Assembly (NCBI RefSeq): GCF_900113955.1
Contig: NZ_FORH01000002.1
Location: 434,001 to 498,000 of the forward strand
DNA: 64,000 nt
Origin: Celeribacter neptunius
Lineage (GTDB): Bacteria > Pseudomonadota > Alphaproteobacteria > Rhodobacterales > Rhodobacteraceae
Direction of reading: 5' to 3'
Positions 1 to 64,000 of the stretch are shown one piece after another (position 1 is the stretch's first letter; every line of letters starts with the position of its first letter). The position numbers were made by a program, and so were the translations under genes. The notes below the pieces were generated by a model. The model was not told the origin of the DNA and did not search any database. It saw only the letters and a program-made list of their open reading frames with translations.

Positions 1-2802
1 ACCTTGCAGGTCGCGGTGATTGCCCGCGAAACCCTTGAGGAAGCGGAAAGTTTTGCCACGGAACACCGGTTCAACCCGGTCTCTCTCGTGGCGCTTCCGG
101 AGGCCGGAAGCTTTACCGGCGAGCCGTTTTTCGGCCGCGCCAAGGCCGCCGACCGGCTGATCGGTGCCGGCACGAAAATCGACCCCGACACCGAGGCGCT
201 GCAGATCCTGCCGCAACGGCCCCTGCCGCCGGAACCGGTCGCAGCGGAGCCCCCGGCGAGCCCGGAGCCGGTCCCGGTCCCCGACACGATGGAAACCGCA
301 GCGGGGTCTCAACCGGAGACGCTCGCACCCGCCGTCGAAGAGAGCCTCGATGCGGAGACCGCAAAAGCCCCGTCCCCCGAAATCCTCGCGGATCAGCCGG
401 CACCGACGAAGACGAAAGCGAAGTCCCCGGCAGAAACCGCAGAGACTGCGGCAGAGGTCGCCGAGGAGATCACGGAAAAGGTCTCAGAAGAGACCGGCGA
501 GACCGCTTCCGAAACGCCGGCCGAACCGGAGATGGAGGCGGAGGACCCCGCCACGGCGCAGGCCTCCGGGTTTTCCTCCCGGCGTGCGGTCGCGACGCGC
601 TCCGACACTGACACTGACACTGACACTGACACGGAGACCCCTTCGGAATCGCGCCTGAAAGACCGCCCTTCCCGGGTCCTTCTTTCCAACGCCTCGGCCG
701 CCGAAGCCGCTCAGGCCCCGCAGGCGGAAGACCAGGCAGAAGACCGCGCCGAAACGCCGATCCAAACGGGTGCGGATCAGAAGACCACCTCCGATGCGGT
801 CGAGCACCCGCATGCCGCCGTCACCGCCGGCGATGTACCGCTCCTGCCCGAGACCGAAGAGGCGCCGAAACCGAAAGCCCCGCGGCTGCGCGCAGATCCT
901 CTGCCAGAACCGCCGCCGATGCCCACCGCACCGGTGGCCGCGAAACGCGTCGCGCAGCAGGAAGCATCGAAACTGGGGACATCGAAACCGGGGAAGGGCA
1001 GCCGCGCCCTCGGAGCGTTGAAATCTCTCTCTGCCCGCAGCGGCTCGAAACGCGACAAGCCGGCCCCCGAGACAGCCGCCGAGGCGGCGGCGCCCGCAAC
1101 AGCAAAGCCCGAAACCGCAAAAGCAGAAATCGCAAAGCCCGCCACTGCGAAACGCGCCCGGCTGCCCAGGCTGACTGCCCCTCAAATGCCTCCGGAGGCG
1201 GGACCGGCATCCGCCAAGGCGACCAGCGATCCGGTCGATCTGGCATCTGCCGCCCTGCCGACCGCAGGTGAAGAAATTCAGCCCCTCTCGGATCGTGCCG
1301 CCGGGCTCGACCGGGTGGAGAACACCCGCGACGAGGCCGAAGCCCTGACCATTTTCGGCGCCCGCCGCCGGGCCCGCGGCGGAACGGGCAAGCCGCGCTA
1401 TCTCGGGCTGGTCCTGACCGGTGGCTTGATCCTCGTGTTGCTTCTGGCCGGCCTCCTGCTCGGGCGCAGCCCCGAAACGGCACCGGAGACCAGCTCCGGC
1501 GCCGCTCCCGAAAGCGCGCAACGCGTCACGGACGCGACCGCGGCCTCCTCTGCGCCGAGCACCGAAATCGCCACCGAGATCGCAGAGGCCGAAGCCCCGA
1601 CAGAGGTGAGCACCGCCGAGGAGGCCGCGGACGACCTGGCCGAGGCCGATCTCGCCGCGGAAGAAGACATGGTTCAGGCGCAGGAAACGGGGCTGGAACC
1701 TGAGGCCGAGCCCACGCCTGAGCTCGTGGCGCAAACCGCCGTGCCGGCGCCCCCCGGCAATCTCAACGATCAGCCGGAGATCGATCGCGAGGCGCTCGAG
1801 GCGACCTATGCCGCCACCGGCATCTGGCCTCTGGCGCCGGAAAACGGCACGGGCGAGAGCGTCGAAGACGATCTCAACGCACTCTACAGCGCCTCGATCG
1901 ATCCGGTCATCGCCTCGCAGGATGCCGGCGCCCTGCCCGATCCGGCTCGCCATCTGGGCGACAGTACCCCGCGCGCCGCCCTGCCGCCGGCCCCACCGGG
2001 GACGCGCTATGACTATGACGAGGACGGCTTCGTGCGCGCCACGCCCGAGGGCACGCTGACCCCGGACGGCACGGTGGTCTATGCCGGCCGCCCCTCGGTG
2101 ACCCCGGCGGCCCGGCCCGGCTCTTCGGTGAATGCCGCGGTGGAAGCCGCGCTTGCCCCCGCCGCCGTGGATGAAAACGATCCGACCCGGCTGGCGCTCG
2201 CCGGGTTCCGGCCGAACCTGCGCCCCGACGGGCTGATCGAGAGCAATGAAAAGGCCAATCTCGGGGGCATGACCCGGGCCGAGCTGGCGGCGTTCCGGCC
2301 ACTGCCGCGCCCGGCCTCGGCTCAGGAACTGGCCGAGGAGGAAGCCCGTTACGCCGGCGAAAACGAAGCGGCGCGCACCGCACCGGTGGTCATGGTCTCT
2401 CTGCGGCCGACACCGCGTCCCGCCAATATCGAAAAGCTCGCCGCCGCCGCCCGCGCGGCCGAAGCGGCTGCGGCCGCCGCCGCCGATGCCGGCACGACCC
2501 GGACATCGGCCGCGACTCAGGTCACCGCACGGGTGCCGGAAACCGCGTTGCCGAGAAACGCCCCAGCCAATGTTGCGCAAGCCGCGACCAGCCAGAATGT
2601 GATCAACCTGCGCAGGCTCAACCTGATGGGTGTTTACGGATCGAACTCTGATCGCCGGGCACTCGTCCGCCTGCCCTCCGGCCGGTTCGCCAAGGTGAAG
2701 GTCGGCGATCAGCTCGACGGCGGCCGGGTGCAATCGATCGGCTCCGACACGCTCACCTATCTCAAACGCGGCCGCGCCATCACCCTCGAAATCGAAGGCT
2801 GA
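1..2802 (+). CDS. Large disordered membrane protein, 5'-truncated by the window edge
   Basis: The frame is open at base 1, so the true start lies outside the window and at least 933 codons remain. Most of the chain is low-complexity Ala/Pro/Glu/Thr-rich sequence with few hydrophobic residues. It contains a Thr-Asp repeat near codons 200-210, encoded by a hexanucleotide repeat. One clear membrane segment (GGLILVLLLAGLLLG, around codons 466-487) follows a basic stretch (ARRRARGG), which suggests a cytoplasmic N-terminal half and a periplasmic C-terminal half. The last 60 residues look folded and beta-rich, with KVGDQLDGGRVQSIG. This recalls the small periplasmic domain of PilP/GspC-type proteins, but that is an inference from pattern only. 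The next gene on the same strand starts 203 bp later. I do not recognise a specific function; related frames in Rhodobacterales are usually called hypothetical. Confidence 0.75.
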   Translation, partial: TLQVAVIARETLEEAESFATEHRFNPVSLVALPEAGSFTGEPFFGRAKAADRLIGAGTKIDPDTEALQILPQRPLPPEPVAAEPPASPEPVPVPDTMETAAGSQPETLAPAVEESLDAETAKAPSPEILADQPAPTKTKAKSPAETAETAAEVAEEITEKVSEETGETASETPAEPEMEAEDPATAQASGFSSRRAVATRSDTDTDTDTDTETPSESRLKDRPSRVLLSNASAAEAAQAPQAEDQAEDRAETPIQTGADQKTTSDAVEHPHAAVTAGDVPLLPETEEAPKPKAPRLRADPLPEPPPMPTAPVAAKRVAQQEASKLGTSKPGKGSRALGALKSLSARSGSKRDKPAPETAAEAAAPATAKPETAKAEIAKPATAKRARLPRLTAPQMPPEAGPASAKATSDPVDLASAALPTAGEEIQPLSDRAAGLDRVENTRDEAEALTIFGARRRARGGTGKPRYLGLVLTGGLILVLLLAGLLLGRSPETAPETSSGAAPESAQRVTDATAASSAPSTEIATEIAEAEAPTEVSTAEEAADDLAEADLAAEEDMVQAQETGLEPEAEPTPELVAQTAVPAPPGNLNDQPEIDREALEATYAATGIWPLAPENGTGESVEDDLNALYSASIDPVIASQDAGALPDPARHLGDSTPRAALPPAPPGTRYDYDEDGFVRATPEGTLTPDGTVVYAGRPSVTPAARPGSSVNAAVEAALAPAAVDENDPTRLALAGFRPNLRPDGLIESNEKANLGGMTRAELAAFRPLPRPASAQELAEEEARYAGENEAARTAPVVMVSLRPTPRPANIEKLAAAARAAEAAAAAAADAGTTRTSAATQVTARVPETALPRNAPANVAQAATSQNVINLRRLNLMGVYGSNSDRRALVRLPSGRFAKVKVGDQLDGGRVQSIGSDTLTYLKRGRAITLEIEG
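604..633 (+). repeat. Hexanucleotide tandem repeat (gacact)n inside the first gene
   Basis: Five consecutive hexamer units are visible, the last one ending gacacg. They encode alternating Asp-Thr (or Thr-Asp) residues in the disordered part of the first protein. Gain or loss of units would keep the reading frame. Confidence 0.8.
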
Positions 2803-3005
2803 ACCGCCCGCGGTCTTCCGCCCGGCCCGCCCTGCGACCGGGCAAGGCACAAAACATGTGCCAAGGCTCCGGAAAACACCGCTCCTCTCTTGTTCACGCC
2901 GGAGATCCCTTTACCATCTTGAAATGACGCAGGTTCCGCCTTCGGCGGAGGAGCCCGTTCCTGATCGCGGCCGCAAGCCGCCACCGCTGAGCGAAGGAGA
3001 GACAT

Positions 3006-4892
3006 ATGCAAGGCCTCTTGGCCCAGGCCCTCATCTATCTGTTGGCGATCGTCGTGGCCGTCCCCCTGGCGCGGCGGCTCGGGCTTGGCTCGGTTCTCGG
3101 CTATCTTCTGGCCGGCATGGTGATCGGACCGCTGCTCGGGCTGGTGCATTCCTCGGACAGCGCCAATCTGTTACATTTCGCCGAGTTCGGCGTGGTGATG
3201 ATGCTGTTCCTGATCGGGCTGGAGCTCGATCCGCGCGGGCTCTGGGAGATGCGGCACAAGCTTCTGGGCATGGGCGGGTTGCAAATCCTTCTGACCGGGG
3301 CGGCGATCACCGGGGCGGCCACGGCCGCCGGGCTCAGTTGGCAGGAAGGGCTGGCGCTCGGCATGATTCTGTCCCTTTCCTCGACCGCCGTGGTGTTGCA
3401 GACCCTGTCGGAAAAACATCTCATCCATACCGGCGGCGGCCGCGCGGCGTTTTCGGTGCTGCTGACCCAGGACATTGCCGTCATCCCGATGCTGGCGCTG
3501 ATGCCGCTTCTGGCGACCAGTTCGCGACTGTCGATCAATCCCGACGGATCGATCAGCCGGGCCTCCGATCTGGCGAAAGAGGGCGCGCATGGCGCCTCGC
3601 TGGTCGCCGGCCTGCCGGGCTGGGGCGTCACCCTCGTCACACTCGGCGCGGTCGCCGCGATCATCCTCGCCGGGGTGTTCCTCACCCGACCGCTGTTTCG
3701 CTATATCCACGCCGCCAACCTGCGCGAGATTTACACCGCCGTGGCGCTTCTGATCGTGATCGGCATCGCGCTTTTGATGAATGCGGTGGGCCTGTCGCCG
3801 GCGCTTGGCACGTTTCTGGCCGGCGTGGTGCTGGCCAACTCGGAATTCCGGCATGAGTTGGAAAGCTCGATCGAGCCCTTCAAGGGGCTGCTTCTGGGGC
3901 TGTTTTTCATCGCCGTCGGCGCCGGGATCAATTTCACCGTGCTGTTCCGCGACCCGGTGACGATCATTGCGCTCACCATTGCCCTGATGATCACCAAGGG
4001 GCTGATCCTCTTTGCCATCGGACGGCTGTTCAAACTGCGCAAACGCGGACAATGGCTGTTTGCCCTCTCCTTGGCCCAGGCCGGGGAATTCGGCATGGTG
4101 CTCACGACGTTCTCGCTGCAACAAGGCGTGCTGACGCCCTATCTCGGCGAACGCGTGCTTCTGGTCATCGCCCTGTCGCTACTGTTCACTCCGCTGTTCT
4201 TCATGCTGCAGGACTATCTCCGCGCCAAGCTATCGGAGCGCCTGGACGAGACACCGCATGACGACATCGACGATCAGCAGGCGATCATCATCGCCGGGAT
4301 CGGGCGGTTCGGTCAGGTGGTCAACCGGCTGGTACAGGCCTCGGGTTTTCGCACCACGGTTCTCGACCACGATCTGAAAACCATCCAGCTGATGCGCAAA
4401 TTCGGTTTCAAGGGTTTCTTCGGCGACCCGACCCGGCCCGAGCTTCTGCATGCCGCCGGGATCGAAACCGCACGCATTCTGGTGGTCGCCCTGGACGATC
4501 CGGCAGCGGCAACACGGCTGGTGAAATACGCCCGGCAACTCCGGCCCGATCTCTTCATCATCGTGCGCGCCCGCGACCGCATCCATGTCTATGAGCTCTA
4601 CAATGCCGGCGCCGACAAGATCGTCCGCGAAATGTTCGACAGCTCGCTGCGCGCCGGGCGCTATGTTCTCGAGCAGATGGGCTTTTCCGAATATGACGCC
4701 TCGGTCACCGAACAGGCCTATTATCAGCATGACCGGGTCGCCATGCGAACGCTGGCCGAATTGTGGGACCCGAAGGTTCCGGTGTCGGAAAACCGCGCCT
4801 ATGTCGCGCGCTCACAAGCGCTCGACAAGGAATTCGAGGCGGCTCTGGTCACCGAGCTGGAACGCAAACGGCAAAAGGGCGACGCGGCCTGA
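3006..4892 (+). CDS. Kef-type monovalent cation:proton antiporter (CPA2 family) with RCK domain
   Basis: The product has 628 residues. The first ~400 form a hydrophobic CPA2/Na+-H+ exchanger domain with about a dozen membrane segments. It contains the typical early LGSVLGYLLAGMVIGP and SSTAVVLQ stretches. From about residue 420 a TrkA-N/RCK domain follows, with the nucleotide-binding loop IAGIGRFGQVVNRL and an acidic residue at the end of the next strand (VLDHD). This fits KefB/KefC proteins, which exchange K+ for H+ at the inner membrane and are gated by nucleotide or glutathione adducts. The ATG is preceded by aaggaga at good distance. It is convergent with cobT, 29 bp away, with no clear terminator between them. 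Ion specificity cannot be told from sequence. Confidence 0.9.
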   Translation: MQGLLAQALIYLLAIVVAVPLARRLGLGSVLGYLLAGMVIGPLLGLVHSSDSANLLHFAEFGVVMMLFLIGLELDPRGLWEMRHKLLGMGGLQILLTGAAITGAATAAGLSWQEGLALGMILSLSSTAVVLQTLSEKHLIHTGGGRAAFSVLLTQDIAVIPMLALMPLLATSSRLSINPDGSISRASDLAKEGAHGASLVAGLPGWGVTLVTLGAVAAIILAGVFLTRPLFRYIHAANLREIYTAVALLIVIGIALLMNAVGLSPALGTFLAGVVLANSEFRHELESSIEPFKGLLLGLFFIAVGAGINFTVLFRDPVTIIALTIALMITKGLILFAIGRLFKLRKRGQWLFALSLAQAGEFGMVLTTFSLQQGVLTPYLGERVLLVIALSLLFTPLFFMLQDYLRAKLSERLDETPHDDIDDQQAIIIAGIGRFGQVVNRLVQASGFRTTVLDHDLKTIQLMRKFGFKGFFGDPTRPELLHAAGIETARILVVALDDPAAATRLVKYARQLRPDLFIIVRARDRIHVYELYNAGADKIVREMFDSSLRAGRYVLEQMGFSEYDASVTEQAYYQHDRVAMRTLAELWDPKVPVSENRAYVARSQALDKEFEAALVTELERKRQKGDAA

Positions 4893-4921
4893 GCCGCGCG
4901 CCTGCCCGCTTTCCCCCGGTC

Positions 4922-5926
4922 TCAACCGTCGGACACGCCGGCTTCGGCGAAGGTTGCCATGCCCGACAGGCAGGCCACCGCGCCTTTGACCAGCGGGATC
5001 ACCAACCCGGCGCCGGAGCCTTCGCCCAGACGCAGCCCCATCGACACCAGCGGCTCCTTGCCCAGTGCCCCAAGCAGCGCACCGTGGGCGGCCTCGGCGG
5101 AGGCATGTCCGGCAAGACAGTGATCGAGCGCACCGGGCACGGCCTTCTCCAGAGTGGCGGCGGCGGCACAGCAGATGAACCCGTCGAGAATGACCGGAAT
5201 GCGCAGATGCCGCGCCCGGGCGATGGCCCCGGCCATGGCCGCGACTTCGCGCCCGCCCAGGGATGCGAGGATCTCGAGCGGTGCCTTGCCGCCATGGCGC
5301 GCGACGCCCGCGGCGCAGACCTCTTCCTTGATCTTCAGACCGGCATCGTCGACGCCGGTGCCGCGCCCGACCCAATCGGCAGCCGAACCGCCATAGAGCG
5401 CATGGGCAATCGCCGCCGCCGAAGTGGTATTGCCGATGCCCATTTCGCCGACGACCAGCAGATCCGTCTCCGCGTTCACCGCGTCCCAGCCGGACTTGAG
5501 CGCGGCCACGCAGTCCGCCTCGCTCATCGCCGGGCTTTCGGTGAAATCTGCGGTCGGGCGGTCAAGGTCGAGCGCATGCACCGACATCTCGGCCCCTGCG
5601 TTGCGGGCGAGCTGATTGATCGCCGCACCACCATGTTCGAAATTCGCCACCATCTGCACCGTCACCTCGGCCGGAAAGGCCGAGACACCACGTGCGGTCA
5701 CACCGTGGTTGCCGGCAAAGATCGCCACCTGCGGATGGCTGATGCGAGGGCGGGCCTCGCCACGCCAGGCGGCATACCAGATGGCAATCTCTTCGAGACG
5801 TCCGAGCGAGCCTGCCGGTTTGGTCAATTGCGCATTGCGCGCCTCTGCGCCCGCGCGCGCCGCCGCATCTGGCCCCGGCGCCGCTTTCAACATCTCTGCA
5901 AACCCGTTCATGTCGGAAAAAGCCAT
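4922..5926 (-). CDS. cobT: Nicotinate-nucleotide-dimethylbenzimidazole phosphoribosyltransferase CobT
   Basis: The 334-residue product has the CobT family length and motifs: [11 protein letters not shown] near the N-terminus, the glycine-rich [22 protein letters not shown] in the middle, and the C-terminal [12 protein letters not shown]. It makes alpha-ribazole phosphate from nicotinate mononucleotide and dimethylbenzimidazole, feeding the lower ligand of cobalamin. The frame stays open upstream for another 138 codons, but the protein homology begins at the ATG at 5926, so that start is chosen. A second in-frame ATG lies four codons further in. It is divergent from cobS across 97 bp, a common arrangement for these two partners in nucleotide loop assembly. 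The spacer is too short for a full cobalamin riboswitch. Confidence 0.95.
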
Positions 5927-6023
5927 CGCCACCGCTCCCTCATTGTATTTGTGTCCTCGGGGTTTTATCCCGGTCCTGCGCCTAGGAACAGGCGAAAACC
6001 CGGACGGACAACAGGAGGCCGCG

Positions 6024-6776
6024 ATGCGCCGCCGTTTCACCCCGCACTCCGCAGATATCGCCACCGCTCTGGCGCTCCTGACCCGTATTCCGGTCCGGGC
6101 CGGCTTCACACGCACGGCGGAGGCCGCCTGGGCCTTTCCACTGGCCGGTGTCGCGGTCGGGTTGGTGGCCGGCGCGGTGGCAACAATCGCCGGCTGGCTC
6201 GGTCTCGGGGCCGCGCTGATCGCAGGCTTCACCCTCGCCGCGGCGGTGATCGTCACCGGCGCACTGCATGAGGACGGGCTGGCAGACTGCGCCGACGGGT
6301 TCTGGGGCGGGTTCGACAAGGTGCGACGGCTCGAGATCATGCGCGACAGCCGGATCGGCTCCTACGGGGTGATCGCGCTTGGCCTGTCGCTGATCCTGCG
6401 GGCGACGGCGCTCACGACGCTGGCACATGAGGATCTGATCGTCACCGCGGTGATCGCCGCCGCCGTGCTGTCGCGCGCGCCCATGGCCTATCTCATGGCA
6501 CTGATGCCGCCGGCGCGCTCAGACGGGCTGTCGGTGAAGACCGGACGGCCGCCGCGCGATGCGGCGAGCCTCGGCGGGGTTCTGGCGTTTTTCCTGAGCT
6601 GGCTTCTGGTCGGTTTCGTGCCCACCGTGGTCGCGGCCTCGGCGGTGACCCTTACGGGCTTCATCACCTCCCGGATTGCACAGGTAAAGATCGGCGGTCA
6701 GACCGGCGATGTTCTGGGCGCGACACAACAGCTCGGGGAAATTGTCGCCTTGACAGTCCTTGCCACCTTGGCCTGA
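6024..6776 (+). CDS. cobS: Adenosylcobinamide-GDP ribazoletransferase CobS (cobalamin synthase)
   Basis: The 250-residue polytopic membrane protein belongs to the CobS/CobV family. The signature [18 protein letters not shown], with acidic residues thought to bind metal and substrate, sits around residues 74-91, followed by [15 protein letters not shown]. It joins adenosylcobinamide-GDP with alpha-ribazole (phosphate) as the last step of cobalamin assembly at the inner membrane. The start is the ATG at 6024, which has an aggagg box 6-7 bases upstream; longer upstream frames run into the cobT promoter and lack homology. It is paired divergently with cobT. cobQ lies separately, 15 kb away. Confidence 0.95.
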
Positions 6777-6922
6777 GACCCGGCTCCCCCACGATCGGCC
6801 TCCGTTCAGGTCGCGATCAGACAGCACCGTGCCGCACAACCAAAACGGGTCAGCCCGCTCCGCCGTGATTAGTTTTGTGGCAAAGCCACGCGGGTGAGGT
6901 GTGGGATACCCTACTTTTTTAC

Positions 6923-6946
6923 GGGGAAAATCCGACAGGTTTTCCC
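6923..6946 (+). promoter_or_regulatory. Hairpin in the leader of the LuxR-hydrolase gene
   Basis: ggggaaaa at 6923-6930 can pair with ttttccc at 6940-6946 across a 9-base loop. A second small hairpin (gtggc/gccac) lies about 40 bases upstream. Both fall in the 261-bp gap between cobS and the next gene. No T-tract follows, so a structured leader or an operator is as likely as a terminator. Confidence 0.3.
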
Positions 6947-7037
6947 ATGCGATCAAAAAATGCTTCCCTGAGGCGTTTTGTCGAGCGACCCTTTTGGCCA
7001 ACGCACCCTGACCAAAGCTGTTCTCTCGAGGCGCATT

Positions 7038-8762
7038 GTGAACGAGACCCGTATGCCTCCTCCGGACGATATCCTGTCCGCGATCTATGACGTCGCGCTC
7101 TCTCCCGAGTGCTACGCCCGGCTTTTGCCGCATATGGATCGGGAGAACACGCCCATGGCCGCGGAGCCGGCGCTGCCCGAACATCTGTTGCTGACCCATT
7201 TCATCCGCGCCGAAGAGATTCTGGACCGCGGGCACCCGCAGAAGACCACCGATGAGGTCGCGACGCTGATGGGCCGGTTTTCGCAATCCACCGCACTCCT
7301 GGTCAACGCCCGGCTCGAGGTTCTGGCGGTCAACGGGCCAGCCGAACAGCTGTTTGGCATCGCGCCGGGCGCGCCGCTCAGCCGCGCGCGTTTGCCGGAG
7401 ACCACCCGCGCCGCGCTTCTGGCGCTGATCAAGAAACGCCTCCTACCGGGCGACGCCATCGCCGATGCCAATGAGTCCCTGCTGGAATTGCAGCATCACG
7501 ATCGGCCCCGCCCGGTGCTGTTGCAACTGCATGTCGAACAGCTGCCCAAGGCCGGGCGGGTGGTGCTGATCCTGTCCTCGGATCTGATCTGGCCCGAGGG
7601 GTTCGAGACCGTGCTCGCCTCGGCCTTTGGCCTCACCCCGACCGAGACCGAAGTGATCCGCCGGTTGATCAACTCCGAGAATATTCAGGAAATCGCCAAG
7701 GCCCGCGGCCGCTCGGTCGACACCATTCGCACCCAGGTCAAAACCATTCTTGGCAAGACCGACACCCGCTCGCAAGCCGAGTTGATCCGCATCGTTTTGA
7801 TGATGATGCATATGGCCACCGGGCCGACCGCGCGCCGCAATCGCATCGGCACCGGCGCCCCGCTCCAGCAGGTGCAGTGGCACCGCCTCACCCTGCGCGA
7901 CGGGCGGCGGATGAGCTATCGTGACTTCGGCGCGCCGGAGGGACGGCCGGTGGTGGTCTGGCCAATGGACTATGGGTTCACCCGCTGGTCGCCCACCGCC
8001 GAGGCCCGGGCCCGGACGCTCGGGCTGCGGGTGATCCTGCCCCTGCGCGGTGGCTATGGCAGCTCCGACATGCCGCCCCTGCGCGGCCTCCTGTCCGATC
8101 ACTACGCCCGCGATATCGCCGATCTGATGGACCATCTGGCGCTGCCGCCCTGCCCGCATCTGACCATGGGGGTCGATCTGATGATGGTGGCGCGCTTTGC
8201 GGCGCTGTTTCCCGAGCGCATCACCGGCCTCATCAGCTGTGCCGCGATCTTTCCGATCACCGAGGCCAAGCAGATCCGCTGCATGGACAAATGGCACCGG
8301 ATGATCCTCGCCACCGCGCGCAACACGCCGCGGCTTCTGCCCTTTCTGGTCAAGGCCGGGTTTGCCCTCGCGCTCAGGGCCGGCAAGGACGCGTTCATGC
8401 ACAATATCTTCGCCGATGCCCCCGGCGATCTGGCGCTCCTCGATGATCCTGAAACCCGCGAAGCGCTGTTCGAGGGCACGCATTACACGCTTTCGAAAGA
8501 ACACAATGCCGCCGATATCTTCACCCGCACCACGATCGAACAGATGACGCGGGACTGGCGCGCGGATCTGCAGGCGCTGGTGCGGCATGTGCCGGTTCAG
8601 ATCATTCAGGGCCGCGAGGATACCGAAGTCCCGCCCGAGATGCTGGCAGAACATATGCGAGACTATCCGGAGGTCACGCTTCACCTCTGTGAGGATGGCG
8701 GACGCTTCGTGTTCTTTCGTCATTGGCAAAAGGCGCTCGAGCTGCTCGATCGGCTGGCCTGA
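7038..8762 (+). CDS. LuxR-type HTH regulator fused to an alpha/beta hydrolase domain
   Basis: The product has 574 residues from the GTG at 7038, which has a gagg box 6-7 bases upstream; an ATG five codons downstream is the alternative. The N-terminal ~190 residues contain a PAS-like region (ALLVNARLEVLAVNGPAEQLF). A LuxR/GerE helix-turn-helix follows near residues 200-255, starting GLTPTETEVIRRL and including IAKARGRSVDTIRTQVK. The remaining ~290 residues look like an alpha/beta hydrolase fold: RMSYRDFGAPEGRPVVVWP near its start, and an Asp-containing late loop QIIQGREDTEVP. The expected nucleophile elbow (GxSxG) is not obvious; the corresponding stretch reads LTMGVDLMM. The domain may therefore sense a ligand rather than catalyse. 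This PAS-HTH-hydrolase order occurs in other Rhodobacterales proteins, as far as I recall, but the ligand is unknown. Confidence 0.8.
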   Translation: MNETRMPPPDDILSAIYDVALSPECYARLLPHMDRENTPMAAEPALPEHLLLTHFIRAEEILDRGHPQKTTDEVATLMGRFSQSTALLVNARLEVLAVNGPAEQLFGIAPGAPLSRARLPETTRAALLALIKKRLLPGDAIADANESLLELQHHDRPRPVLLQLHVEQLPKAGRVVLILSSDLIWPEGFETVLASAFGLTPTETEVIRRLINSENIQEIAKARGRSVDTIRTQVKTILGKTDTRSQAELIRIVLMMMHMATGPTARRNRIGTGAPLQQVQWHRLTLRDGRRMSYRDFGAPEGRPVVVWPMDYGFTRWSPTAEARARTLGLRVILPLRGGYGSSDMPPLRGLLSDHYARDIADLMDHLALPPCPHLTMGVDLMMVARFAALFPERITGLISCAAIFPITEAKQIRCMDKWHRMILATARNTPRLLPFLVKAGFALALRAGKDAFMHNIFADAPGDLALLDDPETREALFEGTHYTLSKEHNAADIFTRTTIEQMTRDWRADLQALVRHVPVQIIQGREDTEVPPEMLAEHMRDYPEVTLHLCEDGGRFVFFRHWQKALELLDRLA

Positions 8763-8872
8763 TCAGCGGGCGATGCCCGGTCATCACTCTGACACGCCCC
8801 CGTCCGCGCCCTGATGCGGCCGGGCGGTTTTGCGGTGCTGAAAATCACGGGAGATCATGTAAAAACCTAAAG

Positions 8873-8899
8873 AAAATCGGTGATTGGCCGATTTTTTTT
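8873..8899 (+). terminator. Rho-independent terminator
   Basis: The stem aaaatcgg (8873-8880) pairs perfectly with ccgatttt (8888-8895) across a 7-base loop, and four more T follow. It lies about 110 bp downstream of the LuxR-hydrolase gene and before the next start. Confidence 0.75.
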
Positions 8900-8987
8900 C
8901 GCGGCTCTACCCCATCTGGGGAATGTGACATCGCCAGGCCTGCCCTAGGATCGGGACACTGTTTGTTCGGTGTTGGAGCCTGTTTTA

Positions 8988-9317
8988 ATGAGTTTCTATG
9001 TTTTTGATATGCCGCTCCTGTGTCGGGCAATCGGTGTCGTGGGCAGTGTCATCTATGTCGGCGGGTTTGCCGCGCTTCAGATGCACTGGATTGAGAGCAA
9101 AGGGCTGGCCTATTCCCTGAGCAAGATCGTGGGCGCGCTCTTCATACTGGTCAGCCTGAGTGTCGACTTCAATCTGGCGTCGGCGATCACGCAACTTTGC
9201 TTTCTCAGTTTCGGCCTCTACGGGCTGACATTGCGGCTGAAGGACCGAAACGCCCCAAAGCGGTCCGCAGCGGAGTGGGGGGGAAATCCCAAGCCTCTTG
9301 GGGTAACCGATTTATGA
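8988..9317 (+). CDS. Small membrane protein, CBU_0592-like
   Basis: A 109-residue protein with three hydrophobic segments (about residues 10-30, 42-60 and 65-83). The layout and the phrases SKIVGALFILVSL and FNLASAITQ resemble the CBU_0592 family of small bacterial membrane proteins, whose function is not known. The ATG at 8988 is chosen because a ggag box lies about 9 bases upstream; a GTG six codons earlier is possible. It sits alone behind a terminator and is convergent with the enoyl-CoA hydratase. A long inverted repeat lies between the two. Confidence 0.65.
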   Translation: MSFYVFDMPLLCRAIGVVGSVIYVGGFAALQMHWIESKGLAYSLSKIVGALFILVSLSVDFNLASAITQLCFLSFGLYGLTLRLKDRNAPKRSAAEWGGNPKPLGVTDL

Positions 9318-9380
9318 ACCATTCCCCTGACAGGCCCAGTCTCCCTGAGGCCGTTCCTGATGTCAGGGAAACCGCTGCCC

Positions 9381-9435
9381 GTGGACCGGATCAAGAATAG
9401 AACGATCATCGATCGAAAAACTTGATCCGGTCCAC
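9381..9435. terminator. 15-bp inverted repeat between convergent genes, possible terminator
   Basis: gtggaccggatcaag (9381-9395) is repeated inverted and without mismatch at 9421-9435. The 25-base loop itself contains cgatc/gatcg. On the plus strand the stem is followed by gtttt. It sits between convergent genes, so a terminator for the plus strand is the simplest reading. Confidence 0.5.
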
Positions 9436-9485
9436 GTTTTGATTGCCCAGCTCTTGCGCGGCGGCAACGCCGGGCCGCACCTCCC

Positions 9486-10274
9486 TTATTCGTAGACCGC
9501 CGCCCGCTTCTGCATCTGCGCCATGACGCTTTCCATCTGGTGATTGCTGCCAATGAGCGCCCGTTGCTCCCGGCTTTCCTCCATCAGGATATGGGCGCGG
9601 TCGTGACTGCTTTCTGCCGTGCCGATGAGCCGTTTCGCCGCCTGCATCGCCGAGGGGCTCTTGCCCGCAATCGCCTCTGCGATCTGCAGCGCCCGCGCAT
9701 GTGCCTCGCCGGCCAGCTCGGTCACCAGCCCGAAGCCCAGCGCCCGCTCCGCAGGCAGCACCTCATTGGTGAAGGTCAGAAGCCGCAGCACGTCAGAGCG
9801 CAGCACCCGTGGGAAAAGCACCATCCCGCCCATATCCGGCACGAGCCCCCATTTCATCTCCATGATCGAAAACTGCGCCTCTGGCCCCGCCACCCGGATA
9901 TCGGCCGCGATCGCCAATTGCATCCCGGCGCCGAAACACGGACCTTGAATCGCGGCAATCACCGGAATCGGCAGATCATGAAGCGCCAGGCTAAAGGCCT
10001 GAAACGCATTGCCGTCGCCATGGGTCCGCTCCATCACCAGCTTGTCGAGATCCTCGGAGAGGAAGCGTTGGAAATTCGCCGTATCGAGCCCGGCGCAAAA
10101 CGCCTTGCCTGCACCGGCGAGCAGCACCACGCGCGCGCTGGAGGCCTTGATTTCCGCCACCCCGGCGAGCAGATCGGCGATCAGCTCCTCGGTGACCGCG
10201 TTCATCTTTTCCGGCCGGTTGAGGGTCAAATGGGCGATATGATCTTTGATCTCGAGCGTGACGGTCTCTGACAT
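9486..10274 (-). CDS. Enoyl-CoA hydratase/isomerase family protein
   Basis: The 262-residue product is a crotonase-fold enzyme. Typical elements are LTLNRPEKMNAVTEEL near the N-terminus, GAGKAFCAGLD as the first oxyanion-hole loop, IQGPCFGAGMQLAIAADIR, and EMKWGLVPDMGG. In ordinary enoyl-CoA hydratases a Glu occupies the position of the first of two catalytic acids in the GGGCELAM-type loop. Here the loop reads FGAGMQLA, so the precise reaction (hydratase, isomerase or hydrolase) is open. The start at 10274 is set by an aggagga box 6-7 bases upstream. It is divergent from the HisC-like aminotransferase across 103 bp. No other beta-oxidation gene is nearby. Confidence 0.88.
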   Translation of the reverse strand: MSETVTLEIKDHIAHLTLNRPEKMNAVTEELIADLLAGVAEIKASSARVVLLAGAGKAFCAGLDTANFQRFLSEDLDKLVMERTHGDGNAFQAFSLALHDLPIPVIAAIQGPCFGAGMQLAIAADIRVAGPEAQFSIMEMKWGLVPDMGGMVLFPRVLRSDVLRLLTFTNEVLPAERALGFGLVTELAGEAHARALQIAEAIAGKSPSAMQAAKRLIGTAESSHDRAHILMEESREQRALIGSNHQMESVMAQMQKRAAVYE

Positions 10275-10377
10275 GGGAACTCCTCCTGTTGCCGCAACGC
10301 TAGCAGTCCCGCTCCATCCGGTCAGCCGTGACGCAGCGGCGCTTGCGCACGCGCGCAACTTGCGGCAGGAAAACGCC

Positions 10378-11487
10378 ATGACACAGAATGATCCGCGCCA
10401 GACCCCGCTTGCCCAATCGCTCCCCGCCACCGTGCCTTTCGTTGCGCCCGAGCGGATGGAAGAGCTGCGCGGAGCCGCCTTCGACGCCCGGCTTGGCGCC
10501 AATGAGCTCTCTTTCGGCCCCTCGCCCAAGGCCCTTGCCGCGATGCAGGCAGCCCTCGCGGGCGTCTGGAAATATGGCGAACCGGAGAATCGCGATCTGC
10601 GGCTGGCGCTGGCCGCCCATCATGGCATCGCCCCGGAAGAGATCACCGTCGGCGAAGGCATCGACGGGCTGTTGGGCAATCTGGTGCGGCTCTATGTGAA
10701 CCCCGGTGAGGCGGTGGTCACCTCGGCGGGGTCCTATCCGACTTTCAATTACCATGTGGCGGGCTTCGGCGGCGTGCTCCATACCGTGCCTTACAAGGGC
10801 AATTTTGAGGACCCCGAGGCGCTCATCGCCAAGGCGCAAGAGGTCGGTGCCAAACTCGTTTACTTGTCCAATCCGAACAATCCCATGGGATCTGTGCATT
10901 CCGCCGAGACCGTAGAGGCGATGATCGAGGCCGTGCCCGAAGGTTGCCTGATGGTACTGGACGAGGCCTATACGGAATTCGCCCCGGCGCGCAGCCGCCC
11001 AGAGCTCGACACATCTGATAGGCGTGTCATCCGTTTTCGCACCTTTTCAAAGGCCTACGGCATGGCTGGCGCCCGCGTCGGCTATGGTATCGCGCATCGC
11101 AGCGTGGCGCAGAGCTTCGACAAAATCCGCAATCATTTCGGTGTCAACCGGGGGGCGCAGGCCGGTGCTCTGGCGGCGCTCGCTGATCAGACCTATCTGG
11201 CGCAGACGCTCGAACGGGTCGCGGAGGGTCGCAACAGGCTTGCACAAATCGCGCAATCGAACGGGTTCGTGCCCCTGCCCTCGGCCAGCAACTTCGTCAC
11301 CATGGACTGTGGCCGTGACGGAGACTATGCGCGGGCGCTGGTGACGGCTTTGGACAGCCATGGCATCTTTGTCCGCATGCCCGGCGTGGCGCCGCTGGAT
11401 CGCTGTATCCGGGTTTCCGTCGGCCTGCCCGAAGAGCTGGAGATTTTCGCCGAACGCCTGCCGCTGGCGCTGGCCGATCTGGCGTAA
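10378..11487 (+). CDS. PLP-dependent aminotransferase, HisC-like
   Basis: The 369-residue fold type I aminotransferase has the HisC-family arrangement. LGANELSFGPSP lies near the N-terminus, YLSNPNNPMG is the loop holding the cofactor-binding Asn, VLDEAYTEF carries the cofactor Asp, and RTFSKAYGMAGARVGYG contains the Schiff-base lysine. It may transaminate histidinol phosphate or an aromatic amino acid. A role in histidine synthesis is not supported by neighbours, so no gene symbol is given. The ATG at 10378 follows caggaaa. The frame is open upstream into the divergent enoyl-CoA hydratase promoter, but that part has no family resemblance. Confidence 0.85.
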   Translation: MTQNDPRQTPLAQSLPATVPFVAPERMEELRGAAFDARLGANELSFGPSPKALAAMQAALAGVWKYGEPENRDLRLALAAHHGIAPEEITVGEGIDGLLGNLVRLYVNPGEAVVTSAGSYPTFNYHVAGFGGVLHTVPYKGNFEDPEALIAKAQEVGAKLVYLSNPNNPMGSVHSAETVEAMIEAVPEGCLMVLDEAYTEFAPARSRPELDTSDRRVIRFRTFSKAYGMAGARVGYGIAHRSVAQSFDKIRNHFGVNRGAQAGALAALADQTYLAQTLERVAEGRNRLAQIAQSNGFVPLPSASNFVTMDCGRDGDYARALVTALDSHGIFVRMPGVAPLDRCIRVSVGLPEELEIFAERLPLALADLA

Positions 11488-11522
11488 GGGCAGCTGTTCG
11501 CAGGCCGGCTCTGAGCCCCTTT

Positions 11523-11702
11523 GGGGACATTTGGTCACGAGGGCGTGCGCCGGACCTTGGGCAGGCGCTGCAACTTTTGGACGTTGCACTTTATGCCAGC
11601 CCAATCCGAGAAAGATCAGATCGTTGCGCGAGGATGGCAATGCGCCTGACCGCCGGGACGGTCCGGCGCAGGCGCGGCGGCTTCGCCTTGTTCCGCGCCA
11701 GG
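11523..11702 (-). repeat. Diverged relative of the TIR-flanked element downstream of cobQ
   Basis: The left edge ggggacatttggtc resembles the 14-bp terminal repeat of the element at 22897-23004. Bases 11650-11702 match the reverse complement of 22912-22966 closely, including the identical 16-mer ggcgcaggcgcggcgg. About 100 extra bases separate the two matching parts, and the right end is poorly conserved. Confidence 0.5.
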
Positions 11703-11743
11703 TCCACTTCGTTCAGACGTCTGTTCCGTCCCGCAAAGCGGAT

Positions 11744-11778
11744 ATAAAAACGCCCCCGGCTCCGCACCGGGGGCGTTT
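11744..11778 (-). terminator. Rho-independent terminator for the class V aminotransferase gene
   Basis: aaacgcccccgg (11748-11759) pairs perfectly with ccgggggcgttt (11767-11778). Read on the minus strand, the stem is followed by a T run. It lies 25 bp past the stop of the minus-strand gene. Confidence 0.88.
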
Positions 11779-11802
11779 GATTTCAGCTGCGGATACTGCG
11801 TT

Positions 11803-13002
11803 TCAGACCCGGCTGGCCAGCAGCGAAGCCGCCGCGCGCGAGGCGCCGGAACCATGCGGGATGTCCAGAGCGGTAAAAGCGGTCTCCATCGCGCCGATGA
11901 TGCCCAGCACCATATGGGCGTTGATATGCCCCATATGGCCGATGCGGAAATAGCCATCCGCCTCCGCCGAACCGATCTCACCGAAACCGAGCGAAATGCC
12001 CAGGGTGATGCCGAGATGCTCGGTCATCCAGTTGCGCAACCGCGTGCCATCCGGTCCGCCGAGGTTCAGCGTGGTCACCGCATGGGACCGGTATTCCGGC
12101 TCGGCGATATTGAAGCGCAGATTGCCGCCCTGCCCCCAGGTCTGCACCGCCGCCCAATAGGCGCGCGCCAGGGTCTCGTGCCGGGCCCAGACATTTTCCA
12201 GCCCTTCCTCGAGGATCATATCGACCGCCTGACGCAGCCCATAGAGGTGATGGGTCGGCGGCGTACCGTCGAAATATTCATAGAGATGCACCGGCTTGGC
12301 GCGGGTTTCCCAATCCCAGTAGGGCGTGCGCAGATCGTTGCCCATGCCGAGCTGACGGGCCTTTTCCGTGAACCAGACAAAGCCCATGCCCGGCGGGGTC
12401 ATCAGGCCCTTTTGCGAGGCGGCGATCATCACATCGACGCCCCAATTGTCCATTTCGAACCGATCACAGCCCAGGGAGGCGATGCAATCGACCGCGAAAA
12501 CCGCCGGGTGCCCGGCGGCGTCGATCGCCTTGCGCATGGCGGCAATGTCATTGCGCACCGAGGTCGCGGTATCGACATGCACGGACATCACGGCCTTGAT
12601 CTTGTGGTCTGTATCGGCCTTGAGGGCTGCTTCCAGCTGCGCCGGGTCGACCGGGGCCTGTTTGCCAAATTCGATCGTCTCGACATCGGCGCCAAGGCGG
12701 CGGGCGACATCGGCCCAACCATGGCCGAAATTGCCGGTCAGGCAGACGAGCACCTTGTCGCCACGGGAAATCATGTTGGTCAGCGACGCTTCCCAGAGCC
12801 CGTGACCATTGGTGATATAGAGCGCCACATTGCTCTCGGTCCCGGCGATCGTCTTGAGATCCGGGATCAGGCTCTGGGTCAGATCGACCAGCTCGCCGGT
12901 GTAGATGTTCGGCGCCGGGCGATGCATCGCCTGCAACACGGGATCGGGAATCACGGAAGGGCCGGGAATGGCAAGATAATGGCGACCGTTGGCAAGTGTC
13001 AT
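11803..13002 (-). CDS. Class V aminotransferase, alanine/serine-glyoxylate aminotransferase type
   Basis: The 399-residue PLP enzyme has the alanine-glyoxylate/serine-glyoxylate aminotransferase layout. The substrate loop is LAIPGPSVIPDPVLQAM at the N-terminus, ITNGHGLWEASL binds the cofactor phosphate, AVDCIASLGCDRFEMD carries the cofactor Asp region, and the Schiff-base lysine lies in IAASQKGLMTPPG. Such enzymes remove glyoxylate by transamination with serine, alanine or aspartate in the cytosol; the amino donor cannot be read from sequence. The ATG at 13002 is preferred, because the longer frame upstream lacks homology. A strong terminator follows the stop. It is divergent from the phosphatase gene across 215 bp. 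Confidence 0.88.
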   Translation of the reverse strand: MTLANGRHYLAIPGPSVIPDPVLQAMHRPAPNIYTGELVDLTQSLIPDLKTIAGTESNVALYITNGHGLWEASLTNMISRGDKVLVCLTGNFGHGWADVARRLGADVETIEFGKQAPVDPAQLEAALKADTDHKIKAVMSVHVDTATSVRNDIAAMRKAIDAAGHPAVFAVDCIASLGCDRFEMDNWGVDVMIAASQKGLMTPPGMGFVWFTEKARQLGMGNDLRTPYWDWETRAKPVHLYEYFDGTPPTHHLYGLRQAVDMILEEGLENVWARHETLARAYWAAVQTWGQGGNLRFNIAEPEYRSHAVTTLNLGGPDGTRLRNWMTEHLGITLGISLGFGEIGSAEADGYFRIGHMGHINAHMVLGIIGAMETAFTALDIPHGSGASRAAASLLASRV

Positions 13003-13217
13003 CTGAACCTCGAGAACTTGGGAGGCCCAAGCGGTAACGCCGCAGCATCGCGGCGTCAATTGTTCCCAAAGTCACATCGGGTCTGCGGCGATGCAATGGC
13101 GTGGCCGCACCGAAGCCCCCCCTGTTTGCGCCGCCCGACCGACGCCTCCCGACCCTCGCTTGCCCCATGGCGCAAAGGGCGATAAAGAGGCGCGATCTTC
13201 ATTGGGAATGGGCACGT

Positions 13218-13907
13218 ATGTTCAAGTCGCTGAAAAAAGGGTTCAAGAAGCTTGAACGCGCCGAGGTCGGCCAGTTCGGCAACGATGTCTCGACCCCGCG
13301 CACGCGGCACCTGGCGATGTGGCATTTCCACCTGTTCGATCACGCCTTCCTGCGCGGGCTCTGGACCAATCTCCATGAGATCGCCCCCGGTGTCTGGCGC
13401 TCGAACCAGCCCTCGCCCAGGCGCATCGCCCGCTATGCAAGGATGGGGATCAAGACCATCCTGTCGCTCAGAGGCGACAAGGACGTGTCCTTCAACCTGC
13501 TGGAACAACAGGCCTGTGATGCGCATGGCATCACCCTGATCACCACCAACAAGGCGGCCGCCCGCGGCGCCTTGGCGGGCAAGGATTATGTCGCGCTGAT
13601 CGATCTTCTGGCGTCTCTGGAAAAGCCGTTTCTCATCCATTGCAAATCCGGCGCCGACCGGGCCGGTCTTGCCTCGGCGCTCTATCTTCTGCACTGTGAG
13701 GGCGCGACGATCAAAGAGGCCAAGAAAATGCTGTCCTGGCGTTTCATGCATCTCAAGAGCACCAAAACCGGCATTCTCGACCATATCCTGCGGCTTTACG
13801 AACAAGACGTGGCGGCGCGCGGCCCGATCCCGATCCGCGACTGGTTCGAACACGATTACGACATTCGAAAAGCCAGACAGTTCAAAACACTCCGGTCTTT
13901 CCCATGA
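13218..13907 (+). CDS. Tyrosine/dual-specificity phosphatase-like protein
   Basis: The 229-residue product has the Cys-phosphatase P-loop HCKSGADRAG near residues 140-149, which gives the HCX5R signature with catalytic Cys and Arg. An upstream SLRGDKD loop could supply the general acid. The N-terminal WRSNQPSP motif is typical of the bacterial DSP family. A basic N-terminus (FKSLKKGFKKLER) could bind the membrane surface. Its stop overlaps the start of the MsbA-like exporter by 4 bp (ATGA), so the two are translationally coupled. Related proteins such as Caulobacter CtpA affect lipid A phosphate content. A lipid-phosphate substrate is therefore an inference from context rather than something the sequence proves. 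Confidence 0.8.
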   Translation: MFKSLKKGFKKLERAEVGQFGNDVSTPRTRHLAMWHFHLFDHAFLRGLWTNLHEIAPGVWRSNQPSPRRIARYARMGIKTILSLRGDKDVSFNLLEQQACDAHGITLITTNKAAARGALAGKDYVALIDLLASLEKPFLIHCKSGADRAGLASALYLLHCEGATIKEAKKMLSWRFMHLKSTKTGILDHILRLYEQDVAARGPIPIRDWFEHDYDIRKARQFKTLRSFP

Positions 13908-15865
13908 CATCCGACACGCCTCAGAAAAGCCCGGCCCGAGAGCCCAAACCCGGTGTCCGGTCGCAGATCTCGGCGCCCGAGAAAGGCTCGCGCGATCTGA
14001 TCCGCTGGCTCTGGCGCGATTACCTGCGCCACCATCTCGGCTTTGTCATCCTGGCGCTGATCCTGATGTCGCTCGAAGGGGCGATGCTCGGCGCGCTGTC
14101 CTATCTGATCAAACCGATGTTCGACAAGGTGCTCGTCGCCGGACAATCCGATGCCGTGCTCTGGGTGGCACTGGCGGTGTTCGGCGTGTTTTCCCTGCGC
14201 GCGCTGGCCTCTTTCGGGCAGCGCGTGATCATGGCGCGCGTGGGTCAGCTGGTCTCCGCCGCGCTGCAAGGCGATCTGGTGCGCCATATGCTGACACTCG
14301 ACGGGCGGTTCTTTCAGGACAACCCGCCGGGCACGCTGATCGAACGCACCCGCGGCGACAGCGGCGCCGCCGCCAATGTCTGGGCCACCGTGCTTTCGGT
14401 GGCCGCTCGCGATGTCATTTCACTTCTGTCGCTTCTGGCCGTGGCCATCTCGGTCGATTGGCGCTGGACGCTGATCGCTGTGGCGGGTGCGCCGCTTCTG
14501 GCCCTGCCGATCACCGTGTTGCAAAACCTCGTGCGCCGCACCTCGCGCAGCGCCCGCGAAGCCTCGGCCCGGGTCTCCACCCGGCTGGACGAGATTTTCC
14601 ACGGCGCCACCACGATCAAGCTCGCCGGCACGGAACGCCGTGAGGCCGGGCGGTTTCAGGATGAAATGTCCGGTATGGTTCACGCCCAGATCAAATCCGT
14701 CGCAGGTCAGGCCGGCATTCCGGCGCTGATGGATATCGTCGCAGGGTTGGGTTTTTTCGGTGTGCTGCTCTATGGCGGGCAGCAGATCATCGACGGCACC
14801 AAGACCGTTGGTGAATTCATGTCGTTTTTCACCGCCATGGCGCTGGTCTTCGAACCTCTGCGTCGCCTCGGCAATGTCTCCGGCGCCTGGCAGGCGGCAC
14901 GCGCCTCGCTTGAGCGGCTGCATGCGATTTTCGACGAGCGTCCGAGCATCACCACACCTAAGAAGCCCGCCGCCCTGCCCGTCACCGCCGATCGCGCCGA
15001 TATCCGGTTCGAGAATGTCGCCTTTGCCTATGCCGATGCGCCGGTGTTGCGCGGCACGACATTCACCGCCGAAGCCGGCAAGACCACGGCGCTGGTCGGC
15101 GCCTCGGGGGCCGGCAAATCGACGCTGTTTCACCTGATGACCCGGCTGGCCGACCCGGTGAACGGTCAGATCACCATCGGTGGTGTGCCGACGACCAAGA
15201 TGGATCTCGTGCAATTGCGCGGGCTGTATTCCGTGGTGTCGCAAGACGCGCTTTTGTTCGATGAAAGCCTGCGCGACAATGTGGTGATGGGGGCCGAGGC
15301 CGATGAGGCGAAACTGAAAAAGGCGCTCGATGCTGCCCATGTCAGCGAATTCGCGTTGAAGCTCGATCACGGGCTCGACACGCCGGTGGGGCCGCGCGGC
15401 TCGGGACTTTCGGGCGGTCAGCGCCAACGCGTCGCCATTGCCCGCGCGGTGCTGCGCGACCGGCCGGTGCTTTTGCTCGACGAGGCCACCTCGGCGCTCG
15501 ATGCACAGAGTGAGAAGATCGTGCAGGAGGCGCTCGAGAAGCTGTCCGAAGGCCGCACCTCTCTGGTGATCGCACACCGGCTTTCAACCATCCGCAATGC
15601 CGACAAGATCGTGGTGATGGACAAGGGCCGGGTGGTCGATGAGGGCACTCACGACGAATTGCTGGCGCGGGGCGGGCTCTATGCCGATCTCTACCGGCTG
15701 CAATATTCCGAGGGCAAGACCGTCAGTGACGGTAGCGCCGGGCGAGCCGTATCGGGTCCGCGCCAAGGCGATACCGGAGAAGACGGAAAAGGTTCCGGGC
15801 TCCTTGCCGCCACCAGCCGGATGTTTGGTAACGTGATGGGTCTGTTCGGACGCGCAAAGGACTGA
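13904..15865 (+). CDS. ABC exporter with fused permease and ATPase domains, MsbA-like
   Basis: The 653-residue product has an N-terminal six-helix exporter domain (about residues 35-330). A C-terminal ATPase follows, with Walker A GASGAGKST, the signature [14 protein letters not shown], Walker B VLLLDEATSALD and the switch His in VIAHRLST. This is the half-size type of MsbA and lipid or multidrug exporters, which works as a homodimer in the inner membrane. Coupling to a phosphatase and to a glycosyltransferase on the other side suggests an envelope lipid or glycan substrate. The ATPase domain ends near LYRLQYSEGKT. About 45 residues beyond it have no family counterpart, and their DNA is antisense to the conserved end of the glycosyltransferase gene. 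Confidence 0.9.
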   Translation: MTSDTPQKSPAREPKPGVRSQISAPEKGSRDLIRWLWRDYLRHHLGFVILALILMSLEGAMLGALSYLIKPMFDKVLVAGQSDAVLWVALAVFGVFSLRALASFGQRVIMARVGQLVSAALQGDLVRHMLTLDGRFFQDNPPGTLIERTRGDSGAAANVWATVLSVAARDVISLLSLLAVAISVDWRWTLIAVAGAPLLALPITVLQNLVRRTSRSAREASARVSTRLDEIFHGATTIKLAGTERREAGRFQDEMSGMVHAQIKSVAGQAGIPALMDIVAGLGFFGVLLYGGQQIIDGTKTVGEFMSFFTAMALVFEPLRRLGNVSGAWQAARASLERLHAIFDERPSITTPKKPAALPVTADRADIRFENVAFAYADAPVLRGTTFTAEAGKTTALVGASGAGKSTLFHLMTRLADPVNGQITIGGVPTTKMDLVQLRGLYSVVSQDALLFDESLRDNVVMGAEADEAKLKKALDAAHVSEFALKLDHGLDTPVGPRGSGLSGGQRQRVAIARAVLRDRPVLLLDEATSALDAQSEKIVQEALEKLSEGRTSLVIAHRLSTIRNADKIVVMDKGRVVDEGTHDELLARGGLYADLYRLQYSEGKTVSDGSAGRAVSGPRQGDTGEDGKGSGLLAATSRMFGNVMGLFGRAKD

Positions 15866-16409
15866 GTTTGATCCGACCCTTGAGCCGCCCGGCGATCTCC
15901 ACATCTTCCATCAGCGGCAGCTCGGAGAAACCGCCGATCTCGTCGTAAAGCTCGCGCGAGATCAGCAGGGCCTGATCGCCATAGGGAAGGCCAAACCATT
16001 TTGTCCGAAGATTGGCCCAGCCGGCGGTGACACGCGGCCCGAGTCCTTCTGCGTCGTGAAATGACAGCGAATAGACCATCGCCTTGTCATAGGCTTTCGC
16101 CAGATGCTGCACGGTTTCTTCCGCCCAGCCCTCGGGCAGCCAGGTGTCGGCATGGAGAAACATCAGCCAATCGCCCTCGGCCGCCTCGGCACCGCGTTTG
16201 AGCTGGCCGCCGCGGCCCGCCTCACCGATCACCAGTTCGGCACCGACGAAATCGGCCATCTTCTCGACCCCGTCGGAGGAGCCGCCATCGGAAAGGATCA
16301 GCTCGCGCACCAGCCCGGCGTCGAGCCCTTCCATCAGGGAAAGCAAGGTGTCGCGCAGCTTCGGCGTGACATTCAGGGTCGGGATGATGACGGAAATCGG
16401 CGCGCGCAT
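15723..16409 (-). CDS. Glycosyltransferase family 2, TIGR04283 type
   Basis: The 228-residue GT-A glycosyltransferase starts with the usual ISVIIPTLN. It carries ILSDGGSSDG (nucleotide-sugar Asp) and FLHADTWLP, the family's variant of the DxD metal site. The C-terminal pattern RYQTSGWWRQGARN...GADPIRLARRY is characteristic of the TIGR04283 rSAM/selenodomain-associated transferases. The substrate is unknown. The ATG at 16409 is preferred over one ten codons upstream, because homology starts at MRAPISVIIP. The last 143 bp lie inside the 3' end of the convergent exporter gene. Since the glycosyltransferase end is conserved in its family, the exporter tail is probably the newer part. Confidence 0.88.
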   Translation of the reverse strand: MRAPISVIIPTLNVTPKLRDTLLSLMEGLDAGLVRELILSDGGSSDGVEKMADFVGAELVIGEAGRGGQLKRGAEAAEGDWLMFLHADTWLPEGWAEETVQHLAKAYDKAMVYSLSFHDAEGLGPRVTAGWANLRTKWFGLPYGDQALLISRELYDEIGGFSELPLMEDVEIAGRLKGRIKLSPLRVRTDPSRYQTSGWWRQGARNLFRLLRYRLGADPIRLARRYRH

Positions 16410-16441
16410 AGGGGGTCCGGCAAGGTTGCAGCTTCTCAAGT

Positions 16442-16481
16442 CTTTCCCCCTTCCTATATGAAGGGGGCCAAAAGGGGAAAG
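16442..16481 (+). promoter_or_regulatory. Alternative hairpins just upstream of ygfZ
   Basis: ccccctt (16446-16452) pairs with aaggggg (16461-16467). Alternatively tctttcccc (16441-16449) pairs with ggggaaaga (16474-16482). The second form buries the purine-rich ribosome-binding region of the gene starting at 16488. The two structures exclude each other. Confidence 0.35.
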
Positions 16482-16487
16482 AGACCT

Positions 16488-17225
16488 ATGACCGAGACCG
16501 CACGCACTGTGATCGAAATATCAGGCGAAGACCGGATGCACTTCCTGCAAGGGCTGATCACCAATGATGTGAAGAGGCTCGAGACGGGGGCACTCTATGC
16601 CGCGCTGCTGACGCCGCAGGGCAAGTTCATCGTCGATTTCTTCCTGATCCCCGAGGGGGATGTGATCCTCATGGACGTGCCCGCCAGCGAGGCGGAGGCG
16701 CTCCTGAAACGCCTCACCATGTACAAGCTGCGCTCGAAAGTGACGCTGACACCGACGGAGCGACACGTGTCGCGCGGTCCGGGACCGGCGGCGCCCGAGG
16801 GCGCCTTTGCCGATCCGCGGGCGCCCAAGATGGGCTGGCGCGCCTATGACGGACGGCCTTCGGAAGAGGTCGACTGGGACGCGATCCGGGTCGCCGAATG
16901 CATTCCCGAATTCGGCATCGAACTGACCCCAGACACATTCATCCTCGAGGCCGGATTCCCCCGGCTCAATGGTGTGGATTTCAAGAAAGGCTGCTATGTC
17001 GGCCAGGAGGTCACCGCGCGGATGCATCACAAGACCGAGCTGCGCAAGGGGCTCAGAACCGTGTCGATCGAGGGCGCCGCCCCCGTGGGCACGGAGATCA
17101 AAACCGAGACCGACAAGACCGCCGGCACGCTGTTCACCCAATCGGGCGGCCAGGCCATCGCCTATCTGCGCTTTGATCGCGCCACCGGTCCGCTCAGCGC
17201 CGGGGCCGCGAAAATCACGGTTTGA
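16488..17225 (+). CDS. ygfZ: YgfZ/GcvT-domain folate-binding Fe-S cluster maintenance protein
   Basis: The 245-residue protein has the YgfZ signature KGCYVGQEVTARM near residues 165-177, with the conserved Cys and the folate-linked Arg region downstream. The N-terminal part (MHFLQGLITNDV) matches the same family. YgfZ/IBA57 proteins bind tetrahydrofolate and help assemble or repair certain 4Fe-4S enzymes in the cytosol. The start at 16488 is preferred because homology begins there; the frame is open far upstream, through the divergent glycosyltransferase gene. The ribosome site is the ggggaaagaga stretch, which can be closed by a hairpin. Confidence 0.9.
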   Translation: MTETARTVIEISGEDRMHFLQGLITNDVKRLETGALYAALLTPQGKFIVDFFLIPEGDVILMDVPASEAEALLKRLTMYKLRSKVTLTPTERHVSRGPGPAAPEGAFADPRAPKMGWRAYDGRPSEEVDWDAIRVAECIPEFGIELTPDTFILEAGFPRLNGVDFKKGCYVGQEVTARMHHKTELRKGLRTVSIEGAAPVGTEIKTETDKTAGTLFTQSGGQAIAYLRFDRATGPLSAGAAKITV

Positions 17226-17307
17226 AGCAACAGTCCCGCTCCTATCCCATCGAGATAGAGGTCGCCTTAACCCGCCCGAAACTCTTGTCTTTGCAAACTT
17301 CTTCTGT

Positions 17308-17364
17308 CCGGGCATGATGCCCGGGCGAATTGGTTAACATTGCACATGCATGTGAGGCACATGC
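17308..17364 (+). promoter_or_regulatory. Palindromes upstream of the beta-keto acid cleavage gene
   Basis: A perfect 17-bp palindrome ccgggcatgatgcccgg lies at 17308-17324. A perfect 12-bp palindrome cacatgcatgtg lies at 17343-17354. The octamer gcacatgc occurs at 17342 and again at 17357. They sit 50-105 bp before the start codon and could be regulator sites; no regulator gene is adjacent. Confidence 0.35.
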
Positions 17365-17412
17365 GGGAACAAAAGGCCAGGCGCGCGCGAGCAAGGCAAC
17401 GGAGGATGGCCG

Positions 17413-18252
17413 ATGACTGAGAAAACCCCTTGTATCATTTGTGTGGCCATTACCGGCTCGCTGCCGACCAAGGCCGACAACCCCGCCGTGCCGATCAGCA
17501 TCGCCGAACAGGTTGAGAGCACGCATGCGGCCTATGAGGCCGGCGCCTCGATCGCGCATTGCCATGTGCGCGACGACGAGGGCAAGCCGACCTCGGACGT
17601 GGTGCGTTTCTCGCGGCTGATGGAGGGCATTCAGACCCATTGCCCGGGGATGATCGTCCAGCTCTCCACCGGTGGCCGCTCCGGCGCCGGCAAGGCGCGT
17701 GGCGGCATGCTGACGCTGCGCCCGCCGATGGCGTCCCTGTCGGTCGGCTCGAACAATTTCCCGACCCGGGTCTATGAGAACCCGCCGGATCTCGTCGACT
17801 GGCTGGCCTCGGAGATGAAGACCTATGGCGTGAAGCCGGAGATTGAGGCCTTTGATCTCTCGCATATCTACAAGGCGAAACAGATGGTCGACGCCGGAGA
17901 GATCGGCGCGCGGCCCTATGTGCAATTCGTCATGGGGGTGAAAAACGCCATGCCCGCCGACAAGCGCGTCTTCGATTTCTATGTCGAGACGGTGAAGCAC
18001 CTGTTTGGCGAGGATACGCCCTGGTGTGCGGCCGGCATCGGTCGGCATCAGCTCGAATTAAATGACTGGGCGGCGGCGGCGGGCGGGCATCTGCGCACCG
18101 GGCTCGAGGACAATATCCGGCTCGATAAATCGACGCTCGCGCCGTCCAACGCCGCGCTTGTAGAGCTGGCCGTCAATGCCGCCCAACGCTATGGCCGGCC
18201 AATCGCCACACCAACGCAAGCCCGCAAAATCCTCGGGCTGCGCTCTGGCTGA
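17413..18252 (+). CDS. Beta-keto acid cleavage enzyme (BKACE, DUF849 family)
   Basis: The 279-residue TIM-barrel enzyme belongs to the BKACE family. The metal-binding histidines are visible in IAHCHVRDDEGKPT near residues 47-60. The substrate loop QLSTGGRSG and the late ELNDWAAAAGGHLRTGLEDN also match. The founding member cleaves 3-keto-5-aminohexanoate with acetyl-CoA in lysine fermentation. Other members act on dehydrocarnitine and other beta-keto acids, so the substrate here is open. A ggagga box lies 6 bases before the ATG. The fructosamine-kinase-like gene follows 29 bp later and may be in the same transcript. Confidence 0.88.
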   Translation: MTEKTPCIICVAITGSLPTKADNPAVPISIAEQVESTHAAYEAGASIAHCHVRDDEGKPTSDVVRFSRLMEGIQTHCPGMIVQLSTGGRSGAGKARGGMLTLRPPMASLSVGSNNFPTRVYENPPDLVDWLASEMKTYGVKPEIEAFDLSHIYKAKQMVDAGEIGARPYVQFVMGVKNAMPADKRVFDFYVETVKHLFGEDTPWCAAGIGRHQLELNDWAAAAGGHLRTGLEDNIRLDKSTLAPSNAALVELAVNAAQRYGRPIATPTQARKILGLRSG

Positions 18253-18281
18253 GACCCGCGACCGAAAAGACTGAGAGAGGC

Positions 18282-19088
18282 ATGGATCTCACGACCCGAC
18301 TCCAGGAACTCGGACTGGACATACGGCGCCTGACCCGGCTGCAGGGCGGGGATCTCTCTGAGGTCTTTCGTCTTGAAACCGCTGACGGAACGCTCGTTGC
18401 CAAGTCCGGCCCGCAGGTGGGCATCGAGGCCCGCATGCTCGAAGCTCTGGCCGCGGCGGGCGCCCCCGTACCTCGCGTCCTGCAGGCAACCGACACGCTC
18501 CTGATCATGCAAGACCTGCCAGAGGCCCCGGCCACGCCCGAGGGCTGGCGCGCCCTGGGCCGGGCGCTCCGTCAGATGCACGATCTGGAGGGCGCCGCAT
18601 CGGGTTGGACCGAGGATTACGCCTTTGGCGCGGTCCGGCTCGACAATCGCCCCACCTCCGACTGGCCCCTGTTCTGGGCCGAGCGACGGCTCCTGCCCTT
18701 CGCCAGGACCTTTCCCGATCTCGCATCACAGATCGAACAGCTCTGCACCCGCCTGCCCGATCTTTTGCCGGCCCGCGCCACCGGGCTTTTGCACGGCGAC
18801 CTCTGGTCTGGAAACCTGCATTTTTCCAGCGCGCCAGGTGACAGTTCGGGCGGCTATTTCATCGACCTGGCCTGTTACCACGGTGATGGCGAGGTCGATC
18901 TGGCGATGCTGCATCTCTTCGGCACACCGGCACCGGCGTTTTGGGACGGCTATGGCGCCCCTGCCACGGGATGGCAAAGCCGGATGGGCCTCTATCAGCT
19001 ATTTCCGGCACTGGTGCATCTCAGGCTGTTCGGCGCCGGCTATCGCGGGATGGTGGAGCGCTGTCTCTCGGACGCGCTCATCGCCTGA
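18282..19088 (+). CDS. Fructosamine/ketosamine-3-kinase family protein
   Basis: The 268-residue protein belongs to the fructosamine kinase family of the aminoglycoside-phosphotransferase fold. The N-lobe lysine lies in LVAKSG and the catalytic loop is LLHGDLWSGNLHF near residues 168-180. The metal-binding Asp sits in FIDLACYHGDGEVDLAM. Known members phosphorylate sugar adducts on amines or proteins and so reverse glycation; bacterial homologues act on ribulosamines or erythrulosamines. It starts 29 bp after the BKACE gene, behind a gagagagg box. The stop lies 9 bp from the convergent Cys-rich gene. Confidence 0.85.
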   Translation: MDLTTRLQELGLDIRRLTRLQGGDLSEVFRLETADGTLVAKSGPQVGIEARMLEALAAAGAPVPRVLQATDTLLIMQDLPEAPATPEGWRALGRALRQMHDLEGAASGWTEDYAFGAVRLDNRPTSDWPLFWAERRLLPFARTFPDLASQIEQLCTRLPDLLPARATGLLHGDLWSGNLHFSSAPGDSSGGYFIDLACYHGDGEVDLAMLHLFGTPAPAFWDGYGAPATGWQSRMGLYQLFPALVHLRLFGAGYRGMVERCLSDALIA

Positions 19089-19097
19089 CGCGCATCT

Positions 19098-19409
19098 TCA
19101 AATAATGATGGTGGCGCATTCCAGCGCGCATCCGGCGACACAGAGCGTATTGCCCTTGCAACCGCGTGCGCATTCCAAAAGGCATTTCCCGGCATCTTCG
19201 GGGGTGCGCAGGGTCGGGTCGAGTATGGTCAGCTCCGGCACCTTGTCGGGGCCGATGATGACACGCGCCACCTCTTCATCATCGTCGGCGAGCAATATGG
19301 TGATCTCGGTATCGCTGTCGATCCGGGCGCGCAGGCCGCGACCGGTGTCCTCATCGATCGCGGTCAGCGTGTAGGTCAATTTGTGAGTGGCTTCGGTGAT
19401 TGCGGTCAT
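19098..19409 (-). CDS. 103-residue protein with a six-Cys C-terminal array
   Basis: The gene has a strong aggagga box 4-5 bases before its ATG, so it is probably translated. The first ~70 residues are polar and acidic with alternating hydrophobic residues (ITILLADDDEEVARVIIG), suggesting a small beta-rich domain. The last 32 residues contain six cysteines with spacing C-x3-C-x3-C-x5-C-x3-C-x3-C and end in ATIII. The symmetric x3 spacing would place two three-Cys faces on two helices, as in a helical hairpin. That fits metal or cluster binding, a disulfide hairpin, or a modified peptide core behind a leader. No radical-SAM or other maturase gene is adjacent. I do not recognise the family. Confidence 0.7.
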   Translation of the reverse strand: MTAITEATHKLTYTLTAIDEDTGRGLRARIDSDTEITILLADDDEEVARVIIGPDKVPELTILDPTLRTPEDAGKCLLECARGCKGNTLCVAGCALECATIII

Positions 19410-19496
19410 GACATCCTCCTCATCTCAGATGAGTCGAGTGTTCCCGAGCTTCCGGATATTTACCTTGATCTGGCGCCACGCCCCCTCCTCCGGAAC

Positions 19497-19525
19497 GAGA
19501 AAAGGCGACCCGAGGGGCCGCCTTT
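19497..19525 (-). terminator. Probable terminator of efp
   Basis: aaaggcg (19501-19507) pairs with cgccttt (19519-19525). An inner ccc/ggg pair extends the stem after one mismatch. On the minus strand a short T run follows. It lies 64 bp past the efp stop. Confidence 0.65.
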
Positions 19526-19588
19526 GCACAAATTATGGTCCGGTCAGAGCACGCGGACGCGGACGCATTCCGAATACGCCGTCGCGCC

Positions 19589-20152
19589 TCAGGCGCGTTC
19601 CGAATATTCCATGGTCTCGGTGTTGACGACGATCTCCTCGTCGGTGCCCACGAAAGGCGGCACCATGACGCGCACGCCATTGTCGAGGATCGCCGGCTTG
19701 AACGAGTTCGCGGCGGTCTGGCCTTTGACGACCGGCTCGGTCTCGACGATCTTGCAGGTCACTTTCTGCGGCAGGGTCGCGTTGAGCGCCTCTTCCTCGT
19801 AGAATTCGACGACGATGGTCATGCCATCCTGCAGGAAGGGGCGACGCTCGCCCAGAATGTCGGCCGGGATCGTGACCTGATCATAGGTCTCGGTGTCCAT
19901 GATGTTCAAAAGGCCGTCGCTCTCATAGAGAAACTGCATGTCCTTTTGTTCGAGACGCACGCGCTCGACCTTGTCGGCGGAGCGGAACCGTTCGTTGAGC
20001 TTGCGCCCGTCACGCAAGTTCTTGAGTTCGACCTGAGCAAAGGCACCGCCTTTACCGGGTTTCACATGGTCGACTTTCACAGCGGCCCAAAGGCCCCCGT
20101 CATGTTCCAGCACGTTGCCGGGGCGGATTTCGTTACCGTTGATTTTGGGCAT
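19589..20152 (-). CDS. efp: Elongation factor P
   Basis: The 187-residue protein is a complete EF-P with three beta-barrel domains. The first (KOW-like) domain carries the exposed loop [12 protein letters not shown] near residues 31-42, whose lysine is the usual site of beta-lysylation. The C-terminal domain contains [13 protein letters not shown] and [17 protein letters not shown] enters the ribosomal E site and rescues stalling at proline runs, which are frequent in this genome's proteins, for example the first gene. The gene ends with a probable terminator. Its promoter region faces the DUF6280-like gene. Confidence 0.97.
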
Positions 20153-20432
20153 GTCACTAAACCGTGGCGATTGGTTGAAGAAAGATCAGCGCACCCTATA
20201 TCTGGACAGTCGCAAACTGGCAAGGCGCTCGACACCGCCCCGATCAGCACCGGGGACGGCGGGGCACACAACTGAGGGCAGGCACCCGATTGGAGACGAG
20301 GCAGATGTTAGCGCCGAAAGGCATTCGCGAAACGCATAAGTGCTATGCATTTGCGCTGTATCCGAATCGTCACAAAGGTGCCATAAAGCGCCGCACGCCA
20401 GAAAGACAAGAGCAATAATATAAGGAAGACCC
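20153..20432. other. Divergent promoter region between efp and the DUF6280-like gene
   Basis: This 280-bp gap should hold both promoters. A repeat of gcattcgcg and tgctatgcatttgcg is visible around 20320-20360. No small gene with a good ribosome site is evident. Confidence 0.4.
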
Positions 20433-20753
20433 ATGGCTGAGTTCGTGGACGGCACCGCATTCAACTATGAGCAAGGAACACGCGCCCGCAAGCTGTTTGC
20501 GGCTGTTGTGTTGGCTGCGCTCGATGATGCGATCGCCGATGACAAAAAATATGGCAATGGTCCGGAACAGATCGCACGCTGGGCACGCTCCCGCGATGGT
20601 CGTGAAGTTCTGTCCTGTGCCGGGATCGACCCGTGTGAGCGCGTCGTCTCCGGTCTGATGGAATTCGTTTCCAAAGGCATCCGCACCTCTGTGGCGCTGT
20701 CGCGCGAGGAAAGCGAACGCCGTCACGCACAAGAGGCTGCCGAAGCCGCGTAA
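20433..20753 (+). CDS. Small conserved protein, DUF6280-like
   Basis: The 106-residue protein has no signal peptide or membrane segment and is predicted to be mostly helical. Phrases such as GTRARKLFAAVVLAALDDAI, KYGNGPEQIARWARSRDGRE and VLSCAGIDPCERVV match what I recall of a protein conserved in Rhodobacterales under DUF6280; its function is not known. The gene stands alone with its own promoter region and a strong terminator, so it is probably expressed as a single unit. Two cysteines (near residues 62 and 68) are present. Confidence 0.75.
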   Translation: MAEFVDGTAFNYEQGTRARKLFAAVVLAALDDAIADDKKYGNGPEQIARWARSRDGREVLSCAGIDPCERVVSGLMEFVSKGIRTSVALSREESERRHAQEAAEAA

Positions 20754-20775
20754 CCCCCGTTGCCGATTATTGAAC

Positions 20776-20816
20776 AAGACGCGCCATGCTGCTCGCTGGC
20801 GCGTCTTTTCGTTTTT
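20776..20816 (+). terminator. Rho-independent terminator
   Basis: aagacgcgcca (20776-20786) pairs perfectly with tggcgcgtctt (20797-20807), followed by ttcgttttt. It terminates the DUF6280-like gene. Confidence 0.92.
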
Positions 20817-20859
20817 GGGCATGCTGTGGTCAACGCACACAGGAGCAAGGACCCCGGCC

Positions 20860-21360
20860 ATGACGAGTAGGACGAAAAAGATCGACATCTCCGCCATCCC
20901 CGCGAAGACCGGTACGCTTTATCCGCCGCCGCATCACACGGGCACCCGCGACCGGGTGAAACGCGCCCTCGGCGATCAGGCGGGGCTGACGCAATTCGGG
21001 GTCAACATGACCACATTGCCGCCCGGCTGCGCCTCTGCCCTGCCGCATTGGCATGAGAAAGAGGATGAATTCGTCTATATCCTGGCTGGCCATCCGACAC
21101 TGGTCTACGGCGACAGCGAAGAGCGGCTCGCTCCCGGTGACTGCGCCGGGTTCAAGGCCGGTGAAGAGATCGGCCATTGCCTGCGCAACGACACCGAGAG
21201 CGATGTCGTGGTGCTCGAAGTCGGCTCGCGCAAGGACGGCGAACGTGCCTTCTATCCCGGGCTTGACCTGATGGCCGATACGGCCAGCGCGAATTTCTAC
21301 CATCACCTCGATGGCACGCCTTACGAGGACATCCGCCGCCGTGGCCCGGGGGAAGACTGA
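20860..21360 (+). CDS. Cupin-domain protein
   Basis: The 166-residue protein has a single cupin barrel. Metal ligands are visible in PHWHEKEDEFVYILAGHP near residues 61-78 (His, His, Glu), and the second motif lies around GDCAGFKAGEEIGHCL near residues 91-106. The likely product is a cytosolic beta-barrel metal protein; the reaction cannot be predicted from the fold. The ATG at 20860 is preferred, because the longer upstream frame begins inside the preceding terminator. cobQ follows 76 bp later on the same strand, but there is no evident functional link. Confidence 0.75.
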   Translation: MTSRTKKIDISAIPAKTGTLYPPPHHTGTRDRVKRALGDQAGLTQFGVNMTTLPPGCASALPHWHEKEDEFVYILAGHPTLVYGDSEERLAPGDCAGFKAGEEIGHCLRNDTESDVVVLEVGSRKDGERAFYPGLDLMADTASANFYHHLDGTPYEDIRRRGPGED

Positions 21361-21436
21361 GCGAAGACTGAGCGAGGCCTGATCCCCCTTCCCTCTCCCG
21401 TGCCCGTGACATAGTCAAAGGGCAAAGGAGAGGCAG

Positions 21437-22888
21437 ATGACCAAGGCGATCATGATTCAGGGCACCGGTTCCAATGTCGGGAAATCCATGCTGGTCGCCG
21501 GCATCTGTCGTGCCTTCGCCCGGCGCGGTCTCAGGGTCGCACCCTTCAAGCCCCAGAACATGTCGAACAATGCCGCCGTCACCGAGGATGGCGGCGAGAT
21601 CGGTCGGGCACAGGCGCTTCAGGCCCGTGCCTGCCACCGTGCGCCTCATACCGATATGAACCCGGTTCTGCTGAAACCCGAAAGCGATACCGGCGCGCAG
21701 GTGGTGGTGCAAGGCCATCGCGTCGGCACGCTCAGGGCCTTTGACTACGGGCGCGAAAAGCCCAACCTGCTGCCGAAAGTTCTGGAGAGCTTTCATCGTC
21801 TTGCCGAAACCGCCGATCTGGTGGTGATCGAGGGCGCCGGCAGCCCGGCGGAAACCAATCTGCGCGCCGGCGACATTGCCAATATGGGCTTTGCCGAGGC
21901 CGCGAACATCCCGGTGGTTCTGGCGGGCGATATCGACCGTGGCGGTGTCATCGCCCAGATCGTCGGCACCCATACGGTGCTCGACGCGGCGGATCGCGAC
22001 CGGATCAAAGCCTTTCTCGTCAACAAGTTCCGGGGCGATGTCCGGCTCTTTGCCGAGGGCACCCGCGAGATCGCCACGCGCACCGGCTGGGCCGATCTCG
22101 GCACTTTGCCGTGGTTCCGGGACGCGCATCTCCTGCCCGCCGAAGACGCGGTCGAAATCCGCTCCAAAGGTGACGGGCGGATCAAGGTGGCCGTGCCGAT
22201 GCTCTCGCGCATCGCCAATTTCGACGATCTCGACCCGTTGGCCGCCGAACCGGAAGTCTCGGTCGAGATGGTGCCCCCGGGCACGCCCCTGCCCGGTGAC
22301 GCCGATCTCGTGCTGATCCCCGGTACGAAATCCACCATTGCCGATCTCGCCTTTTTCCGGACGCAGGGCTGGGACATCGATCTCATGGCGCATGTGCGGC
22401 GCGGCGGTCATGTGCTGGGGATTTGCGGCGGCTATCAGATGCTCGGGCGCAGCATTGCGGACCCGGAGGGGATCGAGGGCGCCGCCGGACGGCATGAGGG
22501 TCTGGGGCTTCTCGAGATTGACACGGTGATGACGCCGGAAAAACGGCTCGCCAATGTCACCGCGAGAGATCTCGCTTCCGAGGCCTCACTCACCGCCTAC
22601 GAGATCCATATCGGCCGCAGCGAGGGGCCGGATACGGCACGGGCCTGGCTCGAGGTTCAGGGCCGGCCCGAGGGCGCCGCCTCGGAGACGGGCCGCGTCA
22701 TGGGCTGCTACCTGCATGGGCTGTTCGCCTCGGACGCGTTTCGCCAGGCCTATCTCAACCGCTTCGGGGCCGTCGGGACGGGGATGAATTTTGACAGCAC
22801 GGTCGAGGCCACGCTGGACGCGCTGGCAGATCATATCGAGGCGCATCTCGATCTCGACCGGCTCTATGAGCTGGCGGGAACGGTTTGA
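21437..22888 (+). CDS. cobQ: Cobyric acid synthase CobQ
   Basis: The 483-residue amidotransferase has the full CobQ layout. The N-terminal ATP-binding domain begins with [12 protein letters not shown] and contains [13 protein letters not shown]. The C-terminal class I-like glutaminase domain has the Cys nucleophile in [11 protein letters not shown] and the His in GCYLHGLF. It amidates four side-chain carboxylates of adenosylcobyrinic acid a,c-diamide, using glutamine and ATP. The ATG follows an aaaggagaggc ribosome site. With cobT and cobS elsewhere in the window it supports a working late cobalamin pathway, although the genes are not clustered. A small TIR-flanked element begins 9 bp after the stop. 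Confidence 0.96.
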
Positions 22889-22896
22889 GCCCTTTG

Positions 22897-23004
22897 GGGG
22901 ACATTGGCCTTCTGGGCGCGGGACAAGGCCGAAGACCGCCGCGCCTGCGCCTGCCCGTCCCGGCGGGCTGGTCACGGCTCAGCGACAGAGAGGCCAATGT
23001 CCCC
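22897..23004. repeat. 108-bp element with 14-bp perfect terminal inverted repeats
   Basis: ggggacattggcct at 22897-22910 is repeated as its exact reverse complement at 22991-23004. The interior is GC-rich, self-complementary in parts, and matches in reverse the sequence downstream of the HisC-like gene. It encodes nothing evident and lies between convergent genes, as REP or MITE-like elements often do. It could also fold and stop transcription from both sides. Confidence 0.6.
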
Positions 23005-23033
23005 TCCACCCGCAAAACGGACAATCAATGACC

Positions 23034-24377
23034 TTATTCGAACTCGCGCAGGGTGAGCGCGCGCTGCACTTCGCGGCGCACCAGACGGCGGAGATTGCGG
23101 GTGATGCGCTCGCCCAGCTCGCCCTGCAATTCCTCACGGATCACCTGCGCCACCAGATCGCGCAGCGCGTCCTCGTCCATGATGTCCTCGTCGGCATAGC
23201 CGGCCAGCGCCAGCTCTTCCTCGAGACTGGGGTCGGGATCATGCGCCACTTCGGCCTCGGCACCGAGATCCTCGACCGTCTCGCTATACGCTTCCGAGAA
23301 GGCCTGTTCTTCCAGATCAGCCAGTTCCGCGTCGGCAATCTCTTCGGCCCCCGGGATCTCATCCGTCTCGGAGGCAGGATCGTCAACGGCCACGGCCCCG
23401 AGCGCATCTGACTGCTCTGTCGCGGGCTCGGCCGCCTGTGCCGGAATCTCCTCGATCACCTCGGCATCGTCGATGTGATCCTTTCTGTCACCAGCGCTGT
23501 CATCGGCATCCTGGGTCATCGCGGCCTCACTCTCGTCCCGGGTGCGGAAATGGAGCACCCGCGCTCCGGTTTCGGTAAAGGCGCGTGGCATTGCGCGCGG
23601 GATCTCGGCCTCGAGATCCTCGGACCCGTCGGGCTCCCAATCTGTCATGCCCTGCGCTCCAACCGCCGCTTCCAACTCGGCGATCCGCTGTTCCAGCGTC
23701 AGCCGCGCGGCATGGGCCGCCGCCTCTTCGGCAGGCGTGTCATCGAGCTCCGGGTTCCAGCCATCCGTTGGCGCGGCGGCAACCTCTTGCGGCCCGTCGG
23801 CCCGCAGCTCGGCGCCAAGCTCGAACGGTGTCTCCGCCGGCGTCTCAGCAGCCGGTGCGCTGCCGGCTCCGGTCTCCGCCAGGTCCGTCTCTGGCAGATG
23901 CACGACCAGTTCCGGCGACAGGACCAGCGGCATGGCCCGCTCCGGCTCGGCTGTCGCGCGCCCCGGCTTCGCCTGAGATGCGGCAGCTTCGGCAGGGCCG
24001 TCGCGCTCGGGCCCATCGCGCTTCGGAGAGCCCGGCTGGACCACACGGAAATTCGGTGTCAGGACCAGCGCCTCGGCCGGCGCGTCCTTCTCCTGCCCCA
24101 GAGCTTCCACTTGAACGCTGTGCTGCTGGGCCATATCGGAGGCTTGTTCAGGAGTGGTTTCGGGGGTGATCTCTTTCGACCCGGTCATCGCCTCTTGCAA
24201 CAGGGCGAGCACATCGGGGCGGGGCATGGAGCGATTTTCGGCGGGAGTCTGTTCCCGACGCGCCTGGCGCATTGCCGCAGCGTGCCCCGGGTCGGTCTGA
24301 CCATGAGTCTCGGCAACGAGCCTGCGGATCGAGGCAAGCACATCGTCCGTATCAATATTTGTCATCGGATCAGACAT
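23034..24377 (-). CDS. Acidic disordered protein, DUF2497/PopZ-like termini
   Basis: The 447-residue protein is strongly acidic and mostly disordered. Two short ordered parts stand at the ends. The N-terminal DDVLASIRRLV resembles the start of DUF2497/PopZ proteins. The C-terminal amphipathic helices around MDEDALRDLVAQVIREEL and ITRNLRRLVRREVQRAL resemble their oligomerisation region. PopZ builds a polymeric hub at the cell pole in Caulobacter through exactly this layout: N-terminal helix, acidic linker, C-terminal helices. The assignment is an inference from pattern; the C-terminal match is loose. A gagggag box precedes the ATG. Confidence 0.6.
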   Translation of the reverse strand: MSDPMTNIDTDDVLASIRRLVAETHGQTDPGHAAAMRQARREQTPAENRSMPRPDVLALLQEAMTGSKEITPETTPEQASDMAQQHSVQVEALGQEKDAPAEALVLTPNFRVVQPGSPKRDGPERDGPAEAAASQAKPGRATAEPERAMPLVLSPELVVHLPETDLAETGAGSAPAAETPAETPFELGAELRADGPQEVAAAPTDGWNPELDDTPAEEAAAHAARLTLEQRIAELEAAVGAQGMTDWEPDGSEDLEAEIPRAMPRAFTETGARVLHFRTRDESEAAMTQDADDSAGDRKDHIDDAEVIEEIPAQAAEPATEQSDALGAVAVDDPASETDEIPGAEEIADAELADLEEQAFSEAYSETVEDLGAEAEVAHDPDPSLEEELALAGYADEDIMDEDALRDLVAQVIREELQGELGERITRNLRRLVRREVQRALTLREFE

Positions 24378-24532
24378 ACCGACTCCCTCACACTACCTCT
24401 GATGGTAGCCAGCTTCGCCTTTGCACACAATAAGCTGTTTGTGGCTTTCGATTTCAGCTCTCGCGCGCAGCCTGAGATTCGTCTGGAATTTCAGCGCGTA
24501 TACAGGCTCATATCAAAGAGCCCGCCAAAACG

Positions 24533-24557
24533 AAAACCCCGCGCAATCTGCGCGGGG
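24533..24557 (-). terminator. Rho-independent terminator of the pcm-tolC operon
   Basis: ccccgcgc (24537-24544) pairs perfectly with gcgcgggg (24550-24557). On the minus strand it is followed by a run of T opposite the aaaa at 24533-24536. It begins 26 bp past the tolC stop. Confidence 0.88.
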
Positions 24558-24582
24558 CTTCCTCAATCCTGTAAGCGGTCGC

Positions 24583-25989
24583 TTATTTCTTCAACAGGCC
24601 TTCGAGCACCCGGTCGAGTTTTTCGCCCTGCGGGCTGACATACCGGGTCGGCGCGTTTTTCACCGCGTCGTAATAGGCCGCCGGATCGTAAACCGGCACG
24701 TTGAGCTTCAGGCTCTCGACCGTCAGCATGCCCAGCGATTGCAGCACGGAATAGGATTGCGTCTCGCGGGCGATCCGGGCCTGAATGGCGGAGACCTGCG
24801 CATCGAGAAGATCCTGTTCGGCACTCAGCACGTCGAGCGTGGTGGAGGCACCGAGATCGGCCTCTTCCTTCACGCCGTTATAGGCAACGCGCTGTGCCTG
24901 CACATAGGCGTTCGAGGCCTGCTCGGACGCAGCATAGACCGAGAGCATCGCCCAGTTGGTGCGCACGCCCTGCTCCACCTCACGGGTGGTTTGCAACAGC
25001 TCGGCACGGGCGGCATCGCGATTGGCGATGGTTTCGCGCACGGCCGAGGAAATCGAACCGCCGGCATAGATCGGTCCGGAGACACTCAGCCCGAAGCTGG
25101 TGCCGTCGGTGCCGGTGTCGAACGCGTCACCGAATTGTTCCTGCACCGTACCTGAGACGGTGGGCAGCATGTTGCGTTCAGCGATCTCGACTGCCAGATC
25201 CTGAGCCGCCGCCTGATGCTGCAGACCGATGATCCCCGGGTGAGACCGCTTGGCGATGGTCACCGCCGATTCCAGCGACTTCGCCGGCAGGGTGATATTG
25301 GGCGGGCTCGACAGCGAATTCGGATAATGGCCAATCGCGACCTTGTAGGTCTCGCGGGCCGCCGAGAGCGTGCCACGGGCAGAGGCCAGAGCAGCCCGGA
25401 CCGAGGCCAGCTGCGCCTCATATTGCGCCACTTCGGTGCGGGTGATCTCGCCAACTTCGAACCGGTCCTGAGCGGCACGCAGGTTCTGCTGGTTCAGACG
25501 TACGGCACTGTCGCGCAGGTTGACCAGAGCCTGGGCCTCGCGCACGCCCTGATAGGCGTCGACGGCGCTGGCGAGAACCGTCTGCTCGACATTCACCAAC
25601 CCGGCACGGGTGGCCAGAACCACCTCTTTTTGCACATCGACGGACAGCTTGTTGCGCCCGAAAGTGTAGATATCCATCGAAGCAATGAAGCTGAGCGTAT
25701 CCGACCAGTCGCTCCAGGTGTTCCCCGTTTGCGGCGAGTTTTCGGTCCCGAGCGAGTAGTTGTAACTCAGGCTCGGACGCAAAGCCGACAGCGCCGAGGC
25801 GACACCTTCGTCGGCGGCGCGCAGCGTGGCGCGGTTCTGTTCCAGAAGACCCGAATTCTTGTAGGCCGAGGCCAGCGCATCGCCGAGCGTTTCCGCCCAG
25901 GCGCCCAGCGGCCCCGCCATCATCCCCAGCGCCGCAACACCGGCGAGAAGGGTTCGGTTGATTTTTTTGCTCTTGCTCATTGGCCTCAT
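24583..25989 (-). CDS. tolC: TolC-family outer membrane channel protein
   Basis: The 468-residue product has an N-terminal signal peptide (LLAGVAALGMMAGPLGAWA, cleavage probably before ETLGDAL). Two TolC repeats of long coiled-coil helices and short beta-strands follow. Typical pieces are LASAYKNSGLLEQNRATLRA, YSLGTENSPQTGN in the first strand region, and the second-half GPIYAGGSISSAVRETIANR. It forms the trimeric tunnel used by type I secretion and efflux pumps. The first ATG (25989) is reported; a second lies three codons in and either could be used. pcm lies 55 bp upstream on the same strand, an arrangement known in Rhodobacterales. No pump genes are adjacent. Confidence 0.9.
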   Translation of the reverse strand: MRPMSKSKKINRTLLAGVAALGMMAGPLGAWAETLGDALASAYKNSGLLEQNRATLRAADEGVASALSALRPSLSYNYSLGTENSPQTGNTWSDWSDTLSFIASMDIYTFGRNKLSVDVQKEVVLATRAGLVNVEQTVLASAVDAYQGVREAQALVNLRDSAVRLNQQNLRAAQDRFEVGEITRTEVAQYEAQLASVRAALASARGTLSAARETYKVAIGHYPNSLSSPPNITLPAKSLESAVTIAKRSHPGIIGLQHQAAAQDLAVEIAERNMLPTVSGTVQEQFGDAFDTGTDGTSFGLSVSGPIYAGGSISSAVRETIANRDAARAELLQTTREVEQGVRTNWAMLSVYAASEQASNAYVQAQRVAYNGVKEEADLGASTTLDVLSAEQDLLDAQVSAIQARIARETQSYSVLQSLGMLTVESLKLNVPVYDPAAYYDAVKNAPTRYVSPQGEKLDRVLEGLLKK

Positions 25990-26044
25990 GCCCCTTTGTT
26001 ATCTTCGAACGCCGGGGCCGTCCCGGCCTATCGCGCGTTCTGCA

Positions 26045-26698
26045 TCAGAGCGCGAATTCCGCGCGTTTTTCAAACCCCGGCAGCACGGGCGCCGTGGCGT
26101 TGAACGCCATGCGCCAGGAAATCTCACCGTCAATCTTGTACCCAATACGCACAATGCCAAGGGCTCCGTCGAGGAAAATAGCACAGATGCGACCATTTTC
26201 CTTCACTTGTGACAGAATACCCTCGGGCATTTCTTCAACACCCCCTTGCAGGATCACGACATCATAGGGACCGTGCTGCGGCGCGCCTTTGGCGATCACA
26301 CCGGTCTCGATCACCACATTGTCGGCTTCGGCAGCGGACAGCGCGGCGGCGGCCTCCTTGGCCAGCGCCTCGTCTTCCTCGACCGCGATCACGGTCTGCG
26401 CCATCCGCGCCATTACCGCGGAGGAGTAGCCAAGGCCACAGCCCAGATCGAGCACCAGCTCGTCATCCTGGATATTCACCGCATCGAGCATTTTCGCCAG
26501 AACCCGCGGGTCGAGCACCACGCGGCCGTTGCCCAGCTCGACATGTTCGCCGACATAGGCGCCTGCGCGTTTCGCATCCGGCACGAAATTCTCGCGCGGG
26601 ACGGTGAGCATGGCCTCGATGATCGGGAATTTGGTCACATCGGAAGGACGAACCTGCGTGTCAACCATGGTGGTGCGGAGCTGGGTGAAATCGGGCAT
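26045..26698 (-). CDS. pcm: Protein-L-isoaspartate O-methyltransferase
   Basis: The 217-residue protein is a class I SAM-dependent methyltransferase of the PCMT family. It shows MVDTQVRPSDV near the N-terminus, PRENFVP, the SAM-binding VLDLGCGLGYSSAVMARM near residues 82-99, and VIAVEEDEALA. The family repairs isoaspartyl residues. This shorter alphaproteobacterial form lacks some of the usual substrate-loop residues, so its activity is less certain. The ATG at 26698 is preferred, because the longer frame upstream has no homology. tolC follows in the same direction with a shared terminator. Confidence 0.88.
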   Translation of the reverse strand: MPDFTQLRTTMVDTQVRPSDVTKFPIIEAMLTVPRENFVPDAKRAGAYVGEHVELGNGRVVLDPRVLAKMLDAVNIQDDELVLDLGCGLGYSSAVMARMAQTVIAVEEDEALAKEAAAALSAAEADNVVIETGVIAKGAPQHGPYDVVILQGGVEEMPEGILSQVKENGRICAIFLDGALGIVRIGYKIDGEISWRMAFNATAPVLPGFEKRAEFAL

Positions 26699-27139
26699 GT
26701 GCTGAACTCTTTCGTTCAAGGGTGTTCCCGGGTGTTTTGCCACAAGCCTTCGCCATGGGCAACATGTCAATGCATCTGCAAAATCCGGAAACCTACGCAA
26801 GAGCAGGGAAATATTGACCGCGCCGCGCAATTGCGCGCAGCAACAGCCTCACAAGAAAATATGACACGCCATCAGGCACATGTGGACCCGGCCCTGCCAT
26901 GCAGACCCCGGTTGGCTCTGGGCAACATTCAAACTGGGCAACTCATATCAAACCGAGCCCCCAAGCTTCAGTAAGCCGCACATTTTCCAGCAAACAAAAA
27001 TGCGTTCTCGCACAGATTTTTGGCCCCGCATCTTGCCGCCAGCATTACGTTTGGCATATGCGCGTATTTTCACGTAAGACATGGCGGACAAATATCCTAT
27101 CCGCATTCATTGATCGGATCTCTGAGGGAGTTACCTAAC
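26699..27139. other. 441-bp divergent intergenic region, partly AT-rich
   Basis: It contains the pcm promoter side and, from about 26960, the AT-rich leader of the sulfotransferase gene. A 14-bp palindrome cgcgcaattgcgcg lies at 26824-26837. No convincing gene is seen. Confidence 0.45.
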
Positions 27140-27847
27140 ATGTTAGAAAGTAGATACATTTTCATTATGGGCCCTCCGCGTTCGGGGACGACAGCCCTAA
27201 CAAGAATGCTGATGAATTCTCCAGAGGTATTGCTTGCGGATGCCGACGCAATGGGCACATCGGTGGGAAAACCCACCTACGAAAGCGGCATCTTTACACG
27301 CCCACTCTCAGATACTGAAGTTATGGAGAGGTTTCAGCGCCTTGACGGAAAAGCTCCTTTTATTCTGGAGAAAACACCAACCCATATTGAGCATATGGAC
27401 CGGATCCGAAATCTTTTTAAAAACGCTCGCTTTTTAATCACCCACAGAGAACCCTTCAGCTGCATGCTGTCTTGGAAGGTTGCAACACGAACATTCATAC
27501 AAGATTCCGGAACTTGGGGCGCGGCGTGTCACCGATGGAAAACTGCCACGGAAGTTCTGATCAAAAACCACAACAACCCGAGTGTCATGCCGATTGATTT
27601 CCACGACTTCATGTCAGGCACAGAACAGGTGGGATCAGAAATTTTTACTTGGCTTGGACTAAACGAAAACAACTTGCAGCCATGTCTTGAAAAAATGAAG
27701 GATGAAACGCGTGTGCGTGTCCCTGGAGTGGTGGGCGAAAGTGTGACGGGACAGAAAACACAGCTAAACTGGAAAGAAAAGGCAAGCGTATCGCTAATTT
27801 GTCGCCGCACGGAAGCGCGCTGGCAGGCAACTTTTCGCCCACGATGA
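27140..27847 (+). CDS. Sulfotransferase family protein, compositionally foreign
   Basis: The 235-residue protein has the PAPS-binding loop FIMGPPRSGTTALTRM at its N-terminus. A second motif, FLITHREPFSCMLSW near residues 98-112, resembles the 3'-phosphate-binding segment of sulfotransferases. These enzymes move sulfate from PAPS to hydroxyl or amino groups of glycans or small molecules. The start is set by a gagggag box about 10 bases upstream. The gene is visibly richer in A and T than its neighbours and uses codons such as aga, tta and aat freely, which points to recent transfer. Composition returns to normal in the last ~20 codons. It stands alone before tRNA-Cys. Confidence 0.75.
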   Translation: MLESRYIFIMGPPRSGTTALTRMLMNSPEVLLADADAMGTSVGKPTYESGIFTRPLSDTEVMERFQRLDGKAPFILEKTPTHIEHMDRIRNLFKNARFLITHREPFSCMLSWKVATRTFIQDSGTWGAACHRWKTATEVLIKNHNNPSVMPIDFHDFMSGTEQVGSEIFTWLGLNENNLQPCLEKMKDETRVRVPGVVGESVTGQKTQLNWKEKASVSLICRRTEARWQATFRPR

Positions 27848-28140
27848 TAGCGGAAACGACGCTCCCTCCGCGACCTGTCGAAGCCGCAACTCAAAGAGGG
27901 CCTTCGTTCGCCGGGACATCACCGAGGGGGCCACTTATGATGACGCCCCAAGCGCATCTGAGACAGGATAATGCCCATCCGTGGGGCGCGGTCGGGCATG
28001 ACATGCCGTCCCCTCCGGGGGTCAACACCCAAGCGCGACAGAAACGCGGGCGAGAACGGGAAAACCAAAACGTGAATGCGTGGCAGAAGCCCTTGCGCTT
28101 CCCGCGCGAGTCATCTAAACGCCTGCAATACCACATCGGC
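27848..28140. other. 293-bp gap before tRNA-Cys
   Basis: I see no gene with a ribosome site. It should contain the tRNA promoter. No mobile-element ends or copy of the tRNA 3' end are visible here. Confidence 0.4.
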
Positions 28141-28214
28141 GGCGAGTTGGCGGAGTGGTGACGCAGCGGATTGCAAATCCGTGTACACCGGTTCGATTCC
28201 GGTACTCGCCTCCA
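28141..28214 (+). tRNA. tRNA-Cys (anticodon GCA)
   Basis: The acceptor stem ggcgagt pairs with actcgcc. The anticodon loop ttgcaaa presents GCA at 28173-28175, the T-arm ggttcgattcc is intact, and the CCA end is encoded at 28212-28214. All four arms fold. It stands alone between the sulfotransferase gene and the ABC transporter locus. Confidence 0.97.
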
Positions 28215-28517
28215 CTATCCTCCATATCCCATATCCCCAGTATCGCGACGGTGTTTTTCCGTCTTATCGAGACGGTGAGATCGCTGTGGCCTGCGCCTGT
28301 TTCGTCCTGCTTGCGCGAACGGTCTCGCACAGTTCCCCTGTTCGCCCCAATTCTACTCCCCCCCGGCTTGCAGCGATTCCGCGTAGAATCCGTGCATTCT
28401 TCACGGAGCAGCGCTCAATCTTGCGCCAGACAGGGTCCTGCCGCCGGAGATCGCCGCTCGCGCATTGCCTCTCATCGCCCGGCCCCGCTTCCTGAAGCGG
28501 CATAATAATGACAAACA
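28215..28517. other. 303-bp gap between tRNA-Cys and the ABC ATPase gene
   Basis: A hairpin ccgtct/agacgg lies at 28259-28275, without a T run. The rest probably holds the promoter of the ABC ATPase. No gene is evident. Confidence 0.4.
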
Positions 28518-30170
28518 ATGAGAAAACTTATGACTGACAGCACAACGGGCGCCACGCCCGTCTCGACCACGCCCGTCCTATCGGTGCGCGATCTTTCCGT
28601 CGCCCTGCCCGGCAATCACGACCGCCCCTATGCGGTGCAGGATATCAGCTTCGATCTGATGCCCGGCGAAATCCTCTGTATCATCGGCGAGAGCGGCTCC
28701 GGCAAATCGGTCACCGCCAATACCGTCATGGGGCTTTTGCCCGATGTCATGACCATCGCGCGGGGCAGCATCGAATTTCAGGGCCGCTCCCTGCTCGATC
28801 TGCCCGAAAGCGAGCTGCGCAAGCTGCGTGGCCGCGCCGTCTCGATCATATTTCAGGACCCGCTTTCGGCGCTCAATCCGCTGATGAGTATCGGCGATCA
28901 GATCCGCGAAGTGCTCGACACGCACAATATCGGCACCAAGGAAAGCCGCACCGAGAAGGTCGTCGAGATGCTGACCGAGGTCGGCCTGCCCGATCCGCTG
29001 CTGATCCAGCATCAATACCCGTTCCGTCTGTCGGGCGGCCAGAGACAGCGGGTGATGATCGCCATGGCACTGGCGCTCGACCCGGACATCCTGATCGCCG
29101 ACGAGCCGACCACCGCGCTCGACGTGACGACACAGGCGCAGATCCTCGATCTGATCGCCCGCATCCAGCAGCGCAAGGGCATGAGCGTCATGTTCATCAC
29201 CCATGATTTCGGCGTGGTGGCCGAGATCGCCGATCGGGTGATCGTGATGGAAAAAGGCCATCTGGTGGAACAGGGCCCGGCGCGACAGGTGCTCGACGCC
29301 CCCGCGCATCCCTATACGCAAAAGCTGATTGCCGCCGTGCCCACCATGCGCGAGGTGGATCGCGCCCGTGCCGAAACCCGGCCCGTCGCCCTGAAGGTAG
29401 AGAACCTGCACAAGACCTATCGCACCCGCAGCGGCTTTCTCGGCCGTATGCGCGAGGTGAAAGCGGTGGATGACATCAGCTTCACCCTGCACAAGGGCGA
29501 GACCATCGGCATCGTCGGCGAGAGCGGCTCCGGCAAATCCTCCATGGGCAAGGTGCTGATGAAACTGATCCCCGCTGACAGTGGCGAGATCCGGTTTCAG
29601 GGCGAAAACACGCTGGCGCTCGACGAGGAAAATTTCCGCCCGCTCCGCCCCCGCATCCAGATGATCTTTCAAGACCCCTATGCCTCGCTCAACCCGCGTT
29701 TCACCATCGGTCAGGCGCTGACCGTCGGGCCGATCGCCCATAGTCTCCTGACCCGCGAGGATGCCCGCAAACGCGCCGAGGAGCTTCTGGAACTGGTCGG
29801 GTTGGACCCTTCGGCCTTTGACCGCTACCCGCATGAATTCTCCGGCGGCCAGCGGCAAAGGGTCGGCATCGCCCGGGCGCTGATGTTCGATCCGGAGGTG
29901 ATCGTCGCCGATGAGGCGGTCTCCGCCCTCGATGTTTCGATTCAGGCCCAGGTGCTCGAATTGCTCGACAAGATCCGGCGCGAGCGCAAGCTGGCCATGG
30001 TCTTCATCACCCATGACCTGCGGGTGGCGAGCCAGATCAGCGATGAGATCATCGTCATGCATCGTGGCAAGATGGTCGAATACGGCCCGCCGTCACAGAT
30101 TTTCCAGACCCCACAGCACGAATATACCCGCTCTCTGATCGCGGCGATTCCCGGTGCTTCCGCGGCCTAG
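28518..30170 (+). CDS. Peptide/opine-type ABC importer ATPase, two fused ATP-binding domains
   Basis: The 550-residue protein carries two complete ABC ATPase domains in tandem, like a DppD-DppF fusion. The first has Walker [12 protein letters not shown], signature [13 protein letters not shown] and Walker [13 protein letters not shown]. The second has [25 protein letters not shown] and [12 protein letters not shown]; note Ala in place of Pro after the Walker B Glu. Each domain ends with an oligopeptide-type C-terminal extension ([14 protein letters not shown] and [14 protein letters not shown]). It should energise the permeases encoded at 34.9-36.7 kb, although a terminator and the marR promoter lie between. 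The ATG at 28518 is used; one at 28530 is possible, and neither has a good ribosome site. Confidence 0.9.
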
Positions 30171-30198
30171 GCGCGCTCTCATGACATCTAGACATGGC

Positions 30199-30227
30199 AG
30201 GGGCGGCTTCGGCGGCCCCTTCTTTTT
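30199..30227 (+). terminator. Probable terminator after the ABC ATPase gene
   Basis: aggggc (30199-30204) pairs with gcccct (30215-30220), with a small inner gc-ttcg-gc hairpin, followed by tcttttt. It separates the ATPase gene from the marR transcription unit. Confidence 0.6.
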
Positions 30228-30298
30228 GCCCGGATTTTGCGCAACCTGTGGCCATTGCCCGCATTTCCCACATCGCGAATGAATGAAAAACAGGCAGT

Positions 30299-30336
30299 AG
30301 TTGTTTTTCACAACTTCTTAGTTGTGTTTCACAACT
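30299..30336 (+). promoter_or_regulatory. Two tandem 17-bp palindromes, probable MarR operator
   Basis: agttgt-N5-acaact occurs at 30299-30315 (spacer ttttc) and again at 30320-30336 (spacer gtttc). Both are perfect. The centres are 21 bp apart, two helical turns. They end about 50 bp before the marR start, where autoregulatory sites of MarR proteins usually lie. Confidence 0.8.
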
Positions 30337-30386
30337 TAAATCTTGCGCCACGGTGATGCGCCCCGAACCATGAAGGAAAGATGACA

Positions 30387-30923
30387 ATGAAGAACCGCAC
30401 TCCGATGACCGCCAGCACAGCGCAGAACACCGGCTCAGACAGGCCCGAGGAAGATCAGCCGATCACCCTCGCCGGCCTGCATATCGACGTGCTCGATGGC
30501 GCGTTCAGCTGGTATATCCGCTCGCTCGATTCGGTGGTGTCGCGGGATCTCGACCGCCGCACCGCGCATCTCGATGTCGCCAAGGGCAAGGGCAAGATCA
30601 CCGCGCTTTTGCTGGTCGATGACTACCCGGGCATCCGCCCGTCGCAGATCGCCGAGGTGCTGATGCGCGACCGCCCGGCCACCGGCCGCATCCTCGACAA
30701 TCTCGTCAAGGCCGGCGACATCCGCCGCGAGGCCGATGCCGAAGATCAGCGCGCCCAGGCGCTTCACATCACCGACAAGGGCCACGCGCTCGCCGAAGAG
30801 GTGCGCGAGATCATCCGTGCCCAGGAAGAGGAATTCTTCGACTTCATCGCCCCCGAGGACCGCGTGCAATTCATGCGCATCCTCAAACGCACCTATCTGA
30901 ACATGAGAAAGAAACTCGAATGA
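30387..30923 (+). CDS. MarR-family transcriptional regulator
   Basis: The protein has 178 residues from the ATG at 30387, chosen because aagga lies 9 bases upstream; an ATG two codons earlier has poor spacing. The winged-helix region covers residues ~70-130. It includes GIRPSQIAEVLMRDRPATGRI as recognition helices and READAEDQRAQALHITDKG as the wing. MarR proteins bind palindromes as dimers and release DNA when a small ligand binds. Two tandem palindromes precede the gene. Its stop overlaps the SDR start by 4 bp, so it heads the catabolic operon and probably controls it with the locus substrate or an intermediate as inducer. Confidence 0.9.
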   Translation: MKNRTPMTASTAQNTGSDRPEEDQPITLAGLHIDVLDGAFSWYIRSLDSVVSRDLDRRTAHLDVAKGKGKITALLLVDDYPGIRPSQIAEVLMRDRPATGRILDNLVKAGDIRREADAEDQRAQALHITDKGHALAEEVREIIRAQEEEFFDFIAPEDRVQFMRILKRTYLNMRKKLE

Positions 30924-31633
30924 CCGAGACGCGTATCGCCCTGATTTCCGGTGCCAACCGAGGCATCGGTGCCGCCACCGCCCAGCGCCTGTTCGAGGCC
31001 GGATGGTCGCTCTCTCTGGGGATGCGCAATCCCGCCTTTCCCGACTGGGCCAAAGGCATCGCCGGCGCCGAAGAGCGCATTCACCTCGCTCCCTATGACG
31101 CCGCTGATCCCGAGAGTGCGACGATCTGGGCCGCCGGGGCCATGGCCCGTTTTGACCGCATTGATGCGCTCGTCGCCAATGCCGGCATCATGATCCCGAA
31201 AACCGTCATCGAAATCGAAGACGATGAAATGGCCCAGCTCTTGGAGATCAACGTCCAGGGCCCGCGCCGTCTCGCCGCCGCCTGTTGGGACGCGCTCGGC
31301 GCCTCCGGCAAGGGCCGGGTGATCATCCTCGGCTCGCTGTCGGGCAAGCGGATCAAATCCGCTCGCTCCGGCGCCTATTCCGTTTCGAAATTCGCCGCCG
31401 TCGGTCTGGCGCATGCGCTGCGCCACACGGGGTTCGAGGCAGGTATCCGCGCCACCGCCGTCTGCCCCGGCTTTGTCGCCACCGACATGGCCATGGCACT
31501 GACCGACCGTGCCGCCACGGCAATGACCGATCCTAAGGACCTCGCCAGGGTGATCGAAATGCTGATCGAGCTGCCCAATGAGGCGAGCACCGCGGAATTC
31601 TGCGTCAATTGCCAACTCGAGGAGAGCTTCTGA
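30920..31633 (+). CDS. Short-chain dehydrogenase/reductase (SDR)
   Basis: The 237-residue classical SDR has the cofactor loop ISGANRGIGAAT at residues 9-20, NAG in VANAGIM, a catalytic Ser in ILGSLSG and the YxxxK pair in YSVSKFAAVGL. PGFVATDMA follows as in the family. It oxidises or reduces a hydroxyl/keto group with NAD(P). The Arg in SLGMRNP after the second strand may favour NADP. Its start overlaps marR by 4 bp and the first FAD enzyme starts 1 bp after its stop, so it is part of the same transcript. The substrate is unknown. Confidence 0.88.
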   Translation: MTETRIALISGANRGIGAATAQRLFEAGWSLSLGMRNPAFPDWAKGIAGAEERIHLAPYDAADPESATIWAAGAMARFDRIDALVANAGIMIPKTVIEIEDDEMAQLLEINVQGPRRLAAACWDALGASGKGRVIILGSLSGKRIKSARSGAYSVSKFAAVGLAHALRHTGFEAGIRATAVCPGFVATDMAMALTDRAATAMTDPKDLARVIEMLIELPNEASTAEFCVNCQLEESF

Positions 31634-31634
31634 C

Positions 31635-32966
31635 ATGCCCGGCCCCTTTGTTGTCCCCGTCCATGGCGATCTGGACCTGCCGAAGAAAGTCGATGTAGTG
31701 ATCATCGGCGGCGGCATCATCGGCACATCGGCGGCACTCGAGCTGGCCGATCAGGGGCTAAGCGTCGCGCTGTGCGAGAAAGGCGGCATCGGCCACGAGC
31801 AATCGAGCCGCAACTGGGGCTGGGTGCGGATCACCCGGCGCGACCCGCGCGAGATTCCGCTGATGGCCGAAGCGCTGCGGATCTGGCCGGGCCTGGCGGA
31901 GCGTACCGGGAGGGACCTGGGCTACAAACGCGCCGGCATCGCCTTTGCCTGTGCTTCGGACCGCGAATACGCGGAGCACGAACGCTGGCTCGAGCACCTG
32001 AAGGACTATCAGTTCGACAGCCGGATGCTCTCCCCGGAAGAGTTCCACGAGATGACGCCGGGCTCGAAGATGGAGATCAAAGGCGCGCTCTATACGGCCG
32101 AGGACGGTCGCGCCGAGCCGCAAAAGGCCGCGCCGGCACTGGCCGAAGCGGCGCGCGAGCGGGGCGCGCATATCCTCACCGAATGTGCCGTGCGCGGCAT
32201 CGAGACCTCGGGCGGCAAGGTCTCCGGCGTGGTCACGGAACGCGGCGAGATCGCCTGTGAACAGGTGCTGCTCGCGGGCGGCGCCTGGTCGAGCCTGTTT
32301 GCCCGCAACACCGGGCTGCGCCTGCCGCAGCTCAAGGTGAAGAATTCGGTCATTCGCACCAAGCCGCTCGAAGGCGGGCCGGAACACGCGATCTGGTCGG
32401 AAGGTTTCTCGATCCGCAAACGTCAGGACGGCGGCTATACGATCGCCGACGGGTTCCGCAACATCGTCGACATCGTACCCGACAGTTTCCGCTATATGCG
32501 TGAGTTCCTCCCGGCTCTGGGCGCGGAATGGAAATCGCTGATGCTGCGCTTTGGCGGGCGGTTCTATGACGAGGCGCGCCTGCCCAACAAATGGCGTCTC
32601 GATGAGGCGAGCCCGTTCGAATACAACCGCGTGCTCGATCCGAAACCGGCTTTCTCGCTGCAGGACAAGGCCCTGGACAATCTGCGCAAAGCCTTCCCCG
32701 CATTCGAGAAAGCCGAGATCGCCCAGCGCTGGGCCGGGGCGATCGATGTGACCCCGGATGCGATCCCGGTGATCTCGCCGGTGGAGCAAATCCCCGGCTT
32801 CTACATTGCCACCGGGTTTTCCGGGCACGGCTTTGGCATCGGGCCGGCGGCGGGCCGTCTCGCGGCCGATCTGGTCGCCGGGCGCGCGCCGCTCGTCGAC
32901 CCGAGCCCCTTCCGCTTCACCCGTTTCAGCGATGGTTCGAAAATCGAGATCATCAGCGGGTTCTGA
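31635..32966 (+). CDS. FAD-dependent oxidoreductase (DAO family), paralogue A
   Basis: The 443-residue DAO-type flavoprotein starts with a dinucleotide-binding VVIIGGGIIGTSAALELAD. The family phrase EQSSRNWGWVRITRRDPRE follows near residues 55-73, and the C-terminal FAD-binding ATGFSGHGFGIGPAAG near residues 392-407. Enzymes of this group oxidise the C-N bond of amino acids, secondary amines or opines. No signal peptide is present, so it acts in the cytosol on imported substrate. It is clearly related to the gene at 38134: both share the WGWVR block, DGRAEPQKAAPA, QRWAG.IDV and RFSDGSKI. The substrate-binding gene follows 99 bp later. Confidence 0.88.
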   Translation: MPGPFVVPVHGDLDLPKKVDVVIIGGGIIGTSAALELADQGLSVALCEKGGIGHEQSSRNWGWVRITRRDPREIPLMAEALRIWPGLAERTGRDLGYKRAGIAFACASDREYAEHERWLEHLKDYQFDSRMLSPEEFHEMTPGSKMEIKGALYTAEDGRAEPQKAAPALAEAARERGAHILTECAVRGIETSGGKVSGVVTERGEIACEQVLLAGGAWSSLFARNTGLRLPQLKVKNSVIRTKPLEGGPEHAIWSEGFSIRKRQDGGYTIADGFRNIVDIVPDSFRYMREFLPALGAEWKSLMLRFGGRFYDEARLPNKWRLDEASPFEYNRVLDPKPAFSLQDKALDNLRKAFPAFEKAEIAQRWAGAIDVTPDAIPVISPVEQIPGFYIATGFSGHGFGIGPAAGRLAADLVAGRAPLVDPSPFRFTRFSDGSKIEIISGF

Positions 32967-33065
32967 TGCGTCCGCGCCCTCCCCTCGGGCGCCGCAAATG
33001 GCGGTACGCGAAACGCAAGCGCGTGCTGCTCCTCCTCCAACTTGCGACACAACAGGGAACTGAAA

Positions 33066-34742
33066 ATGACTGACGATAAGAAGACAGATTTCGCACATCC
33101 CAATCGCCGCCAGGCTTTGATGATGATGGGGGCCGCCGGCGCTGCCGGAGCCGCCGGGCTCATGGGACCGATGGCCATCGGTCGCGATCGCGCCTTTGCC
33201 GCCAATGCCGACGCGTCGGGCCAACTGGTTCTGGCGTTTTCGCAGGAACCCACCGTGTTCAACCCCTTGATGCCGCATATCGAGGTGGATGAGGGGCTCT
33301 ATTATGCCGTCTACGATCCGCTGTTCGATTTCGACCCGGCGGGCGAATTCTTTCCGATTCTGGCCGCCGAAGTGCCCACGGTCGCCAATGGCGGGATTTC
33401 CGCCGACGGGTTGAAATGGCACCTCAAGCTGAAAGACGGCGTCACCTGGCACGACGGCACGCCCTTCACCGCCGAGGATGTGAAATTCTCGCTCGAACTC
33501 ACCGTCGATCCGGAGTTCCGCTCCTTCCGGTCCACCGGTTACAAGCTGATGCAGAACATCACCGTGATTTCGGACACAGAGCTGAGCTGGGAGATGAGCG
33601 AGCCTTTTGCGCCGATGGCGGCGATTCTCGCCTCGACCTATATCGTGCCGAAACATGTGTTCGACGGCGTCGCCGACAAGAACGAAACCGTGCTCAACAC
33701 CGCGCCGATCGGCACCGGTCCGTTCAAGTTCAAAAATCGCATGGCCGGCGATCACATCGAGTTCGAGGCCAATGCCGACTATCACATGGACGGGCCTTTC
33801 CTCGAGACGCTGATCATCAAATACGTGCCCGATCTCAACGTCATGTACACCCAGTTCAAATCCGGCGACATCGACGTCATCGGCTTGCAATATATCACCC
33901 CGGATCATCTCGCCGAGGCGGAGACCCTCGACGGCAAGGTGGTGAAAGTGACGGGTCGGGCCACCTTTGAGTCGATCGGGCTCAACATGATGCGGCCGCA
34001 ATTCGCCGATCTCGCGGTGCGTCAGGCGCTTTACATGGCGATCGACAAGACCTCGATCATCGACGCGCTCTATTACGGCGTGCCGACCCCGACCGAGACC
34101 TATATGCCACAGCAATCCTATTACTATAATCAGAGCCTGCCCAAGCATGAGTTCAACATCGAGGCGGCCAATGCGCTTTTGGACGAGGCGGGCTGGGCCA
34201 AAGGTGCCGACGGTATCCGCGCCAAAGACGGCGTGCGCCTGGCCTTTTCCAACTCCACCACGGCAGGCAACCACCTGCGTGAACAGGCCCAGCAGTTCAT
34301 TCAACAGACCTTCGCCATGATCGGCGTCGAGATGGAGATCAAGAACTTCCCGCCCGCCGTCATGTGGGGCGACTATTGGATGAATTCCGAGTTCGACTCG
34401 GTGATGGTCGGGCTCAACACCCTGGCCGGCGCCGATCCGGACACCTCGGATTACTTCATGTCCACCATGTCGCCGGCCCGCGGTGGTTCGGGGCAGAACA
34501 CATTCGCCTATCAGAACCCTAAGGTCGACGAATTGCTCACCAAGGGCGCGGCCAATTTCGTGCCCGAGGAACGCAAGGCGATCTATGAGGAAATGCAGGC
34601 GGTGATGCGCGAGGACCTGCCCTTCCTGCCGCTGTTCCAATATGCGGTGATCAAGGGCTGGAAAGACGATGTGACGGGTCCGGCGCCCAACGTCAACAAC
34701 CGCATCGACACCTGGAACGTGCGCGACTGGGCCCGCACCTGA
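33066..34742 (+). CDS. Periplasmic peptide/opine-type ABC substrate-binding protein (SBP family 5)
   Basis: The 558-residue solute-binding protein belongs to the DppA/OppA family. The N-terminus has NRRQALMMMGAAGAAG, a twin-arginine-like signal with a hydrophobic stretch, and mature sequence probably starts after DRAFA. The family phrase GLKWHLKLKDGVTWHDGTPF with AEDVKFS lies near residues 115-140, and APIGTGPFKF follows. Proteins of this type bind peptides, nickel complexes, glycosides or opines, so the ligand is uncertain. It precedes the two permease genes and shares the locus with FAD oxidoreductases, which favours an amino-acid-like ligand. Confidence 0.9.
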   Translation: MTDDKKTDFAHPNRRQALMMMGAAGAAGAAGLMGPMAIGRDRAFAANADASGQLVLAFSQEPTVFNPLMPHIEVDEGLYYAVYDPLFDFDPAGEFFPILAAEVPTVANGGISADGLKWHLKLKDGVTWHDGTPFTAEDVKFSLELTVDPEFRSFRSTGYKLMQNITVISDTELSWEMSEPFAPMAAILASTYIVPKHVFDGVADKNETVLNTAPIGTGPFKFKNRMAGDHIEFEANADYHMDGPFLETLIIKYVPDLNVMYTQFKSGDIDVIGLQYITPDHLAEAETLDGKVVKVTGRATFESIGLNMMRPQFADLAVRQALYMAIDKTSIIDALYYGVPTPTETYMPQQSYYYNQSLPKHEFNIEAANALLDEAGWAKGADGIRAKDGVRLAFSNSTTAGNHLREQAQQFIQQTFAMIGVEMEIKNFPPAVMWGDYWMNSEFDSVMVGLNTLAGADPDTSDYFMSTMSPARGGSGQNTFAYQNPKVDELLTKGAANFVPEERKAIYEEMQAVMREDLPFLPLFQYAVIKGWKDDVTGPAPNVNNRIDTWNVRDWART

Positions 34743-34899
34743 TCAGACCCTGATCCGCACCAGACCCATCCCGGTCCACATGGGTCCCTTGCGCGCGGGC
34801 TCCCCTTCCCCCGCGCGCCTCGGCCAGCCGCCTCCCTTCGGCTGGCCACCTAAGCCACACCCCGCTGTCATCGCACGCCACACGAAAAGGACGCCCGCC

Positions 34900-35850
34900 A
34901 TGCTGCGCTATCTTCTGTCCCGCTTCGGCCAGAGTCTCATCCTCCTGCTGATCGTTTCCTTCATCGGCTTTGCGGTGCTGACGCTGGCCCCCGGCGGGCC
35001 GCTGTCGCAATTCGCGCTCAGCCCCGGCATGACTCAGGAACAGATCGACAAGATCGCCGCACAGATGGGGCTCGACCGCCCGGTGGTGGTGCAATATTTC
35101 GACTGGATCACCCATCTCGTCATGGGCGACTGGGGCACCTCTTACCGGGACGGGCAATCGGTGCTGCATGTGATCGGCAGCCATCTTTTCGCAACGCTGC
35201 TCCTGATGGGCACGGCGACCACGCTCTCGGTCTCTCTGGGCAGCTCGATCGGCATTTTCAGCGCCCTGCGGCGCGGCTCCACCTTCGATTACACGATGAC
35301 CGTGCTGGCGATGGTGGCGCTGTCGATCCCGACCTTCTGGTTCGGCCTCATCGCCATCTACCTGTTCTCGCTCAATCTCGGCTGGTTGCCGGCGGGCAAT
35401 ATGTACACGGTGGGCGATGGCTCCGTACTCGATTACCTGCGCCACCTGATCCTGCCCGCCGCCGTTCTGGCGCTGGTCGATGTGGCGATCTGGAGCCGCT
35501 ATATGCGCACCTCCACCCTCAATGTGATCAATCAGGATTTCATCCGCACCGCCAAGGCCAAGGGCCTGCCGCGGCGCCGGGTGGTGATGAAACATATCGT
35601 CGGCAACTCGCTCGTACCGATGATCACCCTGGCCGGTCTGCAATTGCCGATGGTGCTGGGCGGCGCACTGGTCACCGAGACCGTGTTCACCTGGCCCGGC
35701 ATGGGGCGGCTGTTTCTCGATAGTCTCGGCTATTCCGATTACCCGGTGGTCATGGGGCTTCTGATGGCCTCGGCCATGCTCGTCCTGGTCGGCAATCTCG
35801 CCGCCGATCTCATCGTCGCGCTGATCGATCCGCGCATCCGCCTCGAGTGA
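34900..35850 (+). CDS. ABC importer permease, DppB-like
   Basis: The 316-residue inner-membrane protein has the DppB/OppB layout of six membrane segments. The N-terminus reads MLRYLLSRFGQSLILLL, and the first periplasmic loop contains LAPGGPLSQF and MGLDRPVVVQYFDW. The EAA loop, which contacts the ATPase, is visible in DFIRTAKAKGLPRRRVVMKH near residues 218-237. The start is the ATG at 34900; the frame open upstream is GC-rich spacer. The gap of 157 bp after the binding-protein gene contains no clear terminator. Confidence 0.92.
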   Translation: MLRYLLSRFGQSLILLLIVSFIGFAVLTLAPGGPLSQFALSPGMTQEQIDKIAAQMGLDRPVVVQYFDWITHLVMGDWGTSYRDGQSVLHVIGSHLFATLLLMGTATTLSVSLGSSIGIFSALRRGSTFDYTMTVLAMVALSIPTFWFGLIAIYLFSLNLGWLPAGNMYTVGDGSVLDYLRHLILPAAVLALVDVAIWSRYMRTSTLNVINQDFIRTAKAKGLPRRRVVMKHIVGNSLVPMITLAGLQLPMVLGGALVTETVFTWPGMGRLFLDSLGYSDYPVVMGLLMASAMLVLVGNLAADLIVALIDPRIRLE

Positions 35851-35867
35851 TCTAGAAAGGCCCAGCC

Positions 35868-36749
35868 ATGACTGCTGTCACAACCACACCGCCCGCCCGC
35901 AGCCCCCGGATCAAATCCCGTGCCCTGCGCCGTTTTCTGAGCCACCGCCTCGCCCTCATCGGGTTGATCATGGTGCTCACGCTCACCGCGGCCTGTTTCA
36001 TCGGCCCGATGCTCCTGCCCTATGACGAGCTCTATATCGACCTGCTGGCGCGGTTTTCGCCGCCCGGCACCGGCGGGCATATCTTTGGCACCGATCCGCT
36101 GGGCCGCGACATCGCCGCGCGCCTGTTCCATGCCGGGCAAATTTCCATGGCCGTCGGCTTTGCCGTGATGTTGATCGCCACCACCATCGGCTCGGTGGTG
36201 GGGGTGGTCTCCGGCTATTACGGCGGCAAGGTCGCCGCCGTGCTGATGCGCGTGGTCGATGCGTTTCTCTCCTTCCCCTCGGTCTTTCTGCTTCTGGCGC
36301 TGGCGGCCTTCATCCAGCCCGGTCCGGTGATGATCGCCCTGATCATCTCGGCCACCAGCTGGATGGAAGTGGCGCGGATCGTCGAGGCAGAGGTCAAATC
36401 CCTGCGCAATCAGGATTTCGTGCAGGCGGCACATATGCTCGGGCTTTCCAACCGCTGGATCATGTTCCGCGAGCTCTTGCCCAACGCGATCGGCCCAATC
36501 ATCGTCGCCGCCACACTCACCGTGGCCCGCGCGATCCTGCTCGAAGCCTATATCTCATTCCTCGGCTACGGCATTCAGCCGCCGCTGCCGAGCTGGGGCA
36601 ATATGCTCAACGGCGCGCAGCAATATCTGCAATCGGCGCCCTGGCTCGCCATCGTACCCGGCGTGGCGATCACCATCGCGGTGACCGGGTTCAATTTCAT
36701 CGGCGACGGGCTGCGCGACGCCTTCGACAGCCGCAGCCACGGCCAGTGA
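35868..36749 (+). CDS. ABC importer permease, DppC-like
   Basis: The 293-residue protein is the partner permease. A first membrane helix (LALIGLIMVLTLTAACFIGPM) is followed by a periplasmic loop with GTDPLGRDIAARLFHAG, typical for DppC/OppC. The EAA loop lies in DFVQAAHMLGLSNRWIMFRE. EAYISFLGYGIQPPLPSWG closes the family pattern. It starts 17 bp after the DppB-like gene, with an agaaagg box. A FAD oxidoreductase gene follows after 13 bp, so transport and oxidation genes share a transcript. Confidence 0.92.
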   Translation: MTAVTTTPPARSPRIKSRALRRFLSHRLALIGLIMVLTLTAACFIGPMLLPYDELYIDLLARFSPPGTGGHIFGTDPLGRDIAARLFHAGQISMAVGFAVMLIATTIGSVVGVVSGYYGGKVAAVLMRVVDAFLSFPSVFLLLALAAFIQPGPVMIALIISATSWMEVARIVEAEVKSLRNQDFVQAAHMLGLSNRWIMFRELLPNAIGPIIVAATLTVARAILLEAYISFLGYGIQPPLPSWGNMLNGAQQYLQSAPWLAIVPGVAITIAVTGFNFIGDGLRDAFDSRSHGQ

Positions 36750-36762
36750 GCGGGAGACAGAG

Positions 36763-38088
36763 ATGGCTCCGAAGTTTTCCCCATTCAAAGACACGCTCTG
36801 GTATGCCACCGCGCCCGAAGCGCCGCAGACCCGGCCGCTTCTGGGCGAGGTCACGGCCGATGTCTGTATCGTCGGCGCCGGCTATTCCGGGCTGACCACG
36901 GCGCTCGAGCTGGCGCGTCAGGGCGTCTCGGTGGTGGTGCTGGAGCGCGAAGAGATCGGCTTTGGTGGCTCCGGCCGCAATGCCGGGCATTGCACGCCGA
37001 CCTTTACCCATTACAGCCTGCCCGAGCTCCACAAGGTGCTTGGTGCGCCCTGGGCCGAACGGCTGATCCATCGCCAGACCCGCGCCAATGACAAGGTGAG
37101 CGAGATGATCGCCCGCTATGGCATCGATTGCGAATGGGAACAGAATGGCTATGTCCAGGGCGCGCTCTTCCCATCGCATCTCAAGACGCTCGAGCGACAA
37201 GTCGAGAGCTACAACGCCGTGGGCGCCCGCACCCGGCTGCTTGACCGTGACGAAGTGCGCGAGGTCACCGGCTCGGCGCGCTTCTATGGCGGCTGGATGC
37301 ACGAGGAGGCCGGCGGGCTGAACGCCCTGGCCTATGCCCGTGGCCTCGGTCGCGCCGTCCTGTCCGAGGGCGGGCAGATCTACACCGGCTCCGGCGTGAC
37401 CGGCTGCGACCGCGAAGATCAGGCCTGGGTGGTCAAGACCCAGCGCGGATCGGTGCGCGCGGAAAAGGTGATCTACACCACCGGCGCCTATACCGTCGCG
37501 GGCTGGCCCAGGCTCGACCAGACCTTCCGTATCATGCGGGTGTTCGTCGCCGCGACCCAACCCCTGTCGCCTGCCTCGCAAGCCGTGGTCCTGCCCAAGC
37601 GCACGACGATTCAGGACGGGCGCGGCGACATCTATGTCTACAAATACAACCGTGAAAACCGCATCGTCGCCTCGATGTTCCCGATGGGCGCGCGCGGCCG
37701 CGATCCCGCCTATACCCGCAAGGTGCTCTCGGACCGGCTGAAATGGCTGCATCCCGATCTGCGCGAGGAGCTCAGATGGGAGTTCTTCTGGTATGGCGAG
37801 CTGGACATGCAGCGCCGCACCGTGCCGCGGCTTTACGGCCTCGCCCCCGGGGTGGTGGCGATGACCGGGCTGTCGGGGCGCGGCGTGCCCACCGGCTCGA
37901 TGATCGGCGGCATCCTGTCGGACTGGGCCATGGGTGTGCCGGAGGCCGATCTGGATCTCAGGCTCGAACCCTTGAGCCGGCAACCACACTACATGCGGAT
38001 CGCACCACAGGCCGCACTCCGGGGATACCGGCTCCGCGACGGGCTGCGCGCCCTGCGCCAGCGCGCGCCCCTGCCACCACACGCATAA
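36763..38088 (+). CDS. FAD-dependent oxidoreductase, PuuB-like
   Basis: The 441-residue DAO-family flavoprotein has the FAD-binding CIVGAGYSGLTTALELAR near residues 35-52. The GFGGSGRNAGHCTP block follows near residues 67-80, as in gamma-glutamylputrescine oxidase and related amine oxidases. Downstream motifs include the C-terminal GLSGRGVPTGSMIGG. The N-terminal SPFKDTLWYATAPEAP is also typical of this subgroup. It probably oxidises a secondary or primary amine on an amino-acid-like substrate. It differs clearly from the two paralogues around it, so the locus carries two types of FAD amine oxidase. A ggagacag ribosome site lies before the ATG. Confidence 0.88.
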   Translation: MAPKFSPFKDTLWYATAPEAPQTRPLLGEVTADVCIVGAGYSGLTTALELARQGVSVVVLEREEIGFGGSGRNAGHCTPTFTHYSLPELHKVLGAPWAERLIHRQTRANDKVSEMIARYGIDCEWEQNGYVQGALFPSHLKTLERQVESYNAVGARTRLLDRDEVREVTGSARFYGGWMHEEAGGLNALAYARGLGRAVLSEGGQIYTGSGVTGCDREDQAWVVKTQRGSVRAEKVIYTTGAYTVAGWPRLDQTFRIMRVFVAATQPLSPASQAVVLPKRTTIQDGRGDIYVYKYNRENRIVASMFPMGARGRDPAYTRKVLSDRLKWLHPDLREELRWEFFWYGELDMQRRTVPRLYGLAPGVVAMTGLSGRGVPTGSMIGGILSDWAMGVPEADLDLRLEPLSRQPHYMRIAPQAALRGYRLRDGLRALRQRAPLPPHA

Positions 38089-38133
38089 GCATTCAACGGG
38101 GCGCCAGAGACGCCCACATCTAGGAGAAACACC

Positions 38134-39486
38134 ATGCCGGGACCGCAACTTGATCCGGTCGAGAGCAACGCCACCCTGCCCGCCGAGGTCGATGTCGTCA
38201 TCATCGGCGGCGGCATCGCCGGGGTCTGTACCGCGCTTGAACTCGTGGAGCGCGGCAAGACCGTCGCCCTCTGCGAGAAAGGCGAAATCGGCGCCGAACA
38301 GTCGAGCCGCAACTGGGGCTGGGTGCGCCTGACCCATCGCGACCCGCGGGAAATGCCGCTGATGGTCGAATCCGTGCGTCTGTGGAAGGCGATGAACGAC
38401 CGCATCGGCGATGAGACCGGCTACCGGCAATGCGGGGTGACCTACACGGTCACCGACGACAAGGTTCTGGCCAGCGAAGGTGAGGCGGCCGAGGAGCTGC
38501 AGAAATATCAGATCCCGGCGCGTATTTTGAACGCGAACGAAGTGCGCGAGGCGTTTCCCGGATTTTCGCTCGACATCAAGGGCGCGCTCCACAACCCGCA
38601 TGACGGCCGCGCCGAACCGCAGAAGGCCGCCCCCGCGATCGCCCGTGCGGTGCAGGCGCGGGGCGGCTCCGTGCATCAATATTGCGCCGTGCGCACGCTC
38701 GAGACGGCGGACGGCAAGGTCACCGGCGCGGTCACCGAGAAAGGCCCGATCAAATGCTCCGCCGTGCTGGTCGCCGGCGGGGTCTGGTCGCGGCTGTTTT
38801 TGGGCAATCTCGGGATCGAACTGCCCCAGCTCAGGACCAAGGGCACGGTGATGCGCACCGAACCGGTGGCCGACGGCCAGGAACAGACGCTCAAATCGCC
38901 GGGCTTTGCCCTGCGCAAACGGCTCGATGGCGGCTATAACATCGCCTCGGCGGCGCCGAGCCGCTATCAGCTCACCCCGGACAGTTTCCGGCTGTTCCGT
39001 GCCTTCCTGCCGACCTTGAAAAACGAATGGCGCAACATCTCTCTGGGTCTGGGACCAGCGTTCTTCGACGCGCTGCGCACACCGCGCCGCTGGACCGCCA
39101 AGGATGTCACACCGTTCGAGAAAAGCCGCATCCTCGATCCCGAACCGGACAGGCCGAGGATCGACAAGGTGCTCGACCTGGTGAAACGCGATTACGCGCC
39201 CTTCAAGGGCGCCAAGGTGGCCCAGCGCTGGGCCGGCTATATCGATGTCATGCCGGACATCATTCCGGTGATTTCCGAGACCAAGGGGGTGAAAAACGGC
39301 ATCGACGGGTTGTTCGTTGCCACCGGGTTCTCCGGGCACGGGTTCGGGCTCGGCACCGGCGCGGGGCTTCTGGCCGCCGATCTGATCACCGGGCGCGCGC
39401 CTTGCGTCGATCCGACACCGTTCCGGCTGCATCGATTCTCCGATGGCAGCAAGATCACCCCGACCCTCGGCGTCACCCAGCGTTGA
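38134..39486 (+). CDS. FAD-dependent oxidoreductase (DAO family), paralogue B
   Basis: The 450-residue flavoprotein has the same order of motifs as the gene at 31635: VVIIGGGIAGVCTALELVE, EQSSRNWGWVRLTHRDPRE, DGRAEPQKAAPAIA, QRWAGYIDVMPD and ATGFSGHGFGLGTG. The two therefore arose by duplication and have since diverged. The starting MPGP is shared too. It is cytosolic. Possible roles are oxidation of the second of two related substrates or of the opposite enantiomer. A taggaga box precedes the ATG, and the GhrA-like gene follows 22 bp later. Confidence 0.88.
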   Translation: MPGPQLDPVESNATLPAEVDVVIIGGGIAGVCTALELVERGKTVALCEKGEIGAEQSSRNWGWVRLTHRDPREMPLMVESVRLWKAMNDRIGDETGYRQCGVTYTVTDDKVLASEGEAAEELQKYQIPARILNANEVREAFPGFSLDIKGALHNPHDGRAEPQKAAPAIARAVQARGGSVHQYCAVRTLETADGKVTGAVTEKGPIKCSAVLVAGGVWSRLFLGNLGIELPQLRTKGTVMRTEPVADGQEQTLKSPGFALRKRLDGGYNIASAAPSRYQLTPDSFRLFRAFLPTLKNEWRNISLGLGPAFFDALRTPRRWTAKDVTPFEKSRILDPEPDRPRIDKVLDLVKRDYAPFKGAKVAQRWAGYIDVMPDIIPVISETKGVKNGIDGLFVATGFSGHGFGLGTGAGLLAADLITGRAPCVDPTPFRLHRFSDGSKITPTLGVTQR

Positions 39487-39508
39487 GACACGGCACAGAG
39501 AGGCCCCC

Positions 39509-40429
39509 ATGACGCTCCTGATGAATGTCACCGATCCCGAGCGGCTCGCAGCCTTTGACGAGATCCTCGGAGTGGCGCAGCCGGGGCTCCGGATCGTCAA
39601 GCCGGGAGAGGCTTATGATCCCGAAGAGATCCGCTATCTCTTCACCTGGCAGCCGCTCGAGGATTGGGTCGCGCTGCCCAATCTCGAAGTGGTGTTCTCG
39701 GTGAGTGCGGGGGTCGATCAGTTCACCGCCCTGCCCGCGCATATCGCGCTGGTGAAAATGGTCGATCCGCTGAACACCGAACGGGTGGCGGATTATGTGC
39801 TCGCCGCCTGTCTCGTCGGTTTGCGAGACTTTCCGCGCTATGGCGAGCAACAGCGCCAACGACTTTGGCAGCCCGCGCCGGGGCGCACCATCGCGGAGAC
39901 CCGCGTCACGGTATTGGGGCTGGGCCAGACCGGGCGGGCCGCCGCCGCGAAACTCGTCGCAGCCGGGTTCGAGACCTCCGGCTGGGCGCGCAGCGCGCAT
40001 GAGATCGAGGGCATGACCTGCCGCAGCGGTGAAGCGGGGCTGACGGCGCTCCTGGCAGAGGCCGATATCGTCGTCTGCCTGCTGCCCCTGACCGAGGCGA
40101 CCCGCGGCATTCTCTCGAAACCCTTGTTCGCACGAATGAAGCCCGGCGCCAGCCTCGTGCATGCCGGGCGCGGGCCGCAGTGCAATTTCACCGATCTCGC
40201 CGAAGCGCTCGAAACCGGTCAGCTCGGCAATGCGGTGATCGATGTGTTCGAGACCGAACCCCTGCCCAAGGCTGATCCTTGTTGGGACCTGCCCAATTGC
40301 CTGATCACCCCGCATGTGGCCGGACGCACCGGCGCCGAGACCGCGGCACGCAATGTCGCGCAGAACCTCGCGCGGCTGACCGCCGGGCAAGAGCTGCTCT
40401 GGCGCGTCGATCGGCAGAAAGGCTATTGA
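39509..40429 (+). CDS. 2-hydroxyacid dehydrogenase, GhrA-like (glyoxylate/hydroxypyruvate reductase)
   Basis: The 306-residue D-isomer hydroxyacid dehydrogenase has a short N-terminal catalytic part. The NAD(P)-binding domain follows, with VTVLGLGQTGRAAAAKL near residues 131-147. The substrate-binding region VSAGVDQF, the catalytic Glu region IDVFETEPLP and the His in LITPHVAGRTG are all present. In GhrA the enzyme reduces glyoxylate and hydroxypyruvate with NADPH. Placed last in an amine-oxidation operon, it could reduce the 2-oxo acid released by the FAD enzymes; this is inferred. It is convergent with the deoR gene, about 50 bp away. Confidence 0.88.
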   Translation: MTLLMNVTDPERLAAFDEILGVAQPGLRIVKPGEAYDPEEIRYLFTWQPLEDWVALPNLEVVFSVSAGVDQFTALPAHIALVKMVDPLNTERVADYVLAACLVGLRDFPRYGEQQRQRLWQPAPGRTIAETRVTVLGLGQTGRAAAAKLVAAGFETSGWARSAHEIEGMTCRSGEAGLTALLAEADIVVCLLPLTEATRGILSKPLFARMKPGASLVHAGRGPQCNFTDLAEALETGQLGNAVIDVFETEPLPKADPCWDLPNCLITPHVAGRTGAETAARNVAQNLARLTAGQELLWRVDRQKGY

Positions 40430-40480
40430 TCGCGCCGGGTATGCCTTGTGCGCCTTGTGCGCCAGACGCACCGGGTGCGG

Positions 40481-41248
40481 CTAGACCCGGATGAGCTTGC
40501 AGCCCTCCTGCGCGCATCTCCGGGCCAGATCCTCGGACAGGTCCGCCCCGGTGACGATCACCTCATACTCCCAGAGCTGCCCGTGCTGACAGGCCAGATC
40601 GAGCCCGAGCTTTTCGGTATCCGCGACCAGGATCCGCGTTCTGGCACAGCCGGCGATGGCCTTGCGCGCCGCGATCTCGTCGGAATTGTAATCGAGCACC
40701 GCGCCGGATGCAGAGAGCCCGCCACAGCTGAACACCGCGTAATCGACGCGATATCTCGAAAAGAATTCGAAAGAGGCCATGCCGATCAGATCCAGATCGC
40801 GCATCCGGACGCTGCCGCCGGCCATCTCGACCACGGCGCCGGGAGCATGTTGCAGCGCACAGACCGCATGGATGCTGTTGCTCGCGACGAACAGGTTTTC
40901 GCGGGACGCCAGGAGACGGGCGCAATGTTCGACCGTGGTGCCGGTGCCCAGCGCCACACGCGCCCCATCGGGGATCAGGTTTTTCACCGCCAGAGCGATC
41001 CGCTGCTTTTCCTGTCTCGAGATGCTCTCCCGCGGCAGATAGCCGATATTCTCGCTCTGCTGCCGCAACCGCGCCGCGCCATTGCGGCGCTGCACCAGCC
41101 CGGCCTCATCGAGATCGCGCAAATCCGTCCGGATGGTCTGAACCGACACGGACAGGCGCTCGGACAGCTCTGCCGCGGAAAGGTCGCCGCTTTCCGACAG
41201 GAGCGAAATGATGCGGTCGCGCCGCTCTGCCAGATCCAACCGCCTCAT
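40481..41248 (-). CDS. DeoR-family transcriptional regulator
   Basis: The 255-residue protein has an N-terminal helix-turn-helix, MRRLDLAERRDRI...LSAAELSERLSVSVQTIR, near residues 1-45. The DeoR C-terminal sensor domain follows, with LGTGTTVEHCARLL, SNSIHAV and VADTEKLG. DeoR-family sensor domains usually bind phosphorylated sugars or related phosphates and then release the operator. The ATG at 41248 is chosen over one 12 codons upstream, because the family starts there. It is divergent from the ABC importer operon across 167 bp containing a TTTCG-type palindrome, and is therefore its probable repressor. Confidence 0.9.
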   Translation of the reverse strand: MRRLDLAERRDRIISLLSESGDLSAAELSERLSVSVQTIRTDLRDLDEAGLVQRRNGAARLRQQSENIGYLPRESISRQEKQRIALAVKNLIPDGARVALGTGTTVEHCARLLASRENLFVASNSIHAVCALQHAPGAVVEMAGGSVRMRDLDLIGMASFEFFSRYRVDYAVFSCGGLSASGAVLDYNSDEIAARKAIAGCARTRILVADTEKLGLDLACQHGQLWEYEVIVTGADLSEDLARRCAQEGCKLIRV

Positions 41249-41381
41249 GACTTTCCTTCGAAAACAACCACAGGTTTCATCCAAGGTTAGGCCGGATCGT
41301 TTTTTGGCGCAATATCATTAAAAAAGTTACAGTTTTGTCACAAAACCTTTGCGTGAACCGAGAATAAATCCCCCGTGAAAA

Positions 41382-41395
41382 CTTTCGAACGAAAG
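41382..41395 (+). promoter_or_regulatory. TTTCG..CGAAA palindrome, candidate DeoR operator
   Basis: ctttcgaacgaaag is a perfect 14-bp palindrome 20 bp before the start of the binding-protein gene. Many DeoR-type repressors, such as GlpR, recognise TTCG/CGAA half-sites. A second palindrome gttttg-tca-caaaac lies at 41332-41346 in the same spacer. Confidence 0.55.
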
Positions 41396-41415
41396 CAAAT
41401 TCCCAGGAGTTCCCG

Positions 41416-42384
41416 ATGAAGACCTTCCTCACCTCGACCGCCTTTGCGCTTATGGCCTCGACCGCCATGGCCGATACGATCACGCTTTACACCTCTCAGC
41501 CCAACGCCGATGCGCAGAAGACCGTGGATGCGTTCATGGCCGCCAACCCGGGCACCGAGGTGGATTGGGTGCGCGATGGCACGACCAAGCTGATGGCCCG
41601 CCTGCGCGCCGAAATCGAAGCCGGCAACCCGCAGCCCGACGTGCTACTCATCGCCGACACCGTCACGCTCGAAGGCATGGCACAGGATGGCCTCCTGAGC
41701 GCCTATCAGTCGCCGGAAGCCGCGCATTACAACGCCGCGCTCTACTCGGCCGAAGGCTATTACTATTCCACCAAGCTGATCACCACCGGCATCGTCTACA
41801 ACACCGGCATTGAAACCGCCCCGACCTCCTGGACCGATCTCTCGGAGGATGCGCTCAAGGGTCAGGTGGCCATGCCCTCGCCGCTCTATTCCGGCGCGGC
41901 GCTGATCCATCTCGCCACGCTGACCGGCGACAAGGATCTTGGCTGGGATTATTACGGCAAGCTGGCCGGCAACGAAGCCCGCGCCCAGGGCGGCAATGGC
42001 GGCACGTTCAAGGCCGTCGCCTCCGGCGAGAAACCCTATGGCATGGTCGTCGACTACCTCGCCATCCGCAACAAGGCCGACGGTTCGCCGGTCGATTTCG
42101 TCTTCCCCGAGGAAGGTGTCTCCTATGTGACCGAACCGGTGGCGATCCTGTCCACGGCGAAAAATATCGAAGGCGCGCAGAAGTTCGTCGACTTCGTGCT
42201 GAGCCAGCAGGGCCAGGATCTGGTGCTCGACATGGGCTATATCCCGGCGCGCGACGGCATGGGCGTGCCCGCCGGTTTCCCGGCACGTGAAGACATCAAG
42301 CTGATGGCTTTCGACCCGGCCGAGGCGCTGAAAAACGCCGAGGCCAACAAAGAGAAATTCGCAGAGCTCTTCGGCGCCGAATAA
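41416..42384 (+). CDS. ABC substrate-binding protein, FbpA/AfuA-like
   Basis: The 322-residue periplasmic protein has a signal peptide (TAFALMASTAMA, cleaved before DTITLY). Its fold is that of the Fe(III)-, phosphonate- and sugar-phosphate-binding cluster, with ITLYTSQPN, DWVRDGTTKLMARL and the late TEPVAILSTAKN. Ferric-binding FbpA proteins carry a tandem Tyr pair (NNYYW) at the position that here reads VVDYLAIRNK, so the second Tyr is missing. That argues against iron. AfuA, once called an iron protein, binds hexose phosphates. With a DeoR regulator and three phosphatase-type genes in the operon, an organophosphate ligand is the best inference. An aggag box precedes the ATG. Confidence 0.85.
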   Translation: MKTFLTSTAFALMASTAMADTITLYTSQPNADAQKTVDAFMAANPGTEVDWVRDGTTKLMARLRAEIEAGNPQPDVLLIADTVTLEGMAQDGLLSAYQSPEAAHYNAALYSAEGYYYSTKLITTGIVYNTGIETAPTSWTDLSEDALKGQVAMPSPLYSGAALIHLATLTGDKDLGWDYYGKLAGNEARAQGGNGGTFKAVASGEKPYGMVVDYLAIRNKADGSPVDFVFPEEGVSYVTEPVAILSTAKNIEGAQKFVDFVLSQQGQDLVLDMGYIPARDGMGVPAGFPAREDIKLMAFDPAEALKNAEANKEKFAELFGAE

Positions 42385-44087
42385 TGCACCAAGCCTTGCG
42401 AAACGGGGGCAGCCGGTCCGAGACCCGGCTGCTCTCTGCCATTCTCGTCATCGCGATCGGGCTGACGCTCGCCCCCGTGCTGCGCCTTTTCGTCGAAGGG
42501 GTGACGCAGGACGGCGCACCGAGCCTGGCACTCTTCGACACGGTGCTGGCGCAGCCCGCCACCCTGAGCGCGCTCAAACATTCGCTGATCACCGCCGGGG
42601 CCGGCACATTGGTGTCGCTCCTTCTTGGCGCGGGCTTCGCCTTTCTCGTGGCCCTCACCGATCTGCGCGCCAAACCGGCGCTGGTGTTCTGCCTGATGAT
42701 CCCGATGATGATCCCGCCGCAGATCACCGCGCTGTCCTGGACCCAGATCATGGGGCCGTCTTCGGTGCTGTTGAAAACCCTCGGGATCGCGCCGCCGCTG
42801 GGCGCGCCACAGCCGCTCTATTCGGCCGAGGGCATCATCCTGCTGCTCGGGCTTCAGCATATGTCGATCAACTTCCTGACCCTGCGGGCCGGACTGCGGG
42901 CGATCCCGCAGGAGGTGGTCGAGGCGGCGCGGATCAGCGGCGCCCGCGGCCTGCGCACCTGGTGGCAGGTGGTGATGCCGCTGACCCTGCCGAGCCTCGC
43001 CGCCGGCACCGCCATCACCTTTGTCACCGCCTTGGGCAATTTCGGCATTCCCGCCATGCTCGGCATTCCGGCGGGCTATGTGACCCTGCCGACGCTGGTC
43101 TATCAGAAACTCGCCGGCATGGGCACGACCGTGCTGGCCGAAGTGTCGGTCCTGGCCATGCTGATCGGCGCGGTCGCGGTGATCGGCATCCTGATCCAAC
43201 GCTTCTTTCAATCCCGGCAGAGAGTCTATCTCGTCGGCTCCACCTCGCGCCCGCTGGCGATCCCACTGGGCGCGGCGCGTCTGCCGGTGGAAATCTTGCT
43301 CTGGGCCGTGGTCTTTGCCATCCTCGTGCTGCCGCTGTTCGGGCTGATCGCCACCTCGCTGGTGCCCGCTTACGGCGTACCGCTGCGGCTCGACACGGTG
43401 ACGCTGGCCGCCTGGCAGGAGGTGCTGTTCCGACAGCCCGCCACCACCCGCGCTTTCGTCAATTCCTTTGGCCTCGCGAGCGGTGCCGCGCTCACCCTGA
43501 TGCTGATCTGCCTGCCGCTGGCCTGGCTGATGGAGCGGCATCCGACCCGGCTGTCGCGCCTGTTCGACAGCCTGCTCGACCTGCCCTATGCGCTCCCGGG
43601 CGTCGTGCTGTCGATCGCGATGATCCTCCTGCTGATCAAGCTGCCCTTCACCGAGGCGACGCTCTACGGCACGATCTGGATCATCTTCCTGGCCTATCTG
43701 GCACGGTTCTTCGCGGTGATGTTCCGCCCCGTGCAAGCCAGCCTGAAACAGCTCGACCCGGCGATGGCCGAGGCGGCGCAATCGGTCGGGGCCGGCCTCA
43801 CCCAGCGTCTGCGCGATGTGATCCTGCCGCTTTCGGCCCCTGCCGCCGCCGCCGGGGCCATCCTCGTCTTTCTCACCGCCTTCAACGAGCTGACGGTCTC
43901 GGCGCTTCTGTGGTCCTCGGGCACCGAAACCTTGGGCGTGGTGATCTTCAACCTCGACGACAGCGGCGAAACCGCCATGGCCAGCGCGCTTGCCATGACC
44001 ATCGTGCTCGTCGTCATGGCGCTGATGGGGCTGATCCAGATCTTCGCCCGTCGCTTCCCGAAAGGAGTCGTTCCATGGCAGACATAA
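42384..44087 (+). CDS. ABC importer permease, FbpB/AfuB-like (two fused permease units)
   Basis: The 567-residue polytopic protein contains two type I importer permease units in one chain, the usual form in FbpB/AfuB and 2-aminoethylphosphonate systems. The first EAA loop appears as VVEAARISGARGLRTWWQVVMP near residues 173-194. The second is MAEAAQSVGAGLTQRLRDVILP near residues 461-482. Its ATG shares one base with the stop of the binding-protein gene, and its end overlaps the ATPase gene by 13 bp. All three are therefore translationally coupled. Confidence 0.9.
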   Translation: MHQALRNGGSRSETRLLSAILVIAIGLTLAPVLRLFVEGVTQDGAPSLALFDTVLAQPATLSALKHSLITAGAGTLVSLLLGAGFAFLVALTDLRAKPALVFCLMIPMMIPPQITALSWTQIMGPSSVLLKTLGIAPPLGAPQPLYSAEGIILLLGLQHMSINFLTLRAGLRAIPQEVVEAARISGARGLRTWWQVVMPLTLPSLAAGTAITFVTALGNFGIPAMLGIPAGYVTLPTLVYQKLAGMGTTVLAEVSVLAMLIGAVAVIGILIQRFFQSRQRVYLVGSTSRPLAIPLGAARLPVEILLWAVVFAILVLPLFGLIATSLVPAYGVPLRLDTVTLAAWQEVLFRQPATTRAFVNSFGLASGAALTLMLICLPLAWLMERHPTRLSRLFDSLLDLPYALPGVVLSIAMILLLIKLPFTEATLYGTIWIIFLAYLARFFAVMFRPVQASLKQLDPAMAEAAQSVGAGLTQRLRDVILPLSAPAAAAGAILVFLTAFNELTVSALLWSSGTETLGVVIFNLDDSGETAMASALAMTIVLVVMALMGLIQIFARRFPKGVVPWQT

Positions 44088-45124
44088 ACCTGTCCTCTGT
44101 CGGCAAGACATTCGCAGGCACGCCCGCGCTCGCGGACATCACCACCCGGTTCGAGGATGGCGAATTCATCGCCCTGCTCGGCCCCTCGGGCTGTGGCAAG
44201 ACCACGCTTCTGCGGCTTCTGGCCGGGTTCGACATGCCGAGCACGGGCCAGATCCGCATCGGCGCGCGCGACATGGCCAATGCCCGGACCGGCAAGATGG
44301 TGCCGCCGGAAGAGCGCAACATCGGCTTCGTGTTCCAGAGCTACGCGCTCTGGCCGCATATGACGGTGCGCCGCAACGTGTCGTACCCGCTGGAAATCCG
44401 CAAGCTGACCAAGCCCGAGATCGCCGCCGGAACCGAGGCCGCGCTCGCCGCCACCGGTCTTGCCCCCTATGCCGATCGCATGCCCTCGGATCTCTCGGGC
44501 GGACAGAGACAGCGCGTGGCGCTGGCCCGTTGCCTGGTGTCCCACCCCGATGCGGTCTTGCTCGATGAGCCGCTGGCCAATCTCGACGTCGCCCTCAGAG
44601 CCTCGATGCAGGAGGTGTTCACCGATTTTCACAAGCGCACCGGCGCCACCATGGTCTATGTCACCCATGATCAGGCCGAGGCGATGGCCATGGCCGACCG
44701 GATCGCGGTGATGGATCAGGGCCGCATCCAGCAATTCGACACGCCGCAGACCCTCTACGAACGCCCGCACAACCGTTTCGTGGCGGAATTCGTCGGGCGC
44801 GGCACCGTGGTGCCGGTTCAGGGGATCGAGCGGGACGAAAGCGCGCTTCACGCCCATGTTCTGGGGGCACGGATTGCGGTGCAAAGCGGCAACAATGCGC
44901 CTTCGGTCAGCCATGTCTGCCTGCGCCCCGAGAACCTCTCGATCACCGAGACCGGGGATCTGCGCGCCAAGGTCACGCGGGTCACCTATCTCGGCGGGCG
45001 GTATCTGTTGGAGACCGTGGCCGAATGCGGCACGCGGCTCCTGGCGGAGACGCGCGCGAAATTCGACATCGGCGCCCAGCTCGGCCTCACCATCACCACA
45101 CCCTGGGCCTTTCGCGAGGATTGA
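44075..45124 (+). CDS. ABC importer ATPase, FbpC/AfuC-like
   Basis: The 349-residue ATPase has Walker A GPSGCGKTT, the Q-loop in FVFQSYALWPHMTV, signature [14 protein letters not shown], Walker B VLLDEPLANLD and the switch His in YVTHDQAEAM. A C-terminal TOBE-type domain (about residues 245-349) follows, as in CUT1/FbpC proteins. The ATG at 44075 has an aaaggag box. It lies inside the permease's 3' end. The MBL-fold hydrolase gene begins 2 bp after its stop. Confidence 0.92.
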   Translation: MADINLSSVGKTFAGTPALADITTRFEDGEFIALLGPSGCGKTTLLRLLAGFDMPSTGQIRIGARDMANARTGKMVPPEERNIGFVFQSYALWPHMTVRRNVSYPLEIRKLTKPEIAAGTEAALAATGLAPYADRMPSDLSGGQRQRVALARCLVSHPDAVLLDEPLANLDVALRASMQEVFTDFHKRTGATMVYVTHDQAEAMAMADRIAVMDQGRIQQFDTPQTLYERPHNRFVAEFVGRGTVVPVQGIERDESALHAHVLGARIAVQSGNNAPSVSHVCLRPENLSITETGDLRAKVTRVTYLGGRYLLETVAECGTRLLAETRAKFDIGAQLGLTITTPWAFRED

Positions 45125-45126
45125 AA

Positions 45127-46194
45127 ATGGAAAGCGTAAGACTTCTCTCCGGCATCGGCGACAAGGGCCCGGCCTGCATGCGGCTCGATCTCGGTGACCG
45201 GATCTGGCTATTGGATTGCGGCTTCGGCCCCGAGGCCAATGCGCATTTCAACCCCGACTGGCTCAAGGGCGCCGAGGCGGTGTTCATCACCCATGACCAT
45301 ATCGACCATATCGGCGGCGCCTCGCACGCGGTGGAGGCCGGTCTGCCGATCTATGCCACGGCGCAGACCGCCAAGGCGCTGCCCCCCGCCGCGCAAGTGC
45401 ACCTCCTGCCCGAACAGGGGGAGAGTGTGATCGATGGTGTGCGCCTGACCACCGGGCGAAATGGCCATGCCATGGGCGGGGTCTGGATGCATTTCGATCT
45501 CGGCGAGGGGCTGTTCTACTCGGGCGACTGGTCCGAGGAATCGGATTGGTTCCCCTTCGACATGCCTCCGCCCGCCGCCACCGCCATTCTCGATTGTTCC
45601 TACCATCTCGACGACGTGCCGCAGTCGGAGCGTTTCGCGGCCTTGGACCGCCTGCTCGACGGGCTGCACGGCCAGGTGCTCCTGCCGGTGCCGCCCTCGG
45701 GGCGCGCCGGCGAAATGGCGCTGCACCTGATCCGGCGCTACGGCGTGGAGAGCGTCATGCTCGATCCCGAATGCCGCGCCGCCCTGAGCGCGGCGCTCGC
45801 CAGCCCGGGGCTCAGCCCCGATGTGCAGGAAATTACCCCCTTGCTGGCCCGCGGCCCGATGGATCAGGCGCGGTTCCTGATCTGCGACACGCCCAATGCC
45901 GATGGCGGCGCCGCCTGGGGCTATGTCCGGGCCTGGAACGAAAGCGGCCGGCTGGGGCGCGACGCGCATGTCGTGTTCACCGGCCATATGACGGCGCATG
46001 CGCGCGGCATCTGCTCTGTTCCCGGCGGCTATTTCCAACGCTGGAACGTGCACCCGCCGCTGCGCGATCAGGTCAGGATGCTCGAACGTCTCGGGGCCAA
46101 ACGCTTTGCCCCTGCCTTCTGCGCCCAGCCGGAGGATTACCTGATCGAAGATCTCGGCGTGGAGATTTTCCTGCATGATCCGGTGCGGCTATGA
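45127..46194 (+). CDS. Metallo-beta-lactamase-fold hydrolase
   Basis: The 355-residue protein has the MBL metal-binding motif ITHDHIDHIGGASHA near residues 55-69, and further ligands are possible in GRNGHAMGG and YSGDWSEESDW. Later, TGHMTAHARG may provide a last His. This matches RNase J/CPSF-like or PhnP-like phosphodiesterases more than beta-lactamases, but the C-terminal part is not one I recognise. No signal peptide is present. It lies 2 bp after the transporter ATPase and overlaps the histidine phosphatase start by 4 bp, so it should act on the imported compound. A phosphodiester substrate is inferred. Confidence 0.82.
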   Translation: MESVRLLSGIGDKGPACMRLDLGDRIWLLDCGFGPEANAHFNPDWLKGAEAVFITHDHIDHIGGASHAVEAGLPIYATAQTAKALPPAAQVHLLPEQGESVIDGVRLTTGRNGHAMGGVWMHFDLGEGLFYSGDWSEESDWFPFDMPPPAATAILDCSYHLDDVPQSERFAALDRLLDGLHGQVLLPVPPSGRAGEMALHLIRRYGVESVMLDPECRAALSAALASPGLSPDVQEITPLLARGPMDQARFLICDTPNADGGAAWGYVRAWNESGRLGRDAHVVFTGHMTAHARGICSVPGGYFQRWNVHPPLRDQVRMLERLGAKRFAPAFCAQPEDYLIEDLGVEIFLHDPVRL

Positions 46195-46730
46195 CCGCGA
46201 TCCCGGCCAAGAGCTTCTGCCTGATCCGCCACGGCGAGACCACGGCCAATGCCCGTGGCATCATCGCCGGGCACACGGATGTGGCGCTCACCGGGCTGGG
46301 CCGACAGCAAGCCCGCGCCCTGCACCAGCGGGTTTGGCCGGAGCGGATCGCGCTTCATTCCAGCCCGTTGTCGCGGGCGCGTGAAACATGCGGACTGGCC
46401 TTCCCGGGTCACGCCTTCACGCTCCATGACGGGTTGCGCGAACGGCACTGGGGCGTGTTTGAAACCCGCCCGCTGAGCGAACAGCCGAGGCGGGAAGACA
46501 CGCCCGAAGCCGGCGAAAGCTGGCCCGACATGCTGGCCCGCGTGTCCCGAACGATTGCCGAAATCTGCGCGACCGGTGATGGCGCCCTGCCGGTTCTGAT
46601 CTGCCATTCCGGGGTGATCCGCGCCGCCCGCGTGCTCTGGACCAGTGGCGACGTCGGCAACCGCCCGGCCAATGCCCGACCGATCCTGTTCAAAAAAACC
46701 GGACAGGGCTTCAAGGAGAAACAACTATGA
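46191..46730 (+). CDS. Histidine phosphatase (phosphoglycerate-mutase-like)
   Basis: The 179-residue protein shows the branch 1 histidine phosphatase signature LIRHGETTANARG at residues 11-23, with the catalytic His. SSPLSRARETC supplies the second Arg, GLRERHWGVFE the acid, and LICHSGVIRAAR the second His. The family removes phosphate from sugars, nucleotides or alpha-ribazole phosphate. A role in cobalamin synthesis (CobC) is not excluded by sequence, but the operon context, coupled 4 bp on each side to the MBL and HAD genes, favours a substrate of the transporter. Confidence 0.85.
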   Translation: MTAIPAKSFCLIRHGETTANARGIIAGHTDVALTGLGRQQARALHQRVWPERIALHSSPLSRARETCGLAFPGHAFTLHDGLRERHWGVFETRPLSEQPRREDTPEAGESWPDMLARVSRTIAEICATGDGALPVLICHSGVIRAARVLWTSGDVGNRPANARPILFKKTGQGFKEKQL

Positions 46731-47200
46731 CCCATCCCAGCCCCGCTCTCCCGAGACCCTGTGTGGTCTTCGACGTCGATGGCACTCTGGCAGAGTTCGA
46801 CGCCGACCGCCTCGGCCATCTCGTGCATGGGATCGAAAAGCAATGGGACGCCTTTCATCTCGCCATGGCCGATGCGCCGCTGATCGCGCCGATCGCCCGG
46901 CTGATGCGGCGCCTGAAGGACAGTGGCGAGACCATCGTGATCTGTTCCGGGCGTCCGCGCGGTTGGGCCGAACATACGATTGCCTGGCTCGAGAAACACG
47001 ATCTGCCCTTTGACGGCATCTATCTGCGCCCCGAGGATCAGGACGAGGCCAGCGACCCGGATGTCAAGCGCCGTGCTCTGGCGGAGATGAAAGCCGACGG
47101 GCTCACCCCCTGGCTGATCATCGATGACCGCAGCTCCGTCGTCGACGCCTGGCGCGCCGAAGGGCTGGTCTGCCTGCAATGTGCGCCGGGAGATTTTTAA
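46727..47200 (+). CDS. HAD phosphatase, PNKP-like
   Basis: The 157-residue HAD-superfamily protein has motif I VVFDVDGTLAEFD near residues 13-25, with nucleophile and acid Asp. Motif II is VICSGRPRGWAEHT, and the late motif WLIIDDRSSVVDAW has paired Asp. Length and motifs resemble the 3'-phosphatase domain of polynucleotide kinase-phosphatases and phage-type phosphatases. It is the last gene of the importer operon and overlaps the histidine phosphatase by 4 bp. Three different hydrolases after one importer suggest stepwise removal of phosphate groups. Confidence 0.82.
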   Translation: MTHPSPALPRPCVVFDVDGTLAEFDADRLGHLVHGIEKQWDAFHLAMADAPLIAPIARLMRRLKDSGETIVICSGRPRGWAEHTIAWLEKHDLPFDGIYLRPEDQDEASDPDVKRRALAEMKADGLTPWLIIDDRSSVVDAWRAEGLVCLQCAPGDF

Positions 47201-47310
47201 GGGGATTTCCGACAGGATTTCTGACGGCAGAGCCGCGCGCGGCGCCTTGACACCTCCCGGCCCGCCCGGCAGTCTCTGCCGCAACTCTGGTTGTCATTCG
47301 GAAAAGCGTT

Positions 47311-48741
47311 TTGGAACAAACCCCTCAGACCCTCGTCGTCGATCTGGACGGTACGCTCCTGAACTCCGATATGCTCTATGAGACCTTCTGGTCGAGCCTT
47401 GCCCATGACTGGAAGACCCCGTTTCGCGCCGCCGCCGCGCTGAGCCATGGCAAGGCCGCACTCAAACGGCTGCTGGCGGAACGCTCGTCCGTCGATGTCA
47501 CCACCCTGCCCTATAACGAGGCGGTGATCGCCAGGCTGACAGACTGGCGCGCCGCCGGTGGACGTACCGCGCTGGTGACCGCCACGGATCAGAGCCTCGC
47601 CGATGCGATTGCCACCCATCTCGGCCTTTTCGACGATGTGATCGGCTCGGACGGGCAATCGAACCTGAAAGGCGCCCACAAGGCCGAGATGCTCGTGGCG
47701 CGCTATGGCGGGGACAAGGGCGGGTTCACCTATGTCGGGGATCATGCGGCGGATCTGGCAGTCTGGGCGGTGGCCGACGGCGCGATCACCGTGAATGCCA
47801 AACCGGCCCTGCGCGCCCGGGTTACCTGCAAGGGCGAGATCGAACATCTCGGGACCAGCAAACGCGACCCTCAGCCCTATTTCAAGGCGATCCGACCGCA
47901 TCAATGGCTCAAGAACCTGCTGATCTTCCTGCCGATGCTGACGGCGCATGAGCTGAGCCTGCCGGCGTTTTTCCTGTCACTGATCTCTTTCGTCGCCTTC
48001 AGCCTGATCGCCTCGTCGGTCTATGTGCTCAATGATCTGCTCGATCTGAAGGGGGACCGGGCGCATCCGCGCAAACGGCGTCGTCCGTTTGCCGCCGGCA
48101 CGATCCCGATTGCGCGCGGCACGGTGATGGCCATCGCCCTGCTCTGTGCCGGGCTGATCCCGGCAGTGCTGCTGGGCGGGCTGTTCCTGCAGGTGCTGAT
48201 TGCCTATTACATCCTCACCACCGCCTATTCGCTCTATCTCAAGCGCCAGCTGGTGATGGACATCTTTGCGCTGGCTGCACTGTACACCATCCGCATTTTG
48301 GCCGGCGCGGCCGGCACCGGCATTCCGATCTCGGTCTGGCTCCTGGCCTTTTCGATCTTCTTCTTCTTCTCGCTGGCGGCGGTGAAACGCCAGGCCGAGC
48401 TGGTCGACAGTCTCAACTCCGGCAAGCTCAAGGCCCATGGTCGCGGCTATCATGTCAATGATGTGCCGATAGTGGCGATGATGGCGCTGTCCTCGGGCTA
48501 TGTCTCGGTTCTGGTGATGGCGCTCTATCTGAAATCGCCGGAAATCGCCGTGCTCTATTCCGCGCCCGGGTATCTCTGGGGGGCCTGCATGGTGGTGCTG
48601 TTCTGGCTGTCGCGCATAGTGATGGTCACACATCGCGGCCAGATGAACGACGATCCGGTGCTCTATGCCGCCAAGGACCGCGTCAGCCTGATCTGCTTTG
48701 CCCTGATCCTGGCGCTTGGCGTGGCGGGCGCCACCCTATGA
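47311..48741 (+). CDS. HAD-UbiA fusion, polyprenyl-phosphate-linked glycosyl/prenyl transferase
   Basis: The 476-residue protein starts with a HAD domain (residues 1-180; motif I VVDLDGTLLNSD, late motif YVGDHAADLAVW). The remainder is a UbiA-family membrane domain: IRPHQWLKNLLIFLPML, the Mg-binding NDLLDLKGDR near residues 245-254, and about eight membrane segments. Related proteins move phosphoribose onto decaprenyl phosphate (DprE pathway), with the HAD domain perhaps removing the 5-phosphate afterwards. The start appears to be TTG at 47311, since no ATG or GTG fits the beginning of the HAD domain. It overlaps gtrA by 4 bp. The FAD oxidase and reductase that usually complete the epimerisation are not here. 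Confidence 0.82.
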   Translation: MEQTPQTLVVDLDGTLLNSDMLYETFWSSLAHDWKTPFRAAAALSHGKAALKRLLAERSSVDVTTLPYNEAVIARLTDWRAAGGRTALVTATDQSLADAIATHLGLFDDVIGSDGQSNLKGAHKAEMLVARYGGDKGGFTYVGDHAADLAVWAVADGAITVNAKPALRARVTCKGEIEHLGTSKRDPQPYFKAIRPHQWLKNLLIFLPMLTAHELSLPAFFLSLISFVAFSLIASSVYVLNDLLDLKGDRAHPRKRRRPFAAGTIPIARGTVMAIALLCAGLIPAVLLGGLFLQVLIAYYILTTAYSLYLKRQLVMDIFALAALYTIRILAGAAGTGIPISVWLLAFSIFFFFSLAAVKRQAELVDSLNSGKLKAHGRGYHVNDVPIVAMMALSSGYVSVLVMALYLKSPEIAVLYSAPGYLWGACMVVLFWLSRIVMVTHRGQMNDDPVLYAAKDRVSLICFALILALGVAGATL

Positions 48742-49175
48742 GCGCGCTCGCTCAGGGGCACCGCCGCCTCACCACGACGCAATTGGTGCTGCGTTACGGC
48801 GGTTTCGCGGTGCTGGCGACACTTGCCAATCTCGGCACCCAGCGGCTGGTGCTGGCCATCTGGCCGGAGGCGACAGGTCTTCTGGCGGCGCTGTTTTTCG
48901 GCACCGGTGTCGGGCTGGTGGTGAAATACATTCTCGACAAGCGCTGGATCTTTTTCGACATGGAGAGGGGCGCCCGGGCGCATGGCAAGAAATTCAGCCT
49001 CTACACGGCGATGGGGCTCGTCACCACGGCGATTTTCTGGGGCATGGAAACCGCGAGCTGGCTGATCTGGCGAACCGATCTGGCGCGCGAGGCCGGCGCC
49101 ATATTGGGGCTTGCGATCGGCTATGTGGTGAAGTTTCACCTCGACCGCCGCTTCGTGTTTCAAAACCCAAGCTGA
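48738..49175 (+). CDS. GtrA-family membrane protein
   Basis: The 145-residue protein has four hydrophobic segments and the GtrA pattern, including LVLRYGGFAVLATLANLG near the start. The C-terminal VVKFHLDRRFVF and the central VVKYILDKRWIF are the duplicated F/W-rich motif of the family. GtrA proteins help move lipid-linked sugars across the inner membrane or anchor related enzymes. Its 4-bp overlap with the HAD-UbiA gene suggests that it handles the same polyprenyl-linked sugar. Confidence 0.88.
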   Translation: MSALAQGHRRLTTTQLVLRYGGFAVLATLANLGTQRLVLAIWPEATGLLAALFFGTGVGLVVKYILDKRWIFFDMERGARAHGKKFSLYTAMGLVTTAIFWGMETASWLIWRTDLAREAGAILGLAIGYVVKFHLDRRFVFQNPS

Positions 49176-49529
49176 GCTGCCCTGACGGGGTCACGGGCGC
49201 CGCCCTTCAACGATCCCGTTTCAAGGCACTGCGCCCACGACGGCACCACAACGACAGCCCGCAACACCGGCAGCCACACTGGTAGCAACACCGGCGACAC
49301 AGAGCATCGGCGGCGGCGGTGATGTCGCTAACATATATCGCATACATTCATATATTTTCCACAACAGCCGCAAACTATGTTAGAATAGGATGGTTCGGAT
49401 ATCTCACGAACCGCTTGCATTTTGCTGGGGCAAGACCAAAGCCCCGCGCTCAACGGTTGGTACCACCGGAAAGAGCGACGGGGTGAGAGACCAGCCACCT
49501 GTGGTGTGGCACGGTCTGGCACAGCGCGC

Positions 49530-49544
49530 AAAAAAAGGGGGGGG
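49530..49544 (+). repeat. A7G8 homopolymer pair
   Basis: Seven A (49530-49536) are followed by eight G (49537-49544), 35-50 bp upstream of the start codon. Such runs slip easily during replication. The position between promoter and ribosome site could change expression of the regulator. Confidence 0.7.
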
Positions 49545-49567
49545 ATGCTTTCGATCTCGAAAGCATC
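49544..49567 (+). promoter_or_regulatory. 24-bp palindrome before the LuxR-type regulator
   Basis: gatgctttcga and its exact reverse complement tcgaaagcatc are separated by two bases. As RNA it could form a 10-bp stem with loop atct, 6 bases before the ribosome site gaagga. As DNA it could be an autoregulatory site. Confidence 0.65.
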
Positions 49568-49579
49568 TTGTAGAAGGAC

Positions 49580-50353
49580 ATGGGGAATAGAATACCGTCA
49601 CCGCGCCGCGAGGGGTTGGTGGTTTTTGTTGGCTCGATGCGTAGCTTTTCGGATGCGTTTCTGCGCGCCGTTCAATCCGAGATCGACAATGTCGATGCCC
49701 TGCGCCTGTCGCAGATCTCGGATCTGAAAGCCTTTGCCGCAGGCCTGTCCCAGCGGCTCTGGCTTATCGTGCTGCACAGCCGGAATTTCGACCATGTCAG
49801 CGATCCCTTTGCCCTGATCCGGGAGGTACAGCAAAGCTTCATCGACGCCGGCCACCCGCGCCCGGCCATCGTCATCGCCTATTCCGACATCAATGCGGTG
49901 ACGCTCAACCGCGACGCGGCGATGAAGCTCCTGCGCGATCACGACAAGCTGCAGAATTTCTCCGGCCTCTTGCCGATGTCGCAGCCGATGGAGGTCTGGC
50001 TCGACATCCTGCGGTTACAGCTCAACCACGGCACCTATTTCCCCGTCGAGCTGTTGACCGATCTTCTGTCAAAACTGCCCATGTTCACCGAGATGCAGAG
50101 CGCCTCTGCCATCACCGTGACGCCGCTGGAGATGCTGCATGACTTCGGCCCCTTGACCCGGCGGGAAACCCAGGTGCTCTCCATGGTTGCCGACGGCTTG
50201 CAGAACAAGCAGATCGCCGACGAGCTGTCGCTGTCGGAACATACGGTCAAGCTGCACATGCACAATGTCATCGCCAAGCTGAAAGTGCGCAACCGCACCG
50301 AAGCGGCGATGCGCTACACCGAGATGCGGGACAGGGTCAGTTCAGAAGCCTGA
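49580..50353 (+). CDS. LuxR/GerE-type regulator with a receiver-like N-terminal domain
   Basis: The 257-residue protein begins with GLVVFVGSMRSFSDAFLRA, which looks like the first strand and helix of a receiver fold, but the acidic pocket expected for phosphorylation is not evident. The C-terminal HTH near residues 190-245 reads LTRRETQVLSMVADGLQNK and LSLSEHTVKLHMHNVIAKL. This resembles VpsT/CsgD-like regulators of polysaccharide genes. The neighbouring operon makes a polysaccharide, so control of that operon is a reasonable inference. The ATG at 49580 is used because a later ATG would remove the first strand; its ribosome site is unusually close (gaaggac). Confidence 0.8.
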   Translation: MGNRIPSPRREGLVVFVGSMRSFSDAFLRAVQSEIDNVDALRLSQISDLKAFAAGLSQRLWLIVLHSRNFDHVSDPFALIREVQQSFIDAGHPRPAIVIAYSDINAVTLNRDAAMKLLRDHDKLQNFSGLLPMSQPMEVWLDILRLQLNHGTYFPVELLTDLLSKLPMFTEMQSASAITVTPLEMLHDFGPLTRRETQVLSMVADGLQNKQIADELSLSEHTVKLHMHNVIAKLKVRNRTEAAMRYTEMRDRVSSEA

Positions 50354-50489
50354 GCCGGTTTCAGTCACGCCTTTGCAGCGTGATATTCGCGTGGTGTTCG
50401 CAGGTCCCGTTCACCGCAATCGGACCGAAGCCTGTGAGCGAACGAAAGCCTCACGACCCTACTCGTTCAGCCCGATGCAGACGGAGCGC

Positions 50490-50828
50490 TCAGCGCGCGT
50501 AGCAGCGCGACTTCTTGCCGAAACCCGCCGGGGAACAGACCCAGCTGCCATTGCCGAGCGGACGGCGGCTATCGGCCACCTGCACGTCCGGGGAGACGGC
50601 TTGGTTGCCTTTTTGCGACCAGTCGAAGCGCATCGCACCCTTGCCCGCAACGGTCTTGGGAGCGAGCTGCAACACCGGCACATCTTGCGGCGCCACGGCG
50701 GCGGGGGTCTCGGCCAGGGCCATCGATGTGCTCAGGGCCGCGCTCAGCGTGACACTCGCGGCAAGGGCGACAGCAGATCCCAGGGCCCGCGCAGCACGGC
50801 GGGTCGTCGAAACAGAAATATGGGTCAT
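50490..50828 (-). CDS. Small secreted protein of unknown function
   Basis: The 112-residue protein has a long signal peptide (about residues 1-40; ALGSAVALAASVTLSAAL, cleavage probably after ALA). About 70 mature residues follow. They contain one Cys pair near the end (WVCSPAGFGKKSRCYAR), which may form a disulfide in the periplasm. I do not recognise the family. It lies between the LuxR-type regulator and the polysaccharide operon, convergent with the former, which hints at a link to the cell surface. Confidence 0.6.
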   Translation of the reverse strand: MTHISVSTTRRAARALGSAVALAASVTLSAALSTSMALAETPAAVAPQDVPVLQLAPKTVAGKGAMRFDWSQKGNQAVSPDVQVADSRRPLGNGSWVCSPAGFGKKSRCYAR

Positions 50829-51331
50829 TTATACTCAGCCTCTCGTTTTATTTTCGCCAGAAGCGCCCCCTCCCGGGACCTTCAGCTCAGGTCGAGCCGT
50901 TCGAGACAGGGCGGCGCGATCTCTTGCGAACCGCTCTCATGCAACGCCTGTCACCGGACTTTCTTACTCCTGAACTCTTAAATTTTCTTCTACAGGTCAA
51001 CTGTGGCCTTCCTGTGGAACGGGAGGGTCAGCTCCGTGAAATCCCCATAAAAAAAAGCGCAGGCATAAATACCTGCGCATTATCAGTCTGTTACTTTTGT
51101 TATTCAAAGGGGCCCGGCGGGTGGCGGAAAATCGCCGGGTCCCTCTCCGGATGGCTTCAGGCCACGGGGCGTTTGCCCGTCACCACGGCAAATTGACCTG
51201 AAGCCAAGGAGCTCTCTTCCGAAACCTCGCGCTTCGGCCCTGAGGTTTCGGATCTGGCGACGCGCGTGCAACCTTCGTATATTGCCCTGCGCTCCGCCAA
51301 GATCCGTCGCTCTGGGTCTCGGCTGAACGCT
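50829..51331. other. 503-bp non-coding region with several hairpins
   Basis: It contains the terminator at 51049-51078, a GC-rich hairpin around 51110-51150 and a perfect 10-bp hairpin ccgaaacctc/gaggtttcgg at 51219-51251. It also holds the promoter of the small secreted protein. No gene with a ribosome site is visible; a long 3' UTR or a small RNA is possible. Confidence 0.45.
51049..51078 (-). terminator. Rho-independent terminator (minus strand)
   Basis: gcgcagg (51057-51063) pairs with cctgcgc (51072-51078). Read on the minus strand, eight T follow (opposite 51049-51056). It would end the polysaccharide operon about 250 bp past its last stop codon. Confidence 0.85.
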
Positions 51332-52219
51332 TCATTTCAACACTTGGTTTTTGACCCTCCAATCCGGGGCGCCAAAGCCCTCTGGCCACGGATAGACCTC
51401 GATCTGGTTGAAATAGGCCACGCCCACGAGGCTCGGATAATCCGCCACCTCCTGACGCACGGCGTTATTCCACATGTCGACGTAATCCTGATCACCGACA
51501 TAGCCAAGCTCGGCGACCACGACCGGTTTGCCAAAGCTCGCTGCCCGTTCATAGCGCGGTGCGAAGATCTCTTCGAAGGTGCGGTCATGACCGTATTTCG
51601 CCTGATCCCAGGCCTGCAGCCCAAAGACCGTCAGCCCGACCAGATCGGCATAGTCGTCGCCCGGGTAGTAGTCTTCCATCCCTTCATCGCCCAAGGGCGA
51701 CCACATGACGTTGATATTGGGCGCATGCGCCCGGCACACGTCGATCATGTGGCGATAGGCGGAGATATAGGTCTCCGGCTCCCAGCCAGACCAGATGAAC
51801 TGACCGGAACTGTCGTCCATTTCATGGGCAAAGCGCAGGGTCACCGGGCTGTCCAATGTCCGCAACACATCGCAGACCGCGATCATGTTGGCGTCATAGC
51901 GCCCGTCCTCGATCCCGCGGCGCAGATATTGCGCAGTGTTGCGCTCGCTGCGCGACCAGGTCCAGGGTTCGAGCGTCACCAGAAGCGAGCGCCCGCGTTC
52001 CTTGGCATAGCGGTCCGCATCGTTCAGCGATGGCAGGTATACGTCCTCCCACGGCAGGAACAGATGTTCGATCACAACCTGCCCATCGGCGGAAAAATCC
52101 CCGTCAGGGTCATAGACCCCGAATGGCAATGTTCCCGGAGGGGCGGCCTGTGCCAGAGATGCGACCAAGGCGAGTGCAATCGCGACCCCCGTGGTCCCTT
52201 TCATCCTCTTAAGCGTCAT
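51332..52219 (-). CDS. Secreted GH26-like glycoside hydrolase
   Basis: The 295-residue protein has a signal peptide (VAIALALVASLAQA, cut before APPG). The TIM-barrel region resembles GH26 mannanases/endoglucanases: TLRFAHEMDDSSGQFIW carries the probable acid/base Glu and VVVAELGYVG the probable nucleophile Glu. Such enzymes cut beta-1,4-mannan or mixed-linkage glucans. Here the enzyme is the last gene of a synthase operon and may trim the polymer made by the neighbouring synthase, as BcsZ does for cellulose. An aggagg box 7 bases before the ATG at 52219 decides the start; the frame is open far upstream. Confidence 0.8.
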   Translation of the reverse strand: MTLKRMKGTTGVAIALALVASLAQAAPPGTLPFGVYDPDGDFSADGQVVIEHLFLPWEDVYLPSLNDADRYAKERGRSLLVTLEPWTWSRSERNTAQYLRRGIEDGRYDANMIAVCDVLRTLDSPVTLRFAHEMDDSSGQFIWSGWEPETYISAYRHMIDVCRAHAPNINVMWSPLGDEGMEDYYPGDDYADLVGLTVFGLQAWDQAKYGHDRTFEEIFAPRYERAASFGKPVVVAELGYVGDQDYVDMWNNAVRQEVADYPSLVGVAYFNQIEVYPWPEGFGAPDWRVKNQVLK

Positions 52220-52248
52220 CACACGCCTCCTTTCATTTGCCCGGTATG

Positions 52249-54057
52249 TTACTCGCGCCATTTTGGCTCGAAACTCACCCGGACCTCTCCCGGTTGCCCC
52301 ATACCGGCACCGGAAACCACATATTCCACCTTCGTGACCTGCAACGGCCCCGAATTGATGCTGAGCGCATAGAGACCTTCGTCCCAATGCAGGCTTGTTG
52401 CCCAGAGCCCCAGCGCCATCACCGCGGTGAACCCGGTGAGATATCCCGGGACCTGCCGCCAGATCTGGTGCAGCGCACCGGCACGCCACGCGTCGCGCAA
52501 ATGCCGGATCACGATCAGCCCCAGAAGCGCCGTGTAGGCGAAGCCGTTGATCAGAGCTAAAATATAGAAGCCTTGCGTCTCGACGACATTGCCCTGTGTC
52601 AAGACCGGCAGAATAGATCCCACGGCCAGGGCGCCATAGAGCGCGACAATCTTGGCCGGCAGCGCGCGACTGGCCGCTTCGCCCTTGGGCGTGATGCGGA
52701 AATCGACGAAACCGCCCATGACCCGATCCCGCACCGCCATCAGGCAGCCCCACAGGACCCAGGGCCATTGGATCAGCACGAAGAGCGCTTTTTCCCAGGC
52801 CAGAACCTTGGCGTCGAGCGGCCTGAAGAACCCATCGCCTTTCATCCGATAGGCAAACAGGATCATGATCACGACCATCGGCAGGACATGGCCGAGGAAG
52901 GCCGGATAATGCACATCGGCAAAGCGTTGATCGAACAGAAGCGCGGTGATCGGCACGAAATACAGCACCGCCATGGAAATCGCGAAGAAAGCATACCAGC
53001 TCTGCGCCAGCAGGAAGAGGAATTTCAGCCGCGGCGGCAGCTTGCCGAGATAGTCGGGCGTATAGCGCAGCAAGAGCGTCATCAGCGAGCGCGACCATTG
53101 GAATTCCTGGGTCACCAGATCGGGCAGGCTCGCCGGACCGTCGCCCACGGCGATCGCGTCCACCGCATGCACGCCCTTATACCCGGCGGCGGCCAGAAGC
53201 ATGGTGGTCGAATGATCCTCGGCCAGTTCCGGACCAAGCCCCCCGGCCGCTTTCAAGGCAGAGGTCCGCACAGCGTAATGCGAGCCGATGCACATCGGCG
53301 TCAGCGCCCCGGCATAGCCGGTCTGGAACACGCCGTGAAACGCCGCTTCGGCATAGAGGCGCGTGCGCGCGGCCCAGCTTTCATCGGCGTTGGCGGCACA
53401 GATCGACGGTGCGGAGACATAGCCCACATCCGGGTCGGCAAAGGGGCGCAGCATCTCTCTGAGATAGCCGGCATGCGGCACGTGATCGGAATCGAGCTGG
53501 CTGACGATGTCGTAATCGCGATAGCCCCAATGATCATAGAAATAGGCCAGATTGCCCTCTTTGCAGCGCGTCCGGCGTGGCCATTCGCTCTGATGATAGA
53601 GATCACAGCCCTTGCGCGTGGACAATTTCACGCCATGGGCGGCGCACCAGTCCCGGGTCGCCTCGCTCGGGTCCTCGTCGGCCAGCCAAGTGTCATGCGC
53701 CACATCCTGGGCCAGCATCGCCTCGAGCGTCTTGCGCACCACCGAAAACGGCTCGGAGGGGGTCTTGGTGGTGATCATCGCCACCCGCCATTGTCCGGAG
53801 ACCGGATCGGGCGCCGCAGAGCGCTGCGCCATGAAGAAGATCACCACGAAATAGAGCTGCATGCCCCAGATCCAGGCCAGAACCAGCGTCACGGTGAGAT
53901 AGGGGGCAAGGCCGATCACGTGATCCGGACGCAGCCACCAGCCCCAGAAGAACAGCGCGGAGAGGCCCCACAGTGCGGCGATGACACCATAGGTCCGGCG
54001 CTGCCGAGGGCTGAGCATCGGGGCAAGATAACCATTATGTGTCAAAGCTTGTTTCAT
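52249..54057 (-). CDS. Membrane glycan synthase (GT2, cellulose-synthase-like)
   Basis: The 602-residue inner-membrane glycosyltransferase has two N-terminal helices. A GT-A domain follows, with WRVAMITTKTPSEP at its start, LADEDPSEA, the metal-binding SQLDSDHVP near residues 185-200, the ELAEDHSTTM acceptor region, and QEFQWSRS, equivalent to the Q(Q/R)xRW motif. At least four C-terminal helices come next. This is the plan of processive synthases such as cellulose, mannan or mixed-linkage glucan synthase; the polymer is not known. It lies 29 bp upstream of the GH26-like gene and 15 bp downstream of galE on the same strand. Confidence 0.88.
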   Translation of the reverse strand: MKQALTHNGYLAPMLSPRQRRTYGVIAALWGLSALFFWGWWLRPDHVIGLAPYLTVTLVLAWIWGMQLYFVVIFFMAQRSAAPDPVSGQWRVAMITTKTPSEPFSVVRKTLEAMLAQDVAHDTWLADEDPSEATRDWCAAHGVKLSTRKGCDLYHQSEWPRRTRCKEGNLAYFYDHWGYRDYDIVSQLDSDHVPHAGYLREMLRPFADPDVGYVSAPSICAANADESWAARTRLYAEAAFHGVFQTGYAGALTPMCIGSHYAVRTSALKAAGGLGPELAEDHSTTMLLAAAGYKGVHAVDAIAVGDGPASLPDLVTQEFQWSRSLMTLLLRYTPDYLGKLPPRLKFLFLLAQSWYAFFAISMAVLYFVPITALLFDQRFADVHYPAFLGHVLPMVVIMILFAYRMKGDGFFRPLDAKVLAWEKALFVLIQWPWVLWGCLMAVRDRVMGGFVDFRITPKGEAASRALPAKIVALYGALAVGSILPVLTQGNVVETQGFYILALINGFAYTALLGLIVIRHLRDAWRAGALHQIWRQVPGYLTGFTAVMALGLWATSLHWDEGLYALSINSGPLQVTKVEYVVSGAGMGQPGEVRVSFEPKWRE

Positions 54058-54072
54058 TCCCCCCTCCCGTCT

Positions 54073-55080
54073 TCAAACCCTCTCGGTTTCGACCTGAAAC
54101 CAGGGCATGGCATCCTCGACCATCCGGTTGAGATCGCGCAGACGCGCCCGGAAGCCCAGAATTTCAAACGCCCGTGTCGGATCGGCCACCAGAGCCGCCG
54201 GATCGCCTTCGCGCCGCGGCGCGAGTTCATAGGGCACGGAGCGGCCACTGACCGCTGTCACCGCATCGATCACTTCGCGCACGGAGGCGCCAGTCCCGGT
54301 GCCCAGGTTCACCGCGAGGCTGTCGCCGCCGCTCTCGAGATGACTCAGGGCCAGGAGATGCGCGCGGGCCAGATCCTCGACATGGATATAATCGCGGATG
54401 CAGGTGCCGTCGGGCGTGTCGTAATCCGTGCCGAACAGTTTGAGCGGCGGGGCGGAACCGAAAGCCGCCATCAGCGCCAGCGGGATCAGATGCGTCTCGG
54501 GCAGATGCCGTTCGCCGATCTCGGCCTCGCTGTCGGCGCCGGCGGCATTGAAATACCTGAGCGCCGCATAGCGCAGATCGGATGCGGCCGCGGCATCGCG
54601 GAGCATCCATTCGCTGACCAGCTTGGTCCGCCCGTAAGGGTTGATCGGGTTCTGCGGCGTCTCCTCGGTGATCGGCAGATGATCGGGAATGCCATAGGTG
54701 GCGCAGGTCGAGGAAAACACGATCTTGTTCACCCCCGTGGCTGCCAAGGCGCTCATCAACACGCTCATACCGCCGAGATTATTGTCGTAATAGAGCTGCG
54801 GCCGGACCATGCTTTCGCCGACATAGGCCAGCGCCGCGAAATGCACCACCGCCTCGATTTCATGCCGGGTCAGAACCCGCATCACCGCCTCGCGGTCACG
54901 CAGGTCGGCGACTTCCAATGGTCCCCATTTCACCGCGTCTTTATGCCCGCGCGACAGGTTGTCGATCACCACGGGTTCGATCCCCTCCTGCGCCAGCGCC
55001 TTGCAGAAATGCGAGCCGATATAGCCAGCGCCGCCGGTCACCAGAATCCGTTTTGGCAGATGATGTTGAGAGAGTGTCAT
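54073..55080 (-). CDS. galE: UDP-glucose 4-epimerase
   Basis: The 335-residue extended SDR has the NAD loop [16 protein letters not shown], a catalytic Ser/Thr region SSTCATYG and the YxxxK pair in [25 protein letters not shown] and NLGTGTG complete the GalE pattern. It interconverts UDP-glucose and UDP-galactose (or N-acetylated forms) and would feed the neighbouring synthase. It overlaps the decarboxylase gene by 4 bp, so both are made together. Confidence 0.93.
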
Positions 55081-56156
55081 ACCCGCACTCCTTCCTCCGC
55101 GGCCAGATAAGGCATCCTCATTTCCGGTTCATGCTGCGGCATGCGCTGCAATTCTCTGCGGAAATAGGAAATCGTCGGCAAAAGCCCCTGACGCAGCGGC
55201 ATTTTCGGCTCCCATCCCAGAACCGCCTTGGCCCGCGAAATATCCGGGCGCCGTTGCAACGGATCGTCCTTCGGCAAAGGCCGGAAGGTCAGCGGCAGAT
55301 GCGTACCGGTGATGTCGCGCACCAGCTCGGCCAGTTCCAGCATGGTGAATTCGCCGGGATTGCCGAGGTTCACCGGCATGGTGATCGGTGCCTGGCCTTC
55401 GGGCACATCTTCGGTATTCATCAGCGCCATCAGCCCGTCGATCATATCGCTCATGTAGCAGAACGACCGGGTCTGCAGCCCGTCGCCATAGATCGTGAGC
55501 GGCTTGCCGGACAATGCCTGAACGACAAAGTTCGACACCACCCGCCCGTCATCGGGGTCCATGTTCGGCCCATAAGTGTTGAAGATCCGGGCGATCCGCA
55601 CATCAACGCCATATTGGTGATTATATTCATAGAACAGGGTCTCGGCGGCGCGTTTGCCCTCGTCATAGCAGGACCGCGGACCGACCGTGTTGACATTGCC
55701 GCGATAGTCTTCGCGCTGCTCCGGGCGGTCCGGGTCGCCATAGACCTCGGAGGTCGAGCTTTGCAGAATCCGTGCGCCCTTGTCGCGCGCCAGATTGAGC
55801 AGGTTCATCGCACCCTCGACATTGGTCGCAAAGGTCTTGATCGGATCGATCTGATATTTCGGCGGCGAGGCCGGGCAAGCCAGATTGTAAATCTGCGTCA
55901 CTGGTTGCGAAATGCGAATTGGCTTGACGATATCATGTTGCATGAACATGAAGCGCGGATGGCGCAGAAGCCTTTCGATATTGGACATGCGCCCGGTTTC
56001 CAGATTGTCGAGACAGGTCACATAGGCCCCGCCCTCAAGCAATCTCCGACACAGGTTCGAGCCCAGGAACCCTGCGCCACCTGCCACCAGAACGTGATCC
56101 CGTGAGGGGACCCAACCGATCTTGTCCTTGAAACCAAAGTCAAATCTTGTCGTCAT
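55077..56156 (-). CDS. UDP-glucuronate decarboxylase (UDP-xylose synthase)
   Basis: The 359-residue SDR-type protein shows [18 protein letters not shown], the UXS-typical [24 protein letters not shown], and [11 protein letters not shown] with the catalytic Tyr and Lys. [19 protein letters not shown] follows. It converts UDP-glucuronate to UDP-xylose. The ATG at 56156 is chosen over one 11 codons earlier by ribosome site and family start. It heads the polysaccharide operon. A xylose-containing or xylose-derived sugar is therefore likely in the product, unless the enzyme serves another pathway. Confidence 0.92.
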
Positions 56157-56767
56157 CTCTAGGTCCTCCCCTACCCTGTCCCTTGGCACGCGGTCATGGG
56201 ACCGGTGTCGCGATACCCCCCCATGGGTATCGTCAGAACATGACTAGAGAGCCCGCCCTCTTGCGGCTTGGACCCGTTTCGAGTTCTTCGAACTTACCTA
56301 TTTACCCCTGAAAATCCCCTCCGCACTCTGTGCATGAGAGATAGGACTCTCTACCTTTGAAGGTTAATACTTTCTTACCTCAGGGCCTACCTAGCTGTTC
56401 GACCAGCATGCCCCCGGAAATTTCGCGCTCTGCGTGTAAAACCTGATCCTTCGATCAGGTTTTCATGATGAATAGATAGAATTGTAGACATTCTCCCCGC
56501 AAAGACCGATTCTTCCGCCTTAAAATCGCTGCATTCTTTTAGCCCCTCAGACTGCTAGGCGACCAGACCACAGGCCATCCCGGCCGTCCCGCGCACCGCG
56601 CACCGAGCCCCGCGAAGACTTCCCGAACCCGCTCCAAACCGGCCATATCGCTTTTGCGCTTGAAAACCGCTGGACCTGACAGATCCTTGGCATAGCTATG
56701 ACTTCCGTGGACCCGGCGCGGTCGTCTGCCCCCGGCCACGGAGAGAGAGTGCAATGAGGAGGAAAAC
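56157..56767. other. 611-bp divergent region with palindromes and an orphan hairpin
   Basis: Next to the decarboxylase gene lie cgataccc/gggtatcg (56211-56232) and agttc-ttc-gaact (56282-56294). An 11-bp perfect hairpin lies at 56438-56463. From 56260 to 56530 the sequence is unusually AT-rich and has no visible gene. It should hold promoters for both flanking operons and perhaps a small RNA. Confidence 0.5.
56438..56463. terminator. Orphan terminator-like hairpin
   Basis: aaaacctgatc (56438-56448) pairs perfectly with gatcaggtttt (56453-56463) around the loop cttc. With A and T at the ends it could work on both strands. Neither flanking gene ends here, as both start outward. Confidence 0.5.
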
Positions 56768-58213
56768 ATGAGTCTGGATTTGTTGATCGGCGGCACGGAT
56801 GTCGCAGCCGAAGGCGCCCGCAGCTATCGCCGCATGGACCCGGTGACGGGTGATCTGGCGACCGAGGCCGCTGCCGCCTCGGTCACGGATGCGCTCAAGG
56901 CCGTGGCCTGCGCGCAAACGGCCTTTGCCGAATGGTCGGCCACCGGGCCGGACGCCCGCCGGGCGGTTCTGGTCAAGGCCGGCGACATCATGGAGGCGCG
57001 CGCCGGGGAGTTCGTCGAAGCCATGGTCACCGAGACCGGGGCGACGGAGGTCTGGGCCGGGTTCAACGTCCATCTCGCCGCCGGCATGCTGCGCGAGGCG
57101 GGGGCGATGACCAGCCAGATCGGCGGCGAGGTCATTCCCTCGAACAAGCCCGGCACGCTGGCGATGGCCGTGGCCAAGCCGCGTGGTGTCTGTCTCGGTA
57201 TTGCGCCCTGGAACGCGCCGGTGATCCTCGGCACGCGGGCGGTGGCGATGGCGCTGGCCTGTGGCAACACCGTGGTGCTGAAATCTTCCGAGCTTTGCCC
57301 GCGCGTACACCGGTTGATCGGCGAATGTCTCACCGAGGCCGGCCTGCCCGCGGGCGCGATCAACGTGATCTCCAACGCGCCCGAAGATGCCGCCGATGTG
57401 GTGAAAGCCCTGATCGAGGCGCCGGAAGTGCGGCATGTGAATTTCACCGGTTCCACCGCGGTCGGGCGCATCATCGGTCGTCTGGCCGGCGAGAACCTGA
57501 AACCCGCGCTGCTGGAGCTGGGCGGCAAGGCACCGTTCATCGTGCTTGCCGATGCCGATCTGGACGGCGCGGTGAACGCGGCCATTTTCGGCGCTTTCAT
57601 GAACCAGGGTCAGATCTGCATGTCGACCGAACGGATCATCGTGGTCGAGGCGGTCGCGGACGCTTTCGTCGAGAAACTCGCGGCACGCGCCGCCAGCCTG
57701 CCTTATGGCAATCCGCGCGAGAAGGTCGTGCTCGGCGCGCTCGTGACCGAAGATGCGGCGCAGAAAATGGATGCGCTCATTTCCGACGCCACGGGCAAGG
57801 GCGCCAAACTCGTCGTCGGCGGCACCCGCAACGGTGCGATCCATTCGGCGACGCTTCTCGATGGCGTGACCTCCGAGATGCGCATCTATGCTGAGGAAAG
57901 CTTTGGTCCGGTCAAGTCCATCATCCGCGTCAAGGACACCGACGAGGCCGTGAACGTGGCCAATGACACCGAATACGGGCTGTCTGCGGCGCTGTTCTCG
58001 CAGGACATCACCACGGCGCTCGACGTTGCCAACCGCATCCAGAGCGGCATTTGCCATATCAACGGCCCAACCGTCTCGGACGAACCGCAAATGCCCTTTG
58101 GCGGGGTGAAAGCCTCCGGCTATGGCCGGTTCGGCGGCAAATCCGGGATCGCGGAATTCACCGACCTGCGCTGGATCACCATCGAGGACCCGGGCCAGCA
58201 CTACCCGTTCTGA
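56768..58213 (+). CDS. NAD(P)-dependent aldehyde dehydrogenase, vanillin/salicylaldehyde dehydrogenase-like
   Basis: The 481-residue enzyme is a complete ALDH. It has LGIAPWNAPVILGTRAVAMA, the cofactor region NFTGSTAVGR, the Glu in LLELGGKAPFIVL and the catalytic Cys in NQGQICMST near residues 280-288. MPFGGVKASGYGRFGG is near the end. The WNAPVIL form and overall pattern resemble aromatic aldehyde dehydrogenases such as vanillin or salicylaldehyde dehydrogenase, but the substrate is not proven. An aggaggaaa box precedes the ATG. The gene stands alone, between a long leader region and a strong terminator. Confidence 0.9.
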   Translation: MSLDLLIGGTDVAAEGARSYRRMDPVTGDLATEAAAASVTDALKAVACAQTAFAEWSATGPDARRAVLVKAGDIMEARAGEFVEAMVTETGATEVWAGFNVHLAAGMLREAGAMTSQIGGEVIPSNKPGTLAMAVAKPRGVCLGIAPWNAPVILGTRAVAMALACGNTVVLKSSELCPRVHRLIGECLTEAGLPAGAINVISNAPEDAADVVKALIEAPEVRHVNFTGSTAVGRIIGRLAGENLKPALLELGGKAPFIVLADADLDGAVNAAIFGAFMNQGQICMSTERIIVVEAVADAFVEKLAARAASLPYGNPREKVVLGALVTEDAAQKMDALISDATGKGAKLVVGGTRNGAIHSATLLDGVTSEMRIYAEESFGPVKSIIRVKDTDEAVNVANDTEYGLSAALFSQDITTALDVANRIQSGICHINGPTVSDEPQMPFGGVKASGYGRFGGKSGIAEFTDLRWITIEDPGQHYPF

Positions 58214-58248
58214 TCGAAGTGCGTTTGATCTGAAGGCTTCCCAAGATG

Positions 58249-58282
58249 GACGAGAGCATCTCTGCCGCTCTCGTCCTTTTTT
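58249..58282 (+). terminator. Rho-independent terminator of the aldehyde dehydrogenase gene
   Basis: gacgagagc (58249-58257) pairs perfectly with gctctcgtc (58267-58275), followed by c and six T. Confidence 0.92.
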
Positions 58283-58283
58283 G

Positions 58284-58493
58284 TCACCGCTGCGCAAGCC
58301 GCCGGCCGATAAAAAGCGCCGACAGCGCGGTCAACAGCGCCAGCGCCAGAAACAACACACGACAAGCCAGTTCAACCGCGGGCAAGAGCTCCGGGGAAAC
58401 CGGCCCGCCCGCCACAATGGCCGTGGCCGTGGGCTCGGGCACCTGCCCCAGACCGGTGATCAGCCGCGTCGGCTGCGCGCCCTGATCGATCAC
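58284..58493 (-). pseudogene. Short frame after cbbR, possible remnant of a membrane protein
   Basis: The frame (GTG start, 69 codons) follows the cbbR stop in the same reading frame and ends with one membrane-like helix, CRVLFLALALLTALSALFIG, and a basic tail. It resembles the last helix of an MFS-type transporter, which suggests a decayed gene. It has no convincing ribosome site. It could also be chance. Confidence 0.25.
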
Positions 58494-58526
58494 CTGGTGG
58501 GCTGAACCCGAACCCGCATCTGTCTC

Positions 58527-59456
58527 TCAGATATCGAGCTTCGGGAAATAATCCCCGGTGTGGCCGACGATCCAGTCGCGCACTTTTTCGGCCGCCGGGG
58601 ACAAGGGCCGGTCCTGCCCCGAGAGCAGATACCATTGCCGATAGATCGGCGAGCCCTCGACCTTGAGCGCCACCAGACGCCCCGAGGCCAGTTCCTCGGC
58701 CACCGTATGGGCCGAAATCATCGCCAGCCCCAAGCCGCTCAACACCGCCTGCTTGATCGTCTCGTTGCTGTCCATTTCCAATGTCGGCGCGGTATGGCCA
58801 AGACCGATCTCATCGAGGAACCGCGCCGCCAAAATGCGTGTCCCCGAGCCTTCTTCGCGCATCACCCATCGCTCGCTCAACAGCGCCTCGCGCGGCACAT
58901 GCGGCACCCTCGCCAAAGGATGATCAGCCGCGGCAATCACGATATGCGGATGTTCACCCAGTGCGATCTCATGGGTCAGCGGGTCCCGCGGCGGCCGCCC
59001 CATGATGCAGAGATCGAGCGCGCCGCGTTTGAGCGAGGCCACGGTGTCGCGCCGGTTCGCGATGCTCAGCGAGATCTCGATGCCCGGGAATTCCCGTTGG
59101 CACAGGGCGACGATTCTCGGGGCAAAATACTTGCCGGTAGAGACGACACCCAGCACGACAGAGCCGGAATGGCCGTGATTGAGCGCATTGATATTGGTGA
59201 TCGCACGCTCCAGAGCGGCGCGCAGCTCGTCATAGGCTTCGAGCAGAACCTCGCCCTGCGGCGTGACGCTGTTGCGCGCCCTTCCCTGTCGCACGATGAG
59301 CGGAGAACCAATGATTTCCTCAAGCGTTTTCAATTGGCTATGAACAGCCGGCCCGGTCAGCCCGAGCTGTTCGGCGGCAACGGAAATATTGCCGGTCTGG
59401 GCCACGGTTTGCAGTGCGCGCAATTGCCGCAGTGAGAGCTGATCGAGTCGTTTCAT
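58527..59456 (-). CDS. cbbR: LysR-type regulator CbbR
   Basis: The 309-residue LysR-family protein has the N-terminal winged HTH, LRQLRALQTVAQTGNISVAA with LTGPAVHSQLKTLEE. The CbbR-typical effector domain follows, with GVVSTGKYFAPRIVALC and GRPPRDPLTHEIALGEHP. CbbR activates Calvin-cycle operons when bound by metabolites such as RuBP. It is divergent from fbp-prk-tkt-gap across 98 bp of very AT-rich DNA, the classic arrangement. The start is the ATG at 59456. Confidence 0.95.
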   Translation of the reverse strand: MKRLDQLSLRQLRALQTVAQTGNISVAAEQLGLTGPAVHSQLKTLEEIIGSPLIVRQGRARNSVTPQGEVLLEAYDELRAALERAITNINALNHGHSGSVVLGVVSTGKYFAPRIVALCQREFPGIEISLSIANRRDTVASLKRGALDLCIMGRPPRDPLTHEIALGEHPHIVIAAADHPLARVPHVPREALLSERWVMREEGSGTRILAARFLDEIGLGHTAPTLEMDSNETIKQAVLSGLGLAMISAHTVAEELASGRLVALKVEGSPIYRQWYLLSGQDRPLSPAAEKVRDWIVGHTGDYFPKLDI

Positions 59457-59554
59457 AAATTTATTTTACACTACTGGTTAGTTTTTTAAATTTTTTTATA
59501 GGTTCGTTTACGGAATGTTGAGGCGGAGATTGATGAGGAAGGGAGGCCTCGCCA
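59457..59554 (+). promoter_or_regulatory. cbbR-cbb operon promoter region
   Basis: The 98-bp spacer is much richer in A and T than its surroundings (ttagttttttaaattttt around 59479-59496). It offers several T-N11-A type LysR boxes. I cannot fix the exact CbbR sites or the -10/-35 boxes by eye. Confidence 0.6.
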
Positions 59555-60571
59555 ATGCCGCTACAGACAGACAATTCCCATGGTGAGATCCCCGAGGCCC
59601 TGCGCCCGGCGCTTATCGCGCTCTGCGATGTCGGGGCGCAGCTCAGCCGGATCATCGCCCTCGGCCCCCTGGGCGATGCCCTGGGTGGCAAGCTCGGCGC
59701 CGAGGTCGGCTCCAACACCGATGGCGACACGCAAAAGGCGCTCGACGTGATGGCCGATGAGCTCTTCGCCGAGGCGCTCAAGGGCACCGGTGTGCGCTGG
59801 TACGCGTCCGAGGAACAGGACGAGGTGGTCGAGATCGACACGCAGGGCACGCTGGCCCTGGCCATCGACCCGCTGGACGGCTCATCGAACATCGATGTGA
59901 ATGTCTCGATCGGGACGATCTTTGGCATCCAGCCGGCGCTCGATCAGGGCGAAGAGACCTTTCTGCGCGACGGCACGCATCTTCTGGCCTCCGGCTATTT
60001 CATCTACGGGCCGCAGACCATTCTGGTCGCCACGTTCGGCGATGGCGTGCGCCATTTCATCCTCAACCGCGACAGCGGCATGTTCGAGGAGGCGCCGAAG
60101 CCGCCCTCGATCCCCTCGACCGCCAGCGAATTTGCCATCAACGCCTCGAATTACCGGCATTGGGCGAGCCCGGTGCGCGCCTATATCGACGATTGCATCG
60201 CCGGTGTCGAAGGCCCGCGCGGCCGCAATTTCAACATGCGCTGGGTCGCCTCTCTGGTGGCCGAAACGCATCGGATCATGTCGCGCGGCGGGATCTTTCT
60301 CTACCCGTCCGACAGCCGTGACGGCTATCAGAACGGTCGGCTCAGGCTGGTCTATGAATGCGCGCCGATTGCCTTTCTCGTCGAACAGGCGGGAGGCAAG
60401 GCCACGACCGGCACCAAGCGGATCCTGAGCTGCGTGCCCGATCAGCTGCATACCCGCGTGCCCTTCGTCTTTGGCACATCGGACAAGGTCGAACGCGTCG
60501 CCACCTATCACGATCTGCCACAGAACGAGGTCTCTGCCCTGTTCGGCAATCGCGGTCTCTTCCGCGCCTGA
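59555..60571 (+). CDS. cbbF: Class 1 fructose-1,6-bisphosphatase (CbbF)
   Basis: The 338-residue protein has the FBPase class 1 metal site, [19 protein letters not shown] near residues 107-125. The early [16 protein letters not shown] and the late [20 protein letters not shown] are present too. It hydrolyses fructose-1,6-bisphosphate (and in many bacteria sedoheptulose-1,7-bisphosphate) for regeneration of the CO2 acceptor. It is the first gene of the cbb operon, with a gggagg box, and is followed by prk after 151 bp. Confidence 0.95.
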
Positions 60572-60602
60572 GATCCGTGCCTGAGATCCACGCTTAAAAC
60601 AA

Positions 60603-60623
60603 CGGGCTGCGACAGACAGCCCG
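60603..60623 (+). promoter_or_regulatory. Intercistronic hairpin between cbbF and cbbP
   Basis: cgggctg (60603-60609) pairs with cagcccg (60617-60623) without mismatch. No T run follows, so it is more likely an mRNA processing or stability element than a terminator. Confidence 0.4.
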
Positions 60624-60722
60624 GCACCAAACTGCCCACGCACCCATCGCCATGTTCTGCGCCTCGCAGAGCGCCCCACGCATAACGACATTGCGCCCCC
60701 TGAGATCAGAGAGAGAGCCCCC

Positions 60723-61595
60723 ATGTCCAAGAAACACCCGATCATCTCCGTCACCGGTTCTTCCGGCGCCGGCACCTCCACGGTCAAATCCACTTTCGAT
60801 CAGATTTTCCGTCGTGAGGGGATTTCCACCGTCTCCATCGAAGGCGACGCGTTTCACCGCTACGACCGGATGGAAATGAAGGCCGAGCTCGACAATCGCA
60901 AGGCGGCGGGCGACGAGACTTTCAGCCATTTCTCTTATGAAGCCAATGAGTTGGAGAAGCTCGAAGACGTGTTCCGCACCTATGGCGAGACCGGCGGCGG
61001 CGAGACCCGCCATTATATCCACGATGACAAGGAAGCGGCACTTCACGATACGCCGCCGGGCAAGTTCACCGACTGGGCGCCCTTCGCCGACGGCTCGGAT
61101 CTCTTGTTCTACGAGGGGCTGCATGGCGCCGTGGTGAATGACACGGTCGATATCGCGGCCCAGGCGGATCTCAAGATCGGCGTGGTGCCGGTGATCAATC
61201 TCGAATGGATTCAGAAGATCCATCGCGACAGCTCGCAGCGCGGCTATACGCCCGAGGCGGTGACCGACACGATCCTGCGCCGCATGCATGCCTATGTGCA
61301 TTGCATCTGCCCGCAATTCTCCGAGACCGACATCAATTTCCAGCGCGTGCCCGTCGTGGACACCTCGAACCCGTTCATCGCCCGTTGGATTCCCACCGCC
61401 GATGAGAGCCTCGTGGTGATCCGGTTCAAGAACCCGCGCGGCATCGATTTCCCGTACCTGATGTCGATGATCGAAGGCAGCTGGATGACCCGGGCCAATT
61501 CTCTGGTGATCCCCGGCGGCAAGATGGATCTGGCGATGCAGCTGATCTTCACGCCGATGATCCTGCGTCTGGTCACCGACTCCAAGCGCGTCTGA
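60723..61595 (+). CDS. cbbP: Phosphoribulokinase (CbbP)
   Basis: The 290-residue protein is a bacterial class I phosphoribulokinase. The P-loop is [17 protein letters not shown] at residues 8-24. The substrate region contains [13 protein letters not shown], and HYIHDDKEA and [11 protein letters not shown] follow. It phosphorylates ribulose-5-phosphate to RuBP, a reaction used only in the Calvin cycle. Its presence therefore means that a RuBisCO gene is expected nearby. It is usually activated by NADH. Confidence 0.96.
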
Positions 61596-61641
61596 GCCCC
61601 CGTTTCACCCCATTTTGCGAACGCTCTCCGAGGAGACTGTC

Positions 61642-63651
61642 ATGAATATTCAAACCCAAGAGAAGCCCCAAACCCAAGTCGATGAAACCGTGATGGCCAA
61701 TGCCATCCGGGTGCTCTCGATGGATGCGATCGAGGCCGCCAATTCCGGCCATCCCGGCGCGCCGATGGGATTGGCCGATGTCGCCACCGTGCTGTTCAAC
61801 CGCTTTCTCACCCTTGACCCGAAAAATCCCGATTGGCCGGACCGCGACCGGTTCGTGATGTCGGCGGGTCATGGTTCGATGCTGGTCTATGCCATCCATC
61901 ACCTGCTGGGCTATGAGGACATGGACGCCGATCAGCTCCGGAATTTCCGCCAGATGGGCTCGCGTACCGCCGGTCACCCGGAATATGGCCACGCGATGGG
62001 CATCGAGACCACCACCGGCCCTCTGGGGCAAGGTGTGGCCACCTCGGTCGGCATGGCGCTGGCCGAACGGATGCTGAACGCGCGCTTCGGGGATGATCTC
62101 GTCGATCACTACACCTATGTGCTGGCGGGCGACGGCTGCCTGATGGAGGGCATCAGCCACGAAGCCATCGACATGGCGGGTCATATGGGGCTCGGGCGGC
62201 TCATTTTGTTCTGGGATGACAACCGCATCACCATCGACGGCGCCACCGATCTCTCGACCTCGATGGATCAGGGCAAACGCTTCGAGGCGGCGGGCTGGCA
62301 TGTGCAGGCGATCGACGGCCACGACACTGACGCCATCGCCAAGGCGATCGAGGCCGCGCGCGCCGACAAGCGCCCGTCGATGATCGCTTGCCGCACGGTG
62401 ATCGGCAAGGGCGCGCCGAACAAGGCCGGCAGCCACAAGGTCCATGGCGCACCTTTGGGCGCGGATGAAATTGCCGCCACCCGTGAGGCACTGAACTGGC
62501 CGCACGCGCCTTTCGAAGTCCCTGGAGAGGTGCGCGACGCCTGGCGCCAGATCGCCCAGCGCGGCGCCGAGGCTCAGACCGCCTGGCGCAAACGCAAGGC
62601 GGTACATGCCAAGGCCGAGGCCTTTGATATCGCCCATGCCGCCCCCGACGCGGTGGCGCTCAACGCCGCGATGACAGCCTATAAGCACAAGCTGAGCGCG
62701 GATCTGCCCAAGGTGGCGACCCGCAAAGCCTCTGAGATGGCTCTGGAAGTGGTCAATGGCACATTGCCGAACATGGCCGGCGGCTCCGCCGATCTCACCG
62801 GCTCGAACAACACCAAGACCTCCGCCATGCGTCCGGTGAGCCGTGACGATTATTCCGGCGATTACATCCATTACGGCATTCGCGAACATGGTATGGCGGC
62901 GGCGATGAACGGCATCGCGCTTCATCGCGGGCTGATCCCCTATGGCGGTACATTTCTGGCTTTCGCAGATTATTGCCGCCCGGCGATCCGGCTTTCGGCG
63001 CTGATGAACGTGCCCGTCACCTATGTCATGACCCATGACTCGATCGGTCTTGGCGAAGACGGGCCGACGCATCAGCCGGTGGAAACCGTGGCCTCTCTGC
63101 GTGCCATGCCAAATCTCACAGTGATCCGCCCGATGGATGCGGTGGAGACCGCCGAGGCCTGGCAGATCGCCGCCACCTCGGCGGGCACGCCTACCCTTCT
63201 CGTCCTGTCGCGCCAGAACCTGCCCTGCCTGCGCACCCGCCACACCGATCAGAACCTCACGGCCAAGGGTGCCTATGTGATCTATGAGCCCGAAGGCGGG
63301 CGCGACGTGACGCTCATCGGCACCGGCTCCGAGGTCGAGATCGCGATGGAAGCCTCGAAAATGCTGGCCTCCGAGGGCATCCGCGCCGCGGTGATCTCCG
63401 CACCCAGTTTCGAGCTTTTCGCCCAGCAGGACCCGGAGTATCGCGCCGCCATCCGCGGCTGTGCCCCGCGCGTCGGAATCGAAGCCGCGGTGCGTCAGGG
63501 CTGGTGCGTCTTTCTGGAGCGCTCCGACGGCTTCGTCGGCATGACCGGCTTTGGCGCCTCTGCCCCCGCCCCCGAGCTTTACCGCCATTTCAACATCACG
63601 CCTGAGGCCGTTGTCGCCTCGGCCAAACGTCAGATCTCTGACCAGAATTAA
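61642..63651 (+). CDS. cbbT: Transketolase (CbbT)
   Basis: The 669-residue enzyme has the thiamine diphosphate domain, [16 protein letters not shown] near residues 35-50, with [13 protein letters not shown]. The cofactor motif is [13 protein letters not shown]...LILFWDDN. The pyrimidine domain has [18 protein letters not shown], with the catalytic Glu, and the C-terminal domain is complete. It moves two-carbon units in the regenerative phase of the Calvin cycle. The ATG at 61642 has an aggag box and is preferred over an upstream alternative. gap follows after 11 bp. Confidence 0.96.
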
Positions 63652-63662
63652 GGGAAACAACC

Positions 63663-64000
63663 ATGAGCACCAAAGTCGCCATCAACGGGTTCGGACGGAT
63701 CGGCCGCAACGTGCTGCGCGCCATCGCGGAATCCGGTCGCAACGACATCGAAGTGGTCGCGATCAACGATCTCGGCCCGGTCGAGACCAATGCCCATCTG
63801 CTGCAATTCGACTCCGTCCATGGCCGGTTCCCGCAAGAGGTCAAGGTCAAGGGCAACGCGATCGACATCGGCAACGGTCCGATCGAAGTCACCGCCGAAC
63901 GCGATCCCGCCAACCTGCCCTGGCAGGGCGTCGACATCGCGCTGGAATGCACCGGGATTTTCACCGCCCGCGACAAGGCGGCGCTGCATCTCGAGAACGG
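63663..64000 (+). CDS. gap: Glyceraldehyde-3-phosphate dehydrogenase, 3' end outside the window
   Basis: The first 112 codons are present: MSTKVAINGFGRIGRNVLRA with the NAD(P)-binding loop, then AINDLGPVETNAHLLQFDSV and GVDIALECTGIFT. The frame is open at the right edge. It is probably the CbbG enzyme of the operon, reducing 1,3-bisphosphoglycerate. In place of the usual NAD-specific Asp after the second strand it has IND, which occurs in both cofactor types. Confidence 0.93.
   Translation, partial: MSTKVAINGFGRIGRNVLRAIAESGRNDIEVVAINDLGPVETNAHLLQFDSVHGRFPQEVKVKGNAIDIGNGPIEVTAERDPANLPWQGVDIALECTGIFTARDKAALHLEN

Follow-up and report, generated by a model that had tools for sequence, protein, structure and literature searches.

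Two described importers belong to the same branch of the "iron" binding proteins as the locus analyzed here. AfuABC, an importer of hexose and heptose phosphates, also shares the type of permease and ATPase, and the accessible part of its report states that mutating residues H205, D206, and E229 of the binding protein AfuA abolished G6P binding (PMC4546632). P5PAB imports pyridoxal-5'-phosphate and was assayed together with the ATPase AfuC; the accessible part of that report gives S37, S148, G149, and T150 as the phosphate residues of AfuA (PMC8427247). The window, the 64,000-nucleotide stretch of Celeribacter neptunius DNA that was analyzed, adds a DeoR regulator and linked hydrolases, which the accessible text on AfuABC does not mention (PMC4546632). 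The best NCBIfam models for its binding protein and permease are those of the 2-aminoethylphosphonate importers PhnS2T2U2 and PhnSTUV, all far under the curated cut-offs. The metallo-beta-lactamase (MBL)-fold nucleases of the beta-CASP kind, CPSF-73, TTHA0252, and RNase J, share MBL motifs with one of the hydrolases, but the window's enzyme is only about 355 amino acids long and is linked to a transporter. No literature on the gene set as a whole was found in the open PMC literature, and a query with the gene-tag prefix from one Phaeobacter plasmid led to papers with other subjects.

All seven genes of the window's set are intact, and their order and strands agree with the original prediction, in which a DeoR gene diverges from genes for a binding protein, a double permease, an ATPase, an MBL-fold hydrolase, a histidine phosphatase, and a HAD phosphatase. 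The claim that overlaps and gaps did not exceed 4 bp requires correction, because the permease and ATPase genes overlap by 13 bp; the remaining junctions are -1, +2, -4, and -4 bp. The same prediction had called for a search for this gene order in other genomes, and the complete set in the same order was present at 29 of 31 loci with varying flanks. The exceptions were L012, without the DeoR and PNKP-like genes, and L014, without the latter. Identity to the window's proteins across the 31 loci was 82-90% for the binding protein, 80-91% for the permease, 65-87% for the ATPase, 74-92% for the MBL enzyme, 53-74% for the histidine phosphatase, 65-90% for the PNKP-like HAD, and 61-82% for DeoR. The complete order was also present at all seven of the more distant group A loci that were extended (L063 to L067, L089, and L094). 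The seven-gene unit was also found on plasmids, and the module is plasmid borne in marine Rhodobacterales, Halomonas, and Enterobacter. Because 29 of the 31 loci share all seven genes in one order, the linkage is beyond chance, and the seven genes are one real, conserved, and widely distributed bacterial unit.

Judged from the sequences, the operon probably takes up and hydrolyzes a small organophosphate with at least one bond that an ordinary phosphatase cannot cut, as in a diester, a diphosphate, or a cyclic phosphate. Gripping the phosphate, the binding protein would deliver the molecule to the fused permease and the ATPase for import in intact form. The compact beta-CASP-type enzyme would make the first cut in the cytoplasm, and the histidine phosphatase and the PNKP-like HAD would then strip the remaining phosphates to yield Pi plus a sugar or polyol. 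Bound at CTTTCG-NN-CGAAAG, DeoR would repress the operon until a sugar- or polyol-phosphate builds up. We infer the ligand class, the order of cuts, the inducer, what becomes of the product, and that the enzymes act in the cytoplasm. That the cell imports an organic phosphate and then removes phosphate from it internally had already been predicted, and the comparison supports it through a phosphatase slot filled from four superfamilies, a largely kept AfuA/P5PA phosphate pocket, and Na/Pi cotransporter genes near SurE-type plasmid loci.

The best PDB matches of the periplasmic binding protein (41416..42384, + strand), whose signal peptide was judged by eye, were 4r72 (AfuA), 8x1a, and 6wce (P5PA), in line with the AfuABC likeness noted earlier. 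The pocket was compared by sequence alignment to AfuA and P5PA; a structural model built from 32 close sequences (mean pLDDT, 36) was set aside. AfuA S37, S148, and G149 correspond to T56, S159, and G160, which also match T37, S147, and G148 of the P5PA phosphate site, and AfuA T150 corresponds to A161. In contrast, the AfuA triad H205/D206/E229 is replaced by Y214, L215, and V238, and the P5PA ring residues Y103 and H203 by K120 and Y214. Thus, by alignment, the binding protein holds most of the AfuA/P5PA phosphate side without the ring-binding residues. Ferric FbpA has a tandem Tyr at its metal site. As originally predicted, this pair is absent: residues 211 to 220 read VVDYLAIRNK, giving D-Y/F-L at a place located from the AfuA alignment rather than from FbpA, with F at residue 214 in 14 of 17 group A rows. 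With the phosphate side mostly kept but the ring-binding residues changed, the protein appears to be neither an AfuA nor a tandem-Tyr ferric protein.

These replacements bear on whether the operon is an AfuABC-like importer of hexose phosphates to which further enzymes have been added. The nearest solved relatives include AfuA, both group B2 rows have Asp at the position of AfuA D206, and a glucokinase gene lies upstream in the relative L068. However, the window's protein lacks the three AfuA residues needed for G6P, and among 19 loci searched (4 of them in group A) such a glucokinase gene was found only in L068. A hexose-phosphate cargo of this kind is therefore very unlikely.

The fused permease (42384..44087, + strand) contains two BPD_transp_1 stretches, and the ATPase (44075..45124, + strand) contains ABC_tran and TOBE_2 domains and is PotA/PhnT2-like, under the NCBIfam cut-offs. 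Import of aminoethylphosphonate or another phosphonate by a PhnSTUV- or PhnS2T2U2-like system was considered because PhnS2 and PhnU2 are the best NCBIfam matches of the binding protein and the permease, and two Nitratireductor plasmids carry phnCDE-type transporter genes approximately 5 to 9 kb from the module. Those scores nevertheless fall far under the cut-offs (132.4 versus 392.75 bits for PhnS2, TIGR03261; 177 versus 593 bits for PhnU2), and no phosphonate catabolic gene was noticed by eye beside the annotated group A locus or in the other annotated stretches. Cleavage of C-P bonds is also not known from phosphatases of these families, which counts further against a phosphonate and makes this cargo highly improbable.

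The DeoR/GlpR-type regulator, the predicted repressor of the operon (40481..41284, - strand; start likely the ATG at 41248), scored 114 bits for Pfam DeoRC and 47 bits for HTH_DeoR; its best NCBIfam model, PRK10906 (DeoR/GlpR), scored 144 bits, under the cut-off of 331. The gene is divergent in 30 of 31 loci. The palindrome CTTTCG-AA-CGAAAG (41382..41395), 34 bp ahead of the binding-protein start, is the predicted operator. Its consensus, CTTTCG-NN-CGAAAG, recurs in the divergent promoter, with the 12-base core at 30 of 31 loci and the full 14-mer at 28; the sole locus without the core, L012, is also without DeoR. An ATAAGG-like stretch is conserved upstream of the palindrome in the promoter alignment, in which no Pho box was recognized by eye. 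Across relatives the divergent regulators are of the DeoR, SorC, or LacI type, which are sugar sensors by family.

Beta-CASP MBL enzymes carry an HxHxDH motif, later H and D metal ligands, and C-terminal His motifs. In the window's compact enzyme (45127..46194, + strand), the predicted catalyst of the first cut, the metal-ligand residues and C-terminal His motifs are in place, and H56, H58, D60, H61, H114, D134, D156, H287, and H309 are invariant among 15 diverse relatives. D156, H287, and H309 presumably represent beta-CASP motifs A, B, and C, given their expected positions. The profile matches CPSF-73 over residues 12 to 348, near its full length. All 24 MBL relatives that exceeded 49 bits in the 394 family genomes adjoin ABC genes of this operon's kind. 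One Rhizobium relative adjoins an ABC ATPase of another kind, and one Falsirhodobacter relative has no such transporter alongside. An apparent MBL gene fusion in L090 and L091 (frames of 705 to 718 amino acids) was dismissed because, by eye, the N-terminal part was unlike real protein. The binding-protein and MBL trees conflict on the placement of group B2.

The histidine phosphatase (46191..46730, + strand), a cobC-like branch 1 member and predicted phosphomonoesterase, scored 108 bits for His_Phos_1 against a cut-off of 21.7 and keeps the RHG, ER-WG, and HSG motifs in 32 sequences. The PNKP-like HAD (46727..47200, + strand), predicted to be a second phosphomonoesterase, scored 80 bits for Pfam HAD_PNKP against a cut-off of 27.6, keeps FDVDGT, CSGRP, VKR, and DDR in 30 sequences, and has Pnkp and T4 Pnkp as nearest solved structures. 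The constant core in relatives is the binding protein, permease, ATPase, and MBL enzyme, and the phosphatase slot is filled by unrelated superfamilies: histidine phosphatase (group B1, 6/6, and an Enterobacter plasmid), histidine phosphatase with PNKP-like HAD (the window), the latter alone (Halomonas L166), SurE, or a dual-specificity type with HCRGGRSR (L092, L162, and L171; Pfam scores for L092 fell under the cut-offs, 26.9 versus 27 and 25.4 versus 33.5). This pairing of an importer-MBL core with unrelated phosphatases supports organophosphate import followed by hydrolysis, and the swapped phosphatase is the module's own hint of its cargo. One phosphatase or none was recognized in L068, L090, L091, L159, L165, L172, and all 15 group D loci read (of 30), so on gene content a fixed three-step dephosphorylation order is not general. 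In L159 and the same 15 group D loci the importer had no recognized linked hydrolase of these kinds; one of the 15 has an HD-domain gene. The hydrolase-free importers, the change of AfuA T150 to A161, the odd Rhizobium and Falsirhodobacter MBL contexts, and the conflicting B2 trees were counted against the organophosphate reading.

Could the unit instead import ferric or another metal, with three hydrolases alongside by chance? NCBI labels the permease "iron ABC transporter permease," and metal genes occur near some relatives: a Zur-like gene 3' of the hydrolase-free L159, FecR/TonB siderophore genes at least 1.6 kb beyond the Pannonibacter unit, an Nramp gene ahead of the Azospirillum thermophilum unit, and, around the isolated MBL gene of Falsirhodobacter, a metal ABC system. 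These metal genes were also counted against the organophosphate reading. A metal cargo is nonetheless exceedingly improbable: the tandem Tyr site is replaced, 29 of 31 loci keep the hydrolase linkage, which is rebuilt elsewhere with unrelated phosphatases, and the divergent regulators are of sugar-sensing families. Iron, phosphonate, and polyamine were set low, the last on NCBIfam family scores. As with AfuA, a binding protein labeled as an iron-importer component may in fact have an organophosphate as its cargo.

The hydrolases themselves suggest another cargo, a nucleotide or short oligonucleotide scavenged for phosphate or bases, with the MBL enzyme as a compact nuclease or cyclic-nucleotide phosphodiesterase and the HAD, SurE, and histidine phosphatases as nucleotidases. 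The closest matches of the MBL enzyme are CPSF-73 and archaeal CPSF RNases, those of the HAD are Pnkp phosphatase domains, and SurE is a 5'/3'-nucleotidase family. However, AfuA and P5PA, which rank with the closest binding proteins of solved structure, bind phosphates with a single ring according to the accessible parts of their reports; no nucleoside or base catabolism gene was recognized beside the module among the genes annotated or scanned, annotation covering a minority of the flanking genes; and the genes linked to SurE-type relatives are DXR-II/E1/E2. A nucleotide is thus an unlikely cargo.

Among SurE-bearing family genomes, DXR-II and acetoin-dehydrogenase-like genes were present in 4/4 and close by in 3/4, and the binding-protein pocket of SurE-type relatives is nearly identical to the window's. 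DXR-II (DRL) gene sets, which serve methylerythritol phosphate chemistry (PMC3847144), are linked to these relatives but not to the window's own group (0/13 genomes). A DXR-II protein query at E 1e-60 had no match in the window's genome, which suggests that group A has no tie to DXR-II; DXR-I is present in that genome. A PF21135 search matched neither this genome nor any control genome. Group D was discarded as backing for the DXR-II link, with no enrichment (3/30 genomes versus 23/394).

The DXR-II and acetoin-dehydrogenase-like genes of the SurE types, together with their near-identical pocket, make 2-C-methyl-D-erythritol 2,4-cyclodiphosphate (MEcDP) a bold candidate for the ligand, though a long shot. 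MEcDP, a stable intermediate of the isoprenoid pathway, is exported from chloroplasts and from some bacteria during stress. The MBL enzyme would open the ring and the phosphatases would strip phosphates; SurE-type relatives would run MEP backwards through DXR-II to DXP, from which the acetoin-dehydrogenase-like complex would produce acetyl-CoA and glyceraldehyde 3-phosphate by cleavage, and the window's own group would remove both phosphates. If true, this would be a way of feeding on a stress metabolite and would bear on MEcDP entry into cells, named an open question in the accessible part of a 2024 review (PMC11192765). The DXR-II linkage also hints at catabolic use of methylerythritol phosphate chemistry, on which no paper was found by title or abstract. 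For the broader organophosphate reading, 5 of 6 plasmid loci of the SurE type that were read have a Na/Pi cotransporter gene nearby, and in Phyllobacterium such a gene is directly 3' of SurE.

All seven genes of the module were intact and in the order in which the original prediction had placed them: a divergent DeoR regulator gene, then genes for a binding protein, a fused permease, an ATPase, an MBL hydrolase, a histidine phosphatase, and a PNKP-like HAD phosphatase. The seven-gene operon was thus confirmed. The junctions from the binding protein to the HAD were -1, -13, +2, -4, and -4 bp, so the earlier claim of overlaps or gaps of no more than 4 bp held for all except the permease/ATPase junction. 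The DeoR reading frame extends to 41284, with a likely start at the ATG at 41248. The MBL frame contains an earlier in-frame ATG, but relatives start at the residue equivalent to 45127. The host genome comprises 4.4 Mb (the window is G000:C9:434001-498000). Upstream, on the plus strand (36763-40429), lie two genes read as FAD-dependent oxidoreductases, of which the second, the one scanned, matched DAO, and a GhrA-like 2-hydroxyacid dehydrogenase gene. Downstream (47311-49175) are genes for a HAD-UbiA fusion (NCBIfam PRK08238, above cut-off) and, overlapping it by 4 bp, a small protein that appears GtrA-like by eye. The sole tRNA gene that ARAGORN reports in the window is tRNA-Cys (gca) at 28141-28214.

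The seven-gene unit is conserved well beyond this genome. Searches with the MBL protein as the query, with one genome per species, recovered 31 loci. All 31 carry the binding protein, permease, ATPase, MBL, and histidine phosphatase; DeoR is present in 30 and the PNKP-like HAD in 29. The same gene order, which had been proposed as a search target in other genomes, was found complete in 29 of the 31. Among named relatives at the locus, MBL identity was highest in Celeribacter (91-92%). The -1 overlap between binding protein and permease recurs in all 31 loci, and the -13 permease/ATPase overlap in 29 (incomplete matches probably account for the distances in the other two). The -4 overlaps recur as well, that of MBL and phosphatase in 28 loci and that of phosphatase and HAD in 23 of 29. 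The genes flanking the unit in the window were absent beside it in the other loci of this set, with the exception of one weak oxidase match (26%) at locus L008. All seven genes were also found in seven extended, more distant loci of the same type (L063-L067, L089, and L094), two of which (L089 and L094) are from other families. In Phaeobacter inhibens 2.10 the unit is on plasmid pPGA2_239.

A palindrome, CTTTCG-AA-CGAAAG, lies between DeoR and the binding protein gene (41382-41395). Its 12-base core, TTTCGNNCGAAA, was present at this site in 30 of the 31 loci (the full 14-mer, which begins 33-47 bp 5' of the start codon, in 28) and just four further times in the 595,033 bases that these loci comprise. 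The single locus without the core, L012, also lacks DeoR. The palindrome is preceded by a conserved ATAAGG-like stretch and would therefore fall near the transcription start. We infer that DeoR represses the operon via this palindrome.

The catalytic features of the hydrolases are well preserved. In the MBL protein, residues H56, H58, D60, H61, H114, D134, D156, H287, and H309 were invariant among 15 diverse relatives, and the family profile matched CPSF-73 nearly over its full length (12-348; E 3e-29). These results indicate that the MBL protein is a compact beta-CASP-type enzyme, as judged from its sequence. The beta-CASP group is known for cutting phosphodiesters. Catalytic motifs were kept in 32 aligned histidine phosphatases and 30 aligned PNKP-like HADs. 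No signal peptide was evident by eye in any of the three hydrolases, and a cytoplasmic location is therefore assumed for them.

That one slot is taken by unrelated phosphomonoesterases in different relatives is the strongest sign that the unit serves to strip phosphate from the compound it imports. Whole-genome searches, which score the best few candidates per genome so that misses are possible, gave MBL matches at E 1e-3 in 163 of 394 family genomes, mostly short and generic. Matches above 49 bits occurred in 24 genomes (13 at >=61% identity and 11 at 29-40%), and all 24 adjoin ABC genes of the module's kind. Class-wide, 10 of 385 genomes had MBL profile matches at 1e-20. Leaving aside the window's genome and an already known relative, six of the matches were strong: five adjoin a binding protein and permease, and one is cut by the contig end. 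No such transporter was beside the two weak matches (79 and 77 bits).

The relatives fell into several types. Loci with the gene set and order of the window were designated group A. Group B1 has the order ATPase-MBL-histidine phosphatase-binding protein-permease (L069-L074, 6/6). The two B2 loci have ATPase-binding protein-permease-MBL, followed in L092 by a dual-specificity-type phosphatase with the motif HCRGGRSR, whose Pfam scores were below cut-off; in L068 a glucokinase gene is upstream and no phosphatase was recognized. Neither a phosphatase nor a matching ATPase was found alongside the MBL-binding protein-permease genes of group B3 (L090 and L091). All four group C loci (L075-L078) have binding protein-permease-ATPase-MBL-SurE, with a divergent SorC-type regulator in L075, L076, and L077.

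Plasmids carry a similar range. MBL matches at 1e-12 were found in 70 plasmid records (27 from P. inhibens), and a search with the C-type MBL gave 11; 20 stretches in 19 records were read, the three unannotated ones among them being searched separately. The phosphatase was a histidine phosphatase in Enterobacter hormaechei, a dual-specificity phosphatase in Pannonibacter, a "protein phosphatase" bearing HCRGGRSR in Salipiger and one without it in Paracoccus methylovorus, a PNKP-like HAD as the sole phosphatase in Halomonas, and SurE in Phyllobacterium, one Aminobacter, and four Nitratireductor plasmids. Three Paracoccaceae plasmids have the B1 order. Four cases count against the pattern: no phosphatase was seen in the Azospirillum thermophilum and A. 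brasilense stretches, a Rhizobium MBL relative adjoins a different ABC ATPase, and a Falsirhodobacter one has no such transporter beside it. Of the six SurE-type plasmid loci that were read, five (all but that of Aminobacter) have a Na/Pi cotransporter gene within ~6.5 kb of SurE. It is directly behind SurE on the same strand in Phyllobacterium and on the opposite strand in the four Nitratireductor loci, which are mutually related, so this linkage represents few independent cases. The E. hormaechei importer-MBL-histidine phosphatase unit (L161) is on a conjugative plasmid, behind an IS5-like transposase.

The solved structures closest to the binding protein are the hexose-phosphate binding protein AfuA (4r72), 8x1a, and the pyridoxal-5'-phosphate (PLP) binding protein P5PA (6wce). 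All 18 placeable AfuA contact residues agreed with the letters given in PMC4546632 and PMC8427247, which verifies the residue numbering; Gln269 is beyond the aligned region. Of the phosphate-side residues of AfuA, G36, S37, T60, S148, and G149 correspond to G55, T56, T82, S159, and G160 in the window, and three positions are altered (G38 to T57, T150 to A161, and G185 to N194). In contrast, the ring side is replaced (H205 to Y214, D206 to L215, E229 to V238, and Y103 to L121), and Y103 of P5PA aligns with K120. Thus, the binding protein should hold a phosphate, but the known modes of binding hexose phosphates or PLP should not apply to it.

Twenty pocket positions from AfuA and P5PA were compared with 5,000 random 20-position sets. 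The group A consensus equals that of group C at 18 of 20 positions and that of hydrolase-free importers (group D) at 19 of 20; across residues 22-300 the window protein is 52% identical to C and 61% to D. Only 3 random sets reached the observed pocket identity for C, 1 for D, 2 for B1/B3, and 131 for B2, versus 2,590 for a distant outgroup, which had no pocket excess. The B2 ring side is altered (A214 and D215, the latter resembling AfuA D206). The likeness of the A and C pockets suggests, rather than proves, a shared ligand because pocket positions tend to be conserved whatever the family, and the phosphate shell makes up some of the 20.

Binding proteins 54-63% identical to that of the window were found in 30 of 394 family genomes (one extra broken copy uncounted). 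In the 15 such loci read, tblastn found no relatives of the MBL, histidine phosphatase, PNKP, or SurE; in one locus the ATPase gene is followed by an HD-domain gene. In these loci (L144-L158) the ATPase gene mostly faces the permease gene from the opposite side. In a binding-protein tree rooted on one very distant outgroup, the hydrolase-free importers nest between group C and B2 plus A, and thus they may have lost their hydrolases. B2 binding proteins group with A, whereas B2 MBL proteins group with B1, so parts may also have been exchanged between modules. Hydrolases are also missing from L159, which falls within group A; a gene that looks Zur/Fur-like by eye follows its importer (L159:5205-5591).

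Taken as a comparison of sequences, these results support well the predicted functional class, organophosphate import with phosphate removal. The module is an importer of the AfuABC branch (hexose/heptose-phosphate ABC importers), most likely for an organophosphate, combined with a set of hydrolases. No description of this gene set was found in the open PMC literature searched.

One candidate ligand arises from group C. A set of DXR-II, E1alpha, E1beta, and E2 genes lies within ~8 kb of the module in three of the four group C genomes and on a separate contig in the fourth. DXR-II at >=60% identity occurs in 23 of 394 family genomes, so that its presence in 4/4 has P = 9e-6 if genomes are assumed to be independent, which they are not. 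The L075 DXR-II, the sole one checked, has Gly121, Thr229, His250, Arg320, and Val351, positions that, according to PMC3847144, distinguish DXR-II from look-alikes or serve function. DXR-II matches at 1e-100 occurred in 7 of 11 plasmid records with a C-type MBL (six of the seven being sister Aminobacter plasmids) versus 38 of 72,556 overall. On the Aminobacter plasmid the set is ~20 kb from the C module, with PTS and other genes between, and DXR-II was found neither on three of the four Nitratireductor plasmids nor on the Phyllobacterium plasmid. The set recurs with different importers: a sugar ABC importer and PfkB or sugar kinase (L139 and L179), a glucitol-type PTS (L177 and L178), or the AfuA-branch ABC importer with MBL and SurE; it is also present in L075, L078, and L141. 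A polyol phosphate could be the common product of these import routes, and the set resembles a pathway for the catabolism of methylerythritol or its phosphates. If the polyol phosphate were methylerythritol phosphate, DXR-II in reverse would yield DXP, which an acetoin-dehydrogenase-like complex would, by inferred chemistry, split into acetyl-CoA and glyceraldehyde 3-phosphate.

The methylerythritol phosphate ester MEcDP (2-C-methyl-D-erythritol 2,4-cyclodiphosphate) is reported (PMC11192765) to withstand alkaline phosphatase and, under stress, to exit chloroplasts and the cells of some bacteria. A ring-opening enzyme would therefore be needed, and the phosphodiesterase-type MBL could be that enzyme. 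For the window's own module, MEcDP is an improbable ligand because DXR-II had no match in the window's genome and was found in 0/13 group A genomes, although chance expectation is alike (P 0.45). A protein pair (~220-280 and 200-390 aa), with no Pfam match in the members scanned and no NCBIfam match in the two scanned, is repeatedly found next to DXR-II clusters and C modules (L075:5550-7557 and L139:16000-17291).
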